Shown here: in pieces, positions 1-64,000 of the stretch | How positions within the stretch are numbered: position 1 is the stretch's first letter | Layout of the letters: each line of letters starts with the position of its first letter | Assembly (NCBI GenBank): GCA_018396705.1 | Contig: JAGTQZ010000004.1 | Span: 186,001 to 250,000 of the forward strand | DNA from: Candidatus Bathyarchaeota archaeon | GTDB lineage: Archaea > Thermoproteota > Bathyarchaeia > Bathyarchaeales > Bathycorpusculaceae | Direction of reading: 5' to 3' | DNA: 64,000 nt | Notes under the pieces: model-generated | The model's database searches: none | Told to the model about the DNA's origin: nothing | What the model saw: only the letters and a program-made list of their open reading frames with translations | Translations under genes and position numbers: made by a program

Positions 1-989
1 GGCTTTCGGTAGCCCTAGCCTCCATAATCGGTGAGTCCATCCACATTTACAATATTAGGCAGAACAGGCCGCAGCCAGGCTTAAGACCCCAACATTTAGA
101 AGCTGTCTTAACTGCAGCGAAACTCTGCGACGCAGAAGTGAAAGGAGCTGTCTTAAATTCTCGAGAACTTTGGTTCATGCCTAGAAGCATTAAGGGCGGA
201 AGGTTTGAGGCTGAAATTGGCACAGCTGGAAGCATTCCTATGTTGATAATGACAGTTTTGCCCATATGTATCTTTGCTGAAAACACTGTTCGTTTGCACG
301 TTTCGAAGGGCGGAACTGATGTTTCCAACTCACCGACGATAAATTACATGCGAAACGTTTTCCTTCCAGTGTTGAGGCGTATGGGCATAAATGCAGCCAT
401 AACTGTTCGTAAGTACGGCTACTATCCGAAAGGTATGGGTGAAGCTATATTAACCGTCGAGCCATGCAAGGAGCTTAAACCTCTTTCCATAGAAGAGTTC
501 GGCATACTAAAAACTATTAAAGGTGTTTCTGTATGTACTTTTCTAGCTGACAGAAGAGTTGCTGAACGACAGGCGGAAGCCGCTAACAACTATCTTCGCG
601 GCAAAGGCTTAACCGCGGACATCCAAATAATAAATGATCACTCTAATCCATTACAGAAGGGCAGCTCGCTTGTCCTTTGGGCTGAAACCGACAAAGGCGC
701 TGTCCTAGGCGCAGACGCTATAGGTGAACTGCGGAAAACCAGTGAAGCGGTGGGTGTGGAGGCAGCTGAAAAACTATATATGGAGGTTAATTCGAGAGCC
801 ACTGTTGATGTGCATTTAGCTGATATGCTGATTCCATACATAACCCTAGCAAGGGGGAGATCCGTCTACTACACGAGGGAGCTTTCTGACCATTTAGAGA
901 CAAACATTTGGCTGGCCGAACTCCTTTTAGGTGTTAGGTTTAAGGTAGAGAAGGTCAACGGCCTTTACAGAGTTGAAAAGGTTGGCTAG
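1..989 (+). CDS. rtcA: RNA 3'-terminal phosphate cyclase, 5' end outside window
   Basis: The enzyme uses ATP to turn an RNA 3'-phosphate into a 2',3'-cyclic phosphate. The reading frame is open from base 3 and carries the family motif GESIHIYNIRQNRPQPGLRP at once, so the gene begins before the window and the internal ATG at 138 is not the start. The C-terminal part has VDVHLADMLIPY, which contains the His expected to be adenylylated in the RtcA family. About 328 residues are visible, close to a full-length RtcA of 340. The FAU-1-type RNase gene starts 3 bases after the stop, so the two RNA-processing genes are probably co-transcribed. Assignment is from recognised family motifs. Confidence 0.93.
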   Translation, partial: LSVALASIIGESIHIYNIRQNRPQPGLRPQHLEAVLTAAKLCDAEVKGAVLNSRELWFMPRSIKGGRFEAEIGTAGSIPMLIMTVLPICIFAENTVRLHVSKGGTDVSNSPTINYMRNVFLPVLRRMGINAAITVRKYGYYPKGMGEAILTVEPCKELKPLSIEEFGILKTIKGVSVCTFLADRRVAERQAEAANNYLRGKGLTADIQIINDHSNPLQKGSSLVLWAETDKGAVLGADAIGELRKTSEAVGVEAAEKLYMEVNSRATVDVHLADMLIPYITLARGRSVYYTRELSDHLETNIWLAELLLGVRFKVEKVNGLYRVEKVG

Positions 990-992
990 GCC

Positions 993-2396
993 TTGAAGGC
1001 GAGAGTTAGAGGCATATACGCCACAGCCCTAACAAAGTTGTTGTTGGAAAACGGCTTTAAAGTTGTCCAGCCATCCCAAGCTATAAAGTTGCGTTTCGGC
1101 ATGGCTGACAACAGTGAGCCTCCAGACATTAAAATTGAAGATAGACATGACCTCCAAGGAGTTGTGGTGCTAGGCAAGAGGGAAGCCGTAAAAGCCTTCA
1201 AGACCATCCTACAAGCAATCCTTGAAGATGCTATAACAAGAGAATGGGGCGTAAGTGTGGATGGCATATACAAAGGCTGCATCATTGGCGAAGACGAGAT
1301 GGGCCTTTATGTGAAAATTGGAAACGAAGCCGTGGGGGTTCTCCCAAAAAACGAAGCCTCAATCCAAAATCAGAATGAAATCCTTGTGCAAGTTGAACGG
1401 AAACGTATTGGCGGAAAAACTCCAATCCTGACGACGCAACTGAAAATTGTCGGAGACTGTGCCATTCTCATCCAAAATGGCCGCGTAGGCGTAAGCCTAA
1501 AAATCCGAGACGTCGCCAAACGGGCGGAGCTTTACGCTTTGGGGAAGCAGCTGGCGCCTGAAGGCTGGGGTATAATCTGGCGGAAGCCAGCAGCCCATAA
1601 ACCAAGAGAAGTCTTAGAAAACGAGGTGAAGATGCTTGTGGAAAAAGCCAAGGTTTTAGCTGAGAAGGCTTCCTCAGCCACAGCGCCATCCCTCCTGGTT
1701 GAAGGCTTACATTTCATGAGCGTTGAGTTTCCAAGCATTTCAAAAAGAAAGTTGGATGCTTTGAGGACTTTGGTCACGCCAACCTTAGATGGGCATCACT
1801 TCTATAAGAGTTGTGGCGGCAGAGTTTCCGCCGCGTTAGAGATGGCTGAAAAACTTTTAGAGAAAGGGCAAAGCCTAGATGAAGTGAAAAAGCTTTTCGT
1901 GGAGCAGACAGCCGCTGAGTTTCCAGAAGAAGGCGTGACTGTGAGTGTGGAGCATGTAAAGCTTAGCGGTGCGGTCTTTAACCTTGGACAGGCAATCCTT
2001 GAAGTCCTAGACAACGGTGAGATACGCTACTGTAGGACCATGAAGACTGACGGCTTTTACGATGGTCTGGGCACTGTTAAGGAGGCTGGCGACCGGGCGG
2101 TGAGCCAGACAAAAACCGGCGAGTGGCACATCATAACAAACTATTACTCGAAGGATAGTGTGTGGAAAGGAGCCTACATAAACATAAATACACCAGTAGA
2201 GGTTTATCCAAACGCCTTACGCTATGTGGATTTAGAGGTTGACATTTGCATCCGTCCAGACGGCGAAACCAAAATACTCGATATGGAAAAACTGGATAAA
2301 GCCTTAGAACAAGGTTTGATTGGCAAGCTGCTCTATGAAAGGGTAAACGCTGAAGTTAAGGAAGTCCTTGAAAATAAACCGGCTGTGCCACGTTAA
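993..2396 (+). CDS. FAU-1 family ribonuclease / AU-rich RNA-binding protein
   Basis: The 467-residue product matches the archaeal FAU-1 family, a probable RNase E/G-like protein that binds AU-rich RNA. The N-terminal half includes an S1/OB-like stretch (around residues 95-165). The C-terminal part, with the segment GEWHIITNYYSKDSVWKGAY around residues 370-390, is a DUF402-type domain. The start is a TTG just after the rtcA stop. Neighbouring genes (rtcA upstream, a Mut7-C RNase further down) also act on RNA. Function is inferred from family membership; catalytic residues were not individually checked. Confidence 0.82.
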   Translation: MKARVRGIYATALTKLLLENGFKVVQPSQAIKLRFGMADNSEPPDIKIEDRHDLQGVVVLGKREAVKAFKTILQAILEDAITREWGVSVDGIYKGCIIGEDEMGLYVKIGNEAVGVLPKNEASIQNQNEILVQVERKRIGGKTPILTTQLKIVGDCAILIQNGRVGVSLKIRDVAKRAELYALGKQLAPEGWGIIWRKPAAHKPREVLENEVKMLVEKAKVLAEKASSATAPSLLVEGLHFMSVEFPSISKRKLDALRTLVTPTLDGHHFYKSCGGRVSAALEMAEKLLEKGQSLDEVKKLFVEQTAAEFPEEGVTVSVEHVKLSGAVFNLGQAILEVLDNGEIRYCRTMKTDGFYDGLGTVKEAGDRAVSQTKTGEWHIITNYYSKDSVWKGAYININTPVEVYPNALRYVDLEVDICIRPDGETKILDMEKLDKALEQGLIGKLLYERVNAEVKEVLENKPAVPR

Positions 2397-2453
2397 CCTT
2401 AAGCTAGTTTTATCTAGATAAAGCGCCTCTTTTCCAACAAGAGGCGAAAACTG

Positions 2454-3803
2454 TTGATTGTTGACCTGATTCTAAAGGACCTAAAGGCCTACGTAAATGG
2501 CGCTGTGCAAGAATGTTGCATAGCCATTAAAAATGGCGTTGTCTACAAGGTTGGACGAGAAGCCCAAATGCCCAAGGCTGATAACATGCTCAGCCTTGGA
2601 GGGCTTCTAATATTGCCAGGCTTAATTGACGCTCACGTGCATTTGAGGGATGAGGGAAAAGCCTACAAAGAAGACTTTTACACTGGAACAGCGGCGGCCG
2701 CCGCCGGTGGCTTCACAACAGTGTTGGATATGCCCAACAACACTCCAGTCACAATGAGCGCTGAAACCTTAAGTCGGCGGATGGAAACAGCGAAGAGAAA
2801 AATTCTGGTTAATGTAGGTTTTTATTCCGAGTTTCCCAGAAGAGTGGAGGAAATTGACACTATAATCAGGGAAGGTGCTGTAGCCTTCAAGCTTTACCTA
2901 GGCGAACAGATAGGCGGACTAAATATAGACGACGATGACGCTTTGATGGAGGCATTTAAAACGGTTGCGTCCAGAGTGCCAATTTCAGTACACGCTGAAG
3001 ATAAGAGTTTGCTTAGAAACGTTGAGGAAAGGCTTACCAGGGAGGGACGTGGTGATGTTGAGGCTTTTCTTGAGGTTCACTCGGTGGAGGCTGAAGCTAA
3101 AGCTGTGAGGCGCATGGTAGAGATTGCCGAAAAAACCAAAGCCAAAGTGCACTTCTGCCACATAAGCACAAAAGATAGCTTAGAAACAATTTACAAGGCG
3201 AAAAAGGCAGGGCTGCCGATAACATGCGAGGTTACCCCCCATCACCTATTTTTGTCTGCTGAAGACTTAAAGCATTTGGGAGCCATGGCTTTAACTGCTC
3301 CCCCTTTTAGAGACAAAAGCCACGTTGACGCCTTATGGGCTGGCTTAAGGCATGGAATAATTGATATACTTAGCTCAGACCATGCGCCCCACGTGTTCGC
3401 TGAGAAAAATGCCGAAAATGTTTGGGGAGTCAAAACTGGTATACCTGGACTTGAAACGTCGCTTCCGTTAATGCTGACCGCTGTTAATGCCGGATTGCTT
3501 GGAATTGCAGATATTGTTAGGCTGATGGCTGAAAATCCCGCCAAAATATTCAAACTGAAGGGGCGGGGAGTTATTGAGGAGGGCCGCAAGGCTGACTTGG
3601 TGGTTGTTGACTTGGAAAGGGAGTATTTCATAGATACGTCCAGGTTCCATTCAAAGGCTAAGTTTTCGCCTTTCCATGGTAAACGTGTTAAGGGTAAACC
3701 GGTGAAAACTTTTGTAGGCGGAAGACTTGTCATGGATGACGGCGAAATAGTTGCTCAGACGGGATGCGGCGAAGTAATCCTTGGAGGAGGTGCTAAGACT
3801 TGA
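2454..3803 (+). CDS. pyrC: Dihydroorotase
   Basis: This amidohydrolase-superfamily enzyme closes N-carbamoyl-aspartate to dihydroorotate in pyrimidine synthesis. The 449-residue protein shows the metal ligands in order: DAHVHLRDEG near residue 60, a lysine in FKLYLGEQ (candidate carboxylated Lys), a His in SVHAEDK, a His in HFCHISTKDS, and the catalytic Asp in SSDHAPH near residue 310. Length and motif order match class I dihydroorotase. Allantoinase is the main alternative, but no purine-catabolism genes are nearby. The start is TTG, with a GAGGCG site about 8 bases upstream. The stop overlaps the next start by 4 bases, so translation is probably coupled. Confidence 0.9.
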   Translation: MIVDLILKDLKAYVNGAVQECCIAIKNGVVYKVGREAQMPKADNMLSLGGLLILPGLIDAHVHLRDEGKAYKEDFYTGTAAAAAGGFTTVLDMPNNTPVTMSAETLSRRMETAKRKILVNVGFYSEFPRRVEEIDTIIREGAVAFKLYLGEQIGGLNIDDDDALMEAFKTVASRVPISVHAEDKSLLRNVEERLTREGRGDVEAFLEVHSVEAEAKAVRRMVEIAEKTKAKVHFCHISTKDSLETIYKAKKAGLPITCEVTPHHLFLSAEDLKHLGAMALTAPPFRDKSHVDALWAGLRHGIIDILSSDHAPHVFAEKNAENVWGVKTGIPGLETSLPLMLTAVNAGLLGIADIVRLMAENPAKIFKLKGRGVIEEGRKADLVVVDLEREYFIDTSRFHSKAKFSPFHGKRVKGKPVKTFVGGRLVMDDGEIVAQTGCGEVILGGGAKT

Positions 3804-4285
3804 AATTTATTGCAGATAGTATGCTTGGAAAACTCACCCGCTGGCTTCGCATGCTCGGACATAACGTGAAGTATTCTAACAAGCTGGACGATGCCCAACT
3901 TATAGGCATAGCCAAAAAAGAGCGGAGAATTCTCCTAACAAGGGATTTAGAGCTTTACCAACAAGCTACAGCAAAAGGCGTGCAAGCCTTCTACGTTGAT
4001 GGGCCGACGGAAACTGAAAACTTGGCGAAAATAGCCCAAAAATTTGGCATAAGCCTAGACGTGGATATGTCGCGGTCGCGTTGTCCAAAATGTAATACTC
4101 AAGTCAAACCAATACCAAAGGAAAAGGTTGCGGGCAAAGTTGAAGAGAACACATACACTCACTACAACGATTTCTGGGAATGTCCAAAATGCGGCAAAAT
4201 CTACTGGCAAGGAGCCCACTGGACTAGAATAAGGAAAACTCTTGAAACTGCTAAGGAATTAAGTAAAAATGCGAAAAAAGTCTAG
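3800..4285 (+). CDS. Mut7-C family RNase (DUF82, COG1656)
   Basis: The 161-residue protein begins [20 protein letters not shown], the hallmark of the Mut7-C PIN-like RNase domain, with the conserved Asp near the N-terminus and a second acidic site in LLTRDLELY. The C-terminal third is a zinc ribbon, with CPKC near residue 95 and CPKC near residue 130. The fusion of this PIN-like fold to a zinc ribbon is usual for COG1656. The TTG start lies inside the pyrC stop (TTGA overlap). The gene converges on rpoK, and their 3' ends overlap by 4 bases. The substrate is unknown; RNA cleavage is inferred from the fold. Confidence 0.82.
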
Positions 4286-4536
4286 GAGGCGGATTTTTTC
4301 TTTTCGCCTTCCAAAAGCCACTTTAACGGTATATCTTGGTAAGTGCCGTCGGGCAGCGTTCGCCTAATAGTTATTGGCAGTATTCCCGCTTCGAGCTCTT
4401 GGAGGGCTATATCTATTGGGCTTGCAGAGCTTTTCGGCGTTTCGATAAGAATAGGGGCACCCATGGCTATTTGTAAGGCTCTAGCCCCCACTATCCTTGC
4501 TTTCTCGAAGCGGGTGAGCTTTGGGGGTCCTATCAA
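4282..4536 (-). CDS. rpoK: DNA-directed RNA polymerase subunit K (Rpo6)
   Basis: The 84-residue protein carries [20 protein letters not shown] followed by AP, the signature of the RPB6/omega-like subunit that helps assemble and stabilise archaeal RNA polymerase. The C-terminus ([14 protein letters not shown]) also fits. The usual acidic N-terminal tail is absent, giving a short form. The start is a TTG 10 codons after an in-frame stop, and no in-frame ATG is available. The gene lies 42 bases downstream of the thermosome gene on the same strand and may be read through from it. Confidence 0.93.
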
Positions 4537-4578
4537 GATTTTTTTCTCTTTTTGGGACGTCTTCCATTACCCCAGCGC

Positions 4579-6210
4579 CTAGAATTCGCCTTCAGGCGGG
4601 CCCTTGGGCGGCGTTGGGGGCATTTTGGCTTTTCCAGCAGCGATAACATCGTCAATTTTGAGTATCATCGAAGCAGCTTCTGTTGCAGATTTCACTACTT
4701 GCTTCTTTACTGATATTGGCTCAAAGACTCCCGCTTCTCTCATGTCCTGAACTTTTCCAGAGTGAACTTCAATTCCGGCCCATGTTTCGCCTTTTTCATG
4801 TTTTGCCCTTAGCTCTGACAAAATGTCTATTGGATCTAATCCGGCGTTTTCAGTTAGGGTCGCCGGTATAACCTCTAAGGCATCTGCAAAGCTTTTTACA
4901 GCCAGTTGCTCTCTGCCTGGAAGGGTTTCCGCATACTTCTTTAGAATGCGGGCTATTTCTAATTCTGGGGCTCCGCCGCCAGCCAAAATTTTTGGCTCTT
5001 CGACAACGTCTCGGACTACGCAGATGGCGTCGTGTAGGGAGCGTTCCGCTTCATCCACAATGCGTTCAGTTGCGCCTCTGATGAGGATGGTTACTGAGCG
5101 GGGATTCTTGCATCCTTCTACAAAAGTCATTTTATCATCGCCAACTTTGCGTTCTTCGACAACGCTTGCAAACCCTAGATCTGCTGGTGTCATGTCATCC
5201 AAGTTTGTTATTATTTTTCCTCCAGTAGCCTTGGCAAGCTTTTCCATATCTGACTTTTTGACCCTTCTCACAGCGAGGATTCCTTTTCTGGCTAGGAAAT
5301 GCTGTGCCATGTCATCTATACCCTTCTGGCATAAGACGACGTTGGCGCCCACTGCGACGATCTTCTCCACCATCTCCTTTAGCATTGCTTCTTCCTGTCT
5401 AAGGAAAGCTTCCATTTGCTCTGGGCTTTCAATGTTAATTTTTGCGTCAAATTCTGTTTTTTCAATTTCCAACGGCGCGTCAAGCAGGGCGATTTTTGCG
5501 TTTTCCACGCGTTTAGGCATGCCGGAGTGAACGACTTCTTTGTCCAAGACTATGCCGTTTATTAGCATTGTATCCCTTATCGATTCGCCGGGCTTTTTCT
5601 CAACTTTCACATCGTCAATGTCTACCTTGTATTTGCCGTCCACGTTTTCGGCGACTTGCAGGACTGCTTTAACAGCCAGTTCAGCCAAATATTCCCTACT
5701 TTCAGCTACAAGCTTGCTTGCCATGGAAGTCATAGCCGCTTTCTTCAGATATTCTGGCGATTTTATGTCCACTGGTATGGCTATTTTCTCGATGGTTTCA
5801 AGAGCCTTCTCCATGGCCTTCTTGTAACCATCAATTATGATTGTTGGATGAATATTCTTTCCTATAAGTTCCTCAGCTTTTGCTAACAATTCTCCAGCCA
5901 AAATAACCGCCGTTGTGGTACCGTCTCCAGCTTCATTGTCTTGAGTTTTGGCTACTTCCACCATCATCTTGGCTGCTGGATGCTGTACATCCATTTCATC
6001 TAAAATTGTGCGTCCATCGCTGGTTATCGTGACGTCGCCGAAGCTATCCACAAGCATTTTATCCATGCCTTTCGGGCCGAGGGAGCTTTTCACTGTTTCT
6101 GCTATTATGCGCGCCGCCATGATGTTGGTGTGCTGGGCTTCTCTGCCCCTCGAACGGGTTGAACCCTCTTTTAACACTAGAACTGGGATTCCAGATGCGG
6201 GTGAAGACAA
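4579..6210 (-). CDS. thsA: Thermosome subunit (group II chaperonin)
   Basis: The 543-residue protein is a CCT/TCP-1-like chaperonin that folds cytosolic proteins in an ATP-driven double ring. It has the N-terminal [16 protein letters not shown] and the nucleotide-binding [15 protein letters not shown] motif (around residues 90-105). The second ATP-site block [10 protein letters not shown] is near residue 408. The C-terminus ends [13 protein letters not shown] rather than in the usual Gly/Met-rich repeat. The start is TTG, set by an AGGAGGTTG site 7 bases upstream that no other candidate start uses. A box A and a pair of direct repeats sit upstream. Only one chaperonin gene is seen in the window. 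Confidence 0.96.
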
Positions 6211-6251
6211 ACCAACAACCTCCTAATGCGTCTCAATGAAAAACAGCATTA

Positions 6252-6284
6252 CAATATAAATTTTTCCTTAGTTACGCTTAGTTA
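6252..6284 (-). promoter_or_regulatory. Thermosome promoter with tandem 8-bp direct repeat
   Basis: Read on the minus strand, a box A-like AAAAATTTATATTG lies about 45 bases before the TTG start. Immediately upstream of it CTTAGTTA occurs twice (6267-6274 and 6277-6284), spaced exactly 10 bp, one helical turn, so two protein contacts would fall on the same face. A heat-responsive regulator site is plausible but unproven. Confidence 0.5.
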
Positions 6285-6343
6285 GACATGTTTCCAGAGA
6301 CAATTAAAGGTAACTTTTCAACGTAGACTCACGTAATGCGTTG

Positions 6344-6359
6344 TTTGGAACGCTCCAAA
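6344..6359. repeat. Perfect inverted repeat TTTGGA-acgc-TCCAAA
   Basis: Six-base arms flank a four-base spacer in the middle of the 239-base divergent region between the thermosome gene and the zinc-protein gene at 6450. It could be an operator for the divergent promoters or a small hairpin; nothing else in the sequence decides. Confidence 0.4.
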
Positions 6360-6407
6360 ATGCTCAATGCGGCTTTGTGTTTTTATGTTGTACGTTTATC
6401 CAAAAAA

Positions 6408-6417
6408 GTTTATTAAA
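6408..6417 (+). promoter_or_regulatory. Box A candidate for the zinc protein at 6450
   Basis: GTTTATTAAA preceded by an A-rich BRE-like stretch lies about 38 bases before the ATG. This is consistent with a transcript start near 6440 and a very short leader. Confidence 0.45.
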
Positions 6418-6449
6418 TATTAAGATTTTGAATACGTGGAGCTGTTCAC

Positions 6450-6815
6450 ATGACGTCGACAAAACATGCATCAAACCCGTACTTTCAAGAAAAGGATAAG
6501 GCGAACAGTTTAACGTGTGATAAATGTGGAGAGGTTTTCGGAAAACCTATCTTAGTAACAGTTTCTTCCAACAGCTTTTCAAAAACTTCTTATTATGCTT
6601 GCCCCCGTTGCCTGACAAAAGTTAAAGAAGCAGCCCCGCATCCAGATGTTGAGGCAAACATAAAAGGTTCGATTGAAGTTTCAAAAAGTGAGGACTGTGG
6701 GAAAACTAAAGAAGGCTGTCCGCATTTTCTCGGGTTTTTGAAGAAACGTCCCAAAAACATGCCAATTCCAGACGGGTGTTTGACTTGTGTTAGAATGATT
6801 GAATGTTTAACTTAA
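6450..6815 (+). CDS. Small zinc-binding protein of unknown function
   Basis: I do not recognise a named family for this 121-residue protein. It has two cysteine pairs typical of a zinc ribbon (CDKC near residue 23, CPRC near residue 50). A separate C-terminal block of four or five cysteines follows, within KEGCPHFLGFLKKRPKN and PDGCLTCVRMIECL. The spacing of that block suggests a second metal site. There are no membrane segments or signal peptide. It has its own promoter and reads away from the thermosome gene. A nucleic-acid-associated or regulatory role is possible but is only a guess. Confidence 0.8.
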   Translation: MTSTKHASNPYFQEKDKANSLTCDKCGEVFGKPILVTVSSNSFSKTSYYACPRCLTKVKEAAPHPDVEANIKGSIEVSKSEDCGKTKEGCPHFLGFLKKRPKNMPIPDGCLTCVRMIECLT

Positions 6816-6886
6816 AAGTTTACAGCCAAACAATACGCTAGACTTAAGTGCAGTAATGTATAAGGCAATCTGGTGAGGACTTAAAG

Positions 6887-7573
6887 TTGCTTCCGCTTAA
6901 GGACTTAAACCGTCCTTCAAGGACACCCCATGTAAACCGTATGCTCCTTATGATTAACATACTCATCTTCCTATTATATTGGCTCTCAGAAGAGGGACTT
7001 TTCCTTCCAAAAATTGCCAGCCAAATTGAACGTAGGTTTGTTATGTATCCCCAAGAGATTGTGCAAGGAGAAAGACTTTATACGCTTGTAACGTCCATGT
7101 TTATGCATGCTGACTGGTGGCATTTACTCGGCAACATGCTCTTTCTTTACATTTTTGGAGACAACATTGAGGATATTTTCGGTCACGGCGGCTATTTTGT
7201 CTTTTACATAATTTGTGGCGTAACAGCAGCCTTCACCCATATACTAAGCCTATATTTGGGTTTAACCTCTCCTGCGGATTTCACGAGAGGCGTTGTTGGA
7301 GCTTCCGGCGCGATTTCCGGAGTGTTAGGCGCCTATATCGTACTTTTTCCAAAAGCTAAAATACTAACATGGGTTATCTATTTTATACTGCCAATTCCAG
7401 CTGTTTTGTTTCTTGGTTTCTGGTTTCTGCTCCAATGGTTTTACGGATTGTTTGAAATCGGAAGCCAAACAGCCTACTGGGCGCACATAGGCGGCTTCAT
7501 AATGGGCATGATTTTGGCAACTGCCTTCGGATTGGAAAGAAAACAGAAAAGAGAACGAAAACACCACCAGTAA
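6887..7573 (+). CDS. Rhomboid family intramembrane serine protease
   Basis: The 228-residue polytopic membrane protein has the rhomboid fold. An N-terminal cytosolic stretch is followed by about six hydrophobic segments. The HADWWHLLGNMLFLYIFG block carries the conserved Trp-His-Asn. The catalytic Ser is in GASGAISGVLGAY near residue 145, and the catalytic His is in WAHIGGFIMG near residue 205. It is predicted to cut transmembrane substrates within the bilayer. The start is TTG, chosen because GGTGAGG lies 8 bases before it. The C-terminus is short and very basic. The gene stands alone, so no substrate is suggested by context. Confidence 0.92.
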   Translation: MLPLKDLNRPSRTPHVNRMLLMINILIFLLYWLSEEGLFLPKIASQIERRFVMYPQEIVQGERLYTLVTSMFMHADWWHLLGNMLFLYIFGDNIEDIFGHGGYFVFYIICGVTAAFTHILSLYLGLTSPADFTRGVVGASGAISGVLGAYIVLFPKAKILTWVIYFILPIPAVLFLGFWFLLQWFYGLFEIGSQTAYWAHIGGFIMGMILATAFGLERKQKRERKHHQ

Positions 7574-7591
7574 GACATTGATTAGGGAAAA

Positions 7592-7656
7592 GGGGTCCGC
7601 CCGTCATGAGTTCCTCATAGGGCATCAATCAGACTGGGACGGCTACATCATCCCCC
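7592..7656. ncRNA. Possible small structured RNA (unassigned)
   Basis: This intergenic patch is richer in G and C than its surroundings and folds on paper. ATGAG-TTC-CTCAT (7606-7618) is capped below by CCC/GGG. It is enclosed by GTCC (7595-7598) with GGAC (7637-7640), and GGGG (7592) can pair with CCCC near 7652. No tRNA, box C/D or SRP signature is present. It lies between the convergent 3' ends of the rhomboid and Pop5 genes, so it could be only a two-way terminator. Confidence 0.3.
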
Positions 7657-7726
7657 AAGCCTAATACGTGATTTGACTAATTAATGTGTTGCGGTCAAAG
7701 ATATTGAGGTTAAAAGCAATACAGCT

Positions 7727-8056
7727 TCAATGAGTCTTGATTCCAATTTTTTTGTGAAGTGCTTTAAGGGTTCCAGAAACCGTTATGATCCGCACAGCTG
7801 CTGGTTTAGCTGCCATTCCAGTTATGAAGGCTATGGCTGCTCTAAATTTATCAATTTCAGTGTGGGTCGCACGGATTATGGCAAGTCCTTTGTCTGCGTC
7901 ATAATTAATTAATGTTAGACCCATTTTACTTGCACCATATTCACCATAAAGCCTCAAAATGGTCTCCCAAACAGCGTCCATAAACTCTTTTTGGCTTATT
8001 TTCTCATTTGAATCGATTTTAAGCGCAAAGTATCTGCGTCTAACTTTGTCCCTCAT
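7727..8056 (-). CDS. rnp2: Ribonuclease P protein component 2 (Pop5)
   Basis: The 109-residue protein is the archaeal Pop5 homologue, a protein cofactor of RNase P that binds the catalytic RNA together with Rpp30 to process tRNA 5' ends. The start RDKVRRRYFALKI and the later GLTLINYDADKGLAIIRATH match the family, and the length is normal. Its ATG overlaps the stop of rnp3 (ATGA), so the partner proteins are probably made from one coupled message. Confidence 0.92.
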   Translation of the reverse strand: MRDKVRRRYFALKIDSNEKISQKEFMDAVWETILRLYGEYGASKMGLTLINYDADKGLAIIRATHTEIDKFRAAIAFITGMAAKPAAVRIITVSGTLKALHKKIGIKTH

Positions 8057-8790
8057 GGACAGTCGCTTCCCTCACGTATTAAGCGGATGCCAGGCGCAAT
8101 GAACCTCGGGCTTAGCTTTTCACGGTTCCTCTCAACTATAGCCAATGGATTCTTTGAGACAGCCTCTAAAGTTGTGAGCTTGTCAAGGTCGAAGAGTGAT
8201 GCTATGGCCGCCATTTCTAGGGGCCTCCGCATCTGTAATGAGTTTGTAGCACCGCTTGAAATGACAATCGACACATGGTAATCTTTGGCTATCGCAGCTT
8301 CTCTCCTCAAGGTTGCCAATAGCCTAATTCTAGCTGGGCCTTTCAGAGTGAGCAATGGTTTTATGTCAATTTCAAGGGCAGCGTTGCTGTCTGAGGCAAG
8401 CTCCGCCTCTGCCTTGTCAAAAAACCTTATTCTGGGATCCGCTGATGGAAAGTTTAGGATATCTACCCTGTGATCTTTTGCGGCTTGCCGTGCAACTTCT
8501 TTCGATTCACATATTACTGCGATTAATTCAACTTTTCTTCTGTACCTCCTCAATTGTTGCAAAAGTTCTTTCGCTGTTCTTGGTTTTAAGTCGAGACGGG
8601 ATGCAAAATCCAGGTTGGCCTCTCTGCATGTTGACCTTAATTTTTGGGCGAAAGCTTCTATTGAAACTATTGGAAGCGGCACAGCCACCAAGCGGTAGCC
8701 AAGCTCCGAAGCCTTTATAAGCATTTGTTCCGTCTTTTCTGTATCGCTTAGGTTTGGCAGCAAGTGCAAGTCTGCAAAACGTCGTTTCAT
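8053..8790 (-). CDS. rnp3: Ribonuclease P protein component 3 (Rpp30)
   Basis: The 245-residue protein is the Rpp30 TIM-barrel-like RNase P subunit, the obligate partner of Pop5. It starts with RRFADLHLLPN, where the D-L-H pattern is the family hallmark. It also has LDLKPRTAKELLQQLRRYRR, a DILNFPS segment, and a late AIASLFDL block. Gene order COG1325-rnp3-rnp2 with 4-base overlaps at both joints marks a tight operon. This is a standard archaeal arrangement with the eL15 gene upstream. Confidence 0.92.
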   Translation of the reverse strand: MKRRFADLHLLPNLSDTEKTEQMLIKASELGYRLVAVPLPIVSIEAFAQKLRSTCREANLDFASRLDLKPRTAKELLQQLRRYRRKVELIAVICESKEVARQAAKDHRVDILNFPSADPRIRFFDKAEAELASDSNAALEIDIKPLLTLKGPARIRLLATLRREAAIAKDYHVSIVISSGATNSLQMRRPLEMAAIASLFDLDKLTTLEAVSKNPLAIVERNREKLSPRFIAPGIRLIREGSDCP

Positions 8791-9233
8791 GGAATTAACC
8801 CAATTTCTCTACAGAATTCCACTATTTCCTTCGGATTTGCCCTTCTAAAGTGAATCCGTAAATGTATGGGGTCTGCCATGCAAAGTTTAACCTCGTTTAA
8901 ATAGGCTGACTGTTTGTCAAGTCTCAAATATAGACATCCCTTATCAAGATGTTGTTCAATTTCGCTGGCCAGAACTTTCCTGTCTAAACTGTTTAGGGTT
9001 GAAGTCAATTTCTGCAAAAAAGCTTGGATGGTCTCCTTCTCCCTTATTTTTGCTTCAAAAAGCGTTATCGGGTTTCCATGGTGTCCACTCAAGTTTGACT
9101 TTTTAAAAGTTATGTTTTCAGAAACCTGCGGTGGAAATATGTTCCGTGCAGCTGTAAGAACTTTGTCTTCGTCTTCCGTTGCATGGGCGAATACTCTTAT
9201 TTCAATGTAATTTATGGGGACTTTAGAGGACAA
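8787..9233 (-). CDS. COG1325 RNA-binding protein (predicted exosome-associated)
   Basis: The 148-residue protein belongs to the archaeal COG1325/PF01877 RNA-binding family, long predicted to be linked to the exosome because of its gene neighbourhood. It has IEIRVFAHATEDEDKVLTAA at the N-terminus and LYLRLDKQSAY followed by DPIHLRIHF toward the C-terminus. The start is TTG. The stop overlaps the rnp3 start by 4 bases. The surrounding RNase P and ribosomal protein genes support a role in RNA processing; the biochemical function is not established. Confidence 0.86.
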   Translation of the reverse strand: MSSKVPINYIEIRVFAHATEDEDKVLTAARNIFPPQVSENITFKKSNLSGHHGNPITLFEAKIREKETIQAFLQKLTSTLNSLDRKVLASEIEQHLDKGCLYLRLDKQSAYLNEVKLCMADPIHLRIHFRRANPKEIVEFCREIGLIP

Positions 9234-9242
9234 AACTGCTCA

Positions 9243-9521
9243 TCACGTTTCTCTCTTTTCCTTCTTTCCTCTTTTAGTTTTCTCCTTTGCTTCTTCTTTT
9301 TTGGATTTAGTTTTTTCGCTTTTACCTTCCTTTTCTAAAATCTTCTTGAGGTTTTCAATGTTTTCCGTGTGCACTGTTCTCCTTCTTGAGTCCACTGGTA
9401 TTCTAAGCATTAAGGCTTGTTTTTTGTTTAATCCTGCCTCTTTCAACTCGCCTAGACTGAAGCCCTTCCCCGTACGCTGTTTCCCATTTTTCTTGAAAAC
9501 CAATGGCCTAACAATGTGCAT
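9243..9521 (-). CDS. rpl13e: Large-subunit ribosomal protein eL13
   Basis: The 92-residue protein shows the eL13 pattern GKGFSLGELKEAGL and ALMLRIPVDSRRRT. It ends in a long Lys/Glu-rich tail (residues 65-92), likely disordered and rRNA-binding. eL13 is absent from most Euryarchaeota and present in TACK archaea, which is one reason for the lineage suggestion. The gene sits 5 bases after eL15 and 9 bases before the COG1325 gene. Confidence 0.92.
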   Translation of the reverse strand: MHIVRPLVFKKNGKQRTGKGFSLGELKEAGLNKKQALMLRIPVDSRRRTVHTENIENLKKILEKEGKSEKTKSKKEEAKEKTKRGKKEKRET

Positions 9522-9526
9522 AAATG

Positions 9527-10102
9527 TTACTCCTTTGTAGCTGCTTTTTTGCTTGGTCTAGCTTTTTCTGCACCTCGTCCTTTCTTCCGTAGGCCCCTAA
9601 CTTTTTTGCCTGCGCTTGTCAACCCTCTGAAGACGCGGCCCCTGTGCTGTTTTTGGCATATCCAGTTTACGTCTTTATCCGATTTTATAGCTGGATGACT
9701 GGGGTCAACCATTATAACTTCAAACCATTTGAAGCGTCCGTCTTCGCCAACCCAGTAAGAGTTTAAAACCTCAAGATTCGGAAACTTTCTTGCAGCTTGT
9801 TCCTCAGCTATAAGCCTCAAACTTTTAGCTGGCTTGTATTTTCTAACACCCATCCTTTTTGGTCTTCTTCCAGACCTTGGCCGCTGTTTGCGTAGCCCTC
9901 CTCGTCTCACGCGTACGCGGACTACAATAAAGCCTTGCTTAGCCTTGTATCCAAGCTTTCTGGCTCTATCTAAACGTGTGGGCTTTTCGATGCGAACCAC
10001 CGCAGGTTGTCTACGCCAATCTATGAGTCTCTGCCGCATCAACTCTTCAACAAAGGATTCTCCCGGCTTTTTCCAAGCTTCCGCAATATACTTATATGCC
10101 AA
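9527..10102 (-). CDS. rpl15e: Large-subunit ribosomal protein eL15
   Basis: The 191-residue basic protein begins [12 protein letters not shown] and carries [20 protein letters not shown] and [20 protein letters not shown], all characteristic of eL15. The start is TTG with a GAGGTG site 6 bases upstream. It heads the translation/RNA-processing operon eL15-eL13-COG1325-rnp3-rnp2. Length is normal for archaea. Confidence 0.95.
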
Positions 10103-10224
10103 TCTTTCACCTCGCCCCTAGTTTATGGTTCAACCAAACCGGTTACATCCCAGCGGATTTTTCATCCGCTCACGGGCTTCAAGATTCATCAACTACAAAA
10201 TAAAGTTTTCCAAAAAGCAAACGC

Positions 10225-10905
10225 TTACTTACCCAACTTGTCTTCAAGCTTGGCATTTTTAACAAGTAGATATCCACTCTGGCCTTTCCAAACAGTTTCA
10301 GCTTCGACAATTCTCAGTTTTTTACTAAAAAATGGGGCGTCAAGCACTAAAGTTTCATACTCACCCCCCTCCCCCACAAGAGAAACACCGAATGCTCTTT
10401 TCAAATCAATTAAAGCCTTAACTGTATCCGCGTTAATTCTTCTGCCGAGCCATTCTTTTGAAAATCCATAGGCGTAGATGCCTGTGATAATAACTTCAAA
10501 ATTTAGAGCTAAAATTTCTTCCAAAATTTTCTGTTCGTCTTCCCCCCAAAGTGGGGCTATAAACTTTAAGTTTAATTGTTCACAGAGCTTCTCTATTCTT
10601 GTTTTTTGGTAGTTGGATGCGATAGCACCGCAAACTAGTCCCTCAACGTCAAGTCTGGCAACCAAATTTTTCAGATCTTCAACTTCAACTTCCTTTATTC
10701 CTGAAGTTTCGCCTTTTATAAGGGGCAACCCTACAGCCTCAGCGAACAAATTTATCAGATGCATGTTGGGATAATGGAACATCCAACTGTCCTCCCTCGC
10801 CGGAATCATACTTACAAGATATTTTACCTCATAGCCGCCTTTCAGAACCCTGTAGAGGGCGAGGGTGGAGTCTTTTCCACCAGTGGCTAAAACTGCTACT
10901 CGCAT
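10225..10905 (-). CDS. dph6: Diphthine--ammonia ligase family ATP pyrophosphatase (Dph6-like)
   Basis: The 226-residue protein is an alpha-hydrolase/ANH-type PP-loop enzyme. The N-terminal ATGGKDSTLALYRVL is the ATP pyrophosphatase loop. GEGGEYETLVLDAPFF near residue 190 is the Dph6/MJ0570 family signature. The family amidates diphthine on elongation factor 2, the last step of diphthamide synthesis. The gene is 6 bases downstream of geranylgeranyl reductase, though no functional link between the two is obvious. Confidence 0.85.
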   Translation of the reverse strand: MRVAVLATGGKDSTLALYRVLKGGYEVKYLVSMIPAREDSWMFHYPNMHLINLFAEAVGLPLIKGETSGIKEVEVEDLKNLVARLDVEGLVCGAIASNYQKTRIEKLCEQLNLKFIAPLWGEDEQKILEEILALNFEVIITGIYAYGFSKEWLGRRINADTVKALIDLKRAFGVSLVGEGGEYETLVLDAPFFSKKLRIVEAETVWKGQSGYLLVKNAKLEDKLGK

Positions 10906-10911
10906 GATTTT

Positions 10912-12270
10912 CTACTCTAAAAGTTTTGACTTTGCCTCGTTAAACAGCGCCTCAGTTTTTAGACGCCACTTTTCAAAATCCTTCGGCGTTTTTGGATAAC
11001 TCCTATAGTGGGCCTTAACTTTGTTCATGAGGTTTACGGTGATCCTTAACTTGTTTAAGAAACCGATGCGCCTGATCCCTTTAAACACCCGTTTGGCTGT
11101 TTCCGTTATTTTGAGGCTAAAGTCTTCGCCTAGACCAGCCCTTAAAACGTCCTCTTCTGTTAGCAATTGATATTTCATGCCATAGTTTAGATCCTCATCC
11201 TTGCATGTTAACAGCAGCAGCCTGAAAACATCAAGCCCAGCCTGCTTAGTCCCGTAATTCTCCATATACTTAAGGTTGTATGACCACAAACTGTTTTGGC
11301 TAACGTCGCCCTTTCCTAAGGCTTCAACTATGGTTTTTCCAGCCAAATAACCGCTCAACATGGATGGCCCTATACCACCGCCATGAATTGGATTTACAAG
11401 ACATGCTGCGTCTCCTGTTATTATTACGCCGTTTCCAACCATGTTGTCCAACGGTCTACGAGTAGGATCATACCACGCGCCAGCATGCAGTAACAGCGAC
11501 TCTTCAAAAATGGGTTTGGTTAAAACGTAATCATAAAACTGTTTTTTTGGATGTGGAAAGTCACCCCGCATGCAGATGCCTAAACCAGCGTTTACTTTTG
11601 CGCTGCCTTTGTAGAAAATCCAAGTATAGCCTCCTGGTGTCACTTTCTGATTAAGGTAGATTTCACAATAGCTTTTGTCCGTGGTTTCCTGCTTTAACTG
11701 CCTTATCTCCCTATAGCAAGCCTCAACATCCTCTTTTAAAATTTCGTTCTCTATCATCATTTCCCTTGGAAGCTTTCGTCTTATAACCGCTAAGAAACCG
11801 CTTGCATCCACAATGGTTTTTCCTTCAAATCGAAGTTTTTCACCAGTCTTCATGTTTTTTGCCGAGACTCCAATCACGTAGCCTTTCTCAATTACTGGTT
11901 CAAGACACTGAGTGGAGTCATACAGTGTTGCGCCTTCATCCATCGCCAACTTCAAAAGCCATTGCCCGAAAAGTCGTCTATTCAGCAAGTAACCAGAAAA
12001 ATCTTCGTGTTTAACAGTGAAAACGGTTTCTAAGTCAGGCGAGTAAATTTTGACCCCCTCTATTTGTTTTTCAAGTTCGCCATGTTGGGGCGGCGTCAAA
12101 CCTAAAGCCTTTAGATGATGCTCACCTAGGGCATCCCCGCAGATTTTTTCACCTATTTCTCTTTGGCTTTTTCTTTCAATTATGCAAACTTTTAATCCGG
12201 CCTCGGCTGCTGTTTTTGCGGCTAAACAGCCAGCTGTCCCGGCGCCTACGACTACGACGTCGTACCTCAT
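10912..12270 (-). CDS. Geranylgeranyl reductase family flavoprotein
   Basis: The 452-residue FAD enzyme reduces the double bonds of the geranylgeranyl chains in archaeal membrane lipids, or of a related isoprenoid. The N-terminal Rossmann motif VVVVGAGTAGCLAAK is followed by EKICGDALGEHHLKALG, the CG-containing family block. GGYTWIFYKG is near residue 220, and the second FAD motif VIITGDAACLVNPIHGGGIG is near residue 295. ATG at 12270 is preferred over the TTG two codons upstream because GGGAG lies 8 bases before it. Several paralogues are normal in archaea, so the exact lipid or quinone substrate is open. Confidence 0.88.
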   Translation of the reverse strand: MRYDVVVVGAGTAGCLAAKTAAEAGLKVCIIERKSQREIGEKICGDALGEHHLKALGLTPPQHGELEKQIEGVKIYSPDLETVFTVKHEDFSGYLLNRRLFGQWLLKLAMDEGATLYDSTQCLEPVIEKGYVIGVSAKNMKTGEKLRFEGKTIVDASGFLAVIRRKLPREMMIENEILKEDVEACYREIRQLKQETTDKSYCEIYLNQKVTPGGYTWIFYKGSAKVNAGLGICMRGDFPHPKKQFYDYVLTKPIFEESLLLHAGAWYDPTRRPLDNMVGNGVIITGDAACLVNPIHGGGIGPSMLSGYLAGKTIVEALGKGDVSQNSLWSYNLKYMENYGTKQAGLDVFRLLLLTCKDEDLNYGMKYQLLTEEDVLRAGLGEDFSLKITETAKRVFKGIRRIGFLNKLRITVNLMNKVKAHYRSYPKTPKDFEKWRLKTEALFNEAKSKLLE

Positions 12271-12325
12271 TTGCAAGTCTCCCTTTCCGGTTTGATTTTA
12301 CAACTTTTCGCCTAGTACTAAACTT

Positions 12326-12829
12326 TTACTTCTTCTTAAGTCCTCTCAATGATATTGGTATAGCGGTTGTCTCCTTTAAAGTGTCAAAAACCATGCAAGT
12401 CAAAGTTTTCTCTATGCCTTTAACTGTGCGGAGTTTATCCACCACAAACTTTCCAACGGCATCTACATCCTTCTCCTTGACTTTTATTAGGATATCCCAA
12501 TCCCCAGATATTATGTGAACTTCTTGAACTTCTGGAAACTTTGATATTTGCTCTGCAATAGCCCTCTGGGATAAAGGTGCCTCTTCCTTGTCTGTTCTGT
12601 AGGAGAAGGACGCCAAAATGAATGCTGTTACTCCGAAATCCAGTTTTTTATGGTTTAGGATTGCCCTATACTCCTTTATTATGTCTTGCTGCTCCATCCG
12701 TTTCATTTTTGCGAAAACCGTCGTTATAGGCGAGCCTATTTTTTGGGCTATTTCTCTAGCTGTCATGCGGCAATTTTCTTGCAGCAACGCTAATATGGCT
12801 AAGTCCTTTTCGTCAAGTTTAGCTTCCAT
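12326..12829 (-). CDS. Lrp/AsnC family transcriptional regulator
   Basis: The 167-residue protein has an N-terminal winged helix (LDEKDLAILALLQENCRMTA, then REIAQKIGSPITTVFAKMKR). The C-terminal RAM/AsnC ligand-binding domain includes VQEVHIISGDWDILIKVK. Such regulators form dimers or octamers and respond to amino acids or similar small molecules. A box A-like ATTTAAGCTT lies just upstream (12851-12860, minus). The gene precedes the geranylgeranyl reductase gene by about 55 bases; regulation of that operon is possible but not shown. Confidence 0.9.
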   Translation of the reverse strand: MEAKLDEKDLAILALLQENCRMTAREIAQKIGSPITTVFAKMKRMEQQDIIKEYRAILNHKKLDFGVTAFILASFSYRTDKEEAPLSQRAIAEQISKFPEVQEVHIISGDWDILIKVKEKDVDAVGKFVVDKLRTVKGIEKTLTCMVFDTLKETTAIPISLRGLKKK

Positions 12830-13222
12830 GTGTAAAAATTACAGAAACTCAAGCTTAAATAGTTATCCATTTGAGAAAGTGCATAATTTAAATGAAAAAT
12901 TTAATAATTACTGACTGTATAAATTTAAACCTACCGAGGTTGCCACGCTACAGACGTTTCAGATGCAGCGAAACCCCAAAAGTTCCGAGAAGATTCTCAG
13001 AATCAGAAGGGTGCTTGGGCATTTTAAAGACTAACAGGTTTATTTGCGGATTTGAAAGCGTTTTGAACGTCGTTCCATTCCCAAAGGCTGCTGGAATATC
13101 ATTTCTATGACAAAATTGTGTTAAAGTATTTATTTGCAATCTAGATTAGTGATTCATAATTGTTAATTATATTTATGGGTGAAGTGGGGAACGTAAAGCC
13201 AAAAAGGAAGGCGTAAGGGCTG
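12830..13222. other. 393-base intergenic region without a convincing gene
   Basis: It holds the Lrp promoter at one end and a box A (TTAATTATATTTATGG, about 13160-13175) for the gene at 13223 at the other. Between them are several small self-complementary runs: GTTTC/GAAAC (12956-12974), GAGAAgaTTCTC (12987-12998) inside CCCAA/TTGGG (12975-13019), and CGTTttgAACG near 13060. Short open frames here look random. A small RNA is possible but unsupported. Confidence 0.35.
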
Positions 13223-13474
13223 ATGATGAAAAGAGTTGCCGCCAAAAAAACGGCGGTTTACCTAATTGACTTGACAAAAATTGATGGAGACGGTGCATTT
13301 CGATGCCCCAAATGTGGGGTGATAATATCTCCAGACGATGAAAGTGATGAAATATACGAGATAGTGGACACGAAAGTTGTAGGAACAGAGTTGGCGGAGC
13401 TTGTTCTACAGTGCAAGAAATGTGGCAGCACCATAAGGCTGGTTGGTTTCCTGCAACAACAAACCATAATTTAG
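13223..13474 (+). CDS. Zinc-ribbon protein of unknown function
   Basis: The 83-residue protein has a single zinc ribbon. FRCPKCGVIISPDDE (around residues 26-40) and VLQCKKCGSTIRLVGF (around residues 62-78) supply the two CxxC knuckles. I do not recognise a named function. It begins with two ATG codons, preceded by AGGG. A clear box A lies about 50 bases upstream, so it is probably transcribed alone. Comparable small ribbon proteins bind nucleic acid or partner proteins; this is only an analogy. Confidence 0.78.
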   Translation: MMKRVAAKKTAVYLIDLTKIDGDGAFRCPKCGVIISPDDESDEIYEIVDTKVVGTELAELVLQCKKCGSTIRLVGFLQQQTII

Positions 13475-13493
13475 CCTGCAAAATTGGCAGCTT

Positions 13494-13733
13494 TTAGAAA
13501 CTATTTTCTCTTTCAAATTTTCGGCTTACAGTAACAAAAACAAGCCATAATATAACCCCATAGAAGGCAGCGTTGAAAACTGCGCCGATCCACTCTCGAT
13601 GTTCAGTTGCAAAGTTTCCGATTAAGCTGCAAAAGATGTTTCCTGGAAACATAGGCGTCGGGATTAGAAGCGACGCTGCTAAGAAAATTATGAAGAAAAC
13701 CAGTAGGATGGGTGTTCCTTTCAAAGTTTTCAC
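13494..13733 (-). CDS. Small two-helix membrane protein, unknown
   Basis: The 79-residue product has two hydrophobic spans (around residues 8-27 and 53-70) joined by a loop containing PTPMFPGNIFC, and a charged C-terminus (SRKFERENSF). There is no recognised family. The start is GTG without an obvious Shine-Dalgarno site. It could be leaderless or mis-called, but the length and hydrophobic pattern are better than chance. Confidence 0.5.
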   Translation of the reverse strand: MKTLKGTPILLVFFIIFLAASLLIPTPMFPGNIFCSLIGNFATEHREWIGAVFNAAFYGVILWLVFVTVSRKFERENSF

Positions 13734-13810
13734 TTGGGTGTTTGTTTATGTCCATATGTTTCCAGCATATTGATATTTAATAAACATTACTGTACAATTG
13801 AAGAACAAAA

Positions 13811-14938
13811 CTACAATCCCAAGAAAAACTCTTTGAGAAAGATAATTAACTCGTACACTAAGTCAAACAGAAATGAGGAGAGAACGAAAATTGCCACTAG
13901 AATGATCACCAAAAGCTTTCTACTCCCGGAGAGTTCTGAGACATCGTCAAGGGGGCCTGGGTGTCTAAACATGGACATAAACATGACAAAAATGGCCATT
14001 GGTAGGCTTACGAAGGCTAGGAATGCTATCGAAAGAACTGTTAAAACAGCACGGGTTTTCTCGCCGAAAAGGGATCTGGCAACGTGGCCTCCATCAAGCA
14101 TGGCTGCTGGCATCAAATTAAGCATTGTGACAAATAGGCCTACCCATCCAGCAAAAGCCACTGGATGCAATTTGATTACTTGAATATAGTCTGGTCCAGG
14201 CTGATTCTGCATTGGAGGTTGTGGTTTTACAAAAAGCAGGGCTATTCTGAAAAAAAGTAATGCTGGAAGAGTTGAGGTTTCTCGCGGAACCCAATCGTAA
14301 ACTGAAAAGTGTAACCCGATAACTGTAACTATGGCAGATACTATGAAGCCAAATATTGGACCGCTTACGCCGATGTCGAAGAGCGAGTCTTTGTTCGGTG
14401 GAAGCGACTTCTGCATTATCACTGCTCCGAAAGTTCCTATACCCGCAAAGTAGCCTAATGGTGGCGGCCCGGGTATAAAGTATGGTGGTGTAGCCTCCAC
14501 TCCCTCTTTGGTAGCTGTCAATTTGTGTCCAATTTCATGCAGTCCAAGAACCGCCATTATGGCTATGGTGAAGGTTAATCCGCCGACCAGCGGGTCAATA
14601 AGTCCTTCGGATAAAATGTATCCAGTTACAAATGTTGTTCCTATGGTTGCGAACAGAAGCAACCAATTAACGAGAACATTACTCGGCTTGGATGGCGGTT
14701 TCTGCAAAATCTTTAAGATGATTCTTCCGTCGATTTTTCGCAGAACTGCCATTAAACCCATTGGTTCCAAAGTTTTGAGCAAGCGCAGAAAGGACTGTTT
14801 TGTTTCCTGGGGCTGTTTTAAATAGAAGGTTGGAACACTGTGTTCTAATAGGGCATCCTCTATCTGGAAGTGCATGGAAACCGTTTCCTTTAGTTTTTCA
14901 AACTCTGCTTGAGTTGTTATGTTTGTTTCTTCGGTCAT
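13811..14938 (-). CDS. Site-2-type metalloprotease (M50 family)
   Basis: The 375-residue membrane protease has a cytosolic N-terminal region of about 120 residues. The zinc site LHEIGHKLTA follows near residue 152, and the third metal ligand is in LMPAAMLDGGHVARSLFG near residue 280. Several hydrophobic segments surround these motifs, ending in a C-terminal span. It is predicted to cleave membrane-anchored substrates in regulated intramembrane proteolysis. The gene is divergent from the surface-protein gene at 15095. The N-terminal domain has no recognised fold but is common in archaeal relatives. Confidence 0.9.
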   Translation of the reverse strand: MTEETNITTQAEFEKLKETVSMHFQIEDALLEHSVPTFYLKQPQETKQSFLRLLKTLEPMGLMAVLRKIDGRIILKILQKPPSKPSNVLVNWLLLFATIGTTFVTGYILSEGLIDPLVGGLTFTIAIMAVLGLHEIGHKLTATKEGVEATPPYFIPGPPPLGYFAGIGTFGAVIMQKSLPPNKDSLFDIGVSGPIFGFIVSAIVTVIGLHFSVYDWVPRETSTLPALLFFRIALLFVKPQPPMQNQPGPDYIQVIKLHPVAFAGWVGLFVTMLNLMPAAMLDGGHVARSLFGEKTRAVLTVLSIAFLAFVSLPMAIFVMFMSMFRHPGPLDDVSELSGSRKLLVIILVAIFVLSSFLFDLVYELIIFLKEFFLGL

Positions 14939-15022
14939 GGCTTTATTTTCCTTTGAGGTTGTGACTGTTTTAGTAAATGTTTCGTGATAGAAAAGTTTAT
15001 TGGATGGTGATCGTCGTTTTCA

Positions 15023-15056
15023 GGTTCGGATTCTGAACCCCTAAAAACTTTTTAAT
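15023..15056 (+). promoter_or_regulatory. Promoter of the surface-protein gene with an adjacent inverted repeat
   Basis: A box A-like AAAACTTTTTAATA (15043-15056) lies about 40 bases before the ATG at 15095. Directly upstream is GGTTC-ggattct-GAACC (15023-15039), a perfect 5-bp inverted repeat placed where an activator or repressor would sit. Regulation is inferred. Confidence 0.45.
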
Positions 15057-15094
15057 AACAAAACATCGCACAAACCATCTGAGCGTGAAACAAA

Positions 15095-17404
15095 ATGAAT
15101 AAGAAAAAATTAGCACCATTAGTCATGACCAGCCTATTAATAATATCAACACTGCTAGTAGTTGCATATCAAGGCATCGTGAGCGGTAGCCCCGATCCAC
15201 AACACACAGCAACAGTCACACCCACAACAACCACTGTTCCAACAGTCAAACTTACATTTAACGTAACATGTAAGGCTGAATCTATAAATAAAACAAGCAT
15301 AATTCTACCGACAGGCTTTACTCGGATAAGCGCACGTGCCTTAAATGACACAGGTAACTGGACCTGCTCGTGGGTAAGTGGGACAAATTCTTACAACTTC
15401 TCCATAGGGGCGGGTAGCAATGTCCCAGATTTGGTAGCAAATCAATGGACTAGATTTGAGGTCACTGTGCAGTGGTCGGCTACTCCACCGATAACCGTCA
15501 AGTTTGGTGTAGACACATTTAGTGAGACTACTGCAAGTGCTAACAACACAATTTGGCTTACCGTAACCTTTAACCCTCAATTCGCCGCCACAATAACACC
15601 ATCCCTTGTTCAGGGCGGCAAAAGCTACAATTTCAATGTAACAGTTAAGAACCTAGCCTCGAGTACCGGTCTCGGAGTGGTTAACATAACTTATCCAGAC
15701 GGGTGGACTTTTAACGCTATAGTGAATTATGGCGGCAGCAGACCGTGGTCAGCAATCCACGACGCATCTGCTAAAACCTTTAAGCTTTCAGGTCCAAACC
15801 TACTGATAGGCGAATACGTCTGGATATTAGTCAACATGACCACACAATCGTCAACTGCGGATCCCGTTAATTGGACTGTCGCAGCTTGGGATATAAGTGG
15901 AACTCCTCTCGGAACCCGCAACCTCCCCGTAACCGTTGACGGAGACCCTCCAACTATCGCAATAAGCCAGCCTCCATCTGGTGGTTATTATAGTGTCGGC
16001 GCTGGGAAGAGAATATGGATAAATGGGACGGTGAAAGACGACCTAAACATAACAAAGTATGGAATAACTTTGACCATTAATGATACAAGATTCGAGCGTG
16101 TGGTCTACACAATGGGCGCCAACCACTCCATATACCAATTCGCTTTTGCCAACAAAACAGCAATTCCAGACGGCAAACTTGTTGTAAAGATAACTGCTGT
16201 GGATGCTTCTGGGCGTACCAAGTCAGAGGAGAGAACAACTACAATCGACAACACTGCACCAAAGCCGGTATACATTAAAGTTCTAGATCAAGGTGATGGC
16301 GAACTGCCATACGTTTCCGGCGTATACTGGATGGGAGCAAACACAACACATATACGAGTTAAAGCTGCATTCTATAACCCCGCCATACCCATAACTGGCT
16401 ATATCTACCTTAACTCGACACGCTATGATTTTAGTAACGAAACTGCCACAAATCCAGCCCTTAATGTGACTGGCTCCAACTATGTGATTCTCAAAATAAC
16501 CCTAGTTGACAGTGCCACGCCAACCAAAAACAATTTCACGAGAACATGGGAAATCAAAAGAGACCAAGTAAAACCGTCCGCTCCAACGTTTACGGTTCAG
16601 CCAATCTGCGGCGGAGCAATAGTAAAGGCTTTGACGGCAACAGATAACGTTGGAGTTTTAGGTTTCAAAGTTTACATTAATGGAACCCCTGTAACAGTAA
16701 CTCTTATGGAACTTAAGGCATCAACATTAACCAATGTAGGCGATCATCGAACATTTTCCGGCTTCCTAGTCCTCAATTTGGAGAGCTATGCTGGCAAAGC
16801 TGCAAACATAACTATCGCGGCTGTGGACTACGGCTCTAACGTGGGTTCAGCAGTCTCCACGGTAATTTCAGTTCCAAAGGGCACATGGCATCCAGTTGAG
16901 CTCTACTCAGGATGGAATCTGATTTCACTCCCTCTGATTCCAAACAGCACGGCGGCATCTGACATTTACTCGCTGATACTAAAGCAGGGAGAAGATGGAG
17001 TAACAGTCACCTACAACTTTGATAACACGGCTAAATCATGGATCATGAACCCAACCACCATGACCGATGGGAAAGGCTACTGGATCCACATGAAAGCCTA
17101 CGACGTCCTAATAGTGCAAGGCTTGCCAACACCAGAACCGCCGGCCCTGCCAACCACGTACCATCTGCCAGCAGGATGGTGTCTTGCAGGATTCACCGAA
17201 ACAACCGACATGGCTGCAGACGAGTATCTGGAAAGCCTTGAACCGGGAAGCTACTTCCGATGGCTTTACGTGTGGAATGCGGCAACGCAAAGCTGGACCA
17301 TGATTGACACTAAATCAGGGTCTGCTGATACACTGTATCCAGGGCAGGCCTTCTGGATATACCTCTACCAAGACCAAGACTTGATCCCGCCAATCTCACC
17401 ATAG
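15095..17404 (+). CDS. Secreted Ig-like surface protein with duplicated C-terminal module
   Basis: The 769-residue protein starts with an export signal (basic MNKKK, hydrophobic to about residue 30). It then consists of several beta-rich Ig/CARDB-like segments, one beginning near TITPSLVQGGKSYNFNV and one near PPTIAISQPPSGGYY. It is rich in N-x-S/T sites, as expected for an archaeal glycoprotein. The last 180 residues hold a module present twice: SGWNLISLPLIP ending in GYWIHM, then AGWCLAGFTETT ending in FWIYLY. There is no C-terminal membrane anchor, so it is probably released or held by other surface proteins. It may form an operon with the next gene. Confidence 0.78.
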   Translation: MNKKKLAPLVMTSLLIISTLLVVAYQGIVSGSPDPQHTATVTPTTTTVPTVKLTFNVTCKAESINKTSIILPTGFTRISARALNDTGNWTCSWVSGTNSYNFSIGAGSNVPDLVANQWTRFEVTVQWSATPPITVKFGVDTFSETTASANNTIWLTVTFNPQFAATITPSLVQGGKSYNFNVTVKNLASSTGLGVVNITYPDGWTFNAIVNYGGSRPWSAIHDASAKTFKLSGPNLLIGEYVWILVNMTTQSSTADPVNWTVAAWDISGTPLGTRNLPVTVDGDPPTIAISQPPSGGYYSVGAGKRIWINGTVKDDLNITKYGITLTINDTRFERVVYTMGANHSIYQFAFANKTAIPDGKLVVKITAVDASGRTKSEERTTTIDNTAPKPVYIKVLDQGDGELPYVSGVYWMGANTTHIRVKAAFYNPAIPITGYIYLNSTRYDFSNETATNPALNVTGSNYVILKITLVDSATPTKNNFTRTWEIKRDQVKPSAPTFTVQPICGGAIVKALTATDNVGVLGFKVYINGTPVTVTLMELKASTLTNVGDHRTFSGFLVLNLESYAGKAANITIAAVDYGSNVGSAVSTVISVPKGTWHPVELYSGWNLISLPLIPNSTAASDIYSLILKQGEDGVTVTYNFDNTAKSWIMNPTTMTDGKGYWIHMKAYDVLIVQGLPTPEPPALPTTYHLPAGWCLAGFTETTDMAADEYLESLEPGSYFRWLYVWNAATQSWTMIDTKSGSADTLYPGQAFWIYLYQDQDLIPPISP

Positions 17405-17445
17405 CCCCACTTTTCTTTACCCTTTCCAAATATGGAGGCAAAGAT

Positions 17446-18861
17446 ATGAAGAAACCCCTAAAGTTTATAACGGTTGCCCTAACAGCATTGTTAGCTGTAA
17501 CTCTTTTTATTTCGTTGGCTAAGTCTCAAGTGCCACCAATCCCCATGACAATAGACGGTTATGTGCTGGTTCGTAGAGTAGATGGTACAAACAAAACAGT
17601 TCCAGCGGGATTTGCTGTCTATGCAAAAGAAGGTACAACAGTGATCAATGTAAAAGATCCGCAGAATAGGTCGATAACAGATTCAAACGGCTATTTTGTA
17701 TTGGGAGCCGCCGCATCTTCCGACGGTGTGAAGATAGACCTTTGGGTTAAAAACGTTAACGTTACAAGAATAACTTTCCACCAAGGAACCTTTCTTACAC
17801 TAAACTTAACAGTTATTGATACAACCCCGCCGACAATTGAAATAGTGTCGCCGCAGCCGAACGAAAAACTTCCATCAAACCAGCCTGTGTGGATTAATGT
17901 CACGTTAATAGAAGACTTTGCGCTAGTTAATGAGACGATAAAACTAACATTAAACGAAACCGAATTAACACCAACCTACGACGCTGAAACTGGAATGCTT
18001 TACTGCCAAACAAGCCCATTAAGCATCGGGCTATACAATGTAAGTGTATTTGTTGAAGATTTGGCTGGAAACAACGCATCCAAAACATGGGGCTTCACGG
18101 TGGCTGAAATTATTCCGCCAACAGTAACAATCATCAACCCGACATTTGCAAACCCATTATATATTCAATCCGGAAAAACCATCCAAGTAACATACAATTA
18201 CACCGAAGAAAACCCCAAAAATGTAACATTAGCAGTTTACAATGCAACCCACACCATAGCTTCTAAAACTGTAACTGAGCTATTAGGTGGACAAGATGTC
18301 CAAAGAACCGATGAAATAACAATACCCGCTGGAACAGCCGACGGAAACTACAACCTACGCGTGGTGCTTTCAAACATTTACAACTTAAATGCAACAGTCG
18401 TCCAAGCAGACGCTGTAATAGTCGACAACGAAGCTCCAACTGTTTCAAACCCGTATCAAAATCCACCAGGTGCAATTGTGCAGCCGAACCAAATAGTTGA
18501 CATAGAACCCGGCCAAAATATAACGATCCGTGTAAACGTAACAGATGCAAATCCAATAAAAACTGTAAAAATATACTACAACACTACAACACAGCAATGG
18601 CAATCAATAGAAATGACAAAAACCACCTCAAACCAATACGAAGCAACCATCCCCTCAAGCCAGCTACCTGTCTGCACAAAACTTTATTACTACATTGAAG
18701 CTGTGGACGCTGCGGACAACAAAGTCCAAACTCCAACAGCAGGAGTCTACTTCCAATCTCATATAGTGCCTGAATATCAAAAATCCGTGTTAATAGCCCT
18801 GCTGTCAGCAATCACGTTGATAACCGCTCTTGCAAAAAAGAGGAAAAGAAATAGCTCATAA
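17446..18861 (+). CDS. Membrane-anchored Ig-like surface protein
   Basis: The 471-residue protein has a signal peptide (residues 1-28) and a carboxypeptidase-regulatory-like beta domain (about 30-125; SITDSNGYFVLGAAA is typical). Two or three Ig-like domains follow, starting around PPTIEIVSPQPNEKLPSNQP and PPTVTIINPTF. The C-terminus is tripartite: VPEY, a hydrophobic span, then the basic KKRKRNSS. This resembles PEF-CTERM sorting signals processed by archaeosortases. Many N-x-T sites suggest N-glycosylation. The gene lies 41 bases after the preceding surface protein. A role in the cell envelope is inferred from architecture. Confidence 0.78.
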   Translation: MKKPLKFITVALTALLAVTLFISLAKSQVPPIPMTIDGYVLVRRVDGTNKTVPAGFAVYAKEGTTVINVKDPQNRSITDSNGYFVLGAAASSDGVKIDLWVKNVNVTRITFHQGTFLTLNLTVIDTTPPTIEIVSPQPNEKLPSNQPVWINVTLIEDFALVNETIKLTLNETELTPTYDAETGMLYCQTSPLSIGLYNVSVFVEDLAGNNASKTWGFTVAEIIPPTVTIINPTFANPLYIQSGKTIQVTYNYTEENPKNVTLAVYNATHTIASKTVTELLGGQDVQRTDEITIPAGTADGNYNLRVVLSNIYNLNATVVQADAVIVDNEAPTVSNPYQNPPGAIVQPNQIVDIEPGQNITIRVNVTDANPIKTVKIYYNTTTQQWQSIEMTKTTSNQYEATIPSSQLPVCTKLYYYIEAVDAADNKVQTPTAGVYFQSHIVPEYQKSVLIALLSAITLITALAKKRKRNSS

Positions 18862-18901
18862 CCCTCTTCTTTTTCTCAAGTCTCAATTTGAACAATCCAT
18901 T

Positions 18902-19078
18902 TTATTTCCCGAAAAATTTTCTTTTCTTCTTGTTGCCTATCGGGTAGGTTTGGCGGAGTTCAAAGCATGTGCCGCAGCCTTTGCATTGAACATAAACATG
19001 TTCACGTTTAAAGCCAAGCCAAAAGCCTTCTCGGGAGCCGCATTTTGGACAGTAAGTTATCTGGGCTGAAGAAGCCAA
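18902..19078 (-). CDS. Small zinc-ribbon protein
   Basis: The product has one zinc ribbon (YCPKCGSREGFWLGF and VYVQCKGCGTCFELRQTY) and a very basic tail (KKKRKFF). The open frame can extend to 19135, giving 77 residues. I prefer the TTG at 19078 (58 residues) because GGAGG lies 5 bases before it. The family is not named. It converges on the Ig-like surface-protein gene and may share a divergent promoter region with the MBL gene at 19212. Confidence 0.65.
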   Translation of the reverse strand: MASSAQITYCPKCGSREGFWLGFKREHVYVQCKGCGTCFELRQTYPIGNKKKRKFFGK

Positions 19079-19211
19079 AACCTCCTCCAACTTCAAGCTC
19101 TCCAATCTCCTAAAAGGAGAAAGCCAAACTAACAATTTATAGGTTGCTGCTTAAACCAAAATATTCTTTTATCTCTAGGGTATCAAAGTTAAGCTGCTTG
19201 AGAGGGCCACG

Positions 19212-19853
19212 ATGAAAATTAAAACATTCACGGTTGGAAAACTTTACACAAACTGTTACATAGCCGCTTGTCCAGAAACAAGAGAAGCAATAATAATTGA
19301 TCCAGGCTTCGAGAAAAACTCCGAAGCAGCTGAAATCTTCAGGTTTGTTGAGGAGAACGCATTAAAATTAAAGTTTATTGTGAACACTCATGGTCATCCA
19401 GATCATGTTTGCGGGAACGGCATAGTTAAAGAGAAATTTAACATTCCAATTCTTGTTCATGAAAAGGAAAACTTCATGTTTGAAACTGTCGGCAGAGCCA
19501 TGGCAAGATACTTCGGCTTTAAAGCCTTCTCGCCACCGGCGGACAAACTCCTCAAAGACGGAGATACCGTAAACTTTGGGAAATCATCCTTAAAAGTCCT
19601 ACACACTCCGGGACACAGCCCGGGAAGCATATCTCTGCTAGGCGAAAAAGAAGTTTTCACAGGAGATACTCTTTTCGCTGGTTCGATAGGAAGAACAGAC
19701 TTGCCGCAAAGCTCAGACAAAGAAATGAGGCGTTCCCTTGAAAAACTGGTAAGTCTCCCCGACTTTTTAGTTGTGTATCCTGGACACGGGCCGGCGACAA
19801 CAATTGGCGAAGAAAAATGGAACAACCCATTTCTAAACCTGGACTGGCTGTAA
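19212..19853 (+). CDS. Metallo-beta-lactamase fold hydrolase (glyoxalase II-like)
   Basis: The 213-residue protein has the complete binuclear metal site: NTHGHPDHVCGN (HxHxDH), HTPGHSPGS, FTGDTLF and a final YPGHGP. Glyoxalase II-type thioesterases share this order, including TGDTLFAGSIGRTDLP. The true substrate is unknown. Persulfide or acyl-thiol hydrolysis are the usual alternatives in archaea, which lack glutathione. It converges with the CofE gene with no spacer between the two stop codons. Confidence 0.85.
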   Translation: MKIKTFTVGKLYTNCYIAACPETREAIIIDPGFEKNSEAAEIFRFVEENALKLKFIVNTHGHPDHVCGNGIVKEKFNIPILVHEKENFMFETVGRAMARYFGFKAFSPPADKLLKDGDTVNFGKSSLKVLHTPGHSPGSISLLGEKEVFTGDTLFAGSIGRTDLPQSSDKEMRRSLEKLVSLPDFLVVYPGHGPATTIGEEKWNNPFLNLDWL

Positions 19854-20627
19854 CTATAAAGCGTCCCTAAAAAGATCTTCTTCACGTGTAATCTGCAGTC
19901 CTCTAATACTTGATTTTTCACAGTATTCCACGAGGTTTTGTAGACCCTTGAAAACCACGACCGGTGTAGCTTCTGTGGCTTGTCCCATGAGAAGTTCAGC
20001 TGCAGCTGCAATTTCGTCGACGACGGCTACATTCTTAACTTTCAAAATATAGCCAAAAAGATCTTGTTTTCCTCTATAGTCTTTGAGTGGTTTAACTCCT
20101 GAAACACCGATTGCGAAGTTCACTTGTCCACGCCTAAAGGGGCGACTGTAAGTGTCGCATATAACTACCGCCACATCCTTGCCAGTTAAACGCTTTATTT
20201 CTTCACGGCATCTTTCAGCTGAAGCGTCAGGATTTTCGGGGAGAAGCGCATAAGCGTCAAAACCTTCAATGTTTGACTTGTCTATCCCCGCGTTTATGCA
20301 AACTAGCCCACGCTTGTCTTCTACAAGCAATGTTTCAGCTGAAACCTTCAAGAGTTTCCGCGTCTCCCTTAAAACCAGTTCCACAAACTTTGGGTTTCTG
20401 CCAGTTTTTTTCGCTATCTCTTCAGCTTTTTCTGATGGATTGATGTCTTGAAGTCTTACAACGCGCCCCTCCGCCTTCGAGAAAACTTTTTGGGCAACAA
20501 CTATCACGTCACCGTCTTCTATTTTTACACCATTTTTCCCAGCGGTCTCTACAATTATTTTTGCAAGGTTATCCCCCGGCTTTATTAGGGGAAAATTTTC
20601 AAGGGCTATGGCAGTGAAACTCTTCAA
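19854..20627 (-). CDS. cofE: Coenzyme F420-0:L-glutamate ligase paralogue 1
   Basis: The 257-residue protein belongs to the CofE family, which adds gamma-glutamates to F420-0 using GTP. IKPGDNLAKIIVE, DGDVIVVAQKVFSKAEGR, INAGIDKSNIEG and the metal-site block VVICDTYSRPFRRGQVNFAI are visible. The last block differs from the usual SDTHGRP form found in the second copy at 36977. GQATEATPVVV near the C-terminus matches the family. The start is TTG. The gene stands alone. Because another, more canonical CofE is present, this copy may act on a different acceptor or control tail length (inference). Confidence 0.82.
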   Translation of the reverse strand: MKSFTAIALENFPLIKPGDNLAKIIVETAGKNGVKIEDGDVIVVAQKVFSKAEGRVVRLQDINPSEKAEEIAKKTGRNPKFVELVLRETRKLLKVSAETLLVEDKRGLVCINAGIDKSNIEGFDAYALLPENPDASAERCREEIKRLTGKDVAVVICDTYSRPFRRGQVNFAIGVSGVKPLKDYRGKQDLFGYILKVKNVAVVDEIAAAAELLMGQATEATPVVVFKGLQNLVEYCEKSSIRGLQITREEDLFRDAL

Positions 20628-20800
20628 CGTTTTACACCATTTCTTTCCTAATGGAAGTTTTCAAGCTAAAACAGTTACCTCACATCTCCTTCTTTAAAAA
20701 GATTGAGCGTCGATATTTTCAAGTTTAATTCGAAATTCATAACCTTTAAACAAGCTTTAACGGAAGGATAGTTTAGCCAAGTCTGGACGGATGCATCCGC

Positions 20801-23458
20801 ATGACAAAAAGGAAGATAAACGTTTTAATCATTCTACTTACTCTGGCCTTTAGTCTTCTTTGTTGCCCCCTCAGGAACCTGTTTCCAATCGCAAAAGCAA
20901 CATATGTAGAAGGCGAAATCGGGATAGACACCGTTTGGACCCTTGTAGACAGTCCATTTGTTGTTTCTAAAAATGTCACTGTTCGCGAAGGGGTCACTTT
21001 AACTATAGAACCGGGAGTCGAAATAAAGTTTGGCGGACCTTTCTCGCTCATAGTTAATGGAAAGCTGGTTGCAAAGGGAACTGATGATAAATGGGTAAGA
21101 TTTACGTCCAACAAAGACGATTCCAAAACTGGAGATTGGGGAACACTGCTGTTTAACGGAACATGGCAATCTTCATCACTTTTAGAGTATTGTGTTGTGG
21201 AGTATGGAACAAACGGCATAACCGTGAATGGCGGCACGGTAACACTTCGGAAAAGCGTTATCCAACTTAACCTCAAAAATGGAATTGAAGTGTTGAAAGG
21301 CTCAATCACCGTAGAACAAAATGTTATACGAAACAACGAAGCAGGTATAACTGTTTCTGGTGGAGATGTAACCATACACGGAAACGATTTGACATTGAAT
21401 GAGGATGGCATAGTTTTAACCGGTAATCTGTCAACATCCAGTGTAACCGTGTATCAGAACAACATCTTTTCAAACAAAAATGACGGTGTATCCATAACCA
21501 TGAATTATGGAGGTAGCATTTCAATCATAAACAACAGGATATATTCAAACCTCTACGGTTTTCACGTTTCAACCGATGTTGCCACCTTCATAACGCGCAA
21601 CTATATTTACAATAATGCCATAGGTGCTTTTTATGAGCAAGGTCAAGACCACGTAATACGATTCAACGACATTTATGACAACAGTTTAGGCATGGATATT
21701 TCGTCCAACGCTACTGTAGACGCCTCCAAGAATTATTGGGGCGACAGGAGTGGACCATACCATGCGACGTTAAATCCGCTTGGAAAAGGAAACCCTGTAG
21801 GCGGCAACGGAGTTAACCTAGACTTCCTATTCTTCCTAACCGCTCCAATAGATTATACAAACTCTCCACCTAAAGCGGTGTTGTGGACAGATAAAACTGT
21901 AGTGGCTTCTGGCCAAGAAGTCACGTTTATCGGCTCCTTTTCTCATGATGATGGGCGAGTTGACCAGTACTTCTACGACTTTGGAGATGGAAGCAATAGC
22001 GATTGGACAACTTTGTCGCTTTTCATTCACAAATACAGCAGTACCGGAGAATATCATGCAAGCTTAAGAGTTATGGATGACTTTGGAGACATAAGCCAAA
22101 CGGCCTCTGCAACAGTTTACGTTGTCAATCTACCATCTCTAAATGTAAAGTTAACTCCGGACAGATCCACTGTTCACAGTAACGAAGAAATTCCGATAAC
22201 AGTTTACGTATCAAATAATAACGGGCCGGTGGAAGGTGCAAACGTCACATTTTTCTCGGTTAAAGGGGGCAGGGTTTCACCGTCAAGTAATTTAACCGAT
22301 TCGTCTGGCCGTCTCACGGCGATTTTTCACGCTCCGAACGTTACGGATATAACTGAAATTCGCATTATTGCAAGGGCTTCCATGGAGGGCTACGCGGACG
22401 GCTCAAGCTTTGTCTATTTAAAAGTCATTCCGCCATTGACAGTTAACGCCTATGCAGCCCCTCAAACAGTTCAGTCGGAAGAATATTCAACGGTAAATGT
22501 CCAAGTAAAATGGAGCGGAATTCCTGTTCCAGAGGCGCTAGTTACCATATCATCAGCTGGTGGAGGAGAATTTGTTGAAACTGAGAAATTGACAGATTCA
22601 AAGGGTGAGGCAGTGTTCACCTTCAAAGCTCCACCAGTATCCAATGAAACAAACATAGCAATCACAGCGCACGCATCCAAGACCGGCTACTTGGATGGGG
22701 AAGGACAAACCGTTATAACTGTTAGACCAAAGCTTTTCTCACTGCAAGTTATTGCCGAGAAAGAAACGATAATTTCGGAAGAAACTGTAAATGTAACGGT
22801 CAACGTTAAACATGAGGGATTTCCAGTTGAAAACGTAAGCGTTACCATCTCAGCGGATCACGGCGAATTCTTCACAGCAACAATGGTGACAGACGCCCGT
22901 GGAAACGCAACATTCACTTTTAGGGCACCCCCAGCACTGCAAGAAACAAGCATAACAATAACAGCTATCGCTTCAAAGCTCGGCTACGCCAGCGCTGCAG
23001 GCTTTACGCTGTTAACGGTTAAACCTGGAAACCTGTCAATAGCCATTCTTCCAAACACCTATTCTGTAGCTTCTAGAGAACAGGTTAGCATAACAGTTTA
23101 TGTCAAATGTGACGGCCGGCCGGTGGCGAACGCCACCGTTAGAGTGGAGGCCAGTGGTGGAATGTTCGCTGAGACGTCAGCTTCAACTGATCAAGAGGGC
23201 CGCTGTGACTTTACATTTTGGGCTCCAGAAACACATGAATCTATCTCTGTAATTATTAGCGTGAGCGCAGCGAAATCCGGATACATTGAAAAGGTTGAGC
23301 AAATAGGCTTGCAAGTAATCCCAGAGGCTGGCGGCATTCCTTGGACGACTCTATTGTTGGTGTTGATTCCAGTGGTGCTTGCAATAATGTTTGTGGTGCT
23401 TGTTAAGCTTGGAGTCATCACAATCTCGGTTGGCGAGGAAGTGGAGGAGACGGAATAA
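20801..23458 (+). CDS. Large surface adhesin: beta-helix, PKD, four Ig-like repeats, C-terminal anchor
   Basis: The 885-residue protein starts with a signal peptide (about residues 1-33). Residues 40-345 form a right-handed parallel beta-helix, seen as repeating NGI-V-GG-T-V-type turns. A PKD domain follows around 352-445, with YDFGDGS. Four tandem Ig repeats of about 97 residues (roughly 447-835) each have a DS/DA-x-G-x-A/L-x-F-x-F/H-x-AP element and end in a KxGY-type turn. A hydrophobic span near 847-868 anchors the C-terminus, leaving a short acidic tail (EEVEETE). It lies 76 bases upstream of the filament assembly ATPase, so an adhesin role linked to the pili is plausible but not shown. 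Confidence 0.82.
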   Translation: MTKRKINVLIILLTLAFSLLCCPLRNLFPIAKATYVEGEIGIDTVWTLVDSPFVVSKNVTVREGVTLTIEPGVEIKFGGPFSLIVNGKLVAKGTDDKWVRFTSNKDDSKTGDWGTLLFNGTWQSSSLLEYCVVEYGTNGITVNGGTVTLRKSVIQLNLKNGIEVLKGSITVEQNVIRNNEAGITVSGGDVTIHGNDLTLNEDGIVLTGNLSTSSVTVYQNNIFSNKNDGVSITMNYGGSISIINNRIYSNLYGFHVSTDVATFITRNYIYNNAIGAFYEQGQDHVIRFNDIYDNSLGMDISSNATVDASKNYWGDRSGPYHATLNPLGKGNPVGGNGVNLDFLFFLTAPIDYTNSPPKAVLWTDKTVVASGQEVTFIGSFSHDDGRVDQYFYDFGDGSNSDWTTLSLFIHKYSSTGEYHASLRVMDDFGDISQTASATVYVVNLPSLNVKLTPDRSTVHSNEEIPITVYVSNNNGPVEGANVTFFSVKGGRVSPSSNLTDSSGRLTAIFHAPNVTDITEIRIIARASMEGYADGSSFVYLKVIPPLTVNAYAAPQTVQSEEYSTVNVQVKWSGIPVPEALVTISSAGGGEFVETEKLTDSKGEAVFTFKAPPVSNETNIAITAHASKTGYLDGEGQTVITVRPKLFSLQVIAEKETIISEETVNVTVNVKHEGFPVENVSVTISADHGEFFTATMVTDARGNATFTFRAPPALQETSITITAIASKLGYASAAGFTLLTVKPGNLSIAILPNTYSVASREQVSITVYVKCDGRPVANATVRVEASGGMFAETSASTDQEGRCDFTFWAPETHESISVIISVSAAKSGYIEKVEQIGLQVIPEAGGIPWTTLLLVLIPVVLAIMFVVLVKLGVITISVGEEVEETE

Positions 23459-23482
23459 AAACTTGGAAGATTTCGTAAGACG

Positions 23483-23529
23483 TAATATTTAATAACCCAC
23501 GTGTATAAATATATAACAGAAATACGGGA
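23483..23529 (+). promoter_or_regulatory. Promoter and ribosome-binding site of the filament operon
   Basis: Two AT-rich box A candidates occur: TAATATTTAATAA (23483-23495) and GTATAAATATATAA (23503-23516). The first fits a leader that keeps the GGGAG site (23526-23530) ahead of the ATG at 23535. The second would give a nearly leaderless message. Both may be used. Confidence 0.45.
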
Positions 23530-23534
23530 GAAAG

Positions 23535-25163
23535 ATGCCCAAGCTGCAACTTAAGAGCAAGCTTTCGAAACTTAAGAAAATAAGAATAAAATTCAACATT
23601 GGAAAGCCTAAACATTTAGCCATCCCGCCACCTCCGCCGAAACCCTTGCCAAAAGGTTTCAAAGTTGTTGAGCGTTATCCTCTCTACGAACCCTTCGCTC
23701 ATGTAGCTATAGTTCAAAACCCAAAGACGGGCGAATACAAGTACATATTGGATGAGCTACAACTGGATCCGCTTGAAAGAAGTGTCTACAACCGCATACT
23801 AGAAATCCTTTTAGCCGAAATAGAGTCTCCCAAGGAGGAGATAAAAGATCCTAGAAAGTTCTTCGCCGAGGAAGCCAAAAAAATCGTTGATAAATATCGC
23901 ATAAGCCTAGGTTGGCTTCCAGATGTTTCATGGTACAAAATCCTCTATCACGCTGAAAGAGACCTTGTGGGCTTTGGTAGAATCGACCCGCTGATGAGGG
24001 ATCCGAACATTGAAGACATTTCATGTGACGGTGTAAACAAACCCGTCTACGTTTGGCACAGAACCTACGAAAGCATCGAAACAAACCTTGAATTCGAAAC
24101 AGATGAAGAGCTTGACAACATGGTTGTAAAGCTTGTACACATGGCTGGAAAACACGTAAGCTCAGCCTTTCCCATAGTGGACGCTTCACTGCCAGGAAAA
24201 CATAGGCTGGCCGTTTGCTATAGGCGAGAAGTAACACCCTTCGGAACAGCCTTCACAATACGAAAGTTCAGAGAAGATCCATACTCTATAATAGACCTGA
24301 TAAACTTGGGAACATTCTCCGAAGAAATGGCCGCGTATTTCTGGATGTGCCTAGAAAACAGGGCCTCAGTAATGGTTTTGGGCGGAACCGCCGCCGGAAA
24401 AACAACAGCCCTAAACGCTTTGGCATGCTTAATCAAGCCTGGAAGCAAAATAATAACTATAGAGGAAACGGCGGAGCTTAACCTCCCCCACGAAAACTGG
24501 GTTTCATTAATAGCACGGCAAAGCTACGGCCTAGGCGGAAGCAGTGTCGGCGAAGTCACTCTCTTCGATCTCGTAAAAACCTCGATGAGACATCGTCCCG
24601 ACATACTGATAGTCGGCGAGGTGCGTGGACAAGAAGCCTACGTGCTTTTTCAAGCATTAGCCACAGGCCACGGTGGCATGTGTACAATGCACGCTGAAAA
24701 CTTGGATTCTGCAGTGAAACGTTTAACGCAAAAACCCATGGACATAGCGCCAGCCTACATTCCTTTAATGAACATTGTTCTATCTGTTCAGCGTGTTCAC
24801 TTAATGAAAGGCGGTGAGAAAAAAGCCTACCGACGTGTGATGAACGTTAACGAAATAGCTGACTACGAGGATTACCGAACGGTTTTCAAATGGCACCCAG
24901 CCAAAGACGAACATATTCCAGCTTTAAACAAGAGCATAATGCTTGCCAACATTTCAGAACGCTTGGGCGTCAGCAAAAAGGACTTGCTTGAAGAAATCGA
25001 GAGACGCAAACAAATCCTCCGATGGATGAGAGAGCGCAATATAAGAAGCTACCGCGACGTAGCTGCAATAATTGCAGAATACTATGCAAGGCCAAAGCAG
25101 ATTTACGAGAAAGTTCTCGCTGGAGGGGAGGTGAAGGCTATTGCCGTTGCTGGAAGCGCTTGA
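23535..25163 (+). CDS. Type IV filament assembly ATPase (secretion ATPase, VirB11/PilT-like)
   Basis: The 542-residue cytosolic ATPase powers assembly of type IV pilus-like filaments. A basic N-terminal tail with a PPPPPKP run leads into the N-terminal domain. The Walker A loop GGTAAGKTTALNA is near residue 283, the Asp/Glu-box TIEETAELNLPHENW near 310, Walker B DILIVGEVRGQEA near 355 and the His-box GHGGMCTMHAEN near 375. Length and motifs match the archaeal pilus and archaellum (ArlI-like) group. The operon partner is the membrane platform gene, which overlaps by 23 bases. No archaellum-specific ArlH or stator genes are next to it, so pili are more likely than an archaellum. Confidence 0.92.
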   Translation: MPKLQLKSKLSKLKKIRIKFNIGKPKHLAIPPPPPKPLPKGFKVVERYPLYEPFAHVAIVQNPKTGEYKYILDELQLDPLERSVYNRILEILLAEIESPKEEIKDPRKFFAEEAKKIVDKYRISLGWLPDVSWYKILYHAERDLVGFGRIDPLMRDPNIEDISCDGVNKPVYVWHRTYESIETNLEFETDEELDNMVVKLVHMAGKHVSSAFPIVDASLPGKHRLAVCYRREVTPFGTAFTIRKFREDPYSIIDLINLGTFSEEMAAYFWMCLENRASVMVLGGTAAGKTTALNALACLIKPGSKIITIEETAELNLPHENWVSLIARQSYGLGGSSVGEVTLFDLVKTSMRHRPDILIVGEVRGQEAYVLFQALATGHGGMCTMHAENLDSAVKRLTQKPMDIAPAYIPLMNIVLSVQRVHLMKGGEKKAYRRVMNVNEIADYEDYRTVFKWHPAKDEHIPALNKSIMLANISERLGVSKKDLLEEIERRKQILRWMRERNIRSYRDVAAIIAEYYARPKQIYEKVLAGGEVKAIAVAGSA

Positions 25164-26844
25164 AGCCTGGTCCTTCCGCATTTTCGGACGGGTAGCTCCC
25201 TTTTTTCTCAAACATGTAGTTGAGTTTAAGGACTATTTGGAAAGAGCGAAAATCAAAATCTATCCCGAAACCTACGTTTCATTAATGCTTTTCCTAGCAG
25301 TTTTAACTGCTCCGGTCTCCATTCTTTCCATAATTCTGCTGTATTTTTACGGCTTTATACCGTTTGTTTTTCTGGTCCCCCTCCCAATCTACGTCATGAT
25401 AGGCTTCTTCCTAATTCCGTTGTCGAGGGCTGGAGAAAGAGCCGCCAACCTTGAAAGGGAGATGCCATTTGCCGCCGCCTACATCAGCGTTATGGCTTCT
25501 GGAGGAATAGCCCCATACACAAGCTTCAAACGGCTGGCGGAAGTAGAGCTTATGCCAGCCATGCGGGCCGAGGCAAGAGAAATAATAAAAGACGTGGAGA
25601 TTTTCGGCATAGACCCGCTTACAGCCATAGAAAATGCTGCTAAAAGAAATCCCCTAGACATTTTCCGGGATTTCCTTGCCGGCTATGCTTCAACAGTCAT
25701 AATCGGCGGAGACATAGGCCACTTTTTGGAGAGGAAGGCTGAAGACATTTTTAAAACAAGGGCTTTGCGGGTTAAGGCTGCAGCGGAAAGGCTTGGCATG
25801 CTTCTTGAAACTTTCATAATAGTCATGGTTTTGATGTCGCTTTGCTTCTACATTTTGTTCAGTGTTGAATCCATATACAGTGTTGGCATTTCCATGTATT
25901 CAGGCATAATCTTATACACATATATTTTTACACCTATGCTTTCGTTAATGTTTGTTTATTTGGCTCACAGCATGCAGCCTAAAACACCCGTTGTAGAAAT
26001 GCGGCCGTACAAAGCCTTTGGAATTTCAAGCGTTTTCGGCATAATGCTGCTGCTACTGCTGACAAACTTTTTTGGCTATATACCGCTGCCATTTTTCAGC
26101 CAACTTCAAAGCATAGTTGATTTGCCCGTAGCAATCGCTTTGGCGCTGTTCGTAGCCACTTTTCCAGCCGCCATTGTACACCAGAAAGTAAGCAGCAAAA
26201 AAGCCAGCTTGGAACAAGGCATAACCAGCTTCCTAAGAGACTTAACAGAAGTTAGAAAAACAGGTTTATCTCCGGAAAAATGTATTGAAAGCCTTGCAAA
26301 CCGCGACTACGGCGAGTTCAGCAAGGAACTTCGCAAAATAAGCTCCGAAATTTCATGGGGCGTCCCGGTTAGAAAAGTGATCATGGACTTTGTTAAGCGG
26401 GTTAAAAGCTGGATGACTCAGCTTGTCATGTTCCTCCTTGTAGAAACGATAGACGTGGGCGGCGGCACCATAGCCATGATCGAGTCGCTTGCCAGATTCA
26501 ACAACCTAACCCAAGAAGTTGAAAAAGAGAAGAAGATGGCTGTCCGCCCCTACATAATGATGCCGTACTTCGCTGCCATTCTTCTTGTGGCAACAACCGT
26601 GATGATGATCGGCTTCACCTCCGGCACGTTAGGCGTAGCTGAAACAGGACAAAAGAAGGATTTAGGTCCCATGATAACAACTTTTGTCACATCCGCCATT
26701 TTCCACAGCTACTTAATAGGCATAGTGGCTGGAAAAATAAGTGAGGAATCCATTGCAGCAGGCTTCAAACACGCTGCAATCCTCGTTATCATCGCTGTTT
26801 TAGCCGCCAAACTAGTGCCCATGTTCGTGAAGTTTGGCGCATAA
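25141..26844 (+). CDS. Type IV filament membrane platform protein (T2SSF/TadC-ArlJ-like)
   Basis: The 567-residue polytopic protein is the inner platform that couples the ATPase to pilin insertion. It holds two T2SSF domains. The first is around residues 105-225 (EREMPFAAAYISVMASGGI). The second is around 355-480 (ITSFLRDLTEVRKTGLSPEK). Hydrophobic spans lie between and after them, about nine in all. The two-domain size matches archaeal ArlJ-type proteins. The TTG start has GGAGGTGA 6 bases upstream and lies inside the ATPase gene, implying coupled translation. Confidence 0.9.
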   Translation: MPLLEALEAWSFRIFGRVAPFFLKHVVEFKDYLERAKIKIYPETYVSLMLFLAVLTAPVSILSIILLYFYGFIPFVFLVPLPIYVMIGFFLIPLSRAGERAANLEREMPFAAAYISVMASGGIAPYTSFKRLAEVELMPAMRAEAREIIKDVEIFGIDPLTAIENAAKRNPLDIFRDFLAGYASTVIIGGDIGHFLERKAEDIFKTRALRVKAAAERLGMLLETFIIVMVLMSLCFYILFSVESIYSVGISMYSGIILYTYIFTPMLSLMFVYLAHSMQPKTPVVEMRPYKAFGISSVFGIMLLLLLTNFFGYIPLPFFSQLQSIVDLPVAIALALFVATFPAAIVHQKVSSKKASLEQGITSFLRDLTEVRKTGLSPEKCIESLANRDYGEFSKELRKISSEISWGVPVRKVIMDFVKRVKSWMTQLVMFLLVETIDVGGGTIAMIESLARFNNLTQEVEKEKKMAVRPYIMMPYFAAILLVATTVMMIGFTSGTLGVAETGQKKDLGPMITTFVTSAIFHSYLIGIVAGKISEESIAAGFKHAAILVIIAVLAAKLVPMFVKFGA

Positions 26845-26857
26845 AGGGGGTAAAATC

Positions 26858-27709
26858 TTGAAAATTAAAAATCCGGCATGTACAAAGTTGAAGAATAATA
26901 GCAAGGGTGTAAGCCCAGCAATATCTACAGTCATACTAACAGGTGCCATAGTAGTGCTTTTGCTTGTCACAATAGTCTTTGCAAATAACTTCCTAAGTGC
27001 AAGAATGACTGAAAACGAGTTCAGCGCCATGAAACAATTCATGCAAACAGTAGCCCTCCAAATAGACGACGTGGCATGGATACCTGGACGCACCCAAACA
27101 ATTCGTTATGCAAGCAAGTATGGACACGTAAAGTTTGAAAATGACACATTAACTTATAGCGTTTACATTCATGATGGAACAAGCTACAGGTTTTTTGAAA
27201 ACTTCACCACTGGCATCTTGTTGTTTAATGTGCCTATAAGCAGCTACACTATGGGCAATAACTATCACGAGAGGGTGTTTCCATCAAACGGTTGCTTCAT
27301 GCAAAAAGGTACGTCAGCGCCAACATGCCATGTCTTTATTGTTGAAAAGTTGCCTATGGGTGATGGTAACTACATTAGAATTGTCGTTGCGCCATGTATA
27401 AGAGTCTTAAATTCAACTTTGGGCACGACAAAGTACTTCAGATTCTTTTTACCCATTCTTGTTTCAGGAAATCATCCTAGGCTTTCCCAGTCGGTAACTC
27501 TCGCTGGCACATCGGTTTCGGTTAAAACTCGAGTATGTAATGCTGTGAAGATAACTGTCAACTTTCCAAGGGAAAGCTTTCAAAAAGGAGGGTTCAGCGA
27601 GGATTTCTTTAGGTTTGAAAATATCACCGAAATTTTTGATGTCCCAGACGGCTCAATAATAGAGTTTTACACCGCAAGAGTGGTGGTTTCGCTTGGACTA
27701 CATGGTTAG
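26858..27709 (+). CDS. Archaeal type IV pilin-like protein, 283 residues
   Basis: The N-terminus has a basic leader ending NNSKG, followed by VSPAISTVILTGAIVVLLL, the hydrophobic helix of archaeal type IV pilins of the PF07790/DUF1628 kind. Cleavage after KG by the prepilin peptidase encoded at 33794 is expected. The remaining 240 residues are beta-rich with N-x-T sites. I chose TTG at 26858 because GGGGGT precedes it by 7 bases; the frame is open to 26834. It is larger than a typical major pilin and may be a minor or tip pilin. Confidence 0.8.
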   Translation: MKIKNPACTKLKNNSKGVSPAISTVILTGAIVVLLLVTIVFANNFLSARMTENEFSAMKQFMQTVALQIDDVAWIPGRTQTIRYASKYGHVKFENDTLTYSVYIHDGTSYRFFENFTTGILLFNVPISSYTMGNNYHERVFPSNGCFMQKGTSAPTCHVFIVEKLPMGDGNYIRIVVAPCIRVLNSTLGTTKYFRFFLPILVSGNHPRLSQSVTLAGTSVSVKTRVCNAVKITVNFPRESFQKGGFSEDFFRFENITEIFDVPDGSIIEFYTARVVVSLGLHG

Positions 27710-27721
27710 GAGGTGGTTGCT

Positions 27722-28204
27722 TTGGCGCATATAACCATTGAATATGTTATAATGCTTCCCATTCTAATAATGCAGATTATCCTATTCCCATTAACGGCAA
27801 GCTGGCTTATGAACGTATGGGTGGACTCGCGAAGAACCCTTACACTTCAGGAGGCCGCAAGCCACCTTGGGAGCGTCATCCAACAAGTCTACTTCACACT
27901 AAACCATAAGACTATAACGACTGGCAGCATGATCCAGAAACCTGACGTGCCGCCATTGATAGAGAACCTTCCCTACACTGGAAACGCGACGTTAAAAGCA
28001 GTTCTAGACTCATCAATAAACTCCAGCAAAATTCTAACCATAACACTTCGACTAAAAGAAACGGGAACAACCGTAACAACAACTGTTCTCTTGGGGCCAA
28101 ACGTTGTCTGGCAAGAATCCACTTTCATAAGCAACTCTCCAGACGCTTGCATAATTGCCCAAAAACTTCAAAACAAAACAATCCTCCTACGCTTCGGGGC
28201 GTGA
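27722..28204 (+). CDS. TadE-like pseudopilin with a two-residue leader, 160 residues
   Basis: The TTG start at 27722, 7 bases after AGGAGGT, gives MAHITIEYVIMLPILIMQII. This is an almost leaderless hydrophobic helix with Glu at position 5 counted from the His, as in TadE and type IV pilins. The rest (residues 45-160) is polar, with Asn sequons. An upstream GTG (27713) overlaps the ribosome site and is unlikely. The gene is tightly packed in the filament operon. A minor pilin or assembly factor is the best reading; no specific family name is assigned. Confidence 0.72.
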   Translation: MAHITIEYVIMLPILIMQIILFPLTASWLMNVWVDSRRTLTLQEAASHLGSVIQQVYFTLNHKTITTGSMIQKPDVPPLIENLPYTGNATLKAVLDSSINSSKILTITLRLKETGTTVTTTVLLGPNVVWQESTFISNSPDACIIAQKLQNKTILLRFGA

Positions 28205-28211
28205 TCTAGTC

Positions 28212-29429
28212 ATGGCGGGCTCAACGATAGATCATTTAATCGCCATGACCGTTTTCTTGGGTGCAATGCTGATTTTTATAAGTCTTTTTAATCAAACTAT
28301 TCAAACGGCTGTGCTCTACCAGCGTAACAGAGCCCTTGCAACAAAATGCAGCGATCTCCTTGACAATATATTGCTTAATCCTGGGTATCCATTAGAATAT
28401 GAAGGAAATCGTCCAGTGGAATGGGGGAAGCTTGGCTACTCCCCAACAATCTTTGGCTTGCAAGATCCAGAATTCAGTCAATACCGGCTTAGCCCCTTCT
28501 CTTTAATGCGTTTAGAGTCATCAAGAGGGAAACAGTTTCTTTATGAAATTACCAGTCATTACTACAGCAATGTTACCGTCGGATTTGGCAGCTTCTTATT
28601 TGTATCTTCTGTTGAGACGTTAAATTATTCTTCTGTGGCAAAATTGCTTGGAATCAACAATACTTATGGCTTTCAACTTACCTTAACACCAGTTGTTGAT
28701 GTTTCTATAAGTGAAGATAATGCTGGAAGCCCGCTCGTTATGAGTTTGAAGGTTACTGGAAATGGTATTCCCTTTGCAAATGCCACGGTAAGCAGTATGC
28801 TTATAATGGTTAGAACCACTGGAGACTTTCCATCATATCATACTTTAACTAATAGTTCACATACAGACAATAATGGCATATGTACTCTGAGTTTCCAGAA
28901 TGTAGGCGTAAACGAATCGTATGCATTCATAGCGTATGCCCGTTTTGGCGGATTGGTGGGGGTAGGTTATTATCAGCGTATAAGAGCTGGCAGCCATGCT
29001 ATTCCCCTTGTAGAAAGTATTTCAGAGAGGAGGATTGTTCTCGCTCACAGCTATGACATATACGGATTTGGAGCGTCCCATGTGTACTTTAACGCGACGT
29101 TTATGATGTTGAGCCAAGATTTTTCGCTTCGCCTGTTAACCATCGAAGATTCAGTTGGAGAGTTAAGTTTAGGTGAGTGCGCAAACTTGACGATTCCAAC
29201 CTTTGAGGCTGGAATTTTAGTAGTAGCATATCAAGATGAAAGAAGTAACGCGGGCGTTGCTTTAATGCCTTGGGGGGTAAGTTCCATGGCGTTTCCAGTG
29301 GTTTTTGGCGAGGACCCCTTAAGTAAAGAATGGGTTGCCACCGATATTAGGCAGGTTATAGTGGGCAATGTTGCTTATCAAGCTAAGCTTGCTTTATGGA
29401 GCCTTGAAGGCTACGGGGTGATGGGCTAA
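28212..29429 (+). CDS. Filament-operon membrane-anchored extracellular protein, 405 residues
   Basis: The ATG at 28212, 7 bases after the previous stop, gives MAGSTIDHLIAMTVFLGAML, a short leader followed by a hydrophobic helix with an acidic residue in the pilin Glu5 region. The body is beta-rich with several N-x-T/S sites, including an Ig-like stretch around residues 175-260 (NGIPFANATVSSMLI). The open frame continues upstream to 28155 but would overlap the preceding gene without a ribosome site. It is probably a minor pilin-like component. The stop overlaps the next ATG (TAATG). Confidence 0.7.
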   Translation: MAGSTIDHLIAMTVFLGAMLIFISLFNQTIQTAVLYQRNRALATKCSDLLDNILLNPGYPLEYEGNRPVEWGKLGYSPTIFGLQDPEFSQYRLSPFSLMRLESSRGKQFLYEITSHYYSNVTVGFGSFLFVSSVETLNYSSVAKLLGINNTYGFQLTLTPVVDVSISEDNAGSPLVMSLKVTGNGIPFANATVSSMLIMVRTTGDFPSYHTLTNSSHTDNNGICTLSFQNVGVNESYAFIAYARFGGLVGVGYYQRIRAGSHAIPLVESISERRIVLAHSYDIYGFGASHVYFNATFMMLSQDFSLRLLTIEDSVGELSLGECANLTIPTFEAGILVVAYQDERSNAGVALMPWGVSSMAFPVVFGEDPLSKEWVATDIRQVIVGNVAYQAKLALWSLEGYGVMG

Positions 29430-30742
29430 TGATGCGCACTATTGAAGTGTTTCTCGTAATAATCATAATCACCGGGGCATTCATCATAGCTTCTTTTTAC
29501 GCTGTTCTACCCATACCACGTCGGGTTTCGCCCGTGAATCTTAAAAGATTAGCTTTAACAACATTACAATCTTTAGATGCTGATTATAATTTGAGTGTGA
29601 CAGTGTTTAAGCCTAGAGACGACCCATCTTGGGCTATGCTTCAAACAGCGCTTTCTGCATTATTACCTCCAAACATCGTCTACAACTTAACGGTCTATGA
29701 TGTACAAAGTGGAAGCGAAGGAACCATTTATGTACCATACAAATCGTTTTCGAACGCTGAAAGTTTAGGCATAAAGTCCGAAGCTGCTTCCTACCTAGTT
29801 GCTTCTTCAAACGTCACTTTCAAAGTTATTCCAGAAAAGATTGGTGAACGCAGCGGCAGCGGAATAACCTTATACATATTAAACTGCAGCGACGCCCGCG
29901 GATGGTGGATTACAGGTTACACAGCCCACAGCCTGGCAGAAGACTTATACAAGCTTCTCTCACCATACTTCACAAAAACAGTAATAGTGCAAAACACAGC
30001 ACAGTTCGCTCAGATATTAAATAATCAATCTCTAAAAGATGAAACTGTCATGAATGCTGTGCTCATAAACACTTTCGGAGAGGCTGTACCTATCCCCTCA
30101 CAGTATTGTACGGCGCCCTATTCCAATAATAATTATGCCTACTACTGTTACTTTTTAGGACAGCAAGTCCGCCGTTATAATTGGACTTGGGTCAGCATAG
30201 TGGGTTATCCGTTTTACTATGTTTCGAACACGATAGCCCTTAAAGACAGTAAAAATAACTGGGGAATCTATGGAATGAAGGATGTCAGACAGCCCGGGAT
30301 GTACGCATTTCTCCAAGGATTAAACAATATAAGTTATGATGCAAGTTATTCCAGCGATATCTACAAGTCAGTTGGAGTTGTTAGCCTTTCACCGCAAGTT
30401 TTAGAACGTTGTAACTACTACGGGATATATCCTTCACCTTACCAAACTTCCACTAGAGCAATACAGAAATCTAAACTAGATGTATACCCTAATCTAGTCG
30501 TTGGCCTACTTATATTCAATGAAAAAGATGGATGTTATCCAGGCGCTATATACAACCATAAAAATGGTGCAAAGATTGAAGGATCGTTATTAGCTTTGGG
30601 TTTAACTCGAACTCCAGATATTCGATTGACTGCTATTGGGCTTCTTTCATATTATCAGCCTAGGCTTTACCGTTCCGAGTTTAATGTTGCTGGTGCTTCT
30701 AAGCTTGTGGTTTTGCAGCTTGGGCAAGTGGGAGGAACTTAA
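29429..30742 (+). CDS. Filament-operon membrane-anchored protein, 437 residues
   Basis: The protein begins MMRTIEVFLVIIIITGAFII, so its membrane helix starts almost at residue 1 and carries TIE, like TIE and TID in the two preceding genes. The exterior domain (from about residue 40) contains GWWITGYTAHSLAEDLYKLL near 155, a Tyr/Asn-rich middle and a few cysteines, but I recognise no domain. It overlaps the preceding stop by one base and is followed one base later by the next gene. Structural filament component is an inference from position and N-terminus. Confidence 0.7.
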   Translation: MMRTIEVFLVIIIITGAFIIASFYAVLPIPRRVSPVNLKRLALTTLQSLDADYNLSVTVFKPRDDPSWAMLQTALSALLPPNIVYNLTVYDVQSGSEGTIYVPYKSFSNAESLGIKSEAASYLVASSNVTFKVIPEKIGERSGSGITLYILNCSDARGWWITGYTAHSLAEDLYKLLSPYFTKTVIVQNTAQFAQILNNQSLKDETVMNAVLINTFGEAVPIPSQYCTAPYSNNNYAYYCYFLGQQVRRYNWTWVSIVGYPFYYVSNTIALKDSKNNWGIYGMKDVRQPGMYAFLQGLNNISYDASYSSDIYKSVGVVSLSPQVLERCNYYGIYPSPYQTSTRAIQKSKLDVYPNLVVGLLIFNEKDGCYPGAIYNHKNGAKIEGSLLALGLTRTPDIRLTAIGLLSYYQPRLYRSEFNVAGASKLVVLQLGQVGGT

Positions 30743-30743
30743 G

Positions 30744-33173
30744 ATGGATAAGCGTGGGCAGTTCTCGCTTATTGCGGCTCTGCTTGTCGCTGTTGTGCTT
30801 ATAGCCACGGTTATTGTTACTTACTCGACTATTCGCAACCTTCCTATGGAGGAGCAGCCCCAAGTTTTAAGCGCCATAGATGAAACAAACCTTGCTTTAA
30901 AACAGATTCTCGGGTTTACGGTAGGCTATTATGGCTCCATATTGCAGGTTACTGGTGATAGAGAGTACGCCTACAAGGCAGCTTACAAATATTTGATGAG
31001 CGGTTTAGAGTACATTGCAAGAATGCATCCTGAACGGGCTGCATCATTTAGTTTGAAAAATTTGAATTTACAGACTTTTTGGTTTGCACGTCAAAGCTAC
31101 AGCGAAGGACACATCACGGTGCAATACGATTTGGCTGGTCTTGAAATATATGGAATAAACTACACATCATCATGCAAGCTAAACGTGGATGTCCTTGGAA
31201 CCAATGAGGGTAAAGCATACATGCGCGTTACTGCTGATGAAAGTGCTGAACCAATCATAAATCTCGGAAAAAGCAGTTTCAAATTCTACCTCTACCAATT
31301 TTCAAATTTAACATGGGTGACAGTAAGCCCCAGCGCTGAACCTACAGTGTTTTCAGACGGCACATATGCGGTTGATATCCCCTTAGGAGTAGATGAATAT
31401 TCATATGTGGTGCAAGTAGAAGATTCTAGAGGCATAGTTGTCGTAGCCTCATCCTTTAGCCGCTACACGCTAACTTTAACATGGAATTCCACAATCTATT
31501 CCTCAATTGGGGCAATAACAAGAACAGTAAACGAGTCGCTCATCGACCGCGAATCTTTTGAGGGCACTTGGCCCCCCTCTGGATGGACTGAAACTGGGAG
31601 GTGGGCAAAAGAAAACGATCAGGCACATGATGGTGGATGGTCGGCGGATTTTGATGGCCCAAACGGTGGAAGCGCTTCAGGGTATTTAACGACACCGGGA
31701 CTTAATTGTTATGGCGTTAATATGATTTATGTGGATTTTTGGTATAGAGATGAGGGATGCGATGCGGGAGATTTTCTACTTCAATACTATAATGGCAGTG
31801 CATGGATAACCATTGCTGACTTGGGTGCAAGTTCCACAGAAAACCAGTGGCTCAATTATAAACAAACAATTACAGACAGCCAATATTTCAAGCCTAACTT
31901 TAGAATCCGCTGGTACGCTCATCTAGAAAGGGACGAGCACGCCTATGTTGACTACGTCACAGTTGTGGCAACTAAAACAATTATAATAAGTGCTGAAGAT
32001 TTTTCGCCCATTACTGTTGAAGTGCTGCAAAATGGAACAATACGCTGGTTAGGCGAACATTTGCAACTGATAACGCAAGCTAAGCCTATACCACCGATCC
32101 CGGTTAAGGCAATACGCGTAAATCAAACCATAAATGGCGTAGACCAAGAAGTACCCTTCCAAGTGGAGGACTGGGCTTCAGATTACCGTGTTCCACTTGG
32201 CTTAACAAATAATGCAAGCATTTTCAGCAGCAGAAATATGCTAGTTTTCCTAGTAAACCCAAAAGTTTCGAAAGTTACCATATGGTGGAATGGAAGCGAC
32301 GCAGCTAAACAGACACCATATGCTTATACTAATCGGTATTTCAAAGATAATCCTCCAACATTCAGCAACGGAATACTTACGTTACGTTTTGGTTCTTCAG
32401 GCTTCCACGTTGATGCAACCGTGGGAAGCATTACAAGCACCGCGGACTTAATGCGTATAAATGACGAGGAGGACACTACCAATCCAGAGTGGGGATGGAC
32501 GCTGTATAACGGTGTTGTAAGAGATATTGTGCAGGGTGAGCCAGAATGGGGAACCACATACGGTTTTGGTGGTGCTGACAGAAACGGTACATGTTATAAC
32601 ATTTATGCGCATGTCGTTATTACATTGCCAGCTAACGCCACCTACTACACTTACCAACTACGCCTAATATTCCTGAACTCCACGGACCAACCAAGAACCA
32701 TAACGCAAATTCGCCTAATCAGAATAACTGCCTCCGGCACGTTTTCTGCTTTAACTGAAAATGGCACGCTTCCAACAGGCTATCCAAGGGTGAGTGGAAG
32801 CGGATTCTTCTACAACTTTTCAGCTTCATGCTGGCAACACCGCTGGGCACAACTAGAATCTTCCCTAAAGGGTTTTGGAATAATGTTCACGGACGAAGCT
32901 AACAAAATGCTATACTCCTTCGATAACGAAACATTAAGAGGCGCACTCAAAGTAATAAATTCCACCACCGAAAGAACGATTGAACTTCTCCCAGTAAGTC
33001 ACGAACGACCGCCAGTGATAAACCATGTTCATCCATTGGATATCTGCTGGTACGGCGCCGTGGTAACCTTCGATCGCACCTTGCCGATCTATACAACGTT
33101 AAACGGTGTCCCAAAGGGTTTGTGGGTTCTCGTGGAATATCCACCAGTTGTAAGCGTTACCCCTGGAGGCTGA
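30744..33173 (+). CDS. Giant class III-signal pilin-like protein with a jelly-roll domain, 809 residues
   Basis: The ATG at 30744 has GGAGG 8 bases upstream; the frame is open to 30636 but that part overlaps the previous gene. MDKRG|QFSLIAALLVAVVL is a classic archaeal class III (prepilin) signal. Around residues 265-412 lies a MAM/jelly-roll-like domain. It starts RESFEGTWPPSGWTETGRW and continues with GGWSADFDGPNG and DYVTVVA, similar to carbohydrate-binding domains of secreted proteins. The rest is beta-rich with many sequons. It is far larger than a structural pilin, so a filament-tip adhesin is likely (inference). Confidence 0.76.
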   Translation: MDKRGQFSLIAALLVAVVLIATVIVTYSTIRNLPMEEQPQVLSAIDETNLALKQILGFTVGYYGSILQVTGDREYAYKAAYKYLMSGLEYIARMHPERAASFSLKNLNLQTFWFARQSYSEGHITVQYDLAGLEIYGINYTSSCKLNVDVLGTNEGKAYMRVTADESAEPIINLGKSSFKFYLYQFSNLTWVTVSPSAEPTVFSDGTYAVDIPLGVDEYSYVVQVEDSRGIVVVASSFSRYTLTLTWNSTIYSSIGAITRTVNESLIDRESFEGTWPPSGWTETGRWAKENDQAHDGGWSADFDGPNGGSASGYLTTPGLNCYGVNMIYVDFWYRDEGCDAGDFLLQYYNGSAWITIADLGASSTENQWLNYKQTITDSQYFKPNFRIRWYAHLERDEHAYVDYVTVVATKTIIISAEDFSPITVEVLQNGTIRWLGEHLQLITQAKPIPPIPVKAIRVNQTINGVDQEVPFQVEDWASDYRVPLGLTNNASIFSSRNMLVFLVNPKVSKVTIWWNGSDAAKQTPYAYTNRYFKDNPPTFSNGILTLRFGSSGFHVDATVGSITSTADLMRINDEEDTTNPEWGWTLYNGVVRDIVQGEPEWGTTYGFGGADRNGTCYNIYAHVVITLPANATYYTYQLRLIFLNSTDQPRTITQIRLIRITASGTFSALTENGTLPTGYPRVSGSGFFYNFSASCWQHRWAQLESSLKGFGIMFTDEANKMLYSFDNETLRGALKVINSTTERTIELLPVSHERPPVINHVHPLDICWYGAVVTFDRTLPIYTTLNGVPKGLWVLVEYPPVVSVTPGG

Positions 33174-33253
33174 TTTCAAATGTGTATTTCAAGTTCATAT
33201 GGGTTAAATAAGCGATCGCCAAATCTCCTAAACTGGCGTGAAAGGTGGCTGTC

Positions 33254-33685
33254 ATGAACTCCAGAACTCTGTTAAAGTCTAGGAGTGGTATATCCCCGAT
33301 ACTTGCAACCCTCCTGTTAATTGTTATCGCCGTAGCAGCTATTGTCGTAACATATGCTTGGATAATGACATACATGAGTAGCGCCCAACAACAGGGAAGC
33401 GTACTGCTCACTCTCGACAGCGTGGGCTGGCCAAACAACAAAACCATAGTATTGTATGTTAGAAATGCTGGAACCGCGGACGCTAGGATAGATAAGGTGT
33501 ATATTGGCGATTCGGCGAACAACCTCCAACCAGCAACTCATGACGCAGAAAACAGCGTTGTTCCTGCGAATGGTGGAACATTAACAATTAACGTAACCCA
33601 GGAGTGGACAAGTGGAACGACCTACTACTTCAAGGTTGTTCCAAAGACTGGTGCTCCATTGGAGTTCAGCAGAAAGGCTCCATAA
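33254..33685 (+). CDS. Probable major type IV pilin, 143 residues
   Basis: MNSRTLLKSRSG|ISPILATLLLIVIAV is a textbook archaeal pilin signal plus N-terminal helix. The helix continues through IVVTYAWIMTYM, and a compact beta domain follows with VLYVRNAGTADARIDKVYIG. Small size and simplicity suggest the main filament subunit. ATG at 33254 is preferred over GTG at 33245 because AGGTG lies 5-6 bases before it. A T-rich stretch follows the gene, consistent with transcript ending after the pilin set. Confidence 0.85.
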   Translation: MNSRTLLKSRSGISPILATLLLIVIAVAAIVVTYAWIMTYMSSAQQQGSVLLTLDSVGWPNNKTIVLYVRNAGTADARIDKVYIGDSANNLQPATHDAENSVVPANGGTLTINVTQEWTSGTTYYFKVVPKTGAPLEFSRKAP

Positions 33686-33728
33686 GCCTTTAAGTAATGG
33701 TCTAGAACTTAGTCAATTTCTGTCTATC

Positions 33729-33742
33729 TGTTTTTATTTTTG
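33729..33742 (+). terminator. T-rich terminator candidate after the pilin genes
   Basis: The stretch around TGTTTTTATTTTTGC, 45-55 bases after the pilin stop, fits the oligo-T type of archaeal terminator. It separates the filament operon from the peptidase gene. Confidence 0.4.
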
Positions 33743-33793
33743 CTTTAAAAGCGTGAATGGAATGACATTACTGTACGGGACCTAAGTGGTGAT

Positions 33794-34606
33794 TTGGTGG
33801 TGCAAGTGTTCATTGAGGCTGCGAAGGTTTGCTTAACCCTTGGTGCTTTTCTCTACGCTTCTTGGAGCGACTATAAAACCCGTGAAGTCGCTAATAGCGT
33901 CTGGATTCTTCTCGCTCCACCTGCTTTCGCTTTAACCTTTGCTGAACTTTTCCTCTTTGATTTTCCCACTTTACCCCTTTTCGGTTTATGTTTCGGTTTA
34001 ACCGCAGTCTTCGCCATAATTCTATTCTATGCAGGCGGTTTTGGCGGCGCAGACGCAAAGGCTCTGATGTGTTTGGCTCTGGCTTTTCCCTTCTATCCGC
34101 AAGGGCTTTTTTGGCCGTTTTCCTGCGAAATTTCGCCTTTTATGCAAATGTTTTTTCCGTTGACGGTTTTCAGCAATGCTGTAGTACTCGCTGCGTTAAC
34201 AGCCATCTATATTCTCTTCCATAACCTGGTGTGGCGCTTGAGAACAGACAAAGCCTTATTTGAAGGCGGACAGAAAAGCGAATCCTTCGGCAAGAAAATT
34301 TTGGTGCTCTTAACAGGCTACAAAATTTCAATCTGGAAAGTTAAGGAGAAATGGCATATCTACCCTTTAGAGGACGTTGAGAAAACCGACGATGGCGTCA
34401 GAAGGAAACTTGTGATTTTTCCGAAGGATGAAAGCAGAAACGCCATAGTTGAAAGGCTGGAGGAAGCCTTTCAAAGTGGAGAAATCCAGGAAAAGGTTTG
34501 GGCTTCTCCAGGATTGCCCATGCTCATTTATATGACAGCTGGGCTTATAATCGCCATACTATACGGCGACATGGTTTGGAATATGGTTCGTTTTCTTCTT
34601 GGCTGA
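33794..34606 (+). CDS. Prepilin peptidase (A24 aspartic protease, PibD/ArlK-like)
   Basis: The 270-residue membrane protease removes the short signal from class III prepilins. The two catalytic Asp are in SWSDYKTREVANSVW near residue 26 and GGFGGADAKALM near residue 80, each next to hydrophobic spans. Further membrane segments follow, then an approximately 80-residue cytosolic stretch and a final C-terminal span. TTG (33794) and GTG (33797, 33800) are all possible starts near GGTGAT. Its placement at the end of the filament locus supplies the processing enzyme for the pilins encoded upstream. Confidence 0.88.
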   Translation: MVVQVFIEAAKVCLTLGAFLYASWSDYKTREVANSVWILLAPPAFALTFAELFLFDFPTLPLFGLCFGLTAVFAIILFYAGGFGGADAKALMCLALAFPFYPQGLFWPFSCEISPFMQMFFPLTVFSNAVVLAALTAIYILFHNLVWRLRTDKALFEGGQKSESFGKKILVLLTGYKISIWKVKEKWHIYPLEDVEKTDDGVRRKLVIFPKDESRNAIVERLEEAFQSGEIQEKVWASPGLPMLIYMTAGLIIAILYGDMVWNMVRFLLG

Positions 34607-35783
34607 AAAGTTCCAAAATTTTAATTTGCCAACTTTTCTAGTCTGTTTAATGGAGGATGCGACGGGTTTGTTGGATGAATATCTGAACGAAGTCAAAGAC
34701 TTTTTAAAAAGGCTGGACATCGAAAGGGAGATAGCTGTTGTTGTTATGCCTGACTTTTTCCTTGACCGATTTGTCAGTTTAAACTTCAATTTGGAAGCTT
34801 TCTCAAGGTCTGTTGCAAACGTCATAGAGCGTAAGGGCGGGAGTATAGATGGAATAATTCAAAAGGATTTTAGAGGCGGAAATGCTGTAAATGTTGCTTC
34901 AGCTCTGGCTCGTCTAGGAGTGAAAGTTACGCCAATAATATGTACTGACAAGTTAGGATTGCAACTCATAAAGTCTTACCTTAAATCGCCAAAAATCAGT
35001 CTATCCCATGTAAAGATCGTGGAAAAGCCGTCCATAACAACCGCTCTAGAATTCCAAGCAGCCGATGGAAAGACCAACGTTATGCTAAGAGATGTCGGCT
35101 CACTGGCAGATTTTGGGCCGCAGAATCTAGCTGGCGACGACTTTGAAGTAATTCAAAAAGCTGACTACGTATGTGTTTTCAATTGGGCTGGAACAAAAAA
35201 TTTTGGAACAGAGCTTGCTCAAACAGTTTTCCAATATGCCAAGTCAAAGGGCAGGGGCAAAACCTATTTTGATTCAGCCGATCCGACTCCAAACAAGGAG
35301 AAAGCATTAAGCTTGATAAAGATGGTTTTGCAGGCGAATCTGGTGGACATTTTAAGCTTAAACGAGAACGAAGCAGTCTTTTATGCTTCATGTTTAAGCT
35401 CAAATGTAAAAAGCCTTGAACAAACGCTTAGCTTTGAAGAGTTGGCGTTGGAATCCGCCAAAATATTGGCTGACCATTTAAGTGCGAGGATAGACTTGCA
35501 CACCACCAGCCTCTCAGCATCTTTCACGAGAAAAAGTTACACGATCGTTCCAGCTTTTAACGTGTTAGTTTCAAGGGCTACGGGAGCTGGTGACGCTTGG
35601 AACGCTGGAAACATCGTTGGTGATGCTTACAACCTTCCAGATGCTGTCAGGTTAACGTTGGCAAACGCTACAGCTGCTTACTACATTTCAAATTCGAAAG
35701 GAGAACATCCTACTCGTAAACAGCTTATAAGGTTCTGCGACAAGCTTAAAGGGAAATGGAAGACCAAAACAGATAAAAGTTAG
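34599..35783 (+). CDS. PfkB-family sugar kinase
   Basis: The protein (up to 394 residues) is a ribokinase-like kinase. It has GGNAVNVASALARLG around residues 105-120 for substrate binding, and SRATGAGDAWNAGNIVG near residue 325, with the anion hole and catalytic Asp. The sugar cannot be told from sequence; ADP-glucose-type or ribose/fructose substrates are all possible. The N-terminal 45 residues are unusual, and starts at TTG 34599, ATG 34650 or TTG 34668 are all open. It is adjacent to but probably independent of the filament genes. Confidence 0.85.
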   Translation: MAEKFQNFNLPTFLVCLMEDATGLLDEYLNEVKDFLKRLDIEREIAVVVMPDFFLDRFVSLNFNLEAFSRSVANVIERKGGSIDGIIQKDFRGGNAVNVASALARLGVKVTPIICTDKLGLQLIKSYLKSPKISLSHVKIVEKPSITTALEFQAADGKTNVMLRDVGSLADFGPQNLAGDDFEVIQKADYVCVFNWAGTKNFGTELAQTVFQYAKSKGRGKTYFDSADPTPNKEKALSLIKMVLQANLVDILSLNENEAVFYASCLSSNVKSLEQTLSFEELALESAKILADHLSARIDLHTTSLSASFTRKSYTIVPAFNVLVSRATGAGDAWNAGNIVGDAYNLPDAVRLTLANATAAYYISNSKGEHPTRKQLIRFCDKLKGKWKTKTDKS

Positions 35784-35826
35784 CCTCCCCCTCTAGAAAA
35801 AGCGAAACAAAGTTTAGGGATGCGTC

Positions 35827-36021
35827 ATGCCAACAGAAATCTTTGATTTAGACAAATTTGTGGAAATCAGTGAGAAAGCTGAGTACTGTGCAGTTAAACG
35901 ACTAAAAGACATTGTGAAATTGAAACTTCGTACGCCAAAAATGCTGTACACGTTAAAAGTTGAGCCTTCGAAAGCTGAAGAAGTTATTAAAAGGCTTTTA
36001 TGCGAAATCCGCGAAATATAA
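35827..36021 (+). CDS. rpl38e: Large-subunit ribosomal protein eL38
   Basis: The 64-residue protein has EIFDLDKFVEISEKAEYCAV followed by KRLKDIVKLKLRTPKMLYTL, the eL38 pattern, at normal length. eL38 is restricted to some archaeal lineages, mainly TACK and relatives, which supports the lineage suggestion with eL13. It starts with ATG 43 bases after the kinase gene and is probably expressed from its own promoter. Confidence 0.92.
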   Translation: MPTEIFDLDKFVEISEKAEYCAVKRLKDIVKLKLRTPKMLYTLKVEPSKAEEVIKRLLCEIREI

Positions 36022-36090
36022 TTGCTTCTTTAATTTAAAAGTTAAGTCGTTTTGACACTTTTGGTGAAATAGAAGAAAGGGGGTGAGCGT

Positions 36091-36816
36091 TTAGCTTCTA
36101 AACTTTTGTAGTTTTCTCAAAAGTTCTTTGTCGCCTTCATAGTCTCCGGCGCATGTGGCTATTACGCCATCCACTAATCCATCAAGTTTGCTGGCAACTT
36201 CTTCGACTTTTTCCATTGTGGCTGTGGTTGGCCAGCCTATCATTTTGACCATTTCAGCGTTTTTCGGCGTCCCAATGAGGAAGTATGTGTAAATTGGCTT
36301 GTTTAGTCGTTTACATTCTTTGGCTACTTGCTCCAGCATTTGGAAGGTTTTGTCTTCAAGTCGCATAAAGAAGACGAAGTCCCATGGCTCTTTGACGCGG
36401 GCTAATGTGTCTTCAACGGTTTTGCGGGCTGTGAGCAAACATCCCAGCTTAACGTTTTTCAAGCGTATTGTGTTACGCAGAAAGTCTCTGGCTTCCTCAG
36501 AGGACTTAAGCATTTTTATTGGTTCGCCATATTTTGGTATGTCTCCCATTGTTAGGACAAGTCCGTCGAGGCCAACAGCGTCTGCGGCTAGAGCTAAGCC
36601 TCCAACCTCCACGGGGCCCTTGTAATGTAATATAAAGATTGGTATCACTATCTTGTCTGGATATTTGCTTTTAAGTACACAACCTATTGCTGTTCCGCTG
36701 GGCGCTGGCATACCGGCGGCGCTGTCTGTTATGTTCCATCCGTCAACAAGGTCTTTAACTTCTTCAGCTAACTTCAAAAATTTGCGGGTTGGAACAAATT
36801 CATGCAATATTTTCAT
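36091..36816 (-). CDS. Methylenetetrahydrofolate reductase-like (MetF-type) protein
   Basis: The 241-residue TIM-barrel protein resembles MetF-family methylene-pterin reductases. It has WNITDSAAGMPAPSG around residue 30, a VGLDGLVLTMGDIPKYGEP block near residue 90 (the FAD-binding region), and a conserved Glu/Asp-rich barrel. It is shorter than bacterial MetF (about 290). In a C1 pathway it would reduce methylene- to methyl-tetrahydropterin. ATG 36816 is used instead of the TTG one codon upstream. It is divergent from a CofE gene and close to a methanopterin-type enzyme, which supports a C1/pterin role; the exact cofactor is unknown. Confidence 0.68.
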   Translation of the reverse strand: MKILHEFVPTRKFLKLAEEVKDLVDGWNITDSAAGMPAPSGTAIGCVLKSKYPDKIVIPIFILHYKGPVEVGGLALAADAVGLDGLVLTMGDIPKYGEPIKMLKSSEEARDFLRNTIRLKNVKLGCLLTARKTVEDTLARVKEPWDFVFFMRLEDKTFQMLEQVAKECKRLNKPIYTYFLIGTPKNAEMVKMIGWPTTATMEKVEEVASKLDGLVDGVIATCAGDYEGDKELLRKLQKFRS

Positions 36817-36976
36817 CAAACATCATCTCGCCTTAAGAGAGGCGTGTTGTTTAAAATAAAAGTTTTGCATACATATTGCGGAAAATCATGATTATTAATG
36901 CGTGTCGAAAGTTTTCAATAGCGAAATCGTTAGAAACCTCATATCTGCAATAATAGTCTTTAAAAGGTTTAAGACC

Positions 36977-37735
36977 ATGGATATCATTCAAATAATTGGA
37001 ATTAAAGGCATACCCATTGTTAAGGTTGGAGACAACATTGCCGAACTGGTGTGCAGGGCTGCAGAAAAACAAGGCACCCCCATACAGGACGGCGATATAA
37101 TAGTGATTACTCATGTGGTTGTGTCTAGGGCTGAAGGACGAATCGTGAACTTGAACGAGGTTGTACCATCAGCTTTTGCGAGAAATATAGCTGAACCTTA
37201 CGGCAAAGAACCAGCTTTGGTTGAAGTTGTTCTAAGAGAAGCCAAAAGCATCCGGCGGATGGCTGATGGCAAAATAATAACTGAAACACGACATGGTTTT
37301 GTTTGCGCCAATTCCGGTGTAGATAAATCAAACGTGCCAGGGGAAAACTATGTGGCGCTTTTGCCAGAAGACCCTGATGCTTCAGCCAAAAAAATTAGAT
37401 TAGACATTAAAAGGTTAACTGGCTGCGATGTGGCTGTGATAATTTCTGACACACATGGCCGTCCTTTACGGGAAGGCGAAATAAATGTTGCGATAGGCGT
37501 TTCCGGCTTAAAGCCTATAAGAGACCGGAGAGGCGAAAAAGATTTGTTCGGTTATGTCTTGCGAGTTAAACAGACCGCTGTAGCGGACGAGTTGGCTTCA
37601 GCAGCTGAGCTCGTGATAGGCCAAGCGAATGAAGGAGTTCCGGCAGCGATAATACGCGGATACAAGTTCATAAAGTCGGAAGACGCTAGGGCAACGGAGC
37701 TAATTAGACCAAGAGAGAAAGATCTGTTCTTTTGA
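36977..37735 (+). CDS. cofE: Coenzyme F420-0:L-glutamate ligase paralogue 2 (canonical)
   Basis: The 252-residue protein has the classical CofE blocks: IQIIGIKGIPIVKVGDN at the start, DGDIIVITHVVVSRAEGR, GFVCANSGVDKSN, VIISDTHGRPLREGEINVAI (metal/GTP site) and LVIGQANEGVPAAI. ATG 36977 aligns with known CofE N-termini; the 25-residue extension back to GTG 36902 is unlikely. It is followed 11 bases later by the MBL enzyme of methanopterin type, suggesting a cofactor operon. This copy is the better candidate for true F420 gamma-glutamylation. Confidence 0.88.
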   Translation: MDIIQIIGIKGIPIVKVGDNIAELVCRAAEKQGTPIQDGDIIVITHVVVSRAEGRIVNLNEVVPSAFARNIAEPYGKEPALVEVVLREAKSIRRMADGKIITETRHGFVCANSGVDKSNVPGENYVALLPEDPDASAKKIRLDIKRLTGCDVAVIISDTHGRPLREGEINVAIGVSGLKPIRDRRGEKDLFGYVLRVKQTAVADELASAAELVIGQANEGVPAAIIRGYKFIKSEDARATELIRPREKDLFF

Positions 37736-37746
37736 GGGAATGTCAT

Positions 37747-38724
37747 GTGAGTGAGGATGTTGTTAAACTTGAAGGTGTTGACCGTTTAGAGATAATCTGT
37801 CTAATGGACAACTGTGTGGATCTCACGTCATCCATTGAAAGAGAAGAAGTTCAAAATGTAAGAAGCTGGATTGAAAAGCGCATGGGTAAAGAATGGGTTG
37901 ACAAAAATTTACGTCTCCCAATAGCGGAGCATGGCTTGTCCATGCTTGTTAAAGTTTTCCGCAACGGCGATTCTTATACTGTTCTTTTTGACACTGGCGT
38001 AAGCCCTAGTGGCGCTATTTTAAACGCTGAAGGCATGGGCTTAAACCTCAAAGATGTTGAGACTATAGTTTTATCGCATGGCCACTATGATCACTGTGGC
38101 GGCTTGCTAAGCTTCATCAAAGCTGTTGGCAAGAAGTGTTTACCAATAATAGTACATGATGACATGTTTAAAACTCGCGGTGTAGTAAGCGAAGATGGCA
38201 GTATAAGGCAACACCCGGCTTTTCCATCTGAAAGTCAAGTGAAGCCAGCCGTTTTCGTAAAAACAAAACATCCCTATTTGTTGGCAGAAAATACAATACT
38301 AGTTACCGGCGAGATTCCCCGTAAGACAGAATTTGAAAAAGGCTTTATGCAGCAACGCGCTCTTGTAAACGGTGTCTGGCAGCCCGACCCATGGATTTGG
38401 GACGACCGTGCGCTGGCTGTAAATGTGAAAGGCAAAGGGCTTGTTGTAGTGTCCGGCTGCGCCCACGCTGGAATCATCAACACAATTTTATATGCGAAAC
38501 AAATAACTAACGCGTCAAAAATTTATGCAATAATTGGCGGTTTCCACTTGTCTGGAAGGGGATGTGAAGATCGAATAGGCCAAACCGTTGAGGTGCTGAA
38601 ACAGTTTGACCCTAGCATTGTTGTGCCAATGCACTGCACAGGCTGGAAGGCTGCCTTCGCCATCGCTAAAGCCATGCCGAAGGCCTTCGTATGGAACAGT
38701 GTTGGAAACCTCTACGTTCTCTAA
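37747..38724 (+). CDS. MBL-fold enzyme of the COG1237 methanopterin-biosynthesis type
   Basis: The protein, about 325 residues long, has the metallo-beta-lactamase site IVLSHGHYDHCGGLL near residue 110, a central VSGCAHAGIINT and a C-terminal VPMHCTGW. This pattern is typical of the COG1237 group, which includes the MJ0301 dihydropterin ribofuranosyl-aminobenzene phosphate synthase of methanopterin synthesis. GTG 37747 is favoured by GAGGGA 7 bases upstream; TTG 37732 is the alternative and overlaps the cofE stop. The cofE-COG1237 pairing suggests C1-cofactor biosynthesis. COG1237 is broad, so the reaction is not certain. Confidence 0.72.
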   Translation: MSEDVVKLEGVDRLEIICLMDNCVDLTSSIEREEVQNVRSWIEKRMGKEWVDKNLRLPIAEHGLSMLVKVFRNGDSYTVLFDTGVSPSGAILNAEGMGLNLKDVETIVLSHGHYDHCGGLLSFIKAVGKKCLPIIVHDDMFKTRGVVSEDGSIRQHPAFPSESQVKPAVFVKTKHPYLLAENTILVTGEIPRKTEFEKGFMQQRALVNGVWQPDPWIWDDRALAVNVKGKGLVVVSGCAHAGIINTILYAKQITNASKIYAIIGGFHLSGRGCEDRIGQTVEVLKQFDPSIVVPMHCTGWKAAFAIAKAMPKAFVWNSVGNLYVL

Positions 38725-38821
38725 CTTTGATGTAAAATTCATTTGCGTCTTTCAAAAAACTAAAGATTTAAAAGTGAGGTTTTTGAAAATATGCATCCCA
38801 AAGTTGTGGAGTTGAAAGGCG

Positions 38822-39868
38822 GTGATTAGGGAGAAAAGGCAAACTCCTTTCTTTAAAAGGAAGCTTGAGCCAATAGAGGTTAAAACTCCTAAAAAAATTT
38901 CGGAGTTGCTTGCAGAAATGGCTAAAACAGGTTTTCAAGGCAGAAAACTTGGCGAAATTGTCGAAGTCTGGGAAGAAATGCTTAAAGATAATGTTGTAAT
39001 CTTTTTCGGGTTTGCAGGCTCCATGAGCACCACTGGTCAATGGAAGATTGTTAACTGGCTTATTGAACACCGCTTTATAGACGCAATTGTTTCCACGGGC
39101 GCAAATATTTCAGAAGACATTTTAGAGGCTATGGGGGGCACGTACTGGCAAGGCCACCACATGGTCGACGATGATCAGCTTTTAAAGTACAAGATTGACA
39201 GGTTTTATGATGTTTTTGCCGACGAGCTTGAATACCGTCAAATGGAGCGCCTCATTGCCAATTTCATGAAAAAATTGAATCCAAACTGTAAATATTCCTC
39301 AGCTGAGTTCCTTCACCTATTTGGAAAAGAACTTTCCCAAATGGGGATTAAAAGCATAGTTGCAACAGCCTACGAGAACAAAGTGCCAGTCTTCTGTCCT
39401 GCAATAGTTGACAGCGGCTACGGTATAGCCTATCTGCTTAACAGGAAAAGTGAAGGCAATTTCGACATAACCATAGATCAAATGCGGGATTTTGAACAAC
39501 TTGTGGATATAAAAGCCAAGGCGGCGCCTGAAAGCGGCGTGATATATATTGGCGGTGGTGTTCCAAAGGACTTTATCCAGCTTACAACTGTTGGCAGAAG
39601 CCTAACAGAATCCAGAAAATATGAAAGAGTCTACCCGCATAAGTACGCCATACAGATCACTACAGACGCACCGCATTGGGGCGGTTTGTCCGGATGTACT
39701 TTTGAAGAAGCCATCAGCTGGGGCAAAGAAGCCAAAGGAGGACGCAATGTGCAATGTTACTGTGACGCGACTATAGCTTTGCCAATAGTCGTTCATGCCT
39801 TGGCTGAGAAGGTTGAAAAAAGAGCGAAAGTTCCAGACCTCTCTTGGCTGTTTAAGGATTTAAAGTAA
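38822..39868 (+). CDS. Deoxyhypusine synthase-like protein
   Basis: The 348-residue protein is a DHS-fold NAD enzyme. GFAGSMSTTGQWKIVNWLIE and VSTGANISEDI near residue 90 bind NAD, GGGVPKDFIQ is near residue 245, and the active-site Lys is in EAISWGKEAKG near residue 300. The block GGLSGCTFEEA differs from the canonical GSLSGARPREA of the neighbouring gene. That places it in the DHS-like branch, some members of which make homospermidine or have unknown function. The start is GTG overlapping a GGCGG site. The canonical DHS follows 16 bases later, so an operon is likely. Confidence 0.82.
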   Translation: MIREKRQTPFFKRKLEPIEVKTPKKISELLAEMAKTGFQGRKLGEIVEVWEEMLKDNVVIFFGFAGSMSTTGQWKIVNWLIEHRFIDAIVSTGANISEDILEAMGGTYWQGHHMVDDDQLLKYKIDRFYDVFADELEYRQMERLIANFMKKLNPNCKYSSAEFLHLFGKELSQMGIKSIVATAYENKVPVFCPAIVDSGYGIAYLLNRKSEGNFDITIDQMRDFEQLVDIKAKAAPESGVIYIGGGVPKDFIQLTTVGRSLTESRKYERVYPHKYAIQITTDAPHWGGLSGCTFEEAISWGKEAKGGRNVQCYCDATIALPIVVHALAEKVEKRAKVPDLSWLFKDLK

Positions 39869-39884
39869 ACTTCGGCGCAACAAC

Positions 39885-40814
39885 ATGGAAAAAGTAAAGG
39901 ACTTCGAACTTTCGAAGAGTGTATCCGCCGATACACTTGTGCGGCAGATGCTTGAAAGCGGAGGCTTTACAGCCAAAAACCTCGCCATCGCCGTTGACAT
40001 CGTTGAAAACATGCTGAAGGAAAAGAACATCCTTAACTTTCTTTCTTTCCCCGCGTGCATTGTTGCCACAGGCACTCGTGGCATAATTCGCGACATGGTT
40101 AAGCGTAAATGGTTTCATGTGGTAGTCACGACATGCGGCACTTTGGATCATGATTTGGCAAGATGTTACCGCGACTATTTTCAAGGCGACTTCTACATGA
40201 ACGACGGAGAACTTCACAGACGAGGCGTAAGCCGAATAGGCAACGTACTGGTGCCGAACGAAAGTTACGGCGAAATAATCGAAGAAAAAATGATGAAATT
40301 TTTGAATAGCATCTATGCTGAGGGCAGGCAGGATCTTGCTACCTACGAACTTTGTTGGGAAATCGGAAAACGCTTAAACGAAAACTCAATCTTGTACTGG
40401 TGCTGGAAAAACAATATACCCGTCATAGTGCCTGGTATAACCGACGGCGCAGTAGGCTATCAGCTTTGGCTCTTCAGCCAAGACCATAAGGACTTGAAAA
40501 TAAACGTGTTAAAAGACGAGCAGCTTCTAAACGACATGGTTTGGCAAGCCGAAAAATCCGGAGCCCTAATAATAGGCGGGGGTATATCAAAACATCACGT
40601 TCTGTGGTGGAACCTTTTCAAGAAAGGATTAGACTATGCAGTTTACATAACAACGGCCGTTGAATATGATGGAAGCCTCTCTGGGGCTCGTCCAAGAGAA
40701 GCTATATCATGGGGTAAAATACGTGAAAAAGCAAAAACTGTAACTGTAGAGGCAGACGCTACCATTGCTTTGCCGTTATTGTTTGCAGCACTTCTTGAAA
40801 GACTTTGCAGTTAA
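39885..40814 (+). CDS. dys: Deoxyhypusine synthase
   Basis: The 309-residue enzyme transfers the aminobutyl group of spermidine (or an equivalent amine) to a Lys of aIF5A. It shows CIVATGTRGIIRDMVKRK and VVTTCGTLDHDLARCY near residue 85, GDFYMNDGELHRRG near 103, and the catalytic block DGSLSGARPREAISWGKI near residue 265. These are the canonical DHS signatures, and the length is normal. It directly follows the DHS-like gene. No hydroxylase or aIF5A gene is in the window. Confidence 0.93.
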   Translation: MEKVKDFELSKSVSADTLVRQMLESGGFTAKNLAIAVDIVENMLKEKNILNFLSFPACIVATGTRGIIRDMVKRKWFHVVVTTCGTLDHDLARCYRDYFQGDFYMNDGELHRRGVSRIGNVLVPNESYGEIIEEKMMKFLNSIYAEGRQDLATYELCWEIGKRLNENSILYWCWKNNIPVIVPGITDGAVGYQLWLFSQDHKDLKINVLKDEQLLNDMVWQAEKSGALIIGGGISKHHVLWWNLFKKGLDYAVYITTAVEYDGSLSGARPREAISWGKIREKAKTVTVEADATIALPLLFAALLERLCS

Positions 40815-40904
40815 AAACATGCCAGTTTTGGATAGCAACGTTTAATTCCGCAAAAGCCTCAAATTACTTTGGCGATGACTCTTTCATACGAGCCTTCTGT
40901 GAAT

Positions 40905-41118
40905 CCCGCCGGGACAAATCCATGCCGACGGACCCAACCGAGCGGCAAGCAGTTCAAGTGCTTGTTGCTGTGAAGGCGGGTTTACCCAAGCATGGGACAC
41001 CGGCGGGCGCGGGCGCCCAAAAACTTCCCACGCCGGAGAGAGCTTAACTAAGGGGAGCGCATGGCTCCACAATGAAGTTAAGTGATAGGTAACGTGGGAG
41101 ACAAAAAGGGCGCCCGCG
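40905..41118. ncRNA. Strongly structured GC-rich intergenic element (possible RNA)
   Basis: Most of this 354-base gap (40815-41168) is GC-rich and self-complementary. Arm I: CCCGCCGG (40905-40912) pairs perfectly with CCGGCGGG (41000-41007), enclosing CCATG/CATGG and a GCAAGCA/TGCTTGT hairpin. Arm II: CGCGGGCGCCC (41008-41018) pairs perfectly with GGGCGCCCGCG (41108-41118), enclosing TCCCACG/CGTGGGA, CTTAACT/AGTTAAG and a GGAGC/GCTCC tip. The two closing helices abut and could stack. ACA triplets follow a pairing arm at 40997-40999 and end 5 bases after arm II (41121-41123), as in H/ACA guides, but I could not match a known class. I see no SRP or RNase P core motifs. Strand is undetermined. 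Confidence 0.6.
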
Positions 41119-41168
41119 AAACAACCTTTAAGTTTTGCTTTTGCATAAAATAGACGGCTTGACCAGTC

Positions 41169-42245
41169 TTGGACGTAGAAACCAAAATTGAACTAATCAA
41201 ACGTCCGCCGACAGAAGAGATTCTTGTCGAAAACGAGCTAAGGGAGCTTCTAGAAACCAACGAGCATCCTGGACACTATATAGGTTTTGAGATTTCCGGT
41301 TTGTTACATCTTGGAAATCTTGTCATGGCTGGTTTTAAGATAAACGATTTTCTAAAGGCTGGCGTCCGCTGTCAAGTTTATTTGGCAGACTGGCACAGCT
41401 TCATAAACAACAAGTTCGGCGGAGACTGGGATAAAATTCTTCAAGCCACAAAATATTATGCGAAAGCTTTCCAGTTCTTCTGTCCAGGTGTAAAGATTGT
41501 TGTTGGCTCGGAACTTTATCATAACAACGATGAGTATTGGCGGAACCTGCTAAAGTTTGCAAAACATATGACTCTAAGCCGCACCTTGCGTTGTCTCACA
41601 ATAATGGGGCGAAGCGAAACTGAGAAGCTTGACTTGTCGCAGTATTTTTACCCGCCTATGCAAGCCGTGGACATAAAAATCATAGGTGCTGACATTCCCC
41701 ACGGTGGTATGGACCAACGCAAAGCCCATGTGTTGGCACGTGAAATCTTTCCAAAAATGGGCTGGAAAAAACCAGTGGCGGTGCATCATCATCTGCTAAT
41801 GGGCTTAACGGAACCAGTTAAACTCTCAACAAAAGACAAGCTTGAGCAAGTTATTGCTAGCAAAATGAGCAAATCCAAACCATGGACGGCTATATTCATC
41901 CATGACACTGAGGAACAAATCCGAGCCAAACTAAAAAAGGCGTGGTGTCCGGAAAGACAGACGGAAATGAACCCTGTTTTAGAAATAGCCAAATACATTA
42001 TTTTCCATGAGACAAAAACCTTTACTGTAGAACGTCCATCCAAATTTGGTGGCACGATAACCTTTGAAAATTATGACGCGCTTGAAAAAGCCTATGAGGC
42101 TGGTCAACTTCATCCGCAAGACTTGAAAAACGCTGTAGCTACAGAACTAGCCCGCATACTGGAACCCGTAAGGCGATACTTTGAAACGGATAAGGAAGCC
42201 CGCGAAAGCCTAGAGGTTGTTAAAAAGGCAGAATTAACAAGGTAA
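41169..42245 (+). CDS. tyrS: Tyrosyl-tRNA synthetase
   Basis: The 358-residue class I synthetase has GHYIGFEISGLLHLGN (HIGH-type motif and the Tyr that contacts substrate) near residue 37. YPPMQAVDIKIIGADIPHGG holds the Asp that binds the tyrosine hydroxyl, and ASKMSKSKP near residue 235 is the KMSKS loop. The C-terminal helical region ending in LEPVRRYFE matches archaeal TyrRS. TrpRS is the main alternative, but the MQxxD block favours Tyr. The start is TTG. It lies 50 bases after the structured intergenic element. Confidence 0.88.
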   Translation: MDVETKIELIKRPPTEEILVENELRELLETNEHPGHYIGFEISGLLHLGNLVMAGFKINDFLKAGVRCQVYLADWHSFINNKFGGDWDKILQATKYYAKAFQFFCPGVKIVVGSELYHNNDEYWRNLLKFAKHMTLSRTLRCLTIMGRSETEKLDLSQYFYPPMQAVDIKIIGADIPHGGMDQRKAHVLAREIFPKMGWKKPVAVHHHLLMGLTEPVKLSTKDKLEQVIASKMSKSKPWTAIFIHDTEEQIRAKLKKAWCPERQTEMNPVLEIAKYIIFHETKTFTVERPSKFGGTITFENYDALEKAYEAGQLHPQDLKNAVATELARILEPVRRYFETDKEARESLEVVKKAELTR

Positions 42246-42250
42246 AAGTC

Positions 42251-42667
42251 TTGTCCACTCATCTAAGAGATAAAGCTGAACAAATCCAACAAATTCTAGA
42301 GCAGTTGGCAGAAGAAAACAAAAACGGGAAACCCATCCTCGTAGAAGGGAAAAAGGATGCTGAAGCTCTAAAAATCTTAGGAATAGGCGGCAAAATAATA
42401 TTCGCTAAGAGAGGCCTAAAAACCCTCATGAATGTAGTTTCGGAAATCGAAAACTTGAACGCTGATGAAATCCTGCTGATGTTAGATTTCGACAGAGAAG
42501 GCAAACGACTAACAGAACAATTGAAAAACCACATAGAAAAAACTGGCGTAAAAGTAAACGTCCATTATTGGCTTAAACTTTTAAGTTTGACGGGCAGAGA
42601 AGTCAAGGATGTTGAAGGCTTAGCCACCTACATGAGAACATTAAAAGGCAAAGCCGGCATTCCTTAA
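42251..42667 (+). CDS. Toprim-domain protein (UPF0292/COG1658-like)
   Basis: The 138-residue protein is little more than a Toprim domain, with ILVEGKKDAEALKILG near residue 28 (catalytic Glu) and LLMLDFDREGKRLTEQL near residue 75 (DxD). Such small Toprim proteins may act as RNase M5-like nucleases or nicking/ligation enzymes; in archaea the role is not established. The start is TTG, 5 bases after tyrS, so it is co-transcribed with it. DnaG, another Toprim protein, is encoded nearby. Confidence 0.82.
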   Translation: MSTHLRDKAEQIQQILEQLAEENKNGKPILVEGKKDAEALKILGIGGKIIFAKRGLKTLMNVVSEIENLNADEILLMLDFDREGKRLTEQLKNHIEKTGVKVNVHYWLKLLSLTGREVKDVEGLATYMRTLKGKAGIP

Positions 42668-42723
42668 AAAGATCTTGCCCACAATTCAGGAAACAAAATA
42701 GATACAGAATTGGAATAACCTAT

Positions 42724-42990
42724 ATGAGTGCAAACCAACGCCAGTTTTTAGTGAGAAAGGAGAAAGCTGGCATGCAAGCTACAGTAGCCACCTTACTGTT
42801 AGTAGTATCAGCCACCGTGCTTGCATGTGTGGTGGTGGAATATGCAATTTCAATTTTCGAGCAAACTCTGCAAACTTCTAACCTACCCTACACAGACAGG
42901 ATAAGAAAAATAGAAAGCTTCATACTGAACCAAACTGACACGCTGCTTAATCAAACTCAGCGAGAGATAACTTCGCCGCTGCATCCATAA
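42724..42990 (+). CDS. Small orphan pilin-like protein
   Basis: The 88-residue protein has a basic leader (RKEKAG) followed by a hydrophobic helix MQATVATLLLVVSATVLACV. This is the shape of an archaeal prepilin or archaellin-like N-terminus with cleavage after AG. The exterior part is a short helical, Asn/Thr-rich stretch with two N-x-T sites. It is 9 kb from the filament locus but could be processed by the same peptidase. No specific family is recognised. Confidence 0.6.
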   Translation: MSANQRQFLVRKEKAGMQATVATLLLVVSATVLACVVVEYAISIFEQTLQTSNLPYTDRIRKIESFILNQTDTLLNQTQREITSPLHP

Positions 42991-43000
42991 TACAAAGCCT

Positions 43001-43022
43001 AAACCCAAGCCAGAATGGGTTT
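43001..43022. repeat. Hairpin AAACCCA/TGGGTTT after the pilin-like gene
   Basis: Seven-base arms with an 8-base loop follow the stop at 42990 by 10 bases. No T-run follows, so it is a terminator-like or processing hairpin of uncertain role in the 161-base gap before dnaG. Confidence 0.4.
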
Positions 43023-43151
43023 CGGTAATAAAACTAATTTCATAAAGGTAATATATATCGACAGCGTTTTAGTATTCTGAGCGTTGAGAGTACGGTTCTC
43101 TCATCACACAATCAAACTAACCTAATACAATAAAAACTGGATGTAAAGGAG

Positions 43152-44306
43152 GTGACGCTTACGGGATCATCACAAACCCTCACCGTAAAGTATGTAATCC
43201 GTGCAAAATTCGAAATTGAAGGGGTAGTTGAAAAACCAGACGTTATAGGTGCAGTTTTCGGCCAGACAGAAGGCCTATTCGGACCAGAATTAGACCTAAG
43301 GGAACTTCAAAAGTCTGGACGTATCGGTAGAATAGAAATTGAACTTCAGTCCAAAAATGACCGGACGACAGGCACGATAATCATTCCAACGAGTTTAGAT
43401 CGCGTTTCAACCGCTCTTTTGGCGGCAAGCATAGAAAGCATAAACCGGGTGGGCCCATGCTCCGCAAAGGTGACGCTTGAAAAAATTGAGGATGTACGTG
43501 AAGCCAGACGAAAAGCCATAATTGACAGGGCTAAGGAGATTCTTCACCAGTGGACTATTGAATCAATGCCGACCGTGGATGAAATCTTTAAAGAGTTAGC
43601 TGAAACTTTGAAAGTGGCAAAAGTGGAAAAATACGGGCCGGAAGAGCTTTCGGCCGGTCCAGAGGTGGGCAGTGCAAAAGAAATAATTATTGTTGAAGGC
43701 AGAGCTGACGTTATCAATCTAATGCGATGTGGAATCCACAATGTAATAGCTCTTGAAGGCGCCAAAGTTCCCGAAACCATAAAAAAGCTATGCCGGGAAA
43801 AAGAGGCGACAGCTTTCCTTGATGGCGATCGAGGCGGAGATTTGATTCTCAAAGAACTGTTGCAAGTAACTGATGTAAAATATGTTGCACGTGCGCCCAG
43901 AGGAAAAGAGGTTGAAGAGCTTAATTGCAAAGAAATTTTCGAAGCCCTTGCTGCAAAGGTTCCCGTAGAAGAGCTTTTCAAACCGTCCAGAAGAGAAAAA
44001 CGCCGAATAGAGGTTCCAAGGGAAATAGTTCAGTTGGCAAAAAGTTTGGAAGGCACTTTGGAAGCTGTCCTCTTAAACGAGAAACTGGAGCCGATAGAGC
44101 GGTTACCAGTAAGTCAATTAGCTGAAAAACTTCAACATGTCAGTGGTGTGGACACCGTTGTCTTTGACGGCATAATAACCCAGCGAATAGTAGATATAGC
44201 CGGTGAGAAAAACATAAAAACCATAATAGCCTCCCGCATTTCAGAGGCCGTAAAACCGCCGTTAAACGTGCAGTTGACTACATTCTCAGAAATTATAGAA
44301 GATTAG
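43152..44306 (+). CDS. dnaG: Archaeal DnaG-type primase / exosome-associated protein
   Basis: The 384-residue protein is archaeal DnaG. It has an N-terminal domain with IGRIEIELQSKNDRTTG, and a Toprim domain with EIIIVEGRADVINLMRCG near residue 178 and TAFLDGDRGGDLILKEL near residue 223. The C-terminal region ends in TTFSEIIED. In archaea DnaG binds the exosome and has primase-like activity in vitro. Only GTG 43152 is available as start, and the strong AAAGGAGGTGA sequence overlaps it, which is unusual spacing. The stop overlaps the 3' end of polB by 4 bases. Confidence 0.92.
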   Translation: MTLTGSSQTLTVKYVIRAKFEIEGVVEKPDVIGAVFGQTEGLFGPELDLRELQKSGRIGRIEIELQSKNDRTTGTIIIPTSLDRVSTALLAASIESINRVGPCSAKVTLEKIEDVREARRKAIIDRAKEILHQWTIESMPTVDEIFKELAETLKVAKVEKYGPEELSAGPEVGSAKEIIIVEGRADVINLMRCGIHNVIALEGAKVPETIKKLCREKEATAFLDGDRGGDLILKELLQVTDVKYVARAPRGKEVEELNCKEIFEALAAKVPVEELFKPSRREKRRIEVPREIVQLAKSLEGTLEAVLLNEKLEPIERLPVSQLAEKLQHVSGVDTVVFDGIITQRIVDIAGEKNIKTIIASRISEAVKPPLNVQLTTFSEIIED

Positions 44307-46699
44307 CCTCCAAAAAAGTCTGTAAGCTTTCTTTCTCCCTCCTCTTCTTCGCTTGCCTTAGCTTTCAATAAATCTTCCTCTGTTATGCCAAAGCACTCAA
44401 GAACTCTAGCGGCAGCTGGTACAACTTGGTTAGTTACATAATATTCCACGTCCACTTCGTCGTAGCTGGCGAACATGTATGGCTTAACCCGCTCATAAAG
44501 CCGTCCAGTTCCAGCGACCACGACATAGCCGACTTTGTCACCCATGGCGAGCTCCCAACCTTTCTCTATTAACATCTTCGCAGCCGCCACGTGAGGTGCT
44601 CTTACCTCATATTCCCCAATAGGCTTGGTTAAGGTTTTCCATATTATTAGGTCTCGGTATGGAACACGCTTCTGTCTAAGCTCTTGAATAAACTGTCGGG
44701 CAACCCGCGCAGCCTTCTTGGGCGACTGTTCCTTCAAAATAACCTCTAAAACCTTTTCTTGAACTTTCTTGGCAACGGCAGCCCAATCGCCCCTTATAAC
44801 CTCCAAACCAACAATGTCTAACCGGCCATCTGGAAGAAGCCCAGCATAGCGCTTTTTTGCCTCTGTGAAGAATATGCGCTTGTAGATTTTGTCTGGTTTG
44901 ATTTCTAAGCCGAGCCTTTCGTAAATTTTCTCCACAAGCCTCTTTGCTTTTTCCTGTTCATACTTTATGAATATGCTGTCTGTGTCGCCGTAAACAACCG
45001 TTAATCCCTCCTCTTCAGCCATTTTAATAGCCGTTTGAATTGTCTGCCTGCCAAATGCGGTGGCTGCCTCTGCAACGGGTTTCATGTACCATCTGGCGCC
45101 AATCCAACCAGCATAGCCATAAGAAGCATTTGTTATAACTTTAACAGCTTTCTGTCTAGCATCCAAAACACGGTACTCAACACTGTCCGGCAGACAGCAC
45201 TTCATTTTGGTGCGAATTTCATTTCTTATGGATATAAGATGGGATAATACTTCCTTATAAAATCCAGGAGGCTCTTTCCTAAATTTATGCTTAACTTCAG
45301 GAGCTTCATAAACTCCGCAGGATGGCGTCTGCTCTTTCGGAGCTACGTAAGTGTCTGGGGAAAGGTTGTAAGCTATCATAAGATTTGGATACATGGACGC
45401 GAAGTCTAAAACAGCAATGTTCTCATGCAGTCCAGGCTTTGGACTAAGCACAATGGCGCCAGCATACGGTCTATAGGGTTGTTCAACTCTTTTGGGAACA
45501 AGCTCCCCAATCTTATAGGCATGTTTTATCAAGAACCATTCTACACGAAAGCCAACAGCCGCCGTTCCAATATGGTCTAGGGGTAAGCCTACAAGGCTTG
45601 AAAGTTGCATGGCAAAGTCCAGAATAGCGTTAGCTACTCCCATGATACAGCGTGCGTTCTCCATGGAAAATCGTTTTAGAATTTCACGTTTACCCTTATC
45701 ATCCCAGTACTCGGCAAAATCTACATCCTCAATTAAGACGCGATCTTCAAGCTTCATAACGCCCAGATAATCCGCCAGATTTTCCAAAGTTTTAACTTTA
45801 ACATCTGGAAACTCGTCGGCAAAATCAAAAAGGTCCACATTAGCCCGTCCGGTAATCGAAACATGTCCGTAAACACTTGTATGCGGCTCTGTTCCAACCC
45901 TGTCAATGGACAGACGTATTTCAAGTTGCCTACATCGTTCGTTCAAATAAGCCCAATCCTGTCGGTTAACACCGAAACCAACAATAATGTCAGGGTCGAA
46001 ACTGCGTACATACTTCATAAAAGCCTCTAAGACAGGTTTGTCATTTTTTCCTTCTCCAGCCAAAAACTGTCTTTCTTCGCCATTATTGGTCACCGTTGAA
46101 ATTATTACTACAGGGTTTCTCTCAGGCTTCGGCGTCCCCTCTCTACTATAACATATTATCGAAAAACCTAAAATCCTAAAGTTTGGTATGTCCGTTTTTT
46201 CCACAAACCTTGGAGGAGACTTAGCCACATAAACACGGTCAACTTTGACGTTCCGCTTTTCAACATCCTCATTAACTTCAACTTCATGCCAGCCGCAAGG
46301 AACAACCCCGTTATCAATTAAGTAGCGCATGGAATACCGAATATCATCCTCAAAGCAATCCTTTACACCGTCCAACTTCCGCAAAGCCCTAGCATATTTC
46401 GCCACCAAGTCCGGATCCTGGCAATAAATCTTTAAAGCCTTGACAGACTTGCCGAAAAACCGCTTTTCGGCAGCTTCAACTCTAACAATAAATGGATACT
46501 CCACCTTCCTTGACATAATCTCCGCAGCAAGCTTAGCGGGGTCAAAACCGTCCTCGACGACAGCGTAAAAATACATAAGAAAGTTTCTATCAATAACTAA
46601 AACCCTGTCTCCAGCGTTGTCGATTCCCCAAAGCCAAATCTCAGGCTCGTGGCCTCTGACTTCATAATTTACATCCAGCAGCCAAAACGTGATTCTCAT
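44303..46699 (-). CDS. polB: Family B DNA polymerase with degenerate exonuclease motifs
   Basis: The 798-residue polymerase has intact synthesis motifs: DFASMYPNLM near residue 433 (motif A), KVITNASYGY (motif B) and VYGDTDSIF near residue 567 (motif C). In the 3'-5' exonuclease domain the usual FDIE of Exo I reads FSII (residues 179-182), and the Exo III YxxxD block reads FSMEN near residue 345, so proofreading is probably lost. Exo II keeps an Asp in NRQDWAYL. ATG 46699 is preferred because AAGGGA precedes it; TTG 46714 is the alternative. The C-terminus ends KLTDFFGG, which resembles a PCNA-interacting peptide. Confidence 0.93.
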   Translation of the reverse strand: MRITFWLLDVNYEVRGHEPEIWLWGIDNAGDRVLVIDRNFLMYFYAVVEDGFDPAKLAAEIMSRKVEYPFIVRVEAAEKRFFGKSVKALKIYCQDPDLVAKYARALRKLDGVKDCFEDDIRYSMRYLIDNGVVPCGWHEVEVNEDVEKRNVKVDRVYVAKSPPRFVEKTDIPNFRILGFSIICYSREGTPKPERNPVVIISTVTNNGEERQFLAGEGKNDKPVLEAFMKYVRSFDPDIIVGFGVNRQDWAYLNERCRQLEIRLSIDRVGTEPHTSVYGHVSITGRANVDLFDFADEFPDVKVKTLENLADYLGVMKLEDRVLIEDVDFAEYWDDKGKREILKRFSMENARCIMGVANAILDFAMQLSSLVGLPLDHIGTAAVGFRVEWFLIKHAYKIGELVPKRVEQPYRPYAGAIVLSPKPGLHENIAVLDFASMYPNLMIAYNLSPDTYVAPKEQTPSCGVYEAPEVKHKFRKEPPGFYKEVLSHLISIRNEIRTKMKCCLPDSVEYRVLDARQKAVKVITNASYGYAGWIGARWYMKPVAEAATAFGRQTIQTAIKMAEEEGLTVVYGDTDSIFIKYEQEKAKRLVEKIYERLGLEIKPDKIYKRIFFTEAKKRYAGLLPDGRLDIVGLEVIRGDWAAVAKKVQEKVLEVILKEQSPKKAARVARQFIQELRQKRVPYRDLIIWKTLTKPIGEYEVRAPHVAAAKMLIEKGWELAMGDKVGYVVVAGTGRLYERVKPYMFASYDEVDVEYYVTNQVVPAAARVLECFGITEEDLLKAKASEEEEGERKLTDFFGG

Positions 46700-46765
46700 A
46701 CATTTTCCCTTCAAACAATTTTAGTTGTCGGCTTTCCTTTAAACTTTAAGAAGAGAAAATTTGGA

Positions 46766-46871
46766 TGGCGGGTCCGCCGGGATTTGAACCCGGGATCTCC
46801 GGCTTAGAAGGCCGACGCGCTTTTTGGATTAAACGCATCGCGCCTGATAGTCCAAGCTGCGCCACGGACCC
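46766..46871 (-). tRNA. tRNA-Arg(UCU), intron-containing, CCA encoded
   Basis: On the minus strand, GGGTCCG pairs perfectly with CGGACCC, followed by discriminator G and an encoded CCA. The D stem is GCGC/GCGC after removing 27 extra bases. The anticodon arm TCGGC-CTTCTAA-GCCGG has anticodon TCT (Arg). The T arm is CCGGG-TTCAAAT-CCCGG. The mature length is 79 including CCA. An AT-rich promoter lies upstream near 46900-46930. The extra bases sit in the D arm, not at the common 37/38 site. Confidence 0.93.
46821..46847 (-). other. 27-base intron in the D arm of tRNA-Arg(UCU)
   Basis: Removing these bases restores a normal D loop and the GCGC/GCGC D stem. TTGGA just before the insertion can pair with TCCAA near its end, and a CGC-GAT-GCG hairpin lies inside. 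The exact splice points could shift by a few bases, and I could not draw a perfect bulge-helix-bulge by eye. Confidence 0.72.
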
Positions 46872-46955
46872 TTTTTATTATCAAACACCTTTCTGAAAAA
46901 AGCTGAATATAGCTTTACCTAATAAATTTTGAGACGTGAAAAACAAAATGCGAGA

Positions 46956-47032
46956 AGGCGCCAATCGAGCAGTTAAGCCGTTTTGCTTGAACGTACTGGT
47001 AAGCTCTGTAAAGCATAGCTCGCGCTGCGCCT
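46956..47032. ncRNA. Structured 77-base element downstream of leuS (unassigned)
   Basis: Nested inverted repeats close this stretch: AGGCGC (46956) with GCGCCT (47027), a 4x4 internal loop, then CGAGC (46966) with GCTCG (47018). Inside is TTAAGC-cgtttt-GCTTGA. It lies between leuS and the tRNA-Arg gene. It may be a small RNA, a processing signal, or the leuS terminator structure. It is not a tRNA (no T arm). Confidence 0.4.
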
Positions 47033-47034
47033 AA

Positions 47035-49947
47035 TCATTCTATATAGATTGCCGGCCTCAGCGGTTTAGCCAAACGAGCCTTATTTTGAGGATCATATCG
47101 TTCAACAGCGTTTTCCTCAAAAATGGATATTTCTGCGTTTATCTCGCTTCGAAGGAATTCCTCTGCTTCTTTCAAAACTTGGGCTTCATTTATCTGTCCA
47201 ACTGCCATTAGCCTTTGTTTTCTTTCTTGAGACATCTGATTAACTTCAACCAATATTTTATTGGCGAAATCTGCCATCTCTTTGACTTTATCTTTAAGGT
47301 CTGGGTCATTTAACAACTCCTTTATTAAAGTGTTTAGAGTGATCTTCCCTTCCATGGATTTTTCCAGAGCCCTTAGGTATATTTTCCATTTCCATGGAGC
47401 CGCTGTATAACAGAACACTTTTTTCGGCGTTACTTTCGTTGCCTTTAATATGTTGCGTATATCTTCTAAAAGTCTCATTATCAAGGCTTCGCTTTCCTCT
47501 GCTTTTGTATCCACTTTTGTCTTGTCCGGTTTAGGCCATGGCGCCAGAGATGCAAACCCCTTTCCACCCATGATCTCCCATAACTCTTCGCCTATGTGTG
47601 GAGCGAACGGTGTCAGCATCAGCGCTTGAACTTTCAATGCTGTGTTAATAATGCTTACCTTCGTTTTCCCTCCAATTTTTGTGCGTCTCTGATACCATTG
47701 TAAGTCTTGGTCTAATTCAAAAAGAATCGTTTGAATCGCCTTACGTACTTCTAGTTTTTCCATAGCCTCTGTTGCCTTTTCTATATGTTCTTGAAGACGG
47801 CTTAGCATCCACCTATCAGCCATCGTTAAGTCTCCATTGACGCTTTCTTCCTCGGTGTTCTTGGCTAATTGGACCGTTTGCACAACAAGTTTGTAAAGGC
47901 GTTCCAGTTTTTCACGCATGGCCCTTGCTACGGCTTGACTGAAGTCTGCATCTTGAAGTAGCTCGGCAGTGGCTAACACGCTTAACCTTATCGGGTCCGC
48001 TCCATAACTAGCGAGGCCTTCTCTTAAGGGTATTATGTTGCCAAATGACTTACTCATCTTCGCGCCTTCCATTGTGACAACACCATTTGTCACTATTTGC
48101 TTAGGCCAAAGTTCTCTTGGAAATATGGCTGTATGGTTGAATATCATGAAAGTTAAATGGTTTGGAATTAACTCGTGAGCTGAGTGTCTGCTGTCAAGCG
48201 GATAGAAATACAGAAACTCTCGCCGCATGCCTTCAAGGACCACTGTGCTTATGCCGGTTTTCTCTGCTATTTTCTCGACGTTTCCGACGCCCAAGAAAAC
48301 ATAATCAAAAACATCGTCTGTAAGCTGGCTTGGCTGGATGTTATGCTCTCTTATGTGCCGGGCAATAGTGTAATAAGCCATGTAAATCGTTGAATCCGAT
48401 AATGATTCAATGATCCACTCTGGATCCCATGGAAGCTTTGTGCCTAAACCGGATTTTCGGGCACAAGCCTTTTCGCGGAGCCAGTCTATCACATATTTAT
48501 ATTCAGCACGCAGTTCCTCCGGGTAAACCTTCATTTTTTCTAAGCATTTGTGAGCCAAGGCTTTCCATTCTGGATTGCCATAGTCGATGAACCATTGGTT
48601 TTCAAAAATTTTCACAATACATTCTGTTCCACATCGACATAGCACCGGCCTATTCAGAAGCTCGTACATGATTGTGGCCTTCGCATTAGCTATCAAGTCC
48701 TGTTTCACTCTTTCTTTAGCCTCTGACACAGGTAAACCGGCGTATCTTCCAGTGTTGGCTTTCATTCTACCGTTGTGAAATTCGTGTCTATAAACTTCTC
48801 TTGTAGCTTCTTCAAGTTTGGGATCTGTCTGCTCTTTTATACCCATCCGTTTTACAACATCCGCTGCTGGAACTTCGGAGTATTTGGGAACTTCAATTAT
48901 CGAAACAGCCTCTATGGACTTTATTGCGTCTGCTGCTAATCCATATTCTTCGAGCCGTTGCGGTTCTTTTTTGATGTTCTCTAAGGCTACATAATCGTAG
49001 GGTGCATGTCCAGGTACAGACATTACCACACCTGTTGCATTTTTGGGGTCAACGAAATCCGCGGGCAGAATATAGACTTCATCTTCAGTAGCTGGATTTT
49101 TGACTTTTTTGCCCACAAACTCTTTTCCGAATAAACTTTCAAGAACCTTTACTTGGCGGTTCTGGTATGTTAGTTTTTCAGCGCATTCCCGGCTTATTAT
49201 CCATTTTTCATCGTCAATTATGGCTTTCACGTATACTGCTTTCGGGTTGATCCATATGTTCGTCACACCAAAAACTGTTTCGGGGCGCAGAGTTGCCGTT
49301 GGAAGGATCCATTCGTCACACTTGAACTTTATTAGGGTGAATTCACCTATTTCAGGTTCCACATCACCTTTGGTGTCATGTTGCCCAACCGGGTTTCCGT
49401 CTTTTGGACACCAGCCTACCGGATGGCTTCCACGTTTTATATATCCCTTTTCATGGAGTTTGCGGAACTGCCACTCTATAAAACGGTTATATTGAGGGTC
49501 TACAGTTGTGAATTCCCGTCTCCAGTCTATGGAATAGCCTATCCGCTTCATGCCCTCCTTAATTTCTTCATGGAAATAGCGCGCCATGCTAAGGGGATCC
49601 GTTAACTCCTTCAGCTTTTCTTTCGGAACCTTGTAAATATTAACAAAATCGTTTATCAACTCCTGATCGTTTTCAGCTAGACGCTTCGCCATCGCCAAGA
49701 CAGGCGTTCCCGTGTAATGAAACGCCATCGGTAAAAGAACATTATAGCCTTTCATGCGCATATACCTGGCATACGCGTCTGCCAGCGTATAAGTTCTAGC
49801 ATGGCCTATATGCTGTGGAGAATTCGGATACGGGTAGGCCACCGTTATGTAAAACTTGGGCCTTAATGGGTCAGGGTTTGCCTCGAAAATCTTTGCTTCT
49901 TCCCAACGTTTCTGCCATTTTTCCTCGATTTTCTTTAAAAACTCCAT
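47035..49947 (-). CDS. leuS: Leucyl-tRNA synthetase
   Basis: The 970-residue class Ia synthetase is of the archaeal/eukaryotic type. It has AYPYPNSPQHIGHARTYT (HIGH) near residue 35, a large CP1 editing domain (about residues 190-450), and GAKMSKSFGNIIPLREG (KMSKS) near residue 630. The ATG at 49947 matches the usual N-terminus MEFLKKIEEKWQKRWEEA. The frame is open to GTG 50025, adding 26 residues, and a GGAG lies only 2 bases before that codon, so the longer form cannot be excluded. The gene probably has its own promoter. Confidence 0.95.
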   Translation of the reverse strand: MEFLKKIEEKWQKRWEEAKIFEANPDPLRPKFYITVAYPYPNSPQHIGHARTYTLADAYARYMRMKGYNVLLPMAFHYTGTPVLAMAKRLAENDQELINDFVNIYKVPKEKLKELTDPLSMARYFHEEIKEGMKRIGYSIDWRREFTTVDPQYNRFIEWQFRKLHEKGYIKRGSHPVGWCPKDGNPVGQHDTKGDVEPEIGEFTLIKFKCDEWILPTATLRPETVFGVTNIWINPKAVYVKAIIDDEKWIISRECAEKLTYQNRQVKVLESLFGKEFVGKKVKNPATEDEVYILPADFVDPKNATGVVMSVPGHAPYDYVALENIKKEPQRLEEYGLAADAIKSIEAVSIIEVPKYSEVPAADVVKRMGIKEQTDPKLEEATREVYRHEFHNGRMKANTGRYAGLPVSEAKERVKQDLIANAKATIMYELLNRPVLCRCGTECIVKIFENQWFIDYGNPEWKALAHKCLEKMKVYPEELRAEYKYVIDWLREKACARKSGLGTKLPWDPEWIIESLSDSTIYMAYYTIARHIREHNIQPSQLTDDVFDYVFLGVGNVEKIAEKTGISTVVLEGMRREFLYFYPLDSRHSAHELIPNHLTFMIFNHTAIFPRELWPKQIVTNGVVTMEGAKMSKSFGNIIPLREGLASYGADPIRLSVLATAELLQDADFSQAVARAMREKLERLYKLVVQTVQLAKNTEEESVNGDLTMADRWMLSRLQEHIEKATEAMEKLEVRKAIQTILFELDQDLQWYQRRTKIGGKTKVSIINTALKVQALMLTPFAPHIGEELWEIMGGKGFASLAPWPKPDKTKVDTKAEESEALIMRLLEDIRNILKATKVTPKKVFCYTAAPWKWKIYLRALEKSMEGKITLNTLIKELLNDPDLKDKVKEMADFANKILVEVNQMSQERKQRLMAVGQINEAQVLKEAEEFLRSEINAEISIFEENAVERYDPQNKARLAKPLRPAIYIE

Positions 49948-50156
49948 AAAATCTTCTGAGCTATTCCGGTGGATATTAAAGGTTTTGTTTTCAGAGGGTG
50001 AGAACACGACCCCCCATTTTCGCACCGCTCCTTAAATATTGCTGTCCCCTCATTAAGCCTTTACTCTTTTGCTAAATGGCGCCAAAGCCAAAGGGAACTA
50101 AACCAGCTGGCTGGTTTCAAACCCAAAAATATATGGACTTAAAAAAGAAAAAGGAG

Positions 50157-52532
50157 CTAAATTTGCAGTTTTTCCTTTACGTTTTTGCGTTTCTCTTCAG
50201 CCAGCGGTCCAAACTTTTTAATTCTATCAGTGAACATAGTGAATAGTTCTGCAGCCTTTTTGTAGACTGGCAGTGGCACGTAGCTGTATCTTAAGCGCAT
50301 GGTTTCTATTCCAAAGGCTGCTAGTTCCTTGCTCATATCTATCATGCGTTTCTTAGTGAACTTCTCATCTACTTCCTCGCTTCCCTCGATGACCAGCACT
50401 CCGTCCGCTCCATGAGCAAAGGCTGTTAAGATATGTTTCTTTCCAAGGATCGCTGTGGTTGGAACAGCCACTATACGAATGTTTTCCGGATAGTTAGCTC
50501 GATCAAGCCCCAGGAAGTCCATACCTGTATATCCCACATTCTTATCGACAAAGGCTACAATTCGAATTTCTTGCGGTGCTTTATCTGCTAATATGCCTCT
50601 AATAGTGGCAATTATCTGCTTTGACGTTGAGTTTTTGAAGTCTATGGCTTCCCGCGGGCATATGGGTATGCATGCACCACAGCCCGTGCACTGGAACGGA
50701 TCGATTTTGGCTTTACCTTCCTGCATTGCTATGGCAGTAACGGGACAGATTTTTACACATTCACCGCAACCGTTACAAAGATCCACTATGACAAAGGCTT
50801 TCTCGGGACTTGTGGTTACATACTCGCTTTTGAGGAATAAAGCTGCTCTCGCCGCTGCGCCCAAAGCATCTGAAACAGTGTCCCGTACGTCTTTGGGGCT
50901 TAAGGCACAGCCACACGCAAATATTCCAGTAACAAGCGAGTCCACCGGGTCCAGTTTTGGATGCTTTTCAGTTATGAAACCGTCCTCGCCTAGAGAAACC
51001 TTCATTTTTTCAGCTAACTCCTTTAAGCCGTCCGGTGGAACCATGGGTGTTGCCAATGCTACCATGTCATATTCATCCTCGCGAACTTCGCCAGTCAAGG
51101 TGTCTTCGGCTTGCACGACGAGTTTACCATTGTTGTTTTTCCAGACCTCTGCCACTTTACCTCGAATGAAGACTACACCTGCTTCTTGATCTCGCCAGTA
51201 CAAATCTTCATAACCCTTTCCAGTAGCCCTAATATCCGTGTAATAAACCGTAACGTCTACTCCAAGCATTTTCTTAAGCACAAAAGCCTGCTTTAAAGCG
51301 TACATGCAACATATTCGACTACAGTATGGAATGTGGTTTTTGTCCCTTGACCCCGCGCAAAGTACTATGGCGATTTTGCGGACATCGCTTCCGTCTGCCC
51401 GTTTAACATAGCCGCCAGTTGGTCCGGTGGCAGATGTCAGCCTTTCCAAGTCCATCATCGTAATAACGTCTTTGTATATGCCGTAGCCAAAGTTTTCCAG
51501 TTTTCGCGCATCGTAAAGCCTGTAGCCTGTGGCCAAAATTATGGCGCCAACGTTTAATTCAACAATTTTGCCGGTGTCATTCAGGTTTATGGCCTTCGCT
51601 GGACAGAGTTTTTCACATTTTCCACATTTTGTACACGCATTAAAGTCAATGACGTATGCGGATGGGACTGCCTGTGGAAACTCTATATAAGCGGCTTTCC
51701 GTTGAGACAAACCTTCATTAAACTCGTCTGGAACAGTCACCGGGCAGACTTTAGCGCAGACACCGCAGCTTCGACACTTTTCAACATCCACGCCACGAGG
51801 CTTCATGAAAACTTGCACAAGATAATTGCCCGGCCTCCCGCTAACGTCTTGTACTTCAGCATACGTCAACAAGTTAACGTTTGGGTTTCTGCCAACCTCA
51901 GCCATTCTAGGTGTCAAAATACACTGGGCGCAGTCCAGAGTGGGGAAAACCTTCGTGAGTTTCGCCATGTTCCCGCCTATGCTAGGCTTACGTTCCACGA
52001 GATGAACTTTATAGCCCAAGTATCCAAGCTGTAGAGCAGCCATAATACCGGCTATGCCGCCGCCAACAATAAGTATCTCCCGCGAACCCTTTTCACTAAT
52101 CACTTGGAGAGGTTCAAGTTCTAAGCTGCGTTCATATCCACCCCTTATAAGGCTTACAGCCTTCTTAGTTGCTTCAGGATTCAGCTTTGGCCCGTGAACC
52201 CATGAGTCTTGTTCTCTTATGTTTACAAATTCAAGCATATAGGGATTCAGCCCAGACCTTTCTAAAACGCTTTGGAACGTGGCAAGATGCATCCTAGGCG
52301 TACAAGAAGCCACCACAACCCTGTCAAGATTCTCCTTTTTAATAGCCTCTGCAATCATTTCCTGCGCTGGTTTTGAGCACAGATACTTATGATATTTGGC
52401 TACAACCACGTTTTCCCAGTTTTTAACAGCGTCAACAACAGCCTTAACATCCACAACATCTCCAATGTTACCACCGCACTCACACACAAAAATGCCTATT
52501 CGAGGTTTTTTAGACACTTCCCCATTTGTCAT
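50157..52532 (-). CDS. hdrA: HdrA-type flavoprotein with a cysteine-less MvhD-like C-terminus (HdrA1)
   Basis: The 791-residue iron-sulfur flavoprotein is the electron-bifurcating core of heterodisulfide reductase-like complexes. The N-terminal domain keeps its cysteine motifs: FVCECGGN, YLCSKPAQ, ASCTPRMH. The FAD site is GGGIAGIMAALQLGYLG near residue 155, then LDCAQCILTPRM. Ferredoxin pairs CRSCGVCAKVCP (about 262) and CTKCGKCEKLCP (about 302) come next, and a C-terminal pair CNGCGECVKICP and CTGCGACIPICP (about 580-625). Residues 655-790 align with MvhD (YPENIRIVAVPTTAIL) but contain no cysteine, so the [2Fe-2S] site is lost. It is divergent from the HdrC-HdrB fusion and probably its partner. 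Confidence 0.92.
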   Translation of the reverse strand: MTNGEVSKKPRIGIFVCECGGNIGDVVDVKAVVDAVKNWENVVVAKYHKYLCSKPAQEMIAEAIKKENLDRVVVASCTPRMHLATFQSVLERSGLNPYMLEFVNIREQDSWVHGPKLNPEATKKAVSLIRGGYERSLELEPLQVISEKGSREILIVGGGIAGIMAALQLGYLGYKVHLVERKPSIGGNMAKLTKVFPTLDCAQCILTPRMAEVGRNPNVNLLTYAEVQDVSGRPGNYLVQVFMKPRGVDVEKCRSCGVCAKVCPVTVPDEFNEGLSQRKAAYIEFPQAVPSAYVIDFNACTKCGKCEKLCPAKAINLNDTGKIVELNVGAIILATGYRLYDARKLENFGYGIYKDVITMMDLERLTSATGPTGGYVKRADGSDVRKIAIVLCAGSRDKNHIPYCSRICCMYALKQAFVLKKMLGVDVTVYYTDIRATGKGYEDLYWRDQEAGVVFIRGKVAEVWKNNNGKLVVQAEDTLTGEVREDEYDMVALATPMVPPDGLKELAEKMKVSLGEDGFITEKHPKLDPVDSLVTGIFACGCALSPKDVRDTVSDALGAAARAALFLKSEYVTTSPEKAFVIVDLCNGCGECVKICPVTAIAMQEGKAKIDPFQCTGCGACIPICPREAIDFKNSTSKQIIATIRGILADKAPQEIRIVAFVDKNVGYTGMDFLGLDRANYPENIRIVAVPTTAILGKKHILTAFAHGADGVLVIEGSEEVDEKFTKKRMIDMSKELAAFGIETMRLRYSYVPLPVYKKAAELFTMFTDRIKKFGPLAEEKRKNVKEKLQI

Positions 52533-52563
52533 TTGTGGATATCCCCAGTTTGCATGAATTTTA

Positions 52564-52594
52564 GCCTTTATAAAACTCGAAATGCTTTTAAAAC
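52564..52594. promoter_or_regulatory. Divergent promoters of hdrA1 and the HdrC-HdrB fusion
   Basis: The 95-base gap holds a minus-strand box A (AGTTTTATAAAGGC, 52564-52577) and a plus-strand box A (GCTTTTAAAAC, 52584-52594), only 6 bases apart. A protein binding here would affect both genes, consistent with making two subunits of one complex together. Confidence 0.5.
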
Positions 52595-52627
52595 CTTGCG
52601 CCTATCCTTCATCAAAAGTGATGTAAA

Positions 52628-53737
52628 ATGAACCTTCAAGAACTTGTTCAAAAACACAAGCTTTTGGAATGCATTCAATGTGGCACGTGCACTGGAAGCT
52701 GTCCGGTTGCTAAAAAGGCAAACCTCAACATTAGGCGGTATATGCGGGAGGTTTCTGCTCTTGGCAGATTATCCATCCATCCGCCAAATGAGTTGTGGAG
52801 TTGTACAACATGCTCCACCTGTGGTGTGCGTTGTCCCAAAGACTTGAATCCTTACGAGTTTTTAATAGACATTAGAAGCATGGCTGTCGAGGAAGGACAA
52901 ATAGCCCCAACGATCAGAGACGCCCTTGAAAGCATTTTCAAAAATGGGAACCCTTGGGGTAGAATCCGCAGTAAACGCTTAGAATGGAGCCAAGGACTAA
53001 ATGTTAAACATTTCTCCCAAGGAGTGGAAATTCTATACTATGTAGGTTGCACGCCAGCATATGACCCACGAGTGCAAAATGTTGCAAAAAGCCTTGTAAA
53101 ATGCTTTGAGGCGGCTAAACTGAACTTTGGAATTTTAGGCGAAGAGGAAAACTGTTGTGGAAGCGAGGTCTACGGTATGGGCGAGAAGGGACTCTTCGAC
53201 TTCCTAGTTGAAGAGAACATGAAAATATTTAACAAATATGGCGTTAAACAACTGGTTACTAGTTGTCCTCACGGTTTTCACGCCTTTAAGAACCGATATA
53301 ATCAAACAAATTTCGAACCTCAACATCATACTCAACTTTTGGCAGAACTCATTGAAGCTGGAAGACTAACTCCACCAAAAGAATTGAATAAGAAGGTTAT
53401 CTATCATGATCCATGCTATCTTGGCAAACAAAACAACATCTATGACGAGCCACGCAAGATTATCGAAAGCATAAAAGGCGTCACTCTCTTGGAGTTTGAC
53501 CGTTCAAGAAGCAGAAGCATATGCTGTGAAGGCGGCGGAGGCAGAATGTGGGTTGATATTCCAGGACCACGCTTAGCTGAAATTCGAGTAAAGGAAGCCA
53601 TCGAAGTTGGAGCTGACGTTTTAGCCGTAGCTTGCCCCTTCTGCATGTTAACAATGGAAGACGCCGTCAAAACCACTGGAAACGAAGGAAAAATCCAAGT
53701 TTTAGATGTGGCTGAACTGCTAGCACTAGCTTTATAA
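52628..53737 (+). CDS. HdrC-HdrB fusion (HdrD-like) with an altered first CCG domain
   Basis: The 369-residue protein joins an HdrC-like ferredoxin part to two HdrB/GlpC-type CCG domains. The ferredoxin part has CIQCGTCTGSCP near residue 15 and CTTCSTCGVRCP near residue 58. The CCG domains would hold the non-cubane clusters that reduce disulfides. The second CCG is complete: YHDPCYLGK, SICCEGGGG, ACPFC. In the first, YVGCTP and ENCCGSEV are present, but the final CxxC reads CPHG, missing one ligand. ATG is 12 bases after GTGATG. It is the likely catalytic partner of HdrA1 across the divergent promoter. The disulfide substrate (CoM-S-S-CoB or another) is unknown. Confidence 0.88.
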   Translation: MNLQELVQKHKLLECIQCGTCTGSCPVAKKANLNIRRYMREVSALGRLSIHPPNELWSCTTCSTCGVRCPKDLNPYEFLIDIRSMAVEEGQIAPTIRDALESIFKNGNPWGRIRSKRLEWSQGLNVKHFSQGVEILYYVGCTPAYDPRVQNVAKSLVKCFEAAKLNFGILGEEENCCGSEVYGMGEKGLFDFLVEENMKIFNKYGVKQLVTSCPHGFHAFKNRYNQTNFEPQHHTQLLAELIEAGRLTPPKELNKKVIYHDPCYLGKQNNIYDEPRKIIESIKGVTLLEFDRSRSRSICCEGGGGRMWVDIPGPRLAEIRVKEAIEVGADVLAVACPFCMLTMEDAVKTTGNEGKIQVLDVAELLALAL

Positions 53738-53774
53738 AACAACCCCTTCTACACCGTTTTTGAGGCATTTGCAA

Positions 53775-53936
53775 ATGGATGATTTTTACGAGGAGGAAGA
53801 CGAAAGAGTTTATTATTGCCTACTCCGTGGACGGCAAATTTCAAGAGAGAAGTACGAGACATTTGCTGGTATGTGTCAAGAATGCTTTGAAATAGAAATA
53901 GACGATATTATTACGAAGATGGCTGAAGGGGGGTGA
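53775..53936 (+). CDS. Small 53-residue cysteine-containing protein
   Basis: The frame encodes MDDFYEEEDERVYYCLLRG, then a region with MCQECFEIEIDD, giving three cysteines (15, 34, 37) and an acidic N-terminus. GAGG lies 9 bases before the ATG. The stop overlaps the GTG of thioredoxin reductase (GTGA), the coupling seen for real operon genes. I know no family. A metal-binding or redox-carrier role for the neighbouring reductase is a guess. Confidence 0.6.
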   Translation: MDDFYEEEDERVYYCLLRGRQISREKYETFAGMCQECFEIEIDDIITKMAEGG

Positions 53937-54877
53937 GGAGCTTGGAGACATGGGATCTGATAATTATAGGTGCTGGACCAGCTGGCTTAACTGCGGGGAT
54001 ATACGCTGTCCGGAGCGGACTTAAGGCCCTAATAATCGAGGAGAAAATTGCTGGTGGAACCGTTGGAGACGCTCCAATTATTGAAAATTATCCGGGTTTT
54101 GAAAAAATAAGCGGAGCGGAATTAGCGCAGAAAATTGTGGGTCAATGTAGAAAGTTAGGCGCAGTTATCCATGAATTTGAAAGAGTTGTAGCTCTAGACC
54201 TGCAAAGTGGGGAGAAAACAGTCAAAACGGACAAAAGCGTCTATAGAGCTAAAGCGGTAATTATCGCTTCTGGTTCAAGTTACAGTGAGTTAGGTGTTCT
54301 CGGTGAGAGTGAGTTTAGAGGAAGAGGTGTGAGCTACTGTGGAATCTGTGACGGACCCCTATTTAAGGGTAGGCGTGTACTGGTTGTTGGTGGTGGAAAC
54401 TCAGCTGTAGCTACAGCTCTTTATCTAGCGGAACTCGCCTCGGAAGTTAGAATTGTTCATAGACGAGAAGCTTTCCGCGCTGAAGAAGCCCGTGTAAAAG
54501 CTTTGTTGGAAAAAAGCAACGTCCAAGTCTTATGGAATACTGAAGTAAAGGAAATTAAAGGCTCGAAGACTGTTGAAAAAGTTGTTTTATTCAACAATAA
54601 AACCGGAGAAACCCGAGAACTATCTGTTGACGGAATTTTCATTCAAGTTGGCGAGGTTCCAAACAGCAAGATCGCCAAAGACGCAGGCGTGAATGTAGAC
54701 GAGCACGGCTACATAATTGTTGATGTTCGCCAAAGAACAAACATTCCGGGCGTTTATGCTGCTGGTGACGTTACAAACCATCCGGTGAAACAGGTCGGAA
54801 CGGCTGTGGGGCAGGGAATAACCGCGGCTTTAGAAGCTTATGGCTATGTTAAGCGGCCATACTATTATGGGCAATAA
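53933..54877 (+). CDS. trxB: Thioredoxin reductase (NADPH-type)
   Basis: The 314-residue flavoprotein has the FAD motif [15 protein letters not shown], the redox pair CGICDG near residue 136, the NADP motif VVGGGNSAVATALYLAEL with HRREAFRAEEARV (the HRR pattern binds the NADPH phosphate), and the C-terminal FAD block GVYAAGDVTNHP. All functional residues of low-molecular-weight TrxR are present. The GTG start overlaps the preceding small gene. No thioredoxin gene is adjacent. Its location in the Hdr/Nfn island suggests a link between NADPH and thiol/disulfide chemistry there (inference). Confidence 0.92.
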   Translation: MRSLETWDLIIIGAGPAGLTAGIYAVRSGLKALIIEEKIAGGTVGDAPIIENYPGFEKISGAELAQKIVGQCRKLGAVIHEFERVVALDLQSGEKTVKTDKSVYRAKAVIIASGSSYSELGVLGESEFRGRGVSYCGICDGPLFKGRRVLVVGGGNSAVATALYLAELASEVRIVHRREAFRAEEARVKALLEKSNVQVLWNTEVKEIKGSKTVEKVVLFNNKTGETRELSVDGIFIQVGEVPNSKIAKDAGVNVDEHGYIIVDVRQRTNIPGVYAAGDVTNHPVKQVGTAVGQGITAALEAYGYVKRPYYYGQ

Positions 54878-54898
54878 TAAATGCGTTAATTTTGCTCC

Positions 54899-54978
54899 AA
54901 AAATATTATATTCCTATAACGTTATCTTTCAAAACTTCTAGCGCTGGTGGGCGCTTAAAAGGGTAAAGCGTTCGGAGA
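54899..54978 (+). promoter_or_regulatory. Promoter and leader of the ferredoxin-MvhD/Nfn operon
   Basis: A box A candidate AAAAATATTATATT (54899-54912) predicts a start near 54937. The leader then begins with a small hairpin AGCGC-tggtgg-GCGCT (54940-54955), followed by GGAGA (54974-54978) before the ATG at 54987. A hairpin at the very 5' end may stabilise the message. Confidence 0.45.
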
Positions 54979-54986
54979 AATGTTAA

Positions 54987-56195
54987 ATGAATGGTGAACG
55001 AACCATCGTTGTTAACATAAATCAAGACTATTGTAGTCGCTGTTCAATTTGCTATTCAGTCTGCCCCTATGAGGCTATCACGCGTGATATGGAAACCGGT
55101 AAGGTGGAAATAGACTTACGAAAGTGCCAAGTTTGTGGGATATGTTATAGTGCTTGTCCAGTATTCGCCATAGAAATCCTGTACTACGACTATAACAGTT
55201 TGGTGAAATATATTGAAGAAATGAAAGAAAAAGTCGGTACTGAGTCCCTTGTGCTAATGTGTCGCGGGAACTCTCCATCAACACGCGAAGTTGAGGAAAT
55301 TTTAATTGAGCAAGGCTTAAGCTTAAAGAATTATATCTCATTGCGCCTGCCATGTTCCGGTAGGGTTCCAACAGAGTTTATTTTCAAAGTTTTGGGTCTA
55401 GGCATTAAAAATGTTGTTTCAATACAGTGTGAAGATTCGTTTTGCCGCTTCAAGGAAGGCACAAAAATCAACACTAGACGCATGTTTTTGGGCAGAAAAG
55501 TTCTAGAGGAATTGGGTTTTGACAAAGACACCATTAGAGTTGTCAAGTATTCACGGAAAGTGGTTTATGATACATTGAAGTGTGTTGGCTGTGACAAATG
55601 TGTTTTCATATGTCCTTACTCCGCCATAGAAGCAGAACACTTTGCAACGCCGAAAATCCTTTATGACCACTGTATGGGATGTGGCGCTTGCGCCTTGGTT
55701 TGTCCACATCACGCCATTCAGCTCAAGGGCTTTGAATTTGAAAACGTTTTGAAACGTTATTGCGATTCTGCAGATAAGCTTAAAGCCGAGGGCAAATCTC
55801 CGGTAATTCTTGTTTTCTGCTGTCAATGGTCAGAGTTTTCAGCCCTTGATAACCCAGAGACTGTATTGTTTAAGCGAAACGCCGTTACGCTTGAGATACC
55901 ATGTTTTAAAGCTCTCGATCCAGTGCATATTGTCAATGCTTTAATGAACGGTTTTGACGGAGTTATTGCCGTTGTATGCTCTGCGGAGGACTGCAAGCTT
56001 CACGAGGGGCGGGATACTGCTGAAAGAAATATGTCAGTTTTAAGGAACTTTTTAAGAAAAGCTGGGTTGCTGGAACGTTTTGAACTTTTTGAAGCTTCTC
56101 CAAGAAATTTTGGCAGTTTCGAGAAAAAACTTGATGAGTTCATGCTGAAAATTTCAGCTTTGCCGCCTATTAAGCCCTTGAAAAAGGAGGCATAA
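54987..56195 (+). CDS. Tandem-duplicated ferredoxin-MvhD electron-transfer protein
   Basis: The 402-residue protein is a ferredoxin plus MvhD-like unit present twice. Unit 1: CSRCSICYSVCP and CQVCGICYSACP (residues 16-60), then an MvhD-like domain with VLMCRGN, LPCSGR and QCEDSFC (about 85-150). Unit 2: CVGCDKCVFICP and CMGCGACALVCP (about 197-242), then VFCCQWSEF, IPCFKAL and VCSAEDCKLHEG (about 272-335). MvhD carries electrons from hydrogenase to HdrA. Here it lies next to nfnA/nfnB rather than a hydrogenase, so it may bridge the Nfn-like module to HdrA1, whose own MvhD domain is dead (inference). Confidence 0.86.
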   Translation: MNGERTIVVNINQDYCSRCSICYSVCPYEAITRDMETGKVEIDLRKCQVCGICYSACPVFAIEILYYDYNSLVKYIEEMKEKVGTESLVLMCRGNSPSTREVEEILIEQGLSLKNYISLRLPCSGRVPTEFIFKVLGLGIKNVVSIQCEDSFCRFKEGTKINTRRMFLGRKVLEELGFDKDTIRVVKYSRKVVYDTLKCVGCDKCVFICPYSAIEAEHFATPKILYDHCMGCGACALVCPHHAIQLKGFEFENVLKRYCDSADKLKAEGKSPVILVFCCQWSEFSALDNPETVLFKRNAVTLEIPCFKALDPVHIVNALMNGFDGVIAVVCSAEDCKLHEGRDTAERNMSVLRNFLRKAGLLERFELFEASPRNFGSFEKKLDEFMLKISALPPIKPLKKEA

Positions 56196-56198
56196 AGC

Positions 56199-58440
<2,242 letters not shown>

Positions 58441-58613
58441 TGTCACTTTTTGATGCTTGCCAAATTTCCTAGAACAGAACTCTCTGCGTTTTCTTTTTGA
58501 ATTAGTCGAAGTCTATTACCCATTAGTTTGTAATGTTCAATTTTCTCGAAAGGACACTGAGTGCAAGAATTGAAATTTCATCTTTGCAACGTTTTCTAAA
58601 TTAACGAGAATGA

Positions 58614-58669
58614 ATTAAGCTTAATGAAGATATTATTTCTATTTACTTGAATAAGCTAAATTTAAATTA
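58614..58669 (+). promoter_or_regulatory. mvhG promoter with an upstream 12-bp palindrome
   Basis: In the 281-base gap after nfnB, box A-like CTAAATTTAAATTA (58656-58669) predicts a start near 58690. ATTAAGCTTAAT (58614-58625), a perfect palindrome, lies about 35 bases upstream, a usual operator or activator place. GGTGAG (58711-58716) is the ribosome site for the ATG at 58722. The rest of the gap is AT-rich without other features. Confidence 0.5.
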
Positions 58670-58721
58670 TAGAAACTGTAATAATGTAGCTTCATTAGAG
58701 TGCGACAAATGGTGAGCGAGC

Positions 58722-59672
58722 ATGGGGAAACCTCAAAAGTTAAAGTTTGCCTTCTACTGGGCAGCTAGCTGTGGCGGTTGTGAAATCGCTGTTTTAGACA
58801 TTAACGAGAAGATATTAGATGTCATAGCCAAGGCGGACATCGTGTTCTGGCCTGTTGCTATGGATATAAAATATAAAGATGTCGAAGCCATGCCTGATAA
58901 GAGCATAGACGTGTGCTTCTTCAACGGTGCCATTCGAAACAGCGAACAAGAATACATGGCGAAACTTCTGAGGAAGAAGTCAAAAGTGCTTGTGGCTTTC
59001 GGCTCTTGCGCCTGCGACGGAAGCGTTGTCGGCTTGGGTAACCTTTGGAACCGCGAGAAAATCTTTGAGAGAGCCTACTTTGAAACACCTTCAACAAAAA
59101 ACCCGGAGCGTATAACGCCTCAAACCAGCTTTAAAGCGCTGCAAGGCGAGCTTGAACTTCCCGAGTTCTATGACACCGTAAAAACATTGGCGCAAACCGT
59201 GGACGTGGACTACTTTATTTCTGGCTGTCCACCCCCAGTCCCGAGAATTATCGATGCTTTAGAAGCCATTTTAAGCGGAAAACTCCCGCCAAAAGGCGCA
59301 AACCTACTATTTAACAAGTCTATCTGTGATGAGTGCCCGAGAGAAAAGAAGGACCGCAAAATCACTCAAGTAAAGCGGATCTATGAAATAGAAGACGATT
59401 TCAAAACATGCCTCTTGGAGCAGGGCGTAATATGTATGGGACCCGCCACCCGCGGTGGATGCGGTGCTCAATGTTTGAAGGCGAATATACCGTGCACCGG
59501 GTGTGGTGGACCAGCGCCTCGTGTAACAGATCAAGGCGCAGCCATGATAAGCGCTTTCGCCTCTATAGCCACAGACCCCAAGGTAATTGAACAAGTTGTT
59601 GATCCCGTTGGAACTTTCTACAAGTATTCTTTGGCTAACTCAATCTTGCGGAGGAGGGTGATGCGTCCATGA
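58722..59672 (+). CDS. mvhG: F420-non-reducing [NiFe]-hydrogenase small subunit
   Basis: The 316-residue subunit carries the iron-sulfur relay from the NiFe site. WAASCGGCEIAVLD near residue 16 and FGSCACDGSVVGLGN near residue 90 are ligands of the proximal cluster, with GCPPPVPRIIDAL near residue 170. A C-terminal part with CDECPREKKDRK, GPATRGGCGAQCLKANIPCT and GCGGPAP supplies further cluster ligands. The pattern is MvhG (group 3c). There is no Tat signal, so it is cytoplasmic. It overlaps mvhA by 4 bases. Confidence 0.94.
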   Translation: MGKPQKLKFAFYWAASCGGCEIAVLDINEKILDVIAKADIVFWPVAMDIKYKDVEAMPDKSIDVCFFNGAIRNSEQEYMAKLLRKKSKVLVAFGSCACDGSVVGLGNLWNREKIFERAYFETPSTKNPERITPQTSFKALQGELELPEFYDTVKTLAQTVDVDYFISGCPPPVPRIIDALEAILSGKLPPKGANLLFNKSICDECPREKKDRKITQVKRIYEIEDDFKTCLLEQGVICMGPATRGGCGAQCLKANIPCTGCGGPAPRVTDQGAAMISAFASIATDPKVIEQVVDPVGTFYKYSLANSILRRRVMRP

Positions 59673-61126
59673 AGGAAATAGTTATAAATCCAATAACGAG
59701 GCTTGAAGGCCACGGAAAAATAACCATATTCCTAAATGAAGAAGGTGAAGTGGACGAAGCTTACTTCCAAGTTCCAGAGCTCAGAGGCTTCGAAAAGTTC
59801 TGTGAAGGCCGCAGAGCCGAGGACTTGCCCATAATAACACCCCGCATATGCGGTGTATGTCCAGTCGCCCATCACATGGCAAGCGCCAAAGCCCTAGACG
59901 CAGCTTTTAACGTGGAGCCACCAGAACCAGCTAAAAAACTACGCGAACTCATGTACTGTGGCTATTACCTCTATGACCACACATTACATTTCTACTATCT
60001 GGGCGGACCAGACTTTGTTGTAGGACCGGACGCACCGCCAGAAAAGCGTAACGTTATAGGCGTTATTGAAAAGGCTGGCTTGGAAATTGGCAAGGAGGTA
60101 ATAAAGCATAGAGCTTATGGTCAAAAGATAACCGAAATCTTGGGTGGAAAGGCAACTCATCCGGTAAGTGCATGTATTCCAGGTGGTTTTGCAAGACCAA
60201 TATCCGAAGAAGAGCGTCGAGAAATTGAGCGTATGGTGCGAAGTTTCCTTGATTTTGCCAAATTCTCACTGAAACTTTTTGACGACATAGTGCTGAAAAA
60301 CAAAGCTTACGTGGACTTAATTAAGAGTGAAGCGTACACGCTTAAAACCTACTATATGGGTTTAGTGGATAAAAACAACAAGGTAAACTTCTACGATGGG
60401 AAGGTACGTGTGGTAGATCCAAACGGACGGGAATTCGTCAAATTCACGCCTAAAGAATACTTGGACGTTATAGAGGAACGTGTGGAGCCATGGACTTATG
60501 TGAAGCTTCCATACCTTAAGAAGGTTGGATGGAAAGGCTTTGTGGACGGACCTGAAAGTGGCATCTACCGTGTCGGCCCCCTTGGAAGACTCAATGCTGC
60601 AGACGGCATGGCAACACCCCTAGCCCAAGCAGAATATGAACGAATGTATGCTACTTTAGGCGGAAAACCGGTCCATAACACATTGGCTTACCACTGGGCT
60701 AGATTAATTGAGTTGTTATACGCTGCTGAACGCGCTTTGGAGTTGGTAACGGATCCGGAGATAACAAGCAAAAACGTCCGCAACAAACCAGACAAACCTG
60801 GAGAAGGCGTAGGCATAGTTGAAGCTGCTCGCGGAACGCTTATCCACCATTACCAGTTAGACGAGAAAGCTTTGGCCAAGAAAGTCAACTTGATCGTGGC
60901 TACTACGCATAACGTGCCGGGCATATGCATGTCAATTAGAGACGCAGCTAAAGGCCTAATTAAGAGAGGCAAGGTTACAGACGGCATATTAAACATGATT
61001 GAGATGGCCTTTAGGGCTTATGATCCATGTTTTGCATGTGCAACGCACTTCGCCTTGGGTCAAATGCCCTTGGAGGTGGAGATTTATGGTAGCGATAAAA
61101 AGCTCGTCCGAACAATCAAAAGGTAA
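59669..61126 (+). CDS. mvhA: F420-non-reducing [NiFe]-hydrogenase large subunit
   Basis: The 485-residue subunit holds the NiFe centre. The L1 motif [11 protein letters not shown] near residue 60 and the L2 motif DPCFACATH near residue 452 give the four cysteine ligands. After L2 a tail of about 25 residues remains, which is normally removed by a maturation protease; none is encoded in this window. [10 protein letters not shown] at the N-terminus is also conserved. With mvhG and hdrA2 it fits group 3c hydrogenases that feed H2 electrons to HdrA. Confidence 0.95.
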
Positions 61127-61157
61127 AAGTGGAGGGAGAAAAAAGAAGGTGAAAATT

Positions 61158-63566
61158 ATGGAAGAAGCCAAAGTTGGAGTCTTTCTATCTGACTGTGGTG
61201 GGCAAATTCCCAAAATCCTAGACTTCGAGGCTCTGACAAATTTTGTGAAGAGCGTCCCAGGGGTTGCATTAGTCGCTAGAGGGAGCGAGTTCTGGAGAGG
61301 TCAAGGCCTCCAAACGATAGTGGACGCTGTTAAAACTAAGAAGATAAACCGAGTGGTCGTTGCGGAAACTGTTCCAAAAATAAGCGAGGTAGCCATTTCA
61401 AAAGCCGTTGAAAGAGCTGGACTCAACTCACACCTAGTGGAGGTTGTAGACATTAAAGACCATTGTGCATGGCCGCACAGAGACATGCCTAAAGAGGCTA
61501 CGGAGAAGGCTAAGGCAATGATTCTGGCAGCTATTGAAAAAGCTAAGCTGATGGAGCCGATAGATAAGGCTGAGTTTCCATCCGTAAAATCCGTCCTTGT
61601 AATAGGCGGTGGAGTCGCTGGAATGCAGGCAGCTGAAGACTTGGCTGAAATGGGGTTCCAAGTTTACCTTGTTGAGAAAGAGCCATTTTTGGGTGGTTTA
61701 GCAGCCAAAGCCGTGCGTTTCTTCCCAACAGACGATTGCGCCATATGCATCCAGTCTCCGGCAAGCCTTACCGCTGTGACTCAAACTTCAAGAAAGTGTG
61801 TTTACCGTTCAGGCTTGTCGGAAATCCCAAATCTAAACATTTTAACAAACGCTAAAGTCGTGAAAGTCGAGGGCGGTCCGGGCAACTTTAAGGTGACTGT
61901 TGAACGTAGGCCTCGCTACGTGGATGAAAAGAAATGCGTGGCGTGTGACCTCTGCACAAGCGTCTGCCCGGTTGAATCGCCAGACGAGTATAACGCTAGA
62001 CTTTCGAAGCGTAAAGCCATCTACATAAACAAACCGCTTGTATACCCACCGGTCTACGTTATAGACGCTAAAGCATGCAAATTCCACGCGTGCGCCAAAT
62101 GCGTTGAAGTTTGTCCAACGAAAGCCATAAACCTCGACAAGAAACCCGAACACTTGACGCTTAACGTCGGCAGCATCATTGTGGCCACAGGTTTCCGTGA
62201 ATACGATCCAAGCGTCATCAAAGAATATCATTATGGCGAATACCCAGACGTGGTAACCCATCTAGAATTGGCGAGAATGTTAGATGCCTTCGGTCCAACT
62301 GGCGGCGTACCCGTTAGGCCTTCAGATGGAAAACCAGCTAAACGCGTAGTGTTCGTGCAGTGCGTTGGCTCAAGAGATCGCCGCTGGAATCCATACTGTT
62401 CGAGCATCTGCTGCATGATTTCATTGAAGCATGCCACCATGATTAAAGAGGCTTTTCCAGACACAGATTTAACCATATGCTACATAGACATCCGTGCGAC
62501 AGGCCGGGAACACGAATACTATTATGAAAAAGCCAGGGAAATGGGCGTCAAATTTGTCAAGGGGAGGCCTTCTGAAATAATTCATGATCCAGCCACAAAC
62601 ACGTTAATTGTTGAGGTAGAAGACGAACTTTTACGAAGGCTTTTGGAACTTGAAGCCGACCTAGTGGTTTTAGCCACGGCCATGGTTCCATCCGAAGATG
62701 CGAAAGAGCTGGCTCAAATCTTAGGCATCGAGCTTGACCAAGACGGCTTCTTTAAGGAGTACAATGCCAAGCTTAGGCCCACAGAAACAAAGCGGAGAGG
62801 GATCTTCATCTGCGGAGGCTCGGTCTTCCCGAAAGACGTGCCGACGGCTTCACTCCATGCCCACTCGGCGGCTGTGAAGGCTGCTAAGTTTCTTATGAAC
62901 GGCAAAATTGTTAAAGATTTGAGGGTGGCAGTTGTTAATCAAGACTATTGTGGAAACTGCCAATTCTGTCCGGTAACATGCCCATACGGCGCCATAACCT
63001 TAGAGCCTAAGGGAGAAGGGCACTTCGCTGCGAAGGTTTCAGAGCTTCTCTGCGAGGGCTGCGGTGTATGTGTTGGCACATGCCCAGTTGGCGCCATAGA
63101 GCTTCGCCACCTCAAGCCAAGCCAAATATCCGCCCAGATAAGAGCGCTGTTAGCCGTTAATGGCACTTCAAAGCCGCTTGTGTTGGCCTTCAGCTGTTCC
63201 GAATGTGGCCATGCAGCTGTGGATTCTTCTGGAATGGCTATGATGAGTTACCCAGCTAACGTTAGGGTGCTGCGGGTTCCATGCACAGGCATAATCCAAG
63301 TCCATCACATACTTGAAGCTTTCAAGGCTGGGGCCCAAGGCGTTATGGTGGTTGGCTGTAAGCCTGATGGATGCCACTATGAGGTTGGAAGCCAAAAGGC
63401 CAAACAAAAAGTGGAAATGGCGAAGATGCTGCTCCAAGCCTATGGTATAGAACCTGAAAGACTTGAAATGTTCAATTTGGTCTTCGTCGAGGGCGACAAA
63501 TTCGCTGAAGCAGCCAAAGCTATGACTGAAAGAGTGGAGAAACTAGGTCCACTGCAGTTTGCCTAG
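61158..63566 (+). CDS. hdrA: HdrA-MvhD fusion with degenerate N-terminal motifs (HdrA2)
   Basis: The 802-residue protein is an HdrA with a fused MvhD. In the N-terminal domain the usual cysteine motifs are changed: FLSDCGGQ, EFWRGQG and AETVPKIS replace CxCG, CS and CTPR. The FAD site GGGVAGMQAAEDLAEMG is near residue 152. Ferredoxin pairs CVACDLCTSVCP and CKFHACAKCVEVCP follow, and CGNCQFCPVTCP and CEGCGVCVGTCP near residues 595-640. The C-terminal MvhD domain is intact: FSCSECGHAAV, VPCTGI, GCKPDGCHYEVG. ATG 61158 has GAAGGTGA just upstream; the frame is open to 60999 inside mvhA. Context says it takes electrons from MvhGA. Confidence 0.92.
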   Translation: MEEAKVGVFLSDCGGQIPKILDFEALTNFVKSVPGVALVARGSEFWRGQGLQTIVDAVKTKKINRVVVAETVPKISEVAISKAVERAGLNSHLVEVVDIKDHCAWPHRDMPKEATEKAKAMILAAIEKAKLMEPIDKAEFPSVKSVLVIGGGVAGMQAAEDLAEMGFQVYLVEKEPFLGGLAAKAVRFFPTDDCAICIQSPASLTAVTQTSRKCVYRSGLSEIPNLNILTNAKVVKVEGGPGNFKVTVERRPRYVDEKKCVACDLCTSVCPVESPDEYNARLSKRKAIYINKPLVYPPVYVIDAKACKFHACAKCVEVCPTKAINLDKKPEHLTLNVGSIIVATGFREYDPSVIKEYHYGEYPDVVTHLELARMLDAFGPTGGVPVRPSDGKPAKRVVFVQCVGSRDRRWNPYCSSICCMISLKHATMIKEAFPDTDLTICYIDIRATGREHEYYYEKAREMGVKFVKGRPSEIIHDPATNTLIVEVEDELLRRLLELEADLVVLATAMVPSEDAKELAQILGIELDQDGFFKEYNAKLRPTETKRRGIFICGGSVFPKDVPTASLHAHSAAVKAAKFLMNGKIVKDLRVAVVNQDYCGNCQFCPVTCPYGAITLEPKGEGHFAAKVSELLCEGCGVCVGTCPVGAIELRHLKPSQISAQIRALLAVNGTSKPLVLAFSCSECGHAAVDSSGMAMMSYPANVRVLRVPCTGIIQVHHILEAFKAGAQGVMVVGCKPDGCHYEVGSQKAKQKVEMAKMLLQAYGIEPERLEMFNLVFVEGDKFAEAAKAMTERVEKLGPLQFA

Positions 63567-63598
63567 GAACGTCGCAAAACCTTAAGGAGAGAAGCAAA

Positions 63599-64000
63599 GT
63601 GGCTGAAGAAAAACTTCTCGACTTTGCAAGGGAAATAACTGGTAGACTCGGGGGAGAGACAATAACCAATTGCTATCAATGTGGCACATGTGCCAGCACT
63701 TGCCCAGTAGCGAGGACAACAGAACGCTATAACCCCCGTCAAATACTTAGACTTGCCCTTCTTGGGCAGAGAGACGAGATCCTTAAAGGCGATGCCATTT
63801 GGCTTTGTGCCTCATGCTATAACTGCCAAGAGCGATGTCCTCAAAAAGTTGAAATTGCAGACGTAATATATGCCTTAAGAAACATAGCCATTCAAGAAGG
63901 CAATACACCAGCAATATACACGGATTTTGCAACAGCCCTAATAAGCGAAGGCCGTCTAGCCCCAATCTCAAAATTCTTGGAAAAGAAGAGAGCAGAATAC
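63599..64000 (+). CDS. hdrC: HdrC-like iron-sulfur subunit, cut by window end
   Basis: The visible 134 residues contain two [4Fe-4S] motifs, NCYQCGTCASTCPVART near residue 25 and CASCYNCQERCPQKVE near residue 74, as in HdrC, which passes electrons from HdrA to HdrB. The GTG start follows AAGGAGAG. The frame is open to the window end, so a separate hdrB probably follows outside. The operon is mvhG-mvhA-hdrA2-hdrC. Confidence 0.92.
   Translation, partial: MAEEKLLDFAREITGRLGGETITNCYQCGTCASTCPVARTTERYNPRQILRLALLGQRDEILKGDAIWLCASCYNCQERCPQKVEIADVIYALRNIAIQEGNTPAIYTDFATALISEGRLAPISKFLEKKRAEY

Follow-up and report, generated by a model that had tools for sequence, protein, structure and literature searches.

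The 64,000-nt stretch of archaeal DNA analysed here, referred to below as the window, contains a two-arm, RNA-like segment in the gap between a deoxyhypusine-synthase (dys)-like gene and tyrS (Table 1). Two dys-like genes lie in tandem on the forward strand (38822-39868 and 39885-40814); the two are distantly related (27-35% mutual identity), and one of them may have another role. The earlier note had claimed that perfect closing helices of 8 and 11 bp directly abut each other in this gap, each enclosing further nested helices, and all of these elements are present as described. The segment has a minimum free energy of -106 kcal/mol against -74.1 (sd 4.3) for shuffled sequences, which corresponds to a fold stability z of -7.44, none of the 200 shuffles being equally stable.

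Table 1. Features of the RNA locus and its immediate surroundings, in window coordinates
Feature	Position	Strand	Remarks
dys-like gene	end 40814	+	upstream of the RNA gap
TATA-like element GTTTAATT	40840-40847	+	putative promoter of the RNA itself; conserved in most aligned homologues
5′ leader stem-loop	40871-40894	+	GGC-GATGA-N11-GA-GCC; resembles a C/D-type kink-turn/K-loop
Two-arm RNA segment	40905-41118		between the dys-like gene and tyrS
Arm 1	40905-41007	+	closing helix P1, 40905-40912 with 41000-41007
H/ACA-type unit 1	40920-40999	+	
Unit 1 lower stem P2	40920-40925/40990-40995	+	covaries
Unit 1 pocket	40926-40932 and 40981-40989	+	CGACGGA and TTTACCCAA; near-invariant strands
Unit 1 upper stem	40933-40935/40978-40980	+	
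Unit 1 ACA	40997-40999	+	
Arm 2	41008-41118	+	closing helix, 41008-41018 with 41108-41118
H/ACA-type unit 2	41027-41103	+	
Unit 2 lower stem P5	41027-41032/41093-41098	+	
Unit 2 pocket	41033-41041 and 41084-41092	+	CCGGAGAGA and GATAGGTAA
Unit 2 upper stem P6	41042-41048/41077-41083	+	
Unit 2 hairpin	41054-41058/41064-41068	+	with AG..UGA element
Unit 2 ACA	41101-41103	+	
TATA-like element CCTTTAAG	41125-41132	+	putatively for tyrS; downstream of the RNA
tyrS	41169-42245	+	358 aa; usual downstream neighbour

BLASTN detected clear homologues of the RNA across the whole family of the window and in further families of its order; in their alignment both arms are conserved, with internal loops that do not vary and hairpin tips that do. 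Compensatory changes, the check that the earlier note had proposed, are abundant: in a set of 48 distinct homologues belonging to the order, both partners have changed at 32 of 43 pairs, compared to 13.3 (sd 2.1) in shuffles, and standard pairs fill 96.2% of the pair cells, in an alignment that was fitted to the structure and is accordingly biased in its favour. None of 500 shuffles reaches any of the observed covariation measures, and the signal is destroyed when the 3′ partners are slid. Within this set, each of the 7 pairs of P1 in the model has changed on both sides, and P3 in arm 1 covaries as does P2; in some relatives and lineages, a further hairpin follows directly inside P1. As judged from these alignments, the RNA structure is conserved. 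A protein-coding reading of the segment was rejected, the homologues showing indels of every length both in the conserved helices and between them. A covariance model built from 12 sequences (R1) finds the RNA in 201 of the 257 genomes of the window's class, including 110 of 120 high-quality genomes, nearly always as a single copy. A few genomes contain a second, more divergent copy (e.g., G125 C2:2854-3023 and G119 C1:1415667-1415816). Arm 2 is the most widely conserved part and is retained in distant members of the class, some of which apparently lack arm 1; when arm 2 was aligned by itself with MAFFT, the 3′ helix came out in the wrong place, and that alignment was left out of model building.

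Each arm shows the layout of an archaeal H/ACA RNA, namely a hairpin that contains an internal pocket and has an ACA (ANA) box after it. The ACA triplets near the bases of the arms, which had been noticed in the earlier reading of this DNA, are indeed present and hardly vary (51 of 51 homologues for arm 1 and 58 of 60 for arm 2). Archaeal H/ACA RNAs are characterized by a distance of 14-16 nt between the top of the pocket and the ACA (PMC7991803). Measured from the outermost pair of the upper stem in the model, which can shift by one, the ACA is 15-17 nt away (mostly 16) in arm 1 and 14-18 nt away in arm 2; with this approximate count we take both arms to follow the archaeal spacing. The pocket strands are near-invariant in both arms (NGACGGA and UACCCA in arm 1, GAGAGA and GNUAG in arm 2). 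The strictly paired upper stem of arm 1 is short (3-5 bp), and above it stands a variable hairpin with a kink-turn-like GA..TGA motif. In archaeal H/ACA sRNAs, L7Ae is bound by a kink-turn or K-loop situated 5-6 nt above the pocket. Conserved GA..UGA and AG..UGA loops lie above the upper stems of arms 1 and 2, respectively, with a short or mismatched stem in arm 1 in the window's order; these elements could be kink-turns. Both ACA boxes are located in internal loops inside extra closing helices rather than in a free 3′ tail. These extra helices around each H/ACA-type unit are the long helices that had seemed unusual for an H/ACA guide.

With respect to the affinity of this RNA, a search of the window segment against all Rfam families, as suggested in the earlier note, yielded no relevant match at gathering score or at E up to 10, and the HgcG model (RF00064) did not match the window even at E 10; the connection to HgcG, an H/ACA sRNA of Thermococcales also known as Pab40, came instead from a class-wide model, R2, for which no sequences other than those of the window's class were used. 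Of 397 genomes sampled across the phylum, 174 yielded the RNA with R2, among them members of many other classes such as Methanomethylicia; in the phylum of Thermococcus, R2 matches 21 of 94 genomes. The best 12 R2 matches in the latter phylum, all in unselected genomes, coincide without exception with HgcG as identified by Rfam, 6 of the 12 being above the gathering score, with the best at 275.8 bits. R2 also picks the HgcG locus as its best match in the genomes of two loci from Thermococci (L174 and L178), which were fetched by a DNA pattern and are thus not independent. In the reverse test, the less clean of the two, the Rfam HgcG model matches R2-found loci at the position given by R2: there is a full-length match to L136 with 34.7 bits (E 4.7e-8 for 501 nt), one to L167 at E 2.4e-6, and weaker ones to L161 and L141. 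The scores of this model for relatives in other classes (26-35 bits) lie below the gathering score of 77, so that by that threshold they would not be assigned to HgcG, whereas an independent class model lands on the HgcG genes themselves. The H/ACA resemblance noted earlier is therefore supported by homology to a known H/ACA sRNA. We propose, with a probability of roughly 80%, that the segment is an independently transcribed H/ACA-type sRNA gene, the counterpart in Thermoproteota of HgcG (Pab40) of Pyrococcus. Sequence comparison gives good support to its placement by homology in a divergent, uncatalogued branch of HgcG H/ACA RNAs with a modified architecture.

The absence of SRP, RNase P and 5S signatures from the segment is borne out, as the genes for RNase P RNA, SRP RNA and 5S rRNA produce good matches elsewhere in the genome (C9:134131, C9:151396 and C4:30375, respectively). 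Two archaeal loci of the same phylum, L134 and L137, gave tmRNA-like matches of 28.8-30.1 bits, below the gathering score of 47.

Hairpins 2 and 3 of HgcG align with arms 1 and 2, respectively, of the present RNA, positions 199-268 of HgcG being aligned to arm 2. Shared by the two RNAs are ACCC on the right side of hairpin 2, the motif AUGA..GUGUUA of hairpin 3, and an ACA following each stem. Hairpin 1 of HgcG is missing here, and in the window's order a short leader stem-loop takes its place, a 5′ GAUGA..GA element that HgcG does not possess. Furthermore, each unit of the present RNA is enclosed by a further helix that traps the ACA, the pockets differ (GACGG here vs GCGAGG in HgcG, and GAGAGA vs GGGUUA), and tyrS usually adjoins the RNA, unlike in HgcG. 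HgcE (Pab105, RF00060) is likewise a multi-hairpin H/ACA sRNA of Thermococcales, and its model weakly matches the HgcG hairpins, a resemblance that probably reflects shared H/ACA motifs; no Thermoproteota locus scanned with Rfam had HgcE among its matches. The same phylum also contains the crenarchaeal H/ACA-like sRNAs of Pyrobaculum and Sulfolobus, pseudouridine guides that include Sso1, the guide for tRNA-Tyr U35 (PMC4652768); in contrast to these, the present RNA consists of two large arms with closing helices.

As for function, Pab40 is an H/ACA guide with two motifs (PMC4652768) that directs modification of U2588 in the 23S rRNA of P. abyssi in vitro (PMC6138745), and an alternative fold has been proposed for position 2621 of 23S, which is 2586 in E. 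coli numbering (PMC2584109). Because of this literature, we take pseudouridine guiding to be the likeliest function, and the RNA probably helps to modify ribosomal RNA. Under the predicted mechanism, L7Ae would bind the kink-turn-like elements, Cbf5 with Nop10 and Gar1 would bind the lower stems and the ACA boxes, and the conserved pockets would pair with rRNA such that a uridine is positioned for conversion to pseudouridine; transcription, protein binding and guiding are all inferred here. A match to the Cbf5 gene is present in the same genome (439 bits). The frame of this match (L182, G000 C2:125159-126142) appears interrupted in this assembly, with two internal stops reported and an open piece of only 259 residues, possibly due to a frameshift, an assembly error or an unusual start.

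An archaeal H/ACA guide pairs through both pocket strands with an rRNA or tRNA target that flanks U-N. When the pocket strands were compared with the 16S and 23S rRNAs of this genome, no target with the canonical two-base gap scored better than shuffled guides, and contiguous pairing with gaps of 2-8 likewise produced no convincing target against shuffled guides. A 16S site with an eight-base gap, obtained with the window's own arm 1 strands and reached by 1 of 200 shuffles, was rejected as the gap is non-canonical and the site vanishes with the class consensus. The sites GGUGAA-UA-CGUC in 16S and GGGUAA-GU-UCCGAC in 23S were noted and not accepted, and neither was CUGGGU-UUAGA-CCGUC in 23S, at the peptidyl transferase centre, which is suggestive and not significant. 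The 16S and 23S genes lie far apart on the contig, and the 23S gene (on G000 C2) contains a long insertion with an open reading frame (L113 2189-2743, reverse strand) that carries a LAGLIDADG-like motif, YIVGLVDGEGCF, and, from this motif, probably encodes an intronic homing endonuclease.

Conservation of the pocket nucleotides exceeds what a plain guide might require, and an HgcG homologue could instead act in ribosome assembly in the manner of the eukaryotic snR30/U17, a conserved H/ACA RNA whose pocket pairs non-canonically with rRNA (PMC7991803), with the invariant pockets pairing with rRNA and no guiding involved. The near-invariance of the strands NGACGGA, UACCCA and GAGAGA across the class and the failure of a canonical target to emerge are both consistent with such a role, as is the complementarity of arm 1 ACCCA(G) and GACGG to the flanks of a five-base gap at the peptidyl transferase centre of 23S (GCUGGGU-UUAGA-CCGUC). 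This complementarity, however, scores 30 against a shuffle mean of 27, which is not significant, and Pab40 does modify its substrate in vitro (PMC6138745), so that we consider a purely assembly-related function improbable. The likeness to snR30/U17 serves as a working analogy only. Extending it, we offer as a speculation, with a low chance of being correct, that HgcG and its relatives in Thermoproteota are an ancient archaeal analogue of snR30/U17 in which the invariant pockets, beyond any simple guiding of pseudouridylation, would attach to rRNA, possibly close to the peptidyl transferase centre, and aid ribosome assembly; the enclosing helices would hold the ACA boxes in a closed form.

Returning to the proposed H/ACA-type sRNA gene, the region upstream of the arms contains elements that fit independent transcription. 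The TATA-like element GTTTAATT precedes the GGCGATGA element by about 27 nt, and its location places the probable start of the transcript near 40870, ahead of 40905. The leader stem-loop that follows was found in 36 of the 76 loci tested, mostly in the window's order, and probably marks the 5′ region of the transcript. Its third stem pair covaries (GC, GU, UA and AU) and is paired in 30 of the 36 loci, as against 20.8 in shuffles, with none of 1000 shuffles as high. A GCGATGA..GAGC leader also stands at the RNA's 5′ end in three loci of another class, Methanomethylicia (L139, L141 and L145); thus, although much of the window's class lacks the element, it may be an old feature.

The proximity of tyrS raises the alternative that the RNA is a cis-acting leader within the tyrS mRNA, which would sense tyrosine or uncharged tRNA-Tyr. 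Indeed, the RNA is followed by tyrS on the same strand in 53 of 75 loci of the class, typically at 33-180 nt, and in 14 of 37 loci outside it, usually within 100 nt. Against a leader stands the second conserved TATA-like element between the RNA and tyrS: ACAACTTTTAAG is conserved in the family and adjoins tyrS even where an insertion separates it from the RNA (L002, L004 and L005). Moreover, tyrS is divergent in five loci (3 within the class and 2 outside it) and missing from the flank in many others (19 in the class), including the Thermococcus HgcG locus L178, with the structure kept, and the homology points to a stand-alone sRNA. The RNA thus does not hold an invariable position upstream of tyrS, and a separate promoter-like element precedes that gene. 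The linkage with tyrS is old and not obligatory; therefore, an independent RNA gene fits better than a leader, which we regard as very unlikely. Least probable of all is that the RNA belongs to a wholly unrelated new class, such as a ribozyme or a protein-binding scaffold, that resembles HgcG by chance: the window's failure to match Rfam directly, the unusually long closing helices and the strongly conserved internal loops would suit such a class, but the consistent coincidence of the inspected R2 matches with HgcG and the reciprocal HgcG matches to R2-found loci make it a highly implausible reading.

HgcG/Pab40 is listed as a Thermococcales RNA; the present data extend its core, made up of hairpins 2 and 3, to the majority of a large class of Archaea and to many further classes of Thermoproteota, in which it escapes the Rfam model. 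An HgcG-type RNA with this distribution would rank among the most widely kept archaeal sRNAs, which makes it worthwhile to look for a shared and possibly important target. Furthermore, the closed position of the ACA provides a test of the actual requirements of Cbf5, and a covariance model could be used to annotate the RNA gene in several hundred genomes.

Elsewhere in the window, the reverse strand contains a match to the eL15-Euryarchaeota ribosomal protein leader (RF03144) at 10122-10169, with 39.4 bits and above the gathering score, directly upstream of the eL15 gene (9527-10102, reverse strand), in a genome that appears to belong to Thermoproteota and not to Euryarchaeota. A tRNA gene at 46777-46870, also on the reverse strand, is matched by Rfam and was missed by ARAGORN; its sequence points to tRNA-Arg, with a TCT anticodon, and to an intron-like insertion ahead of the anticodon arm.
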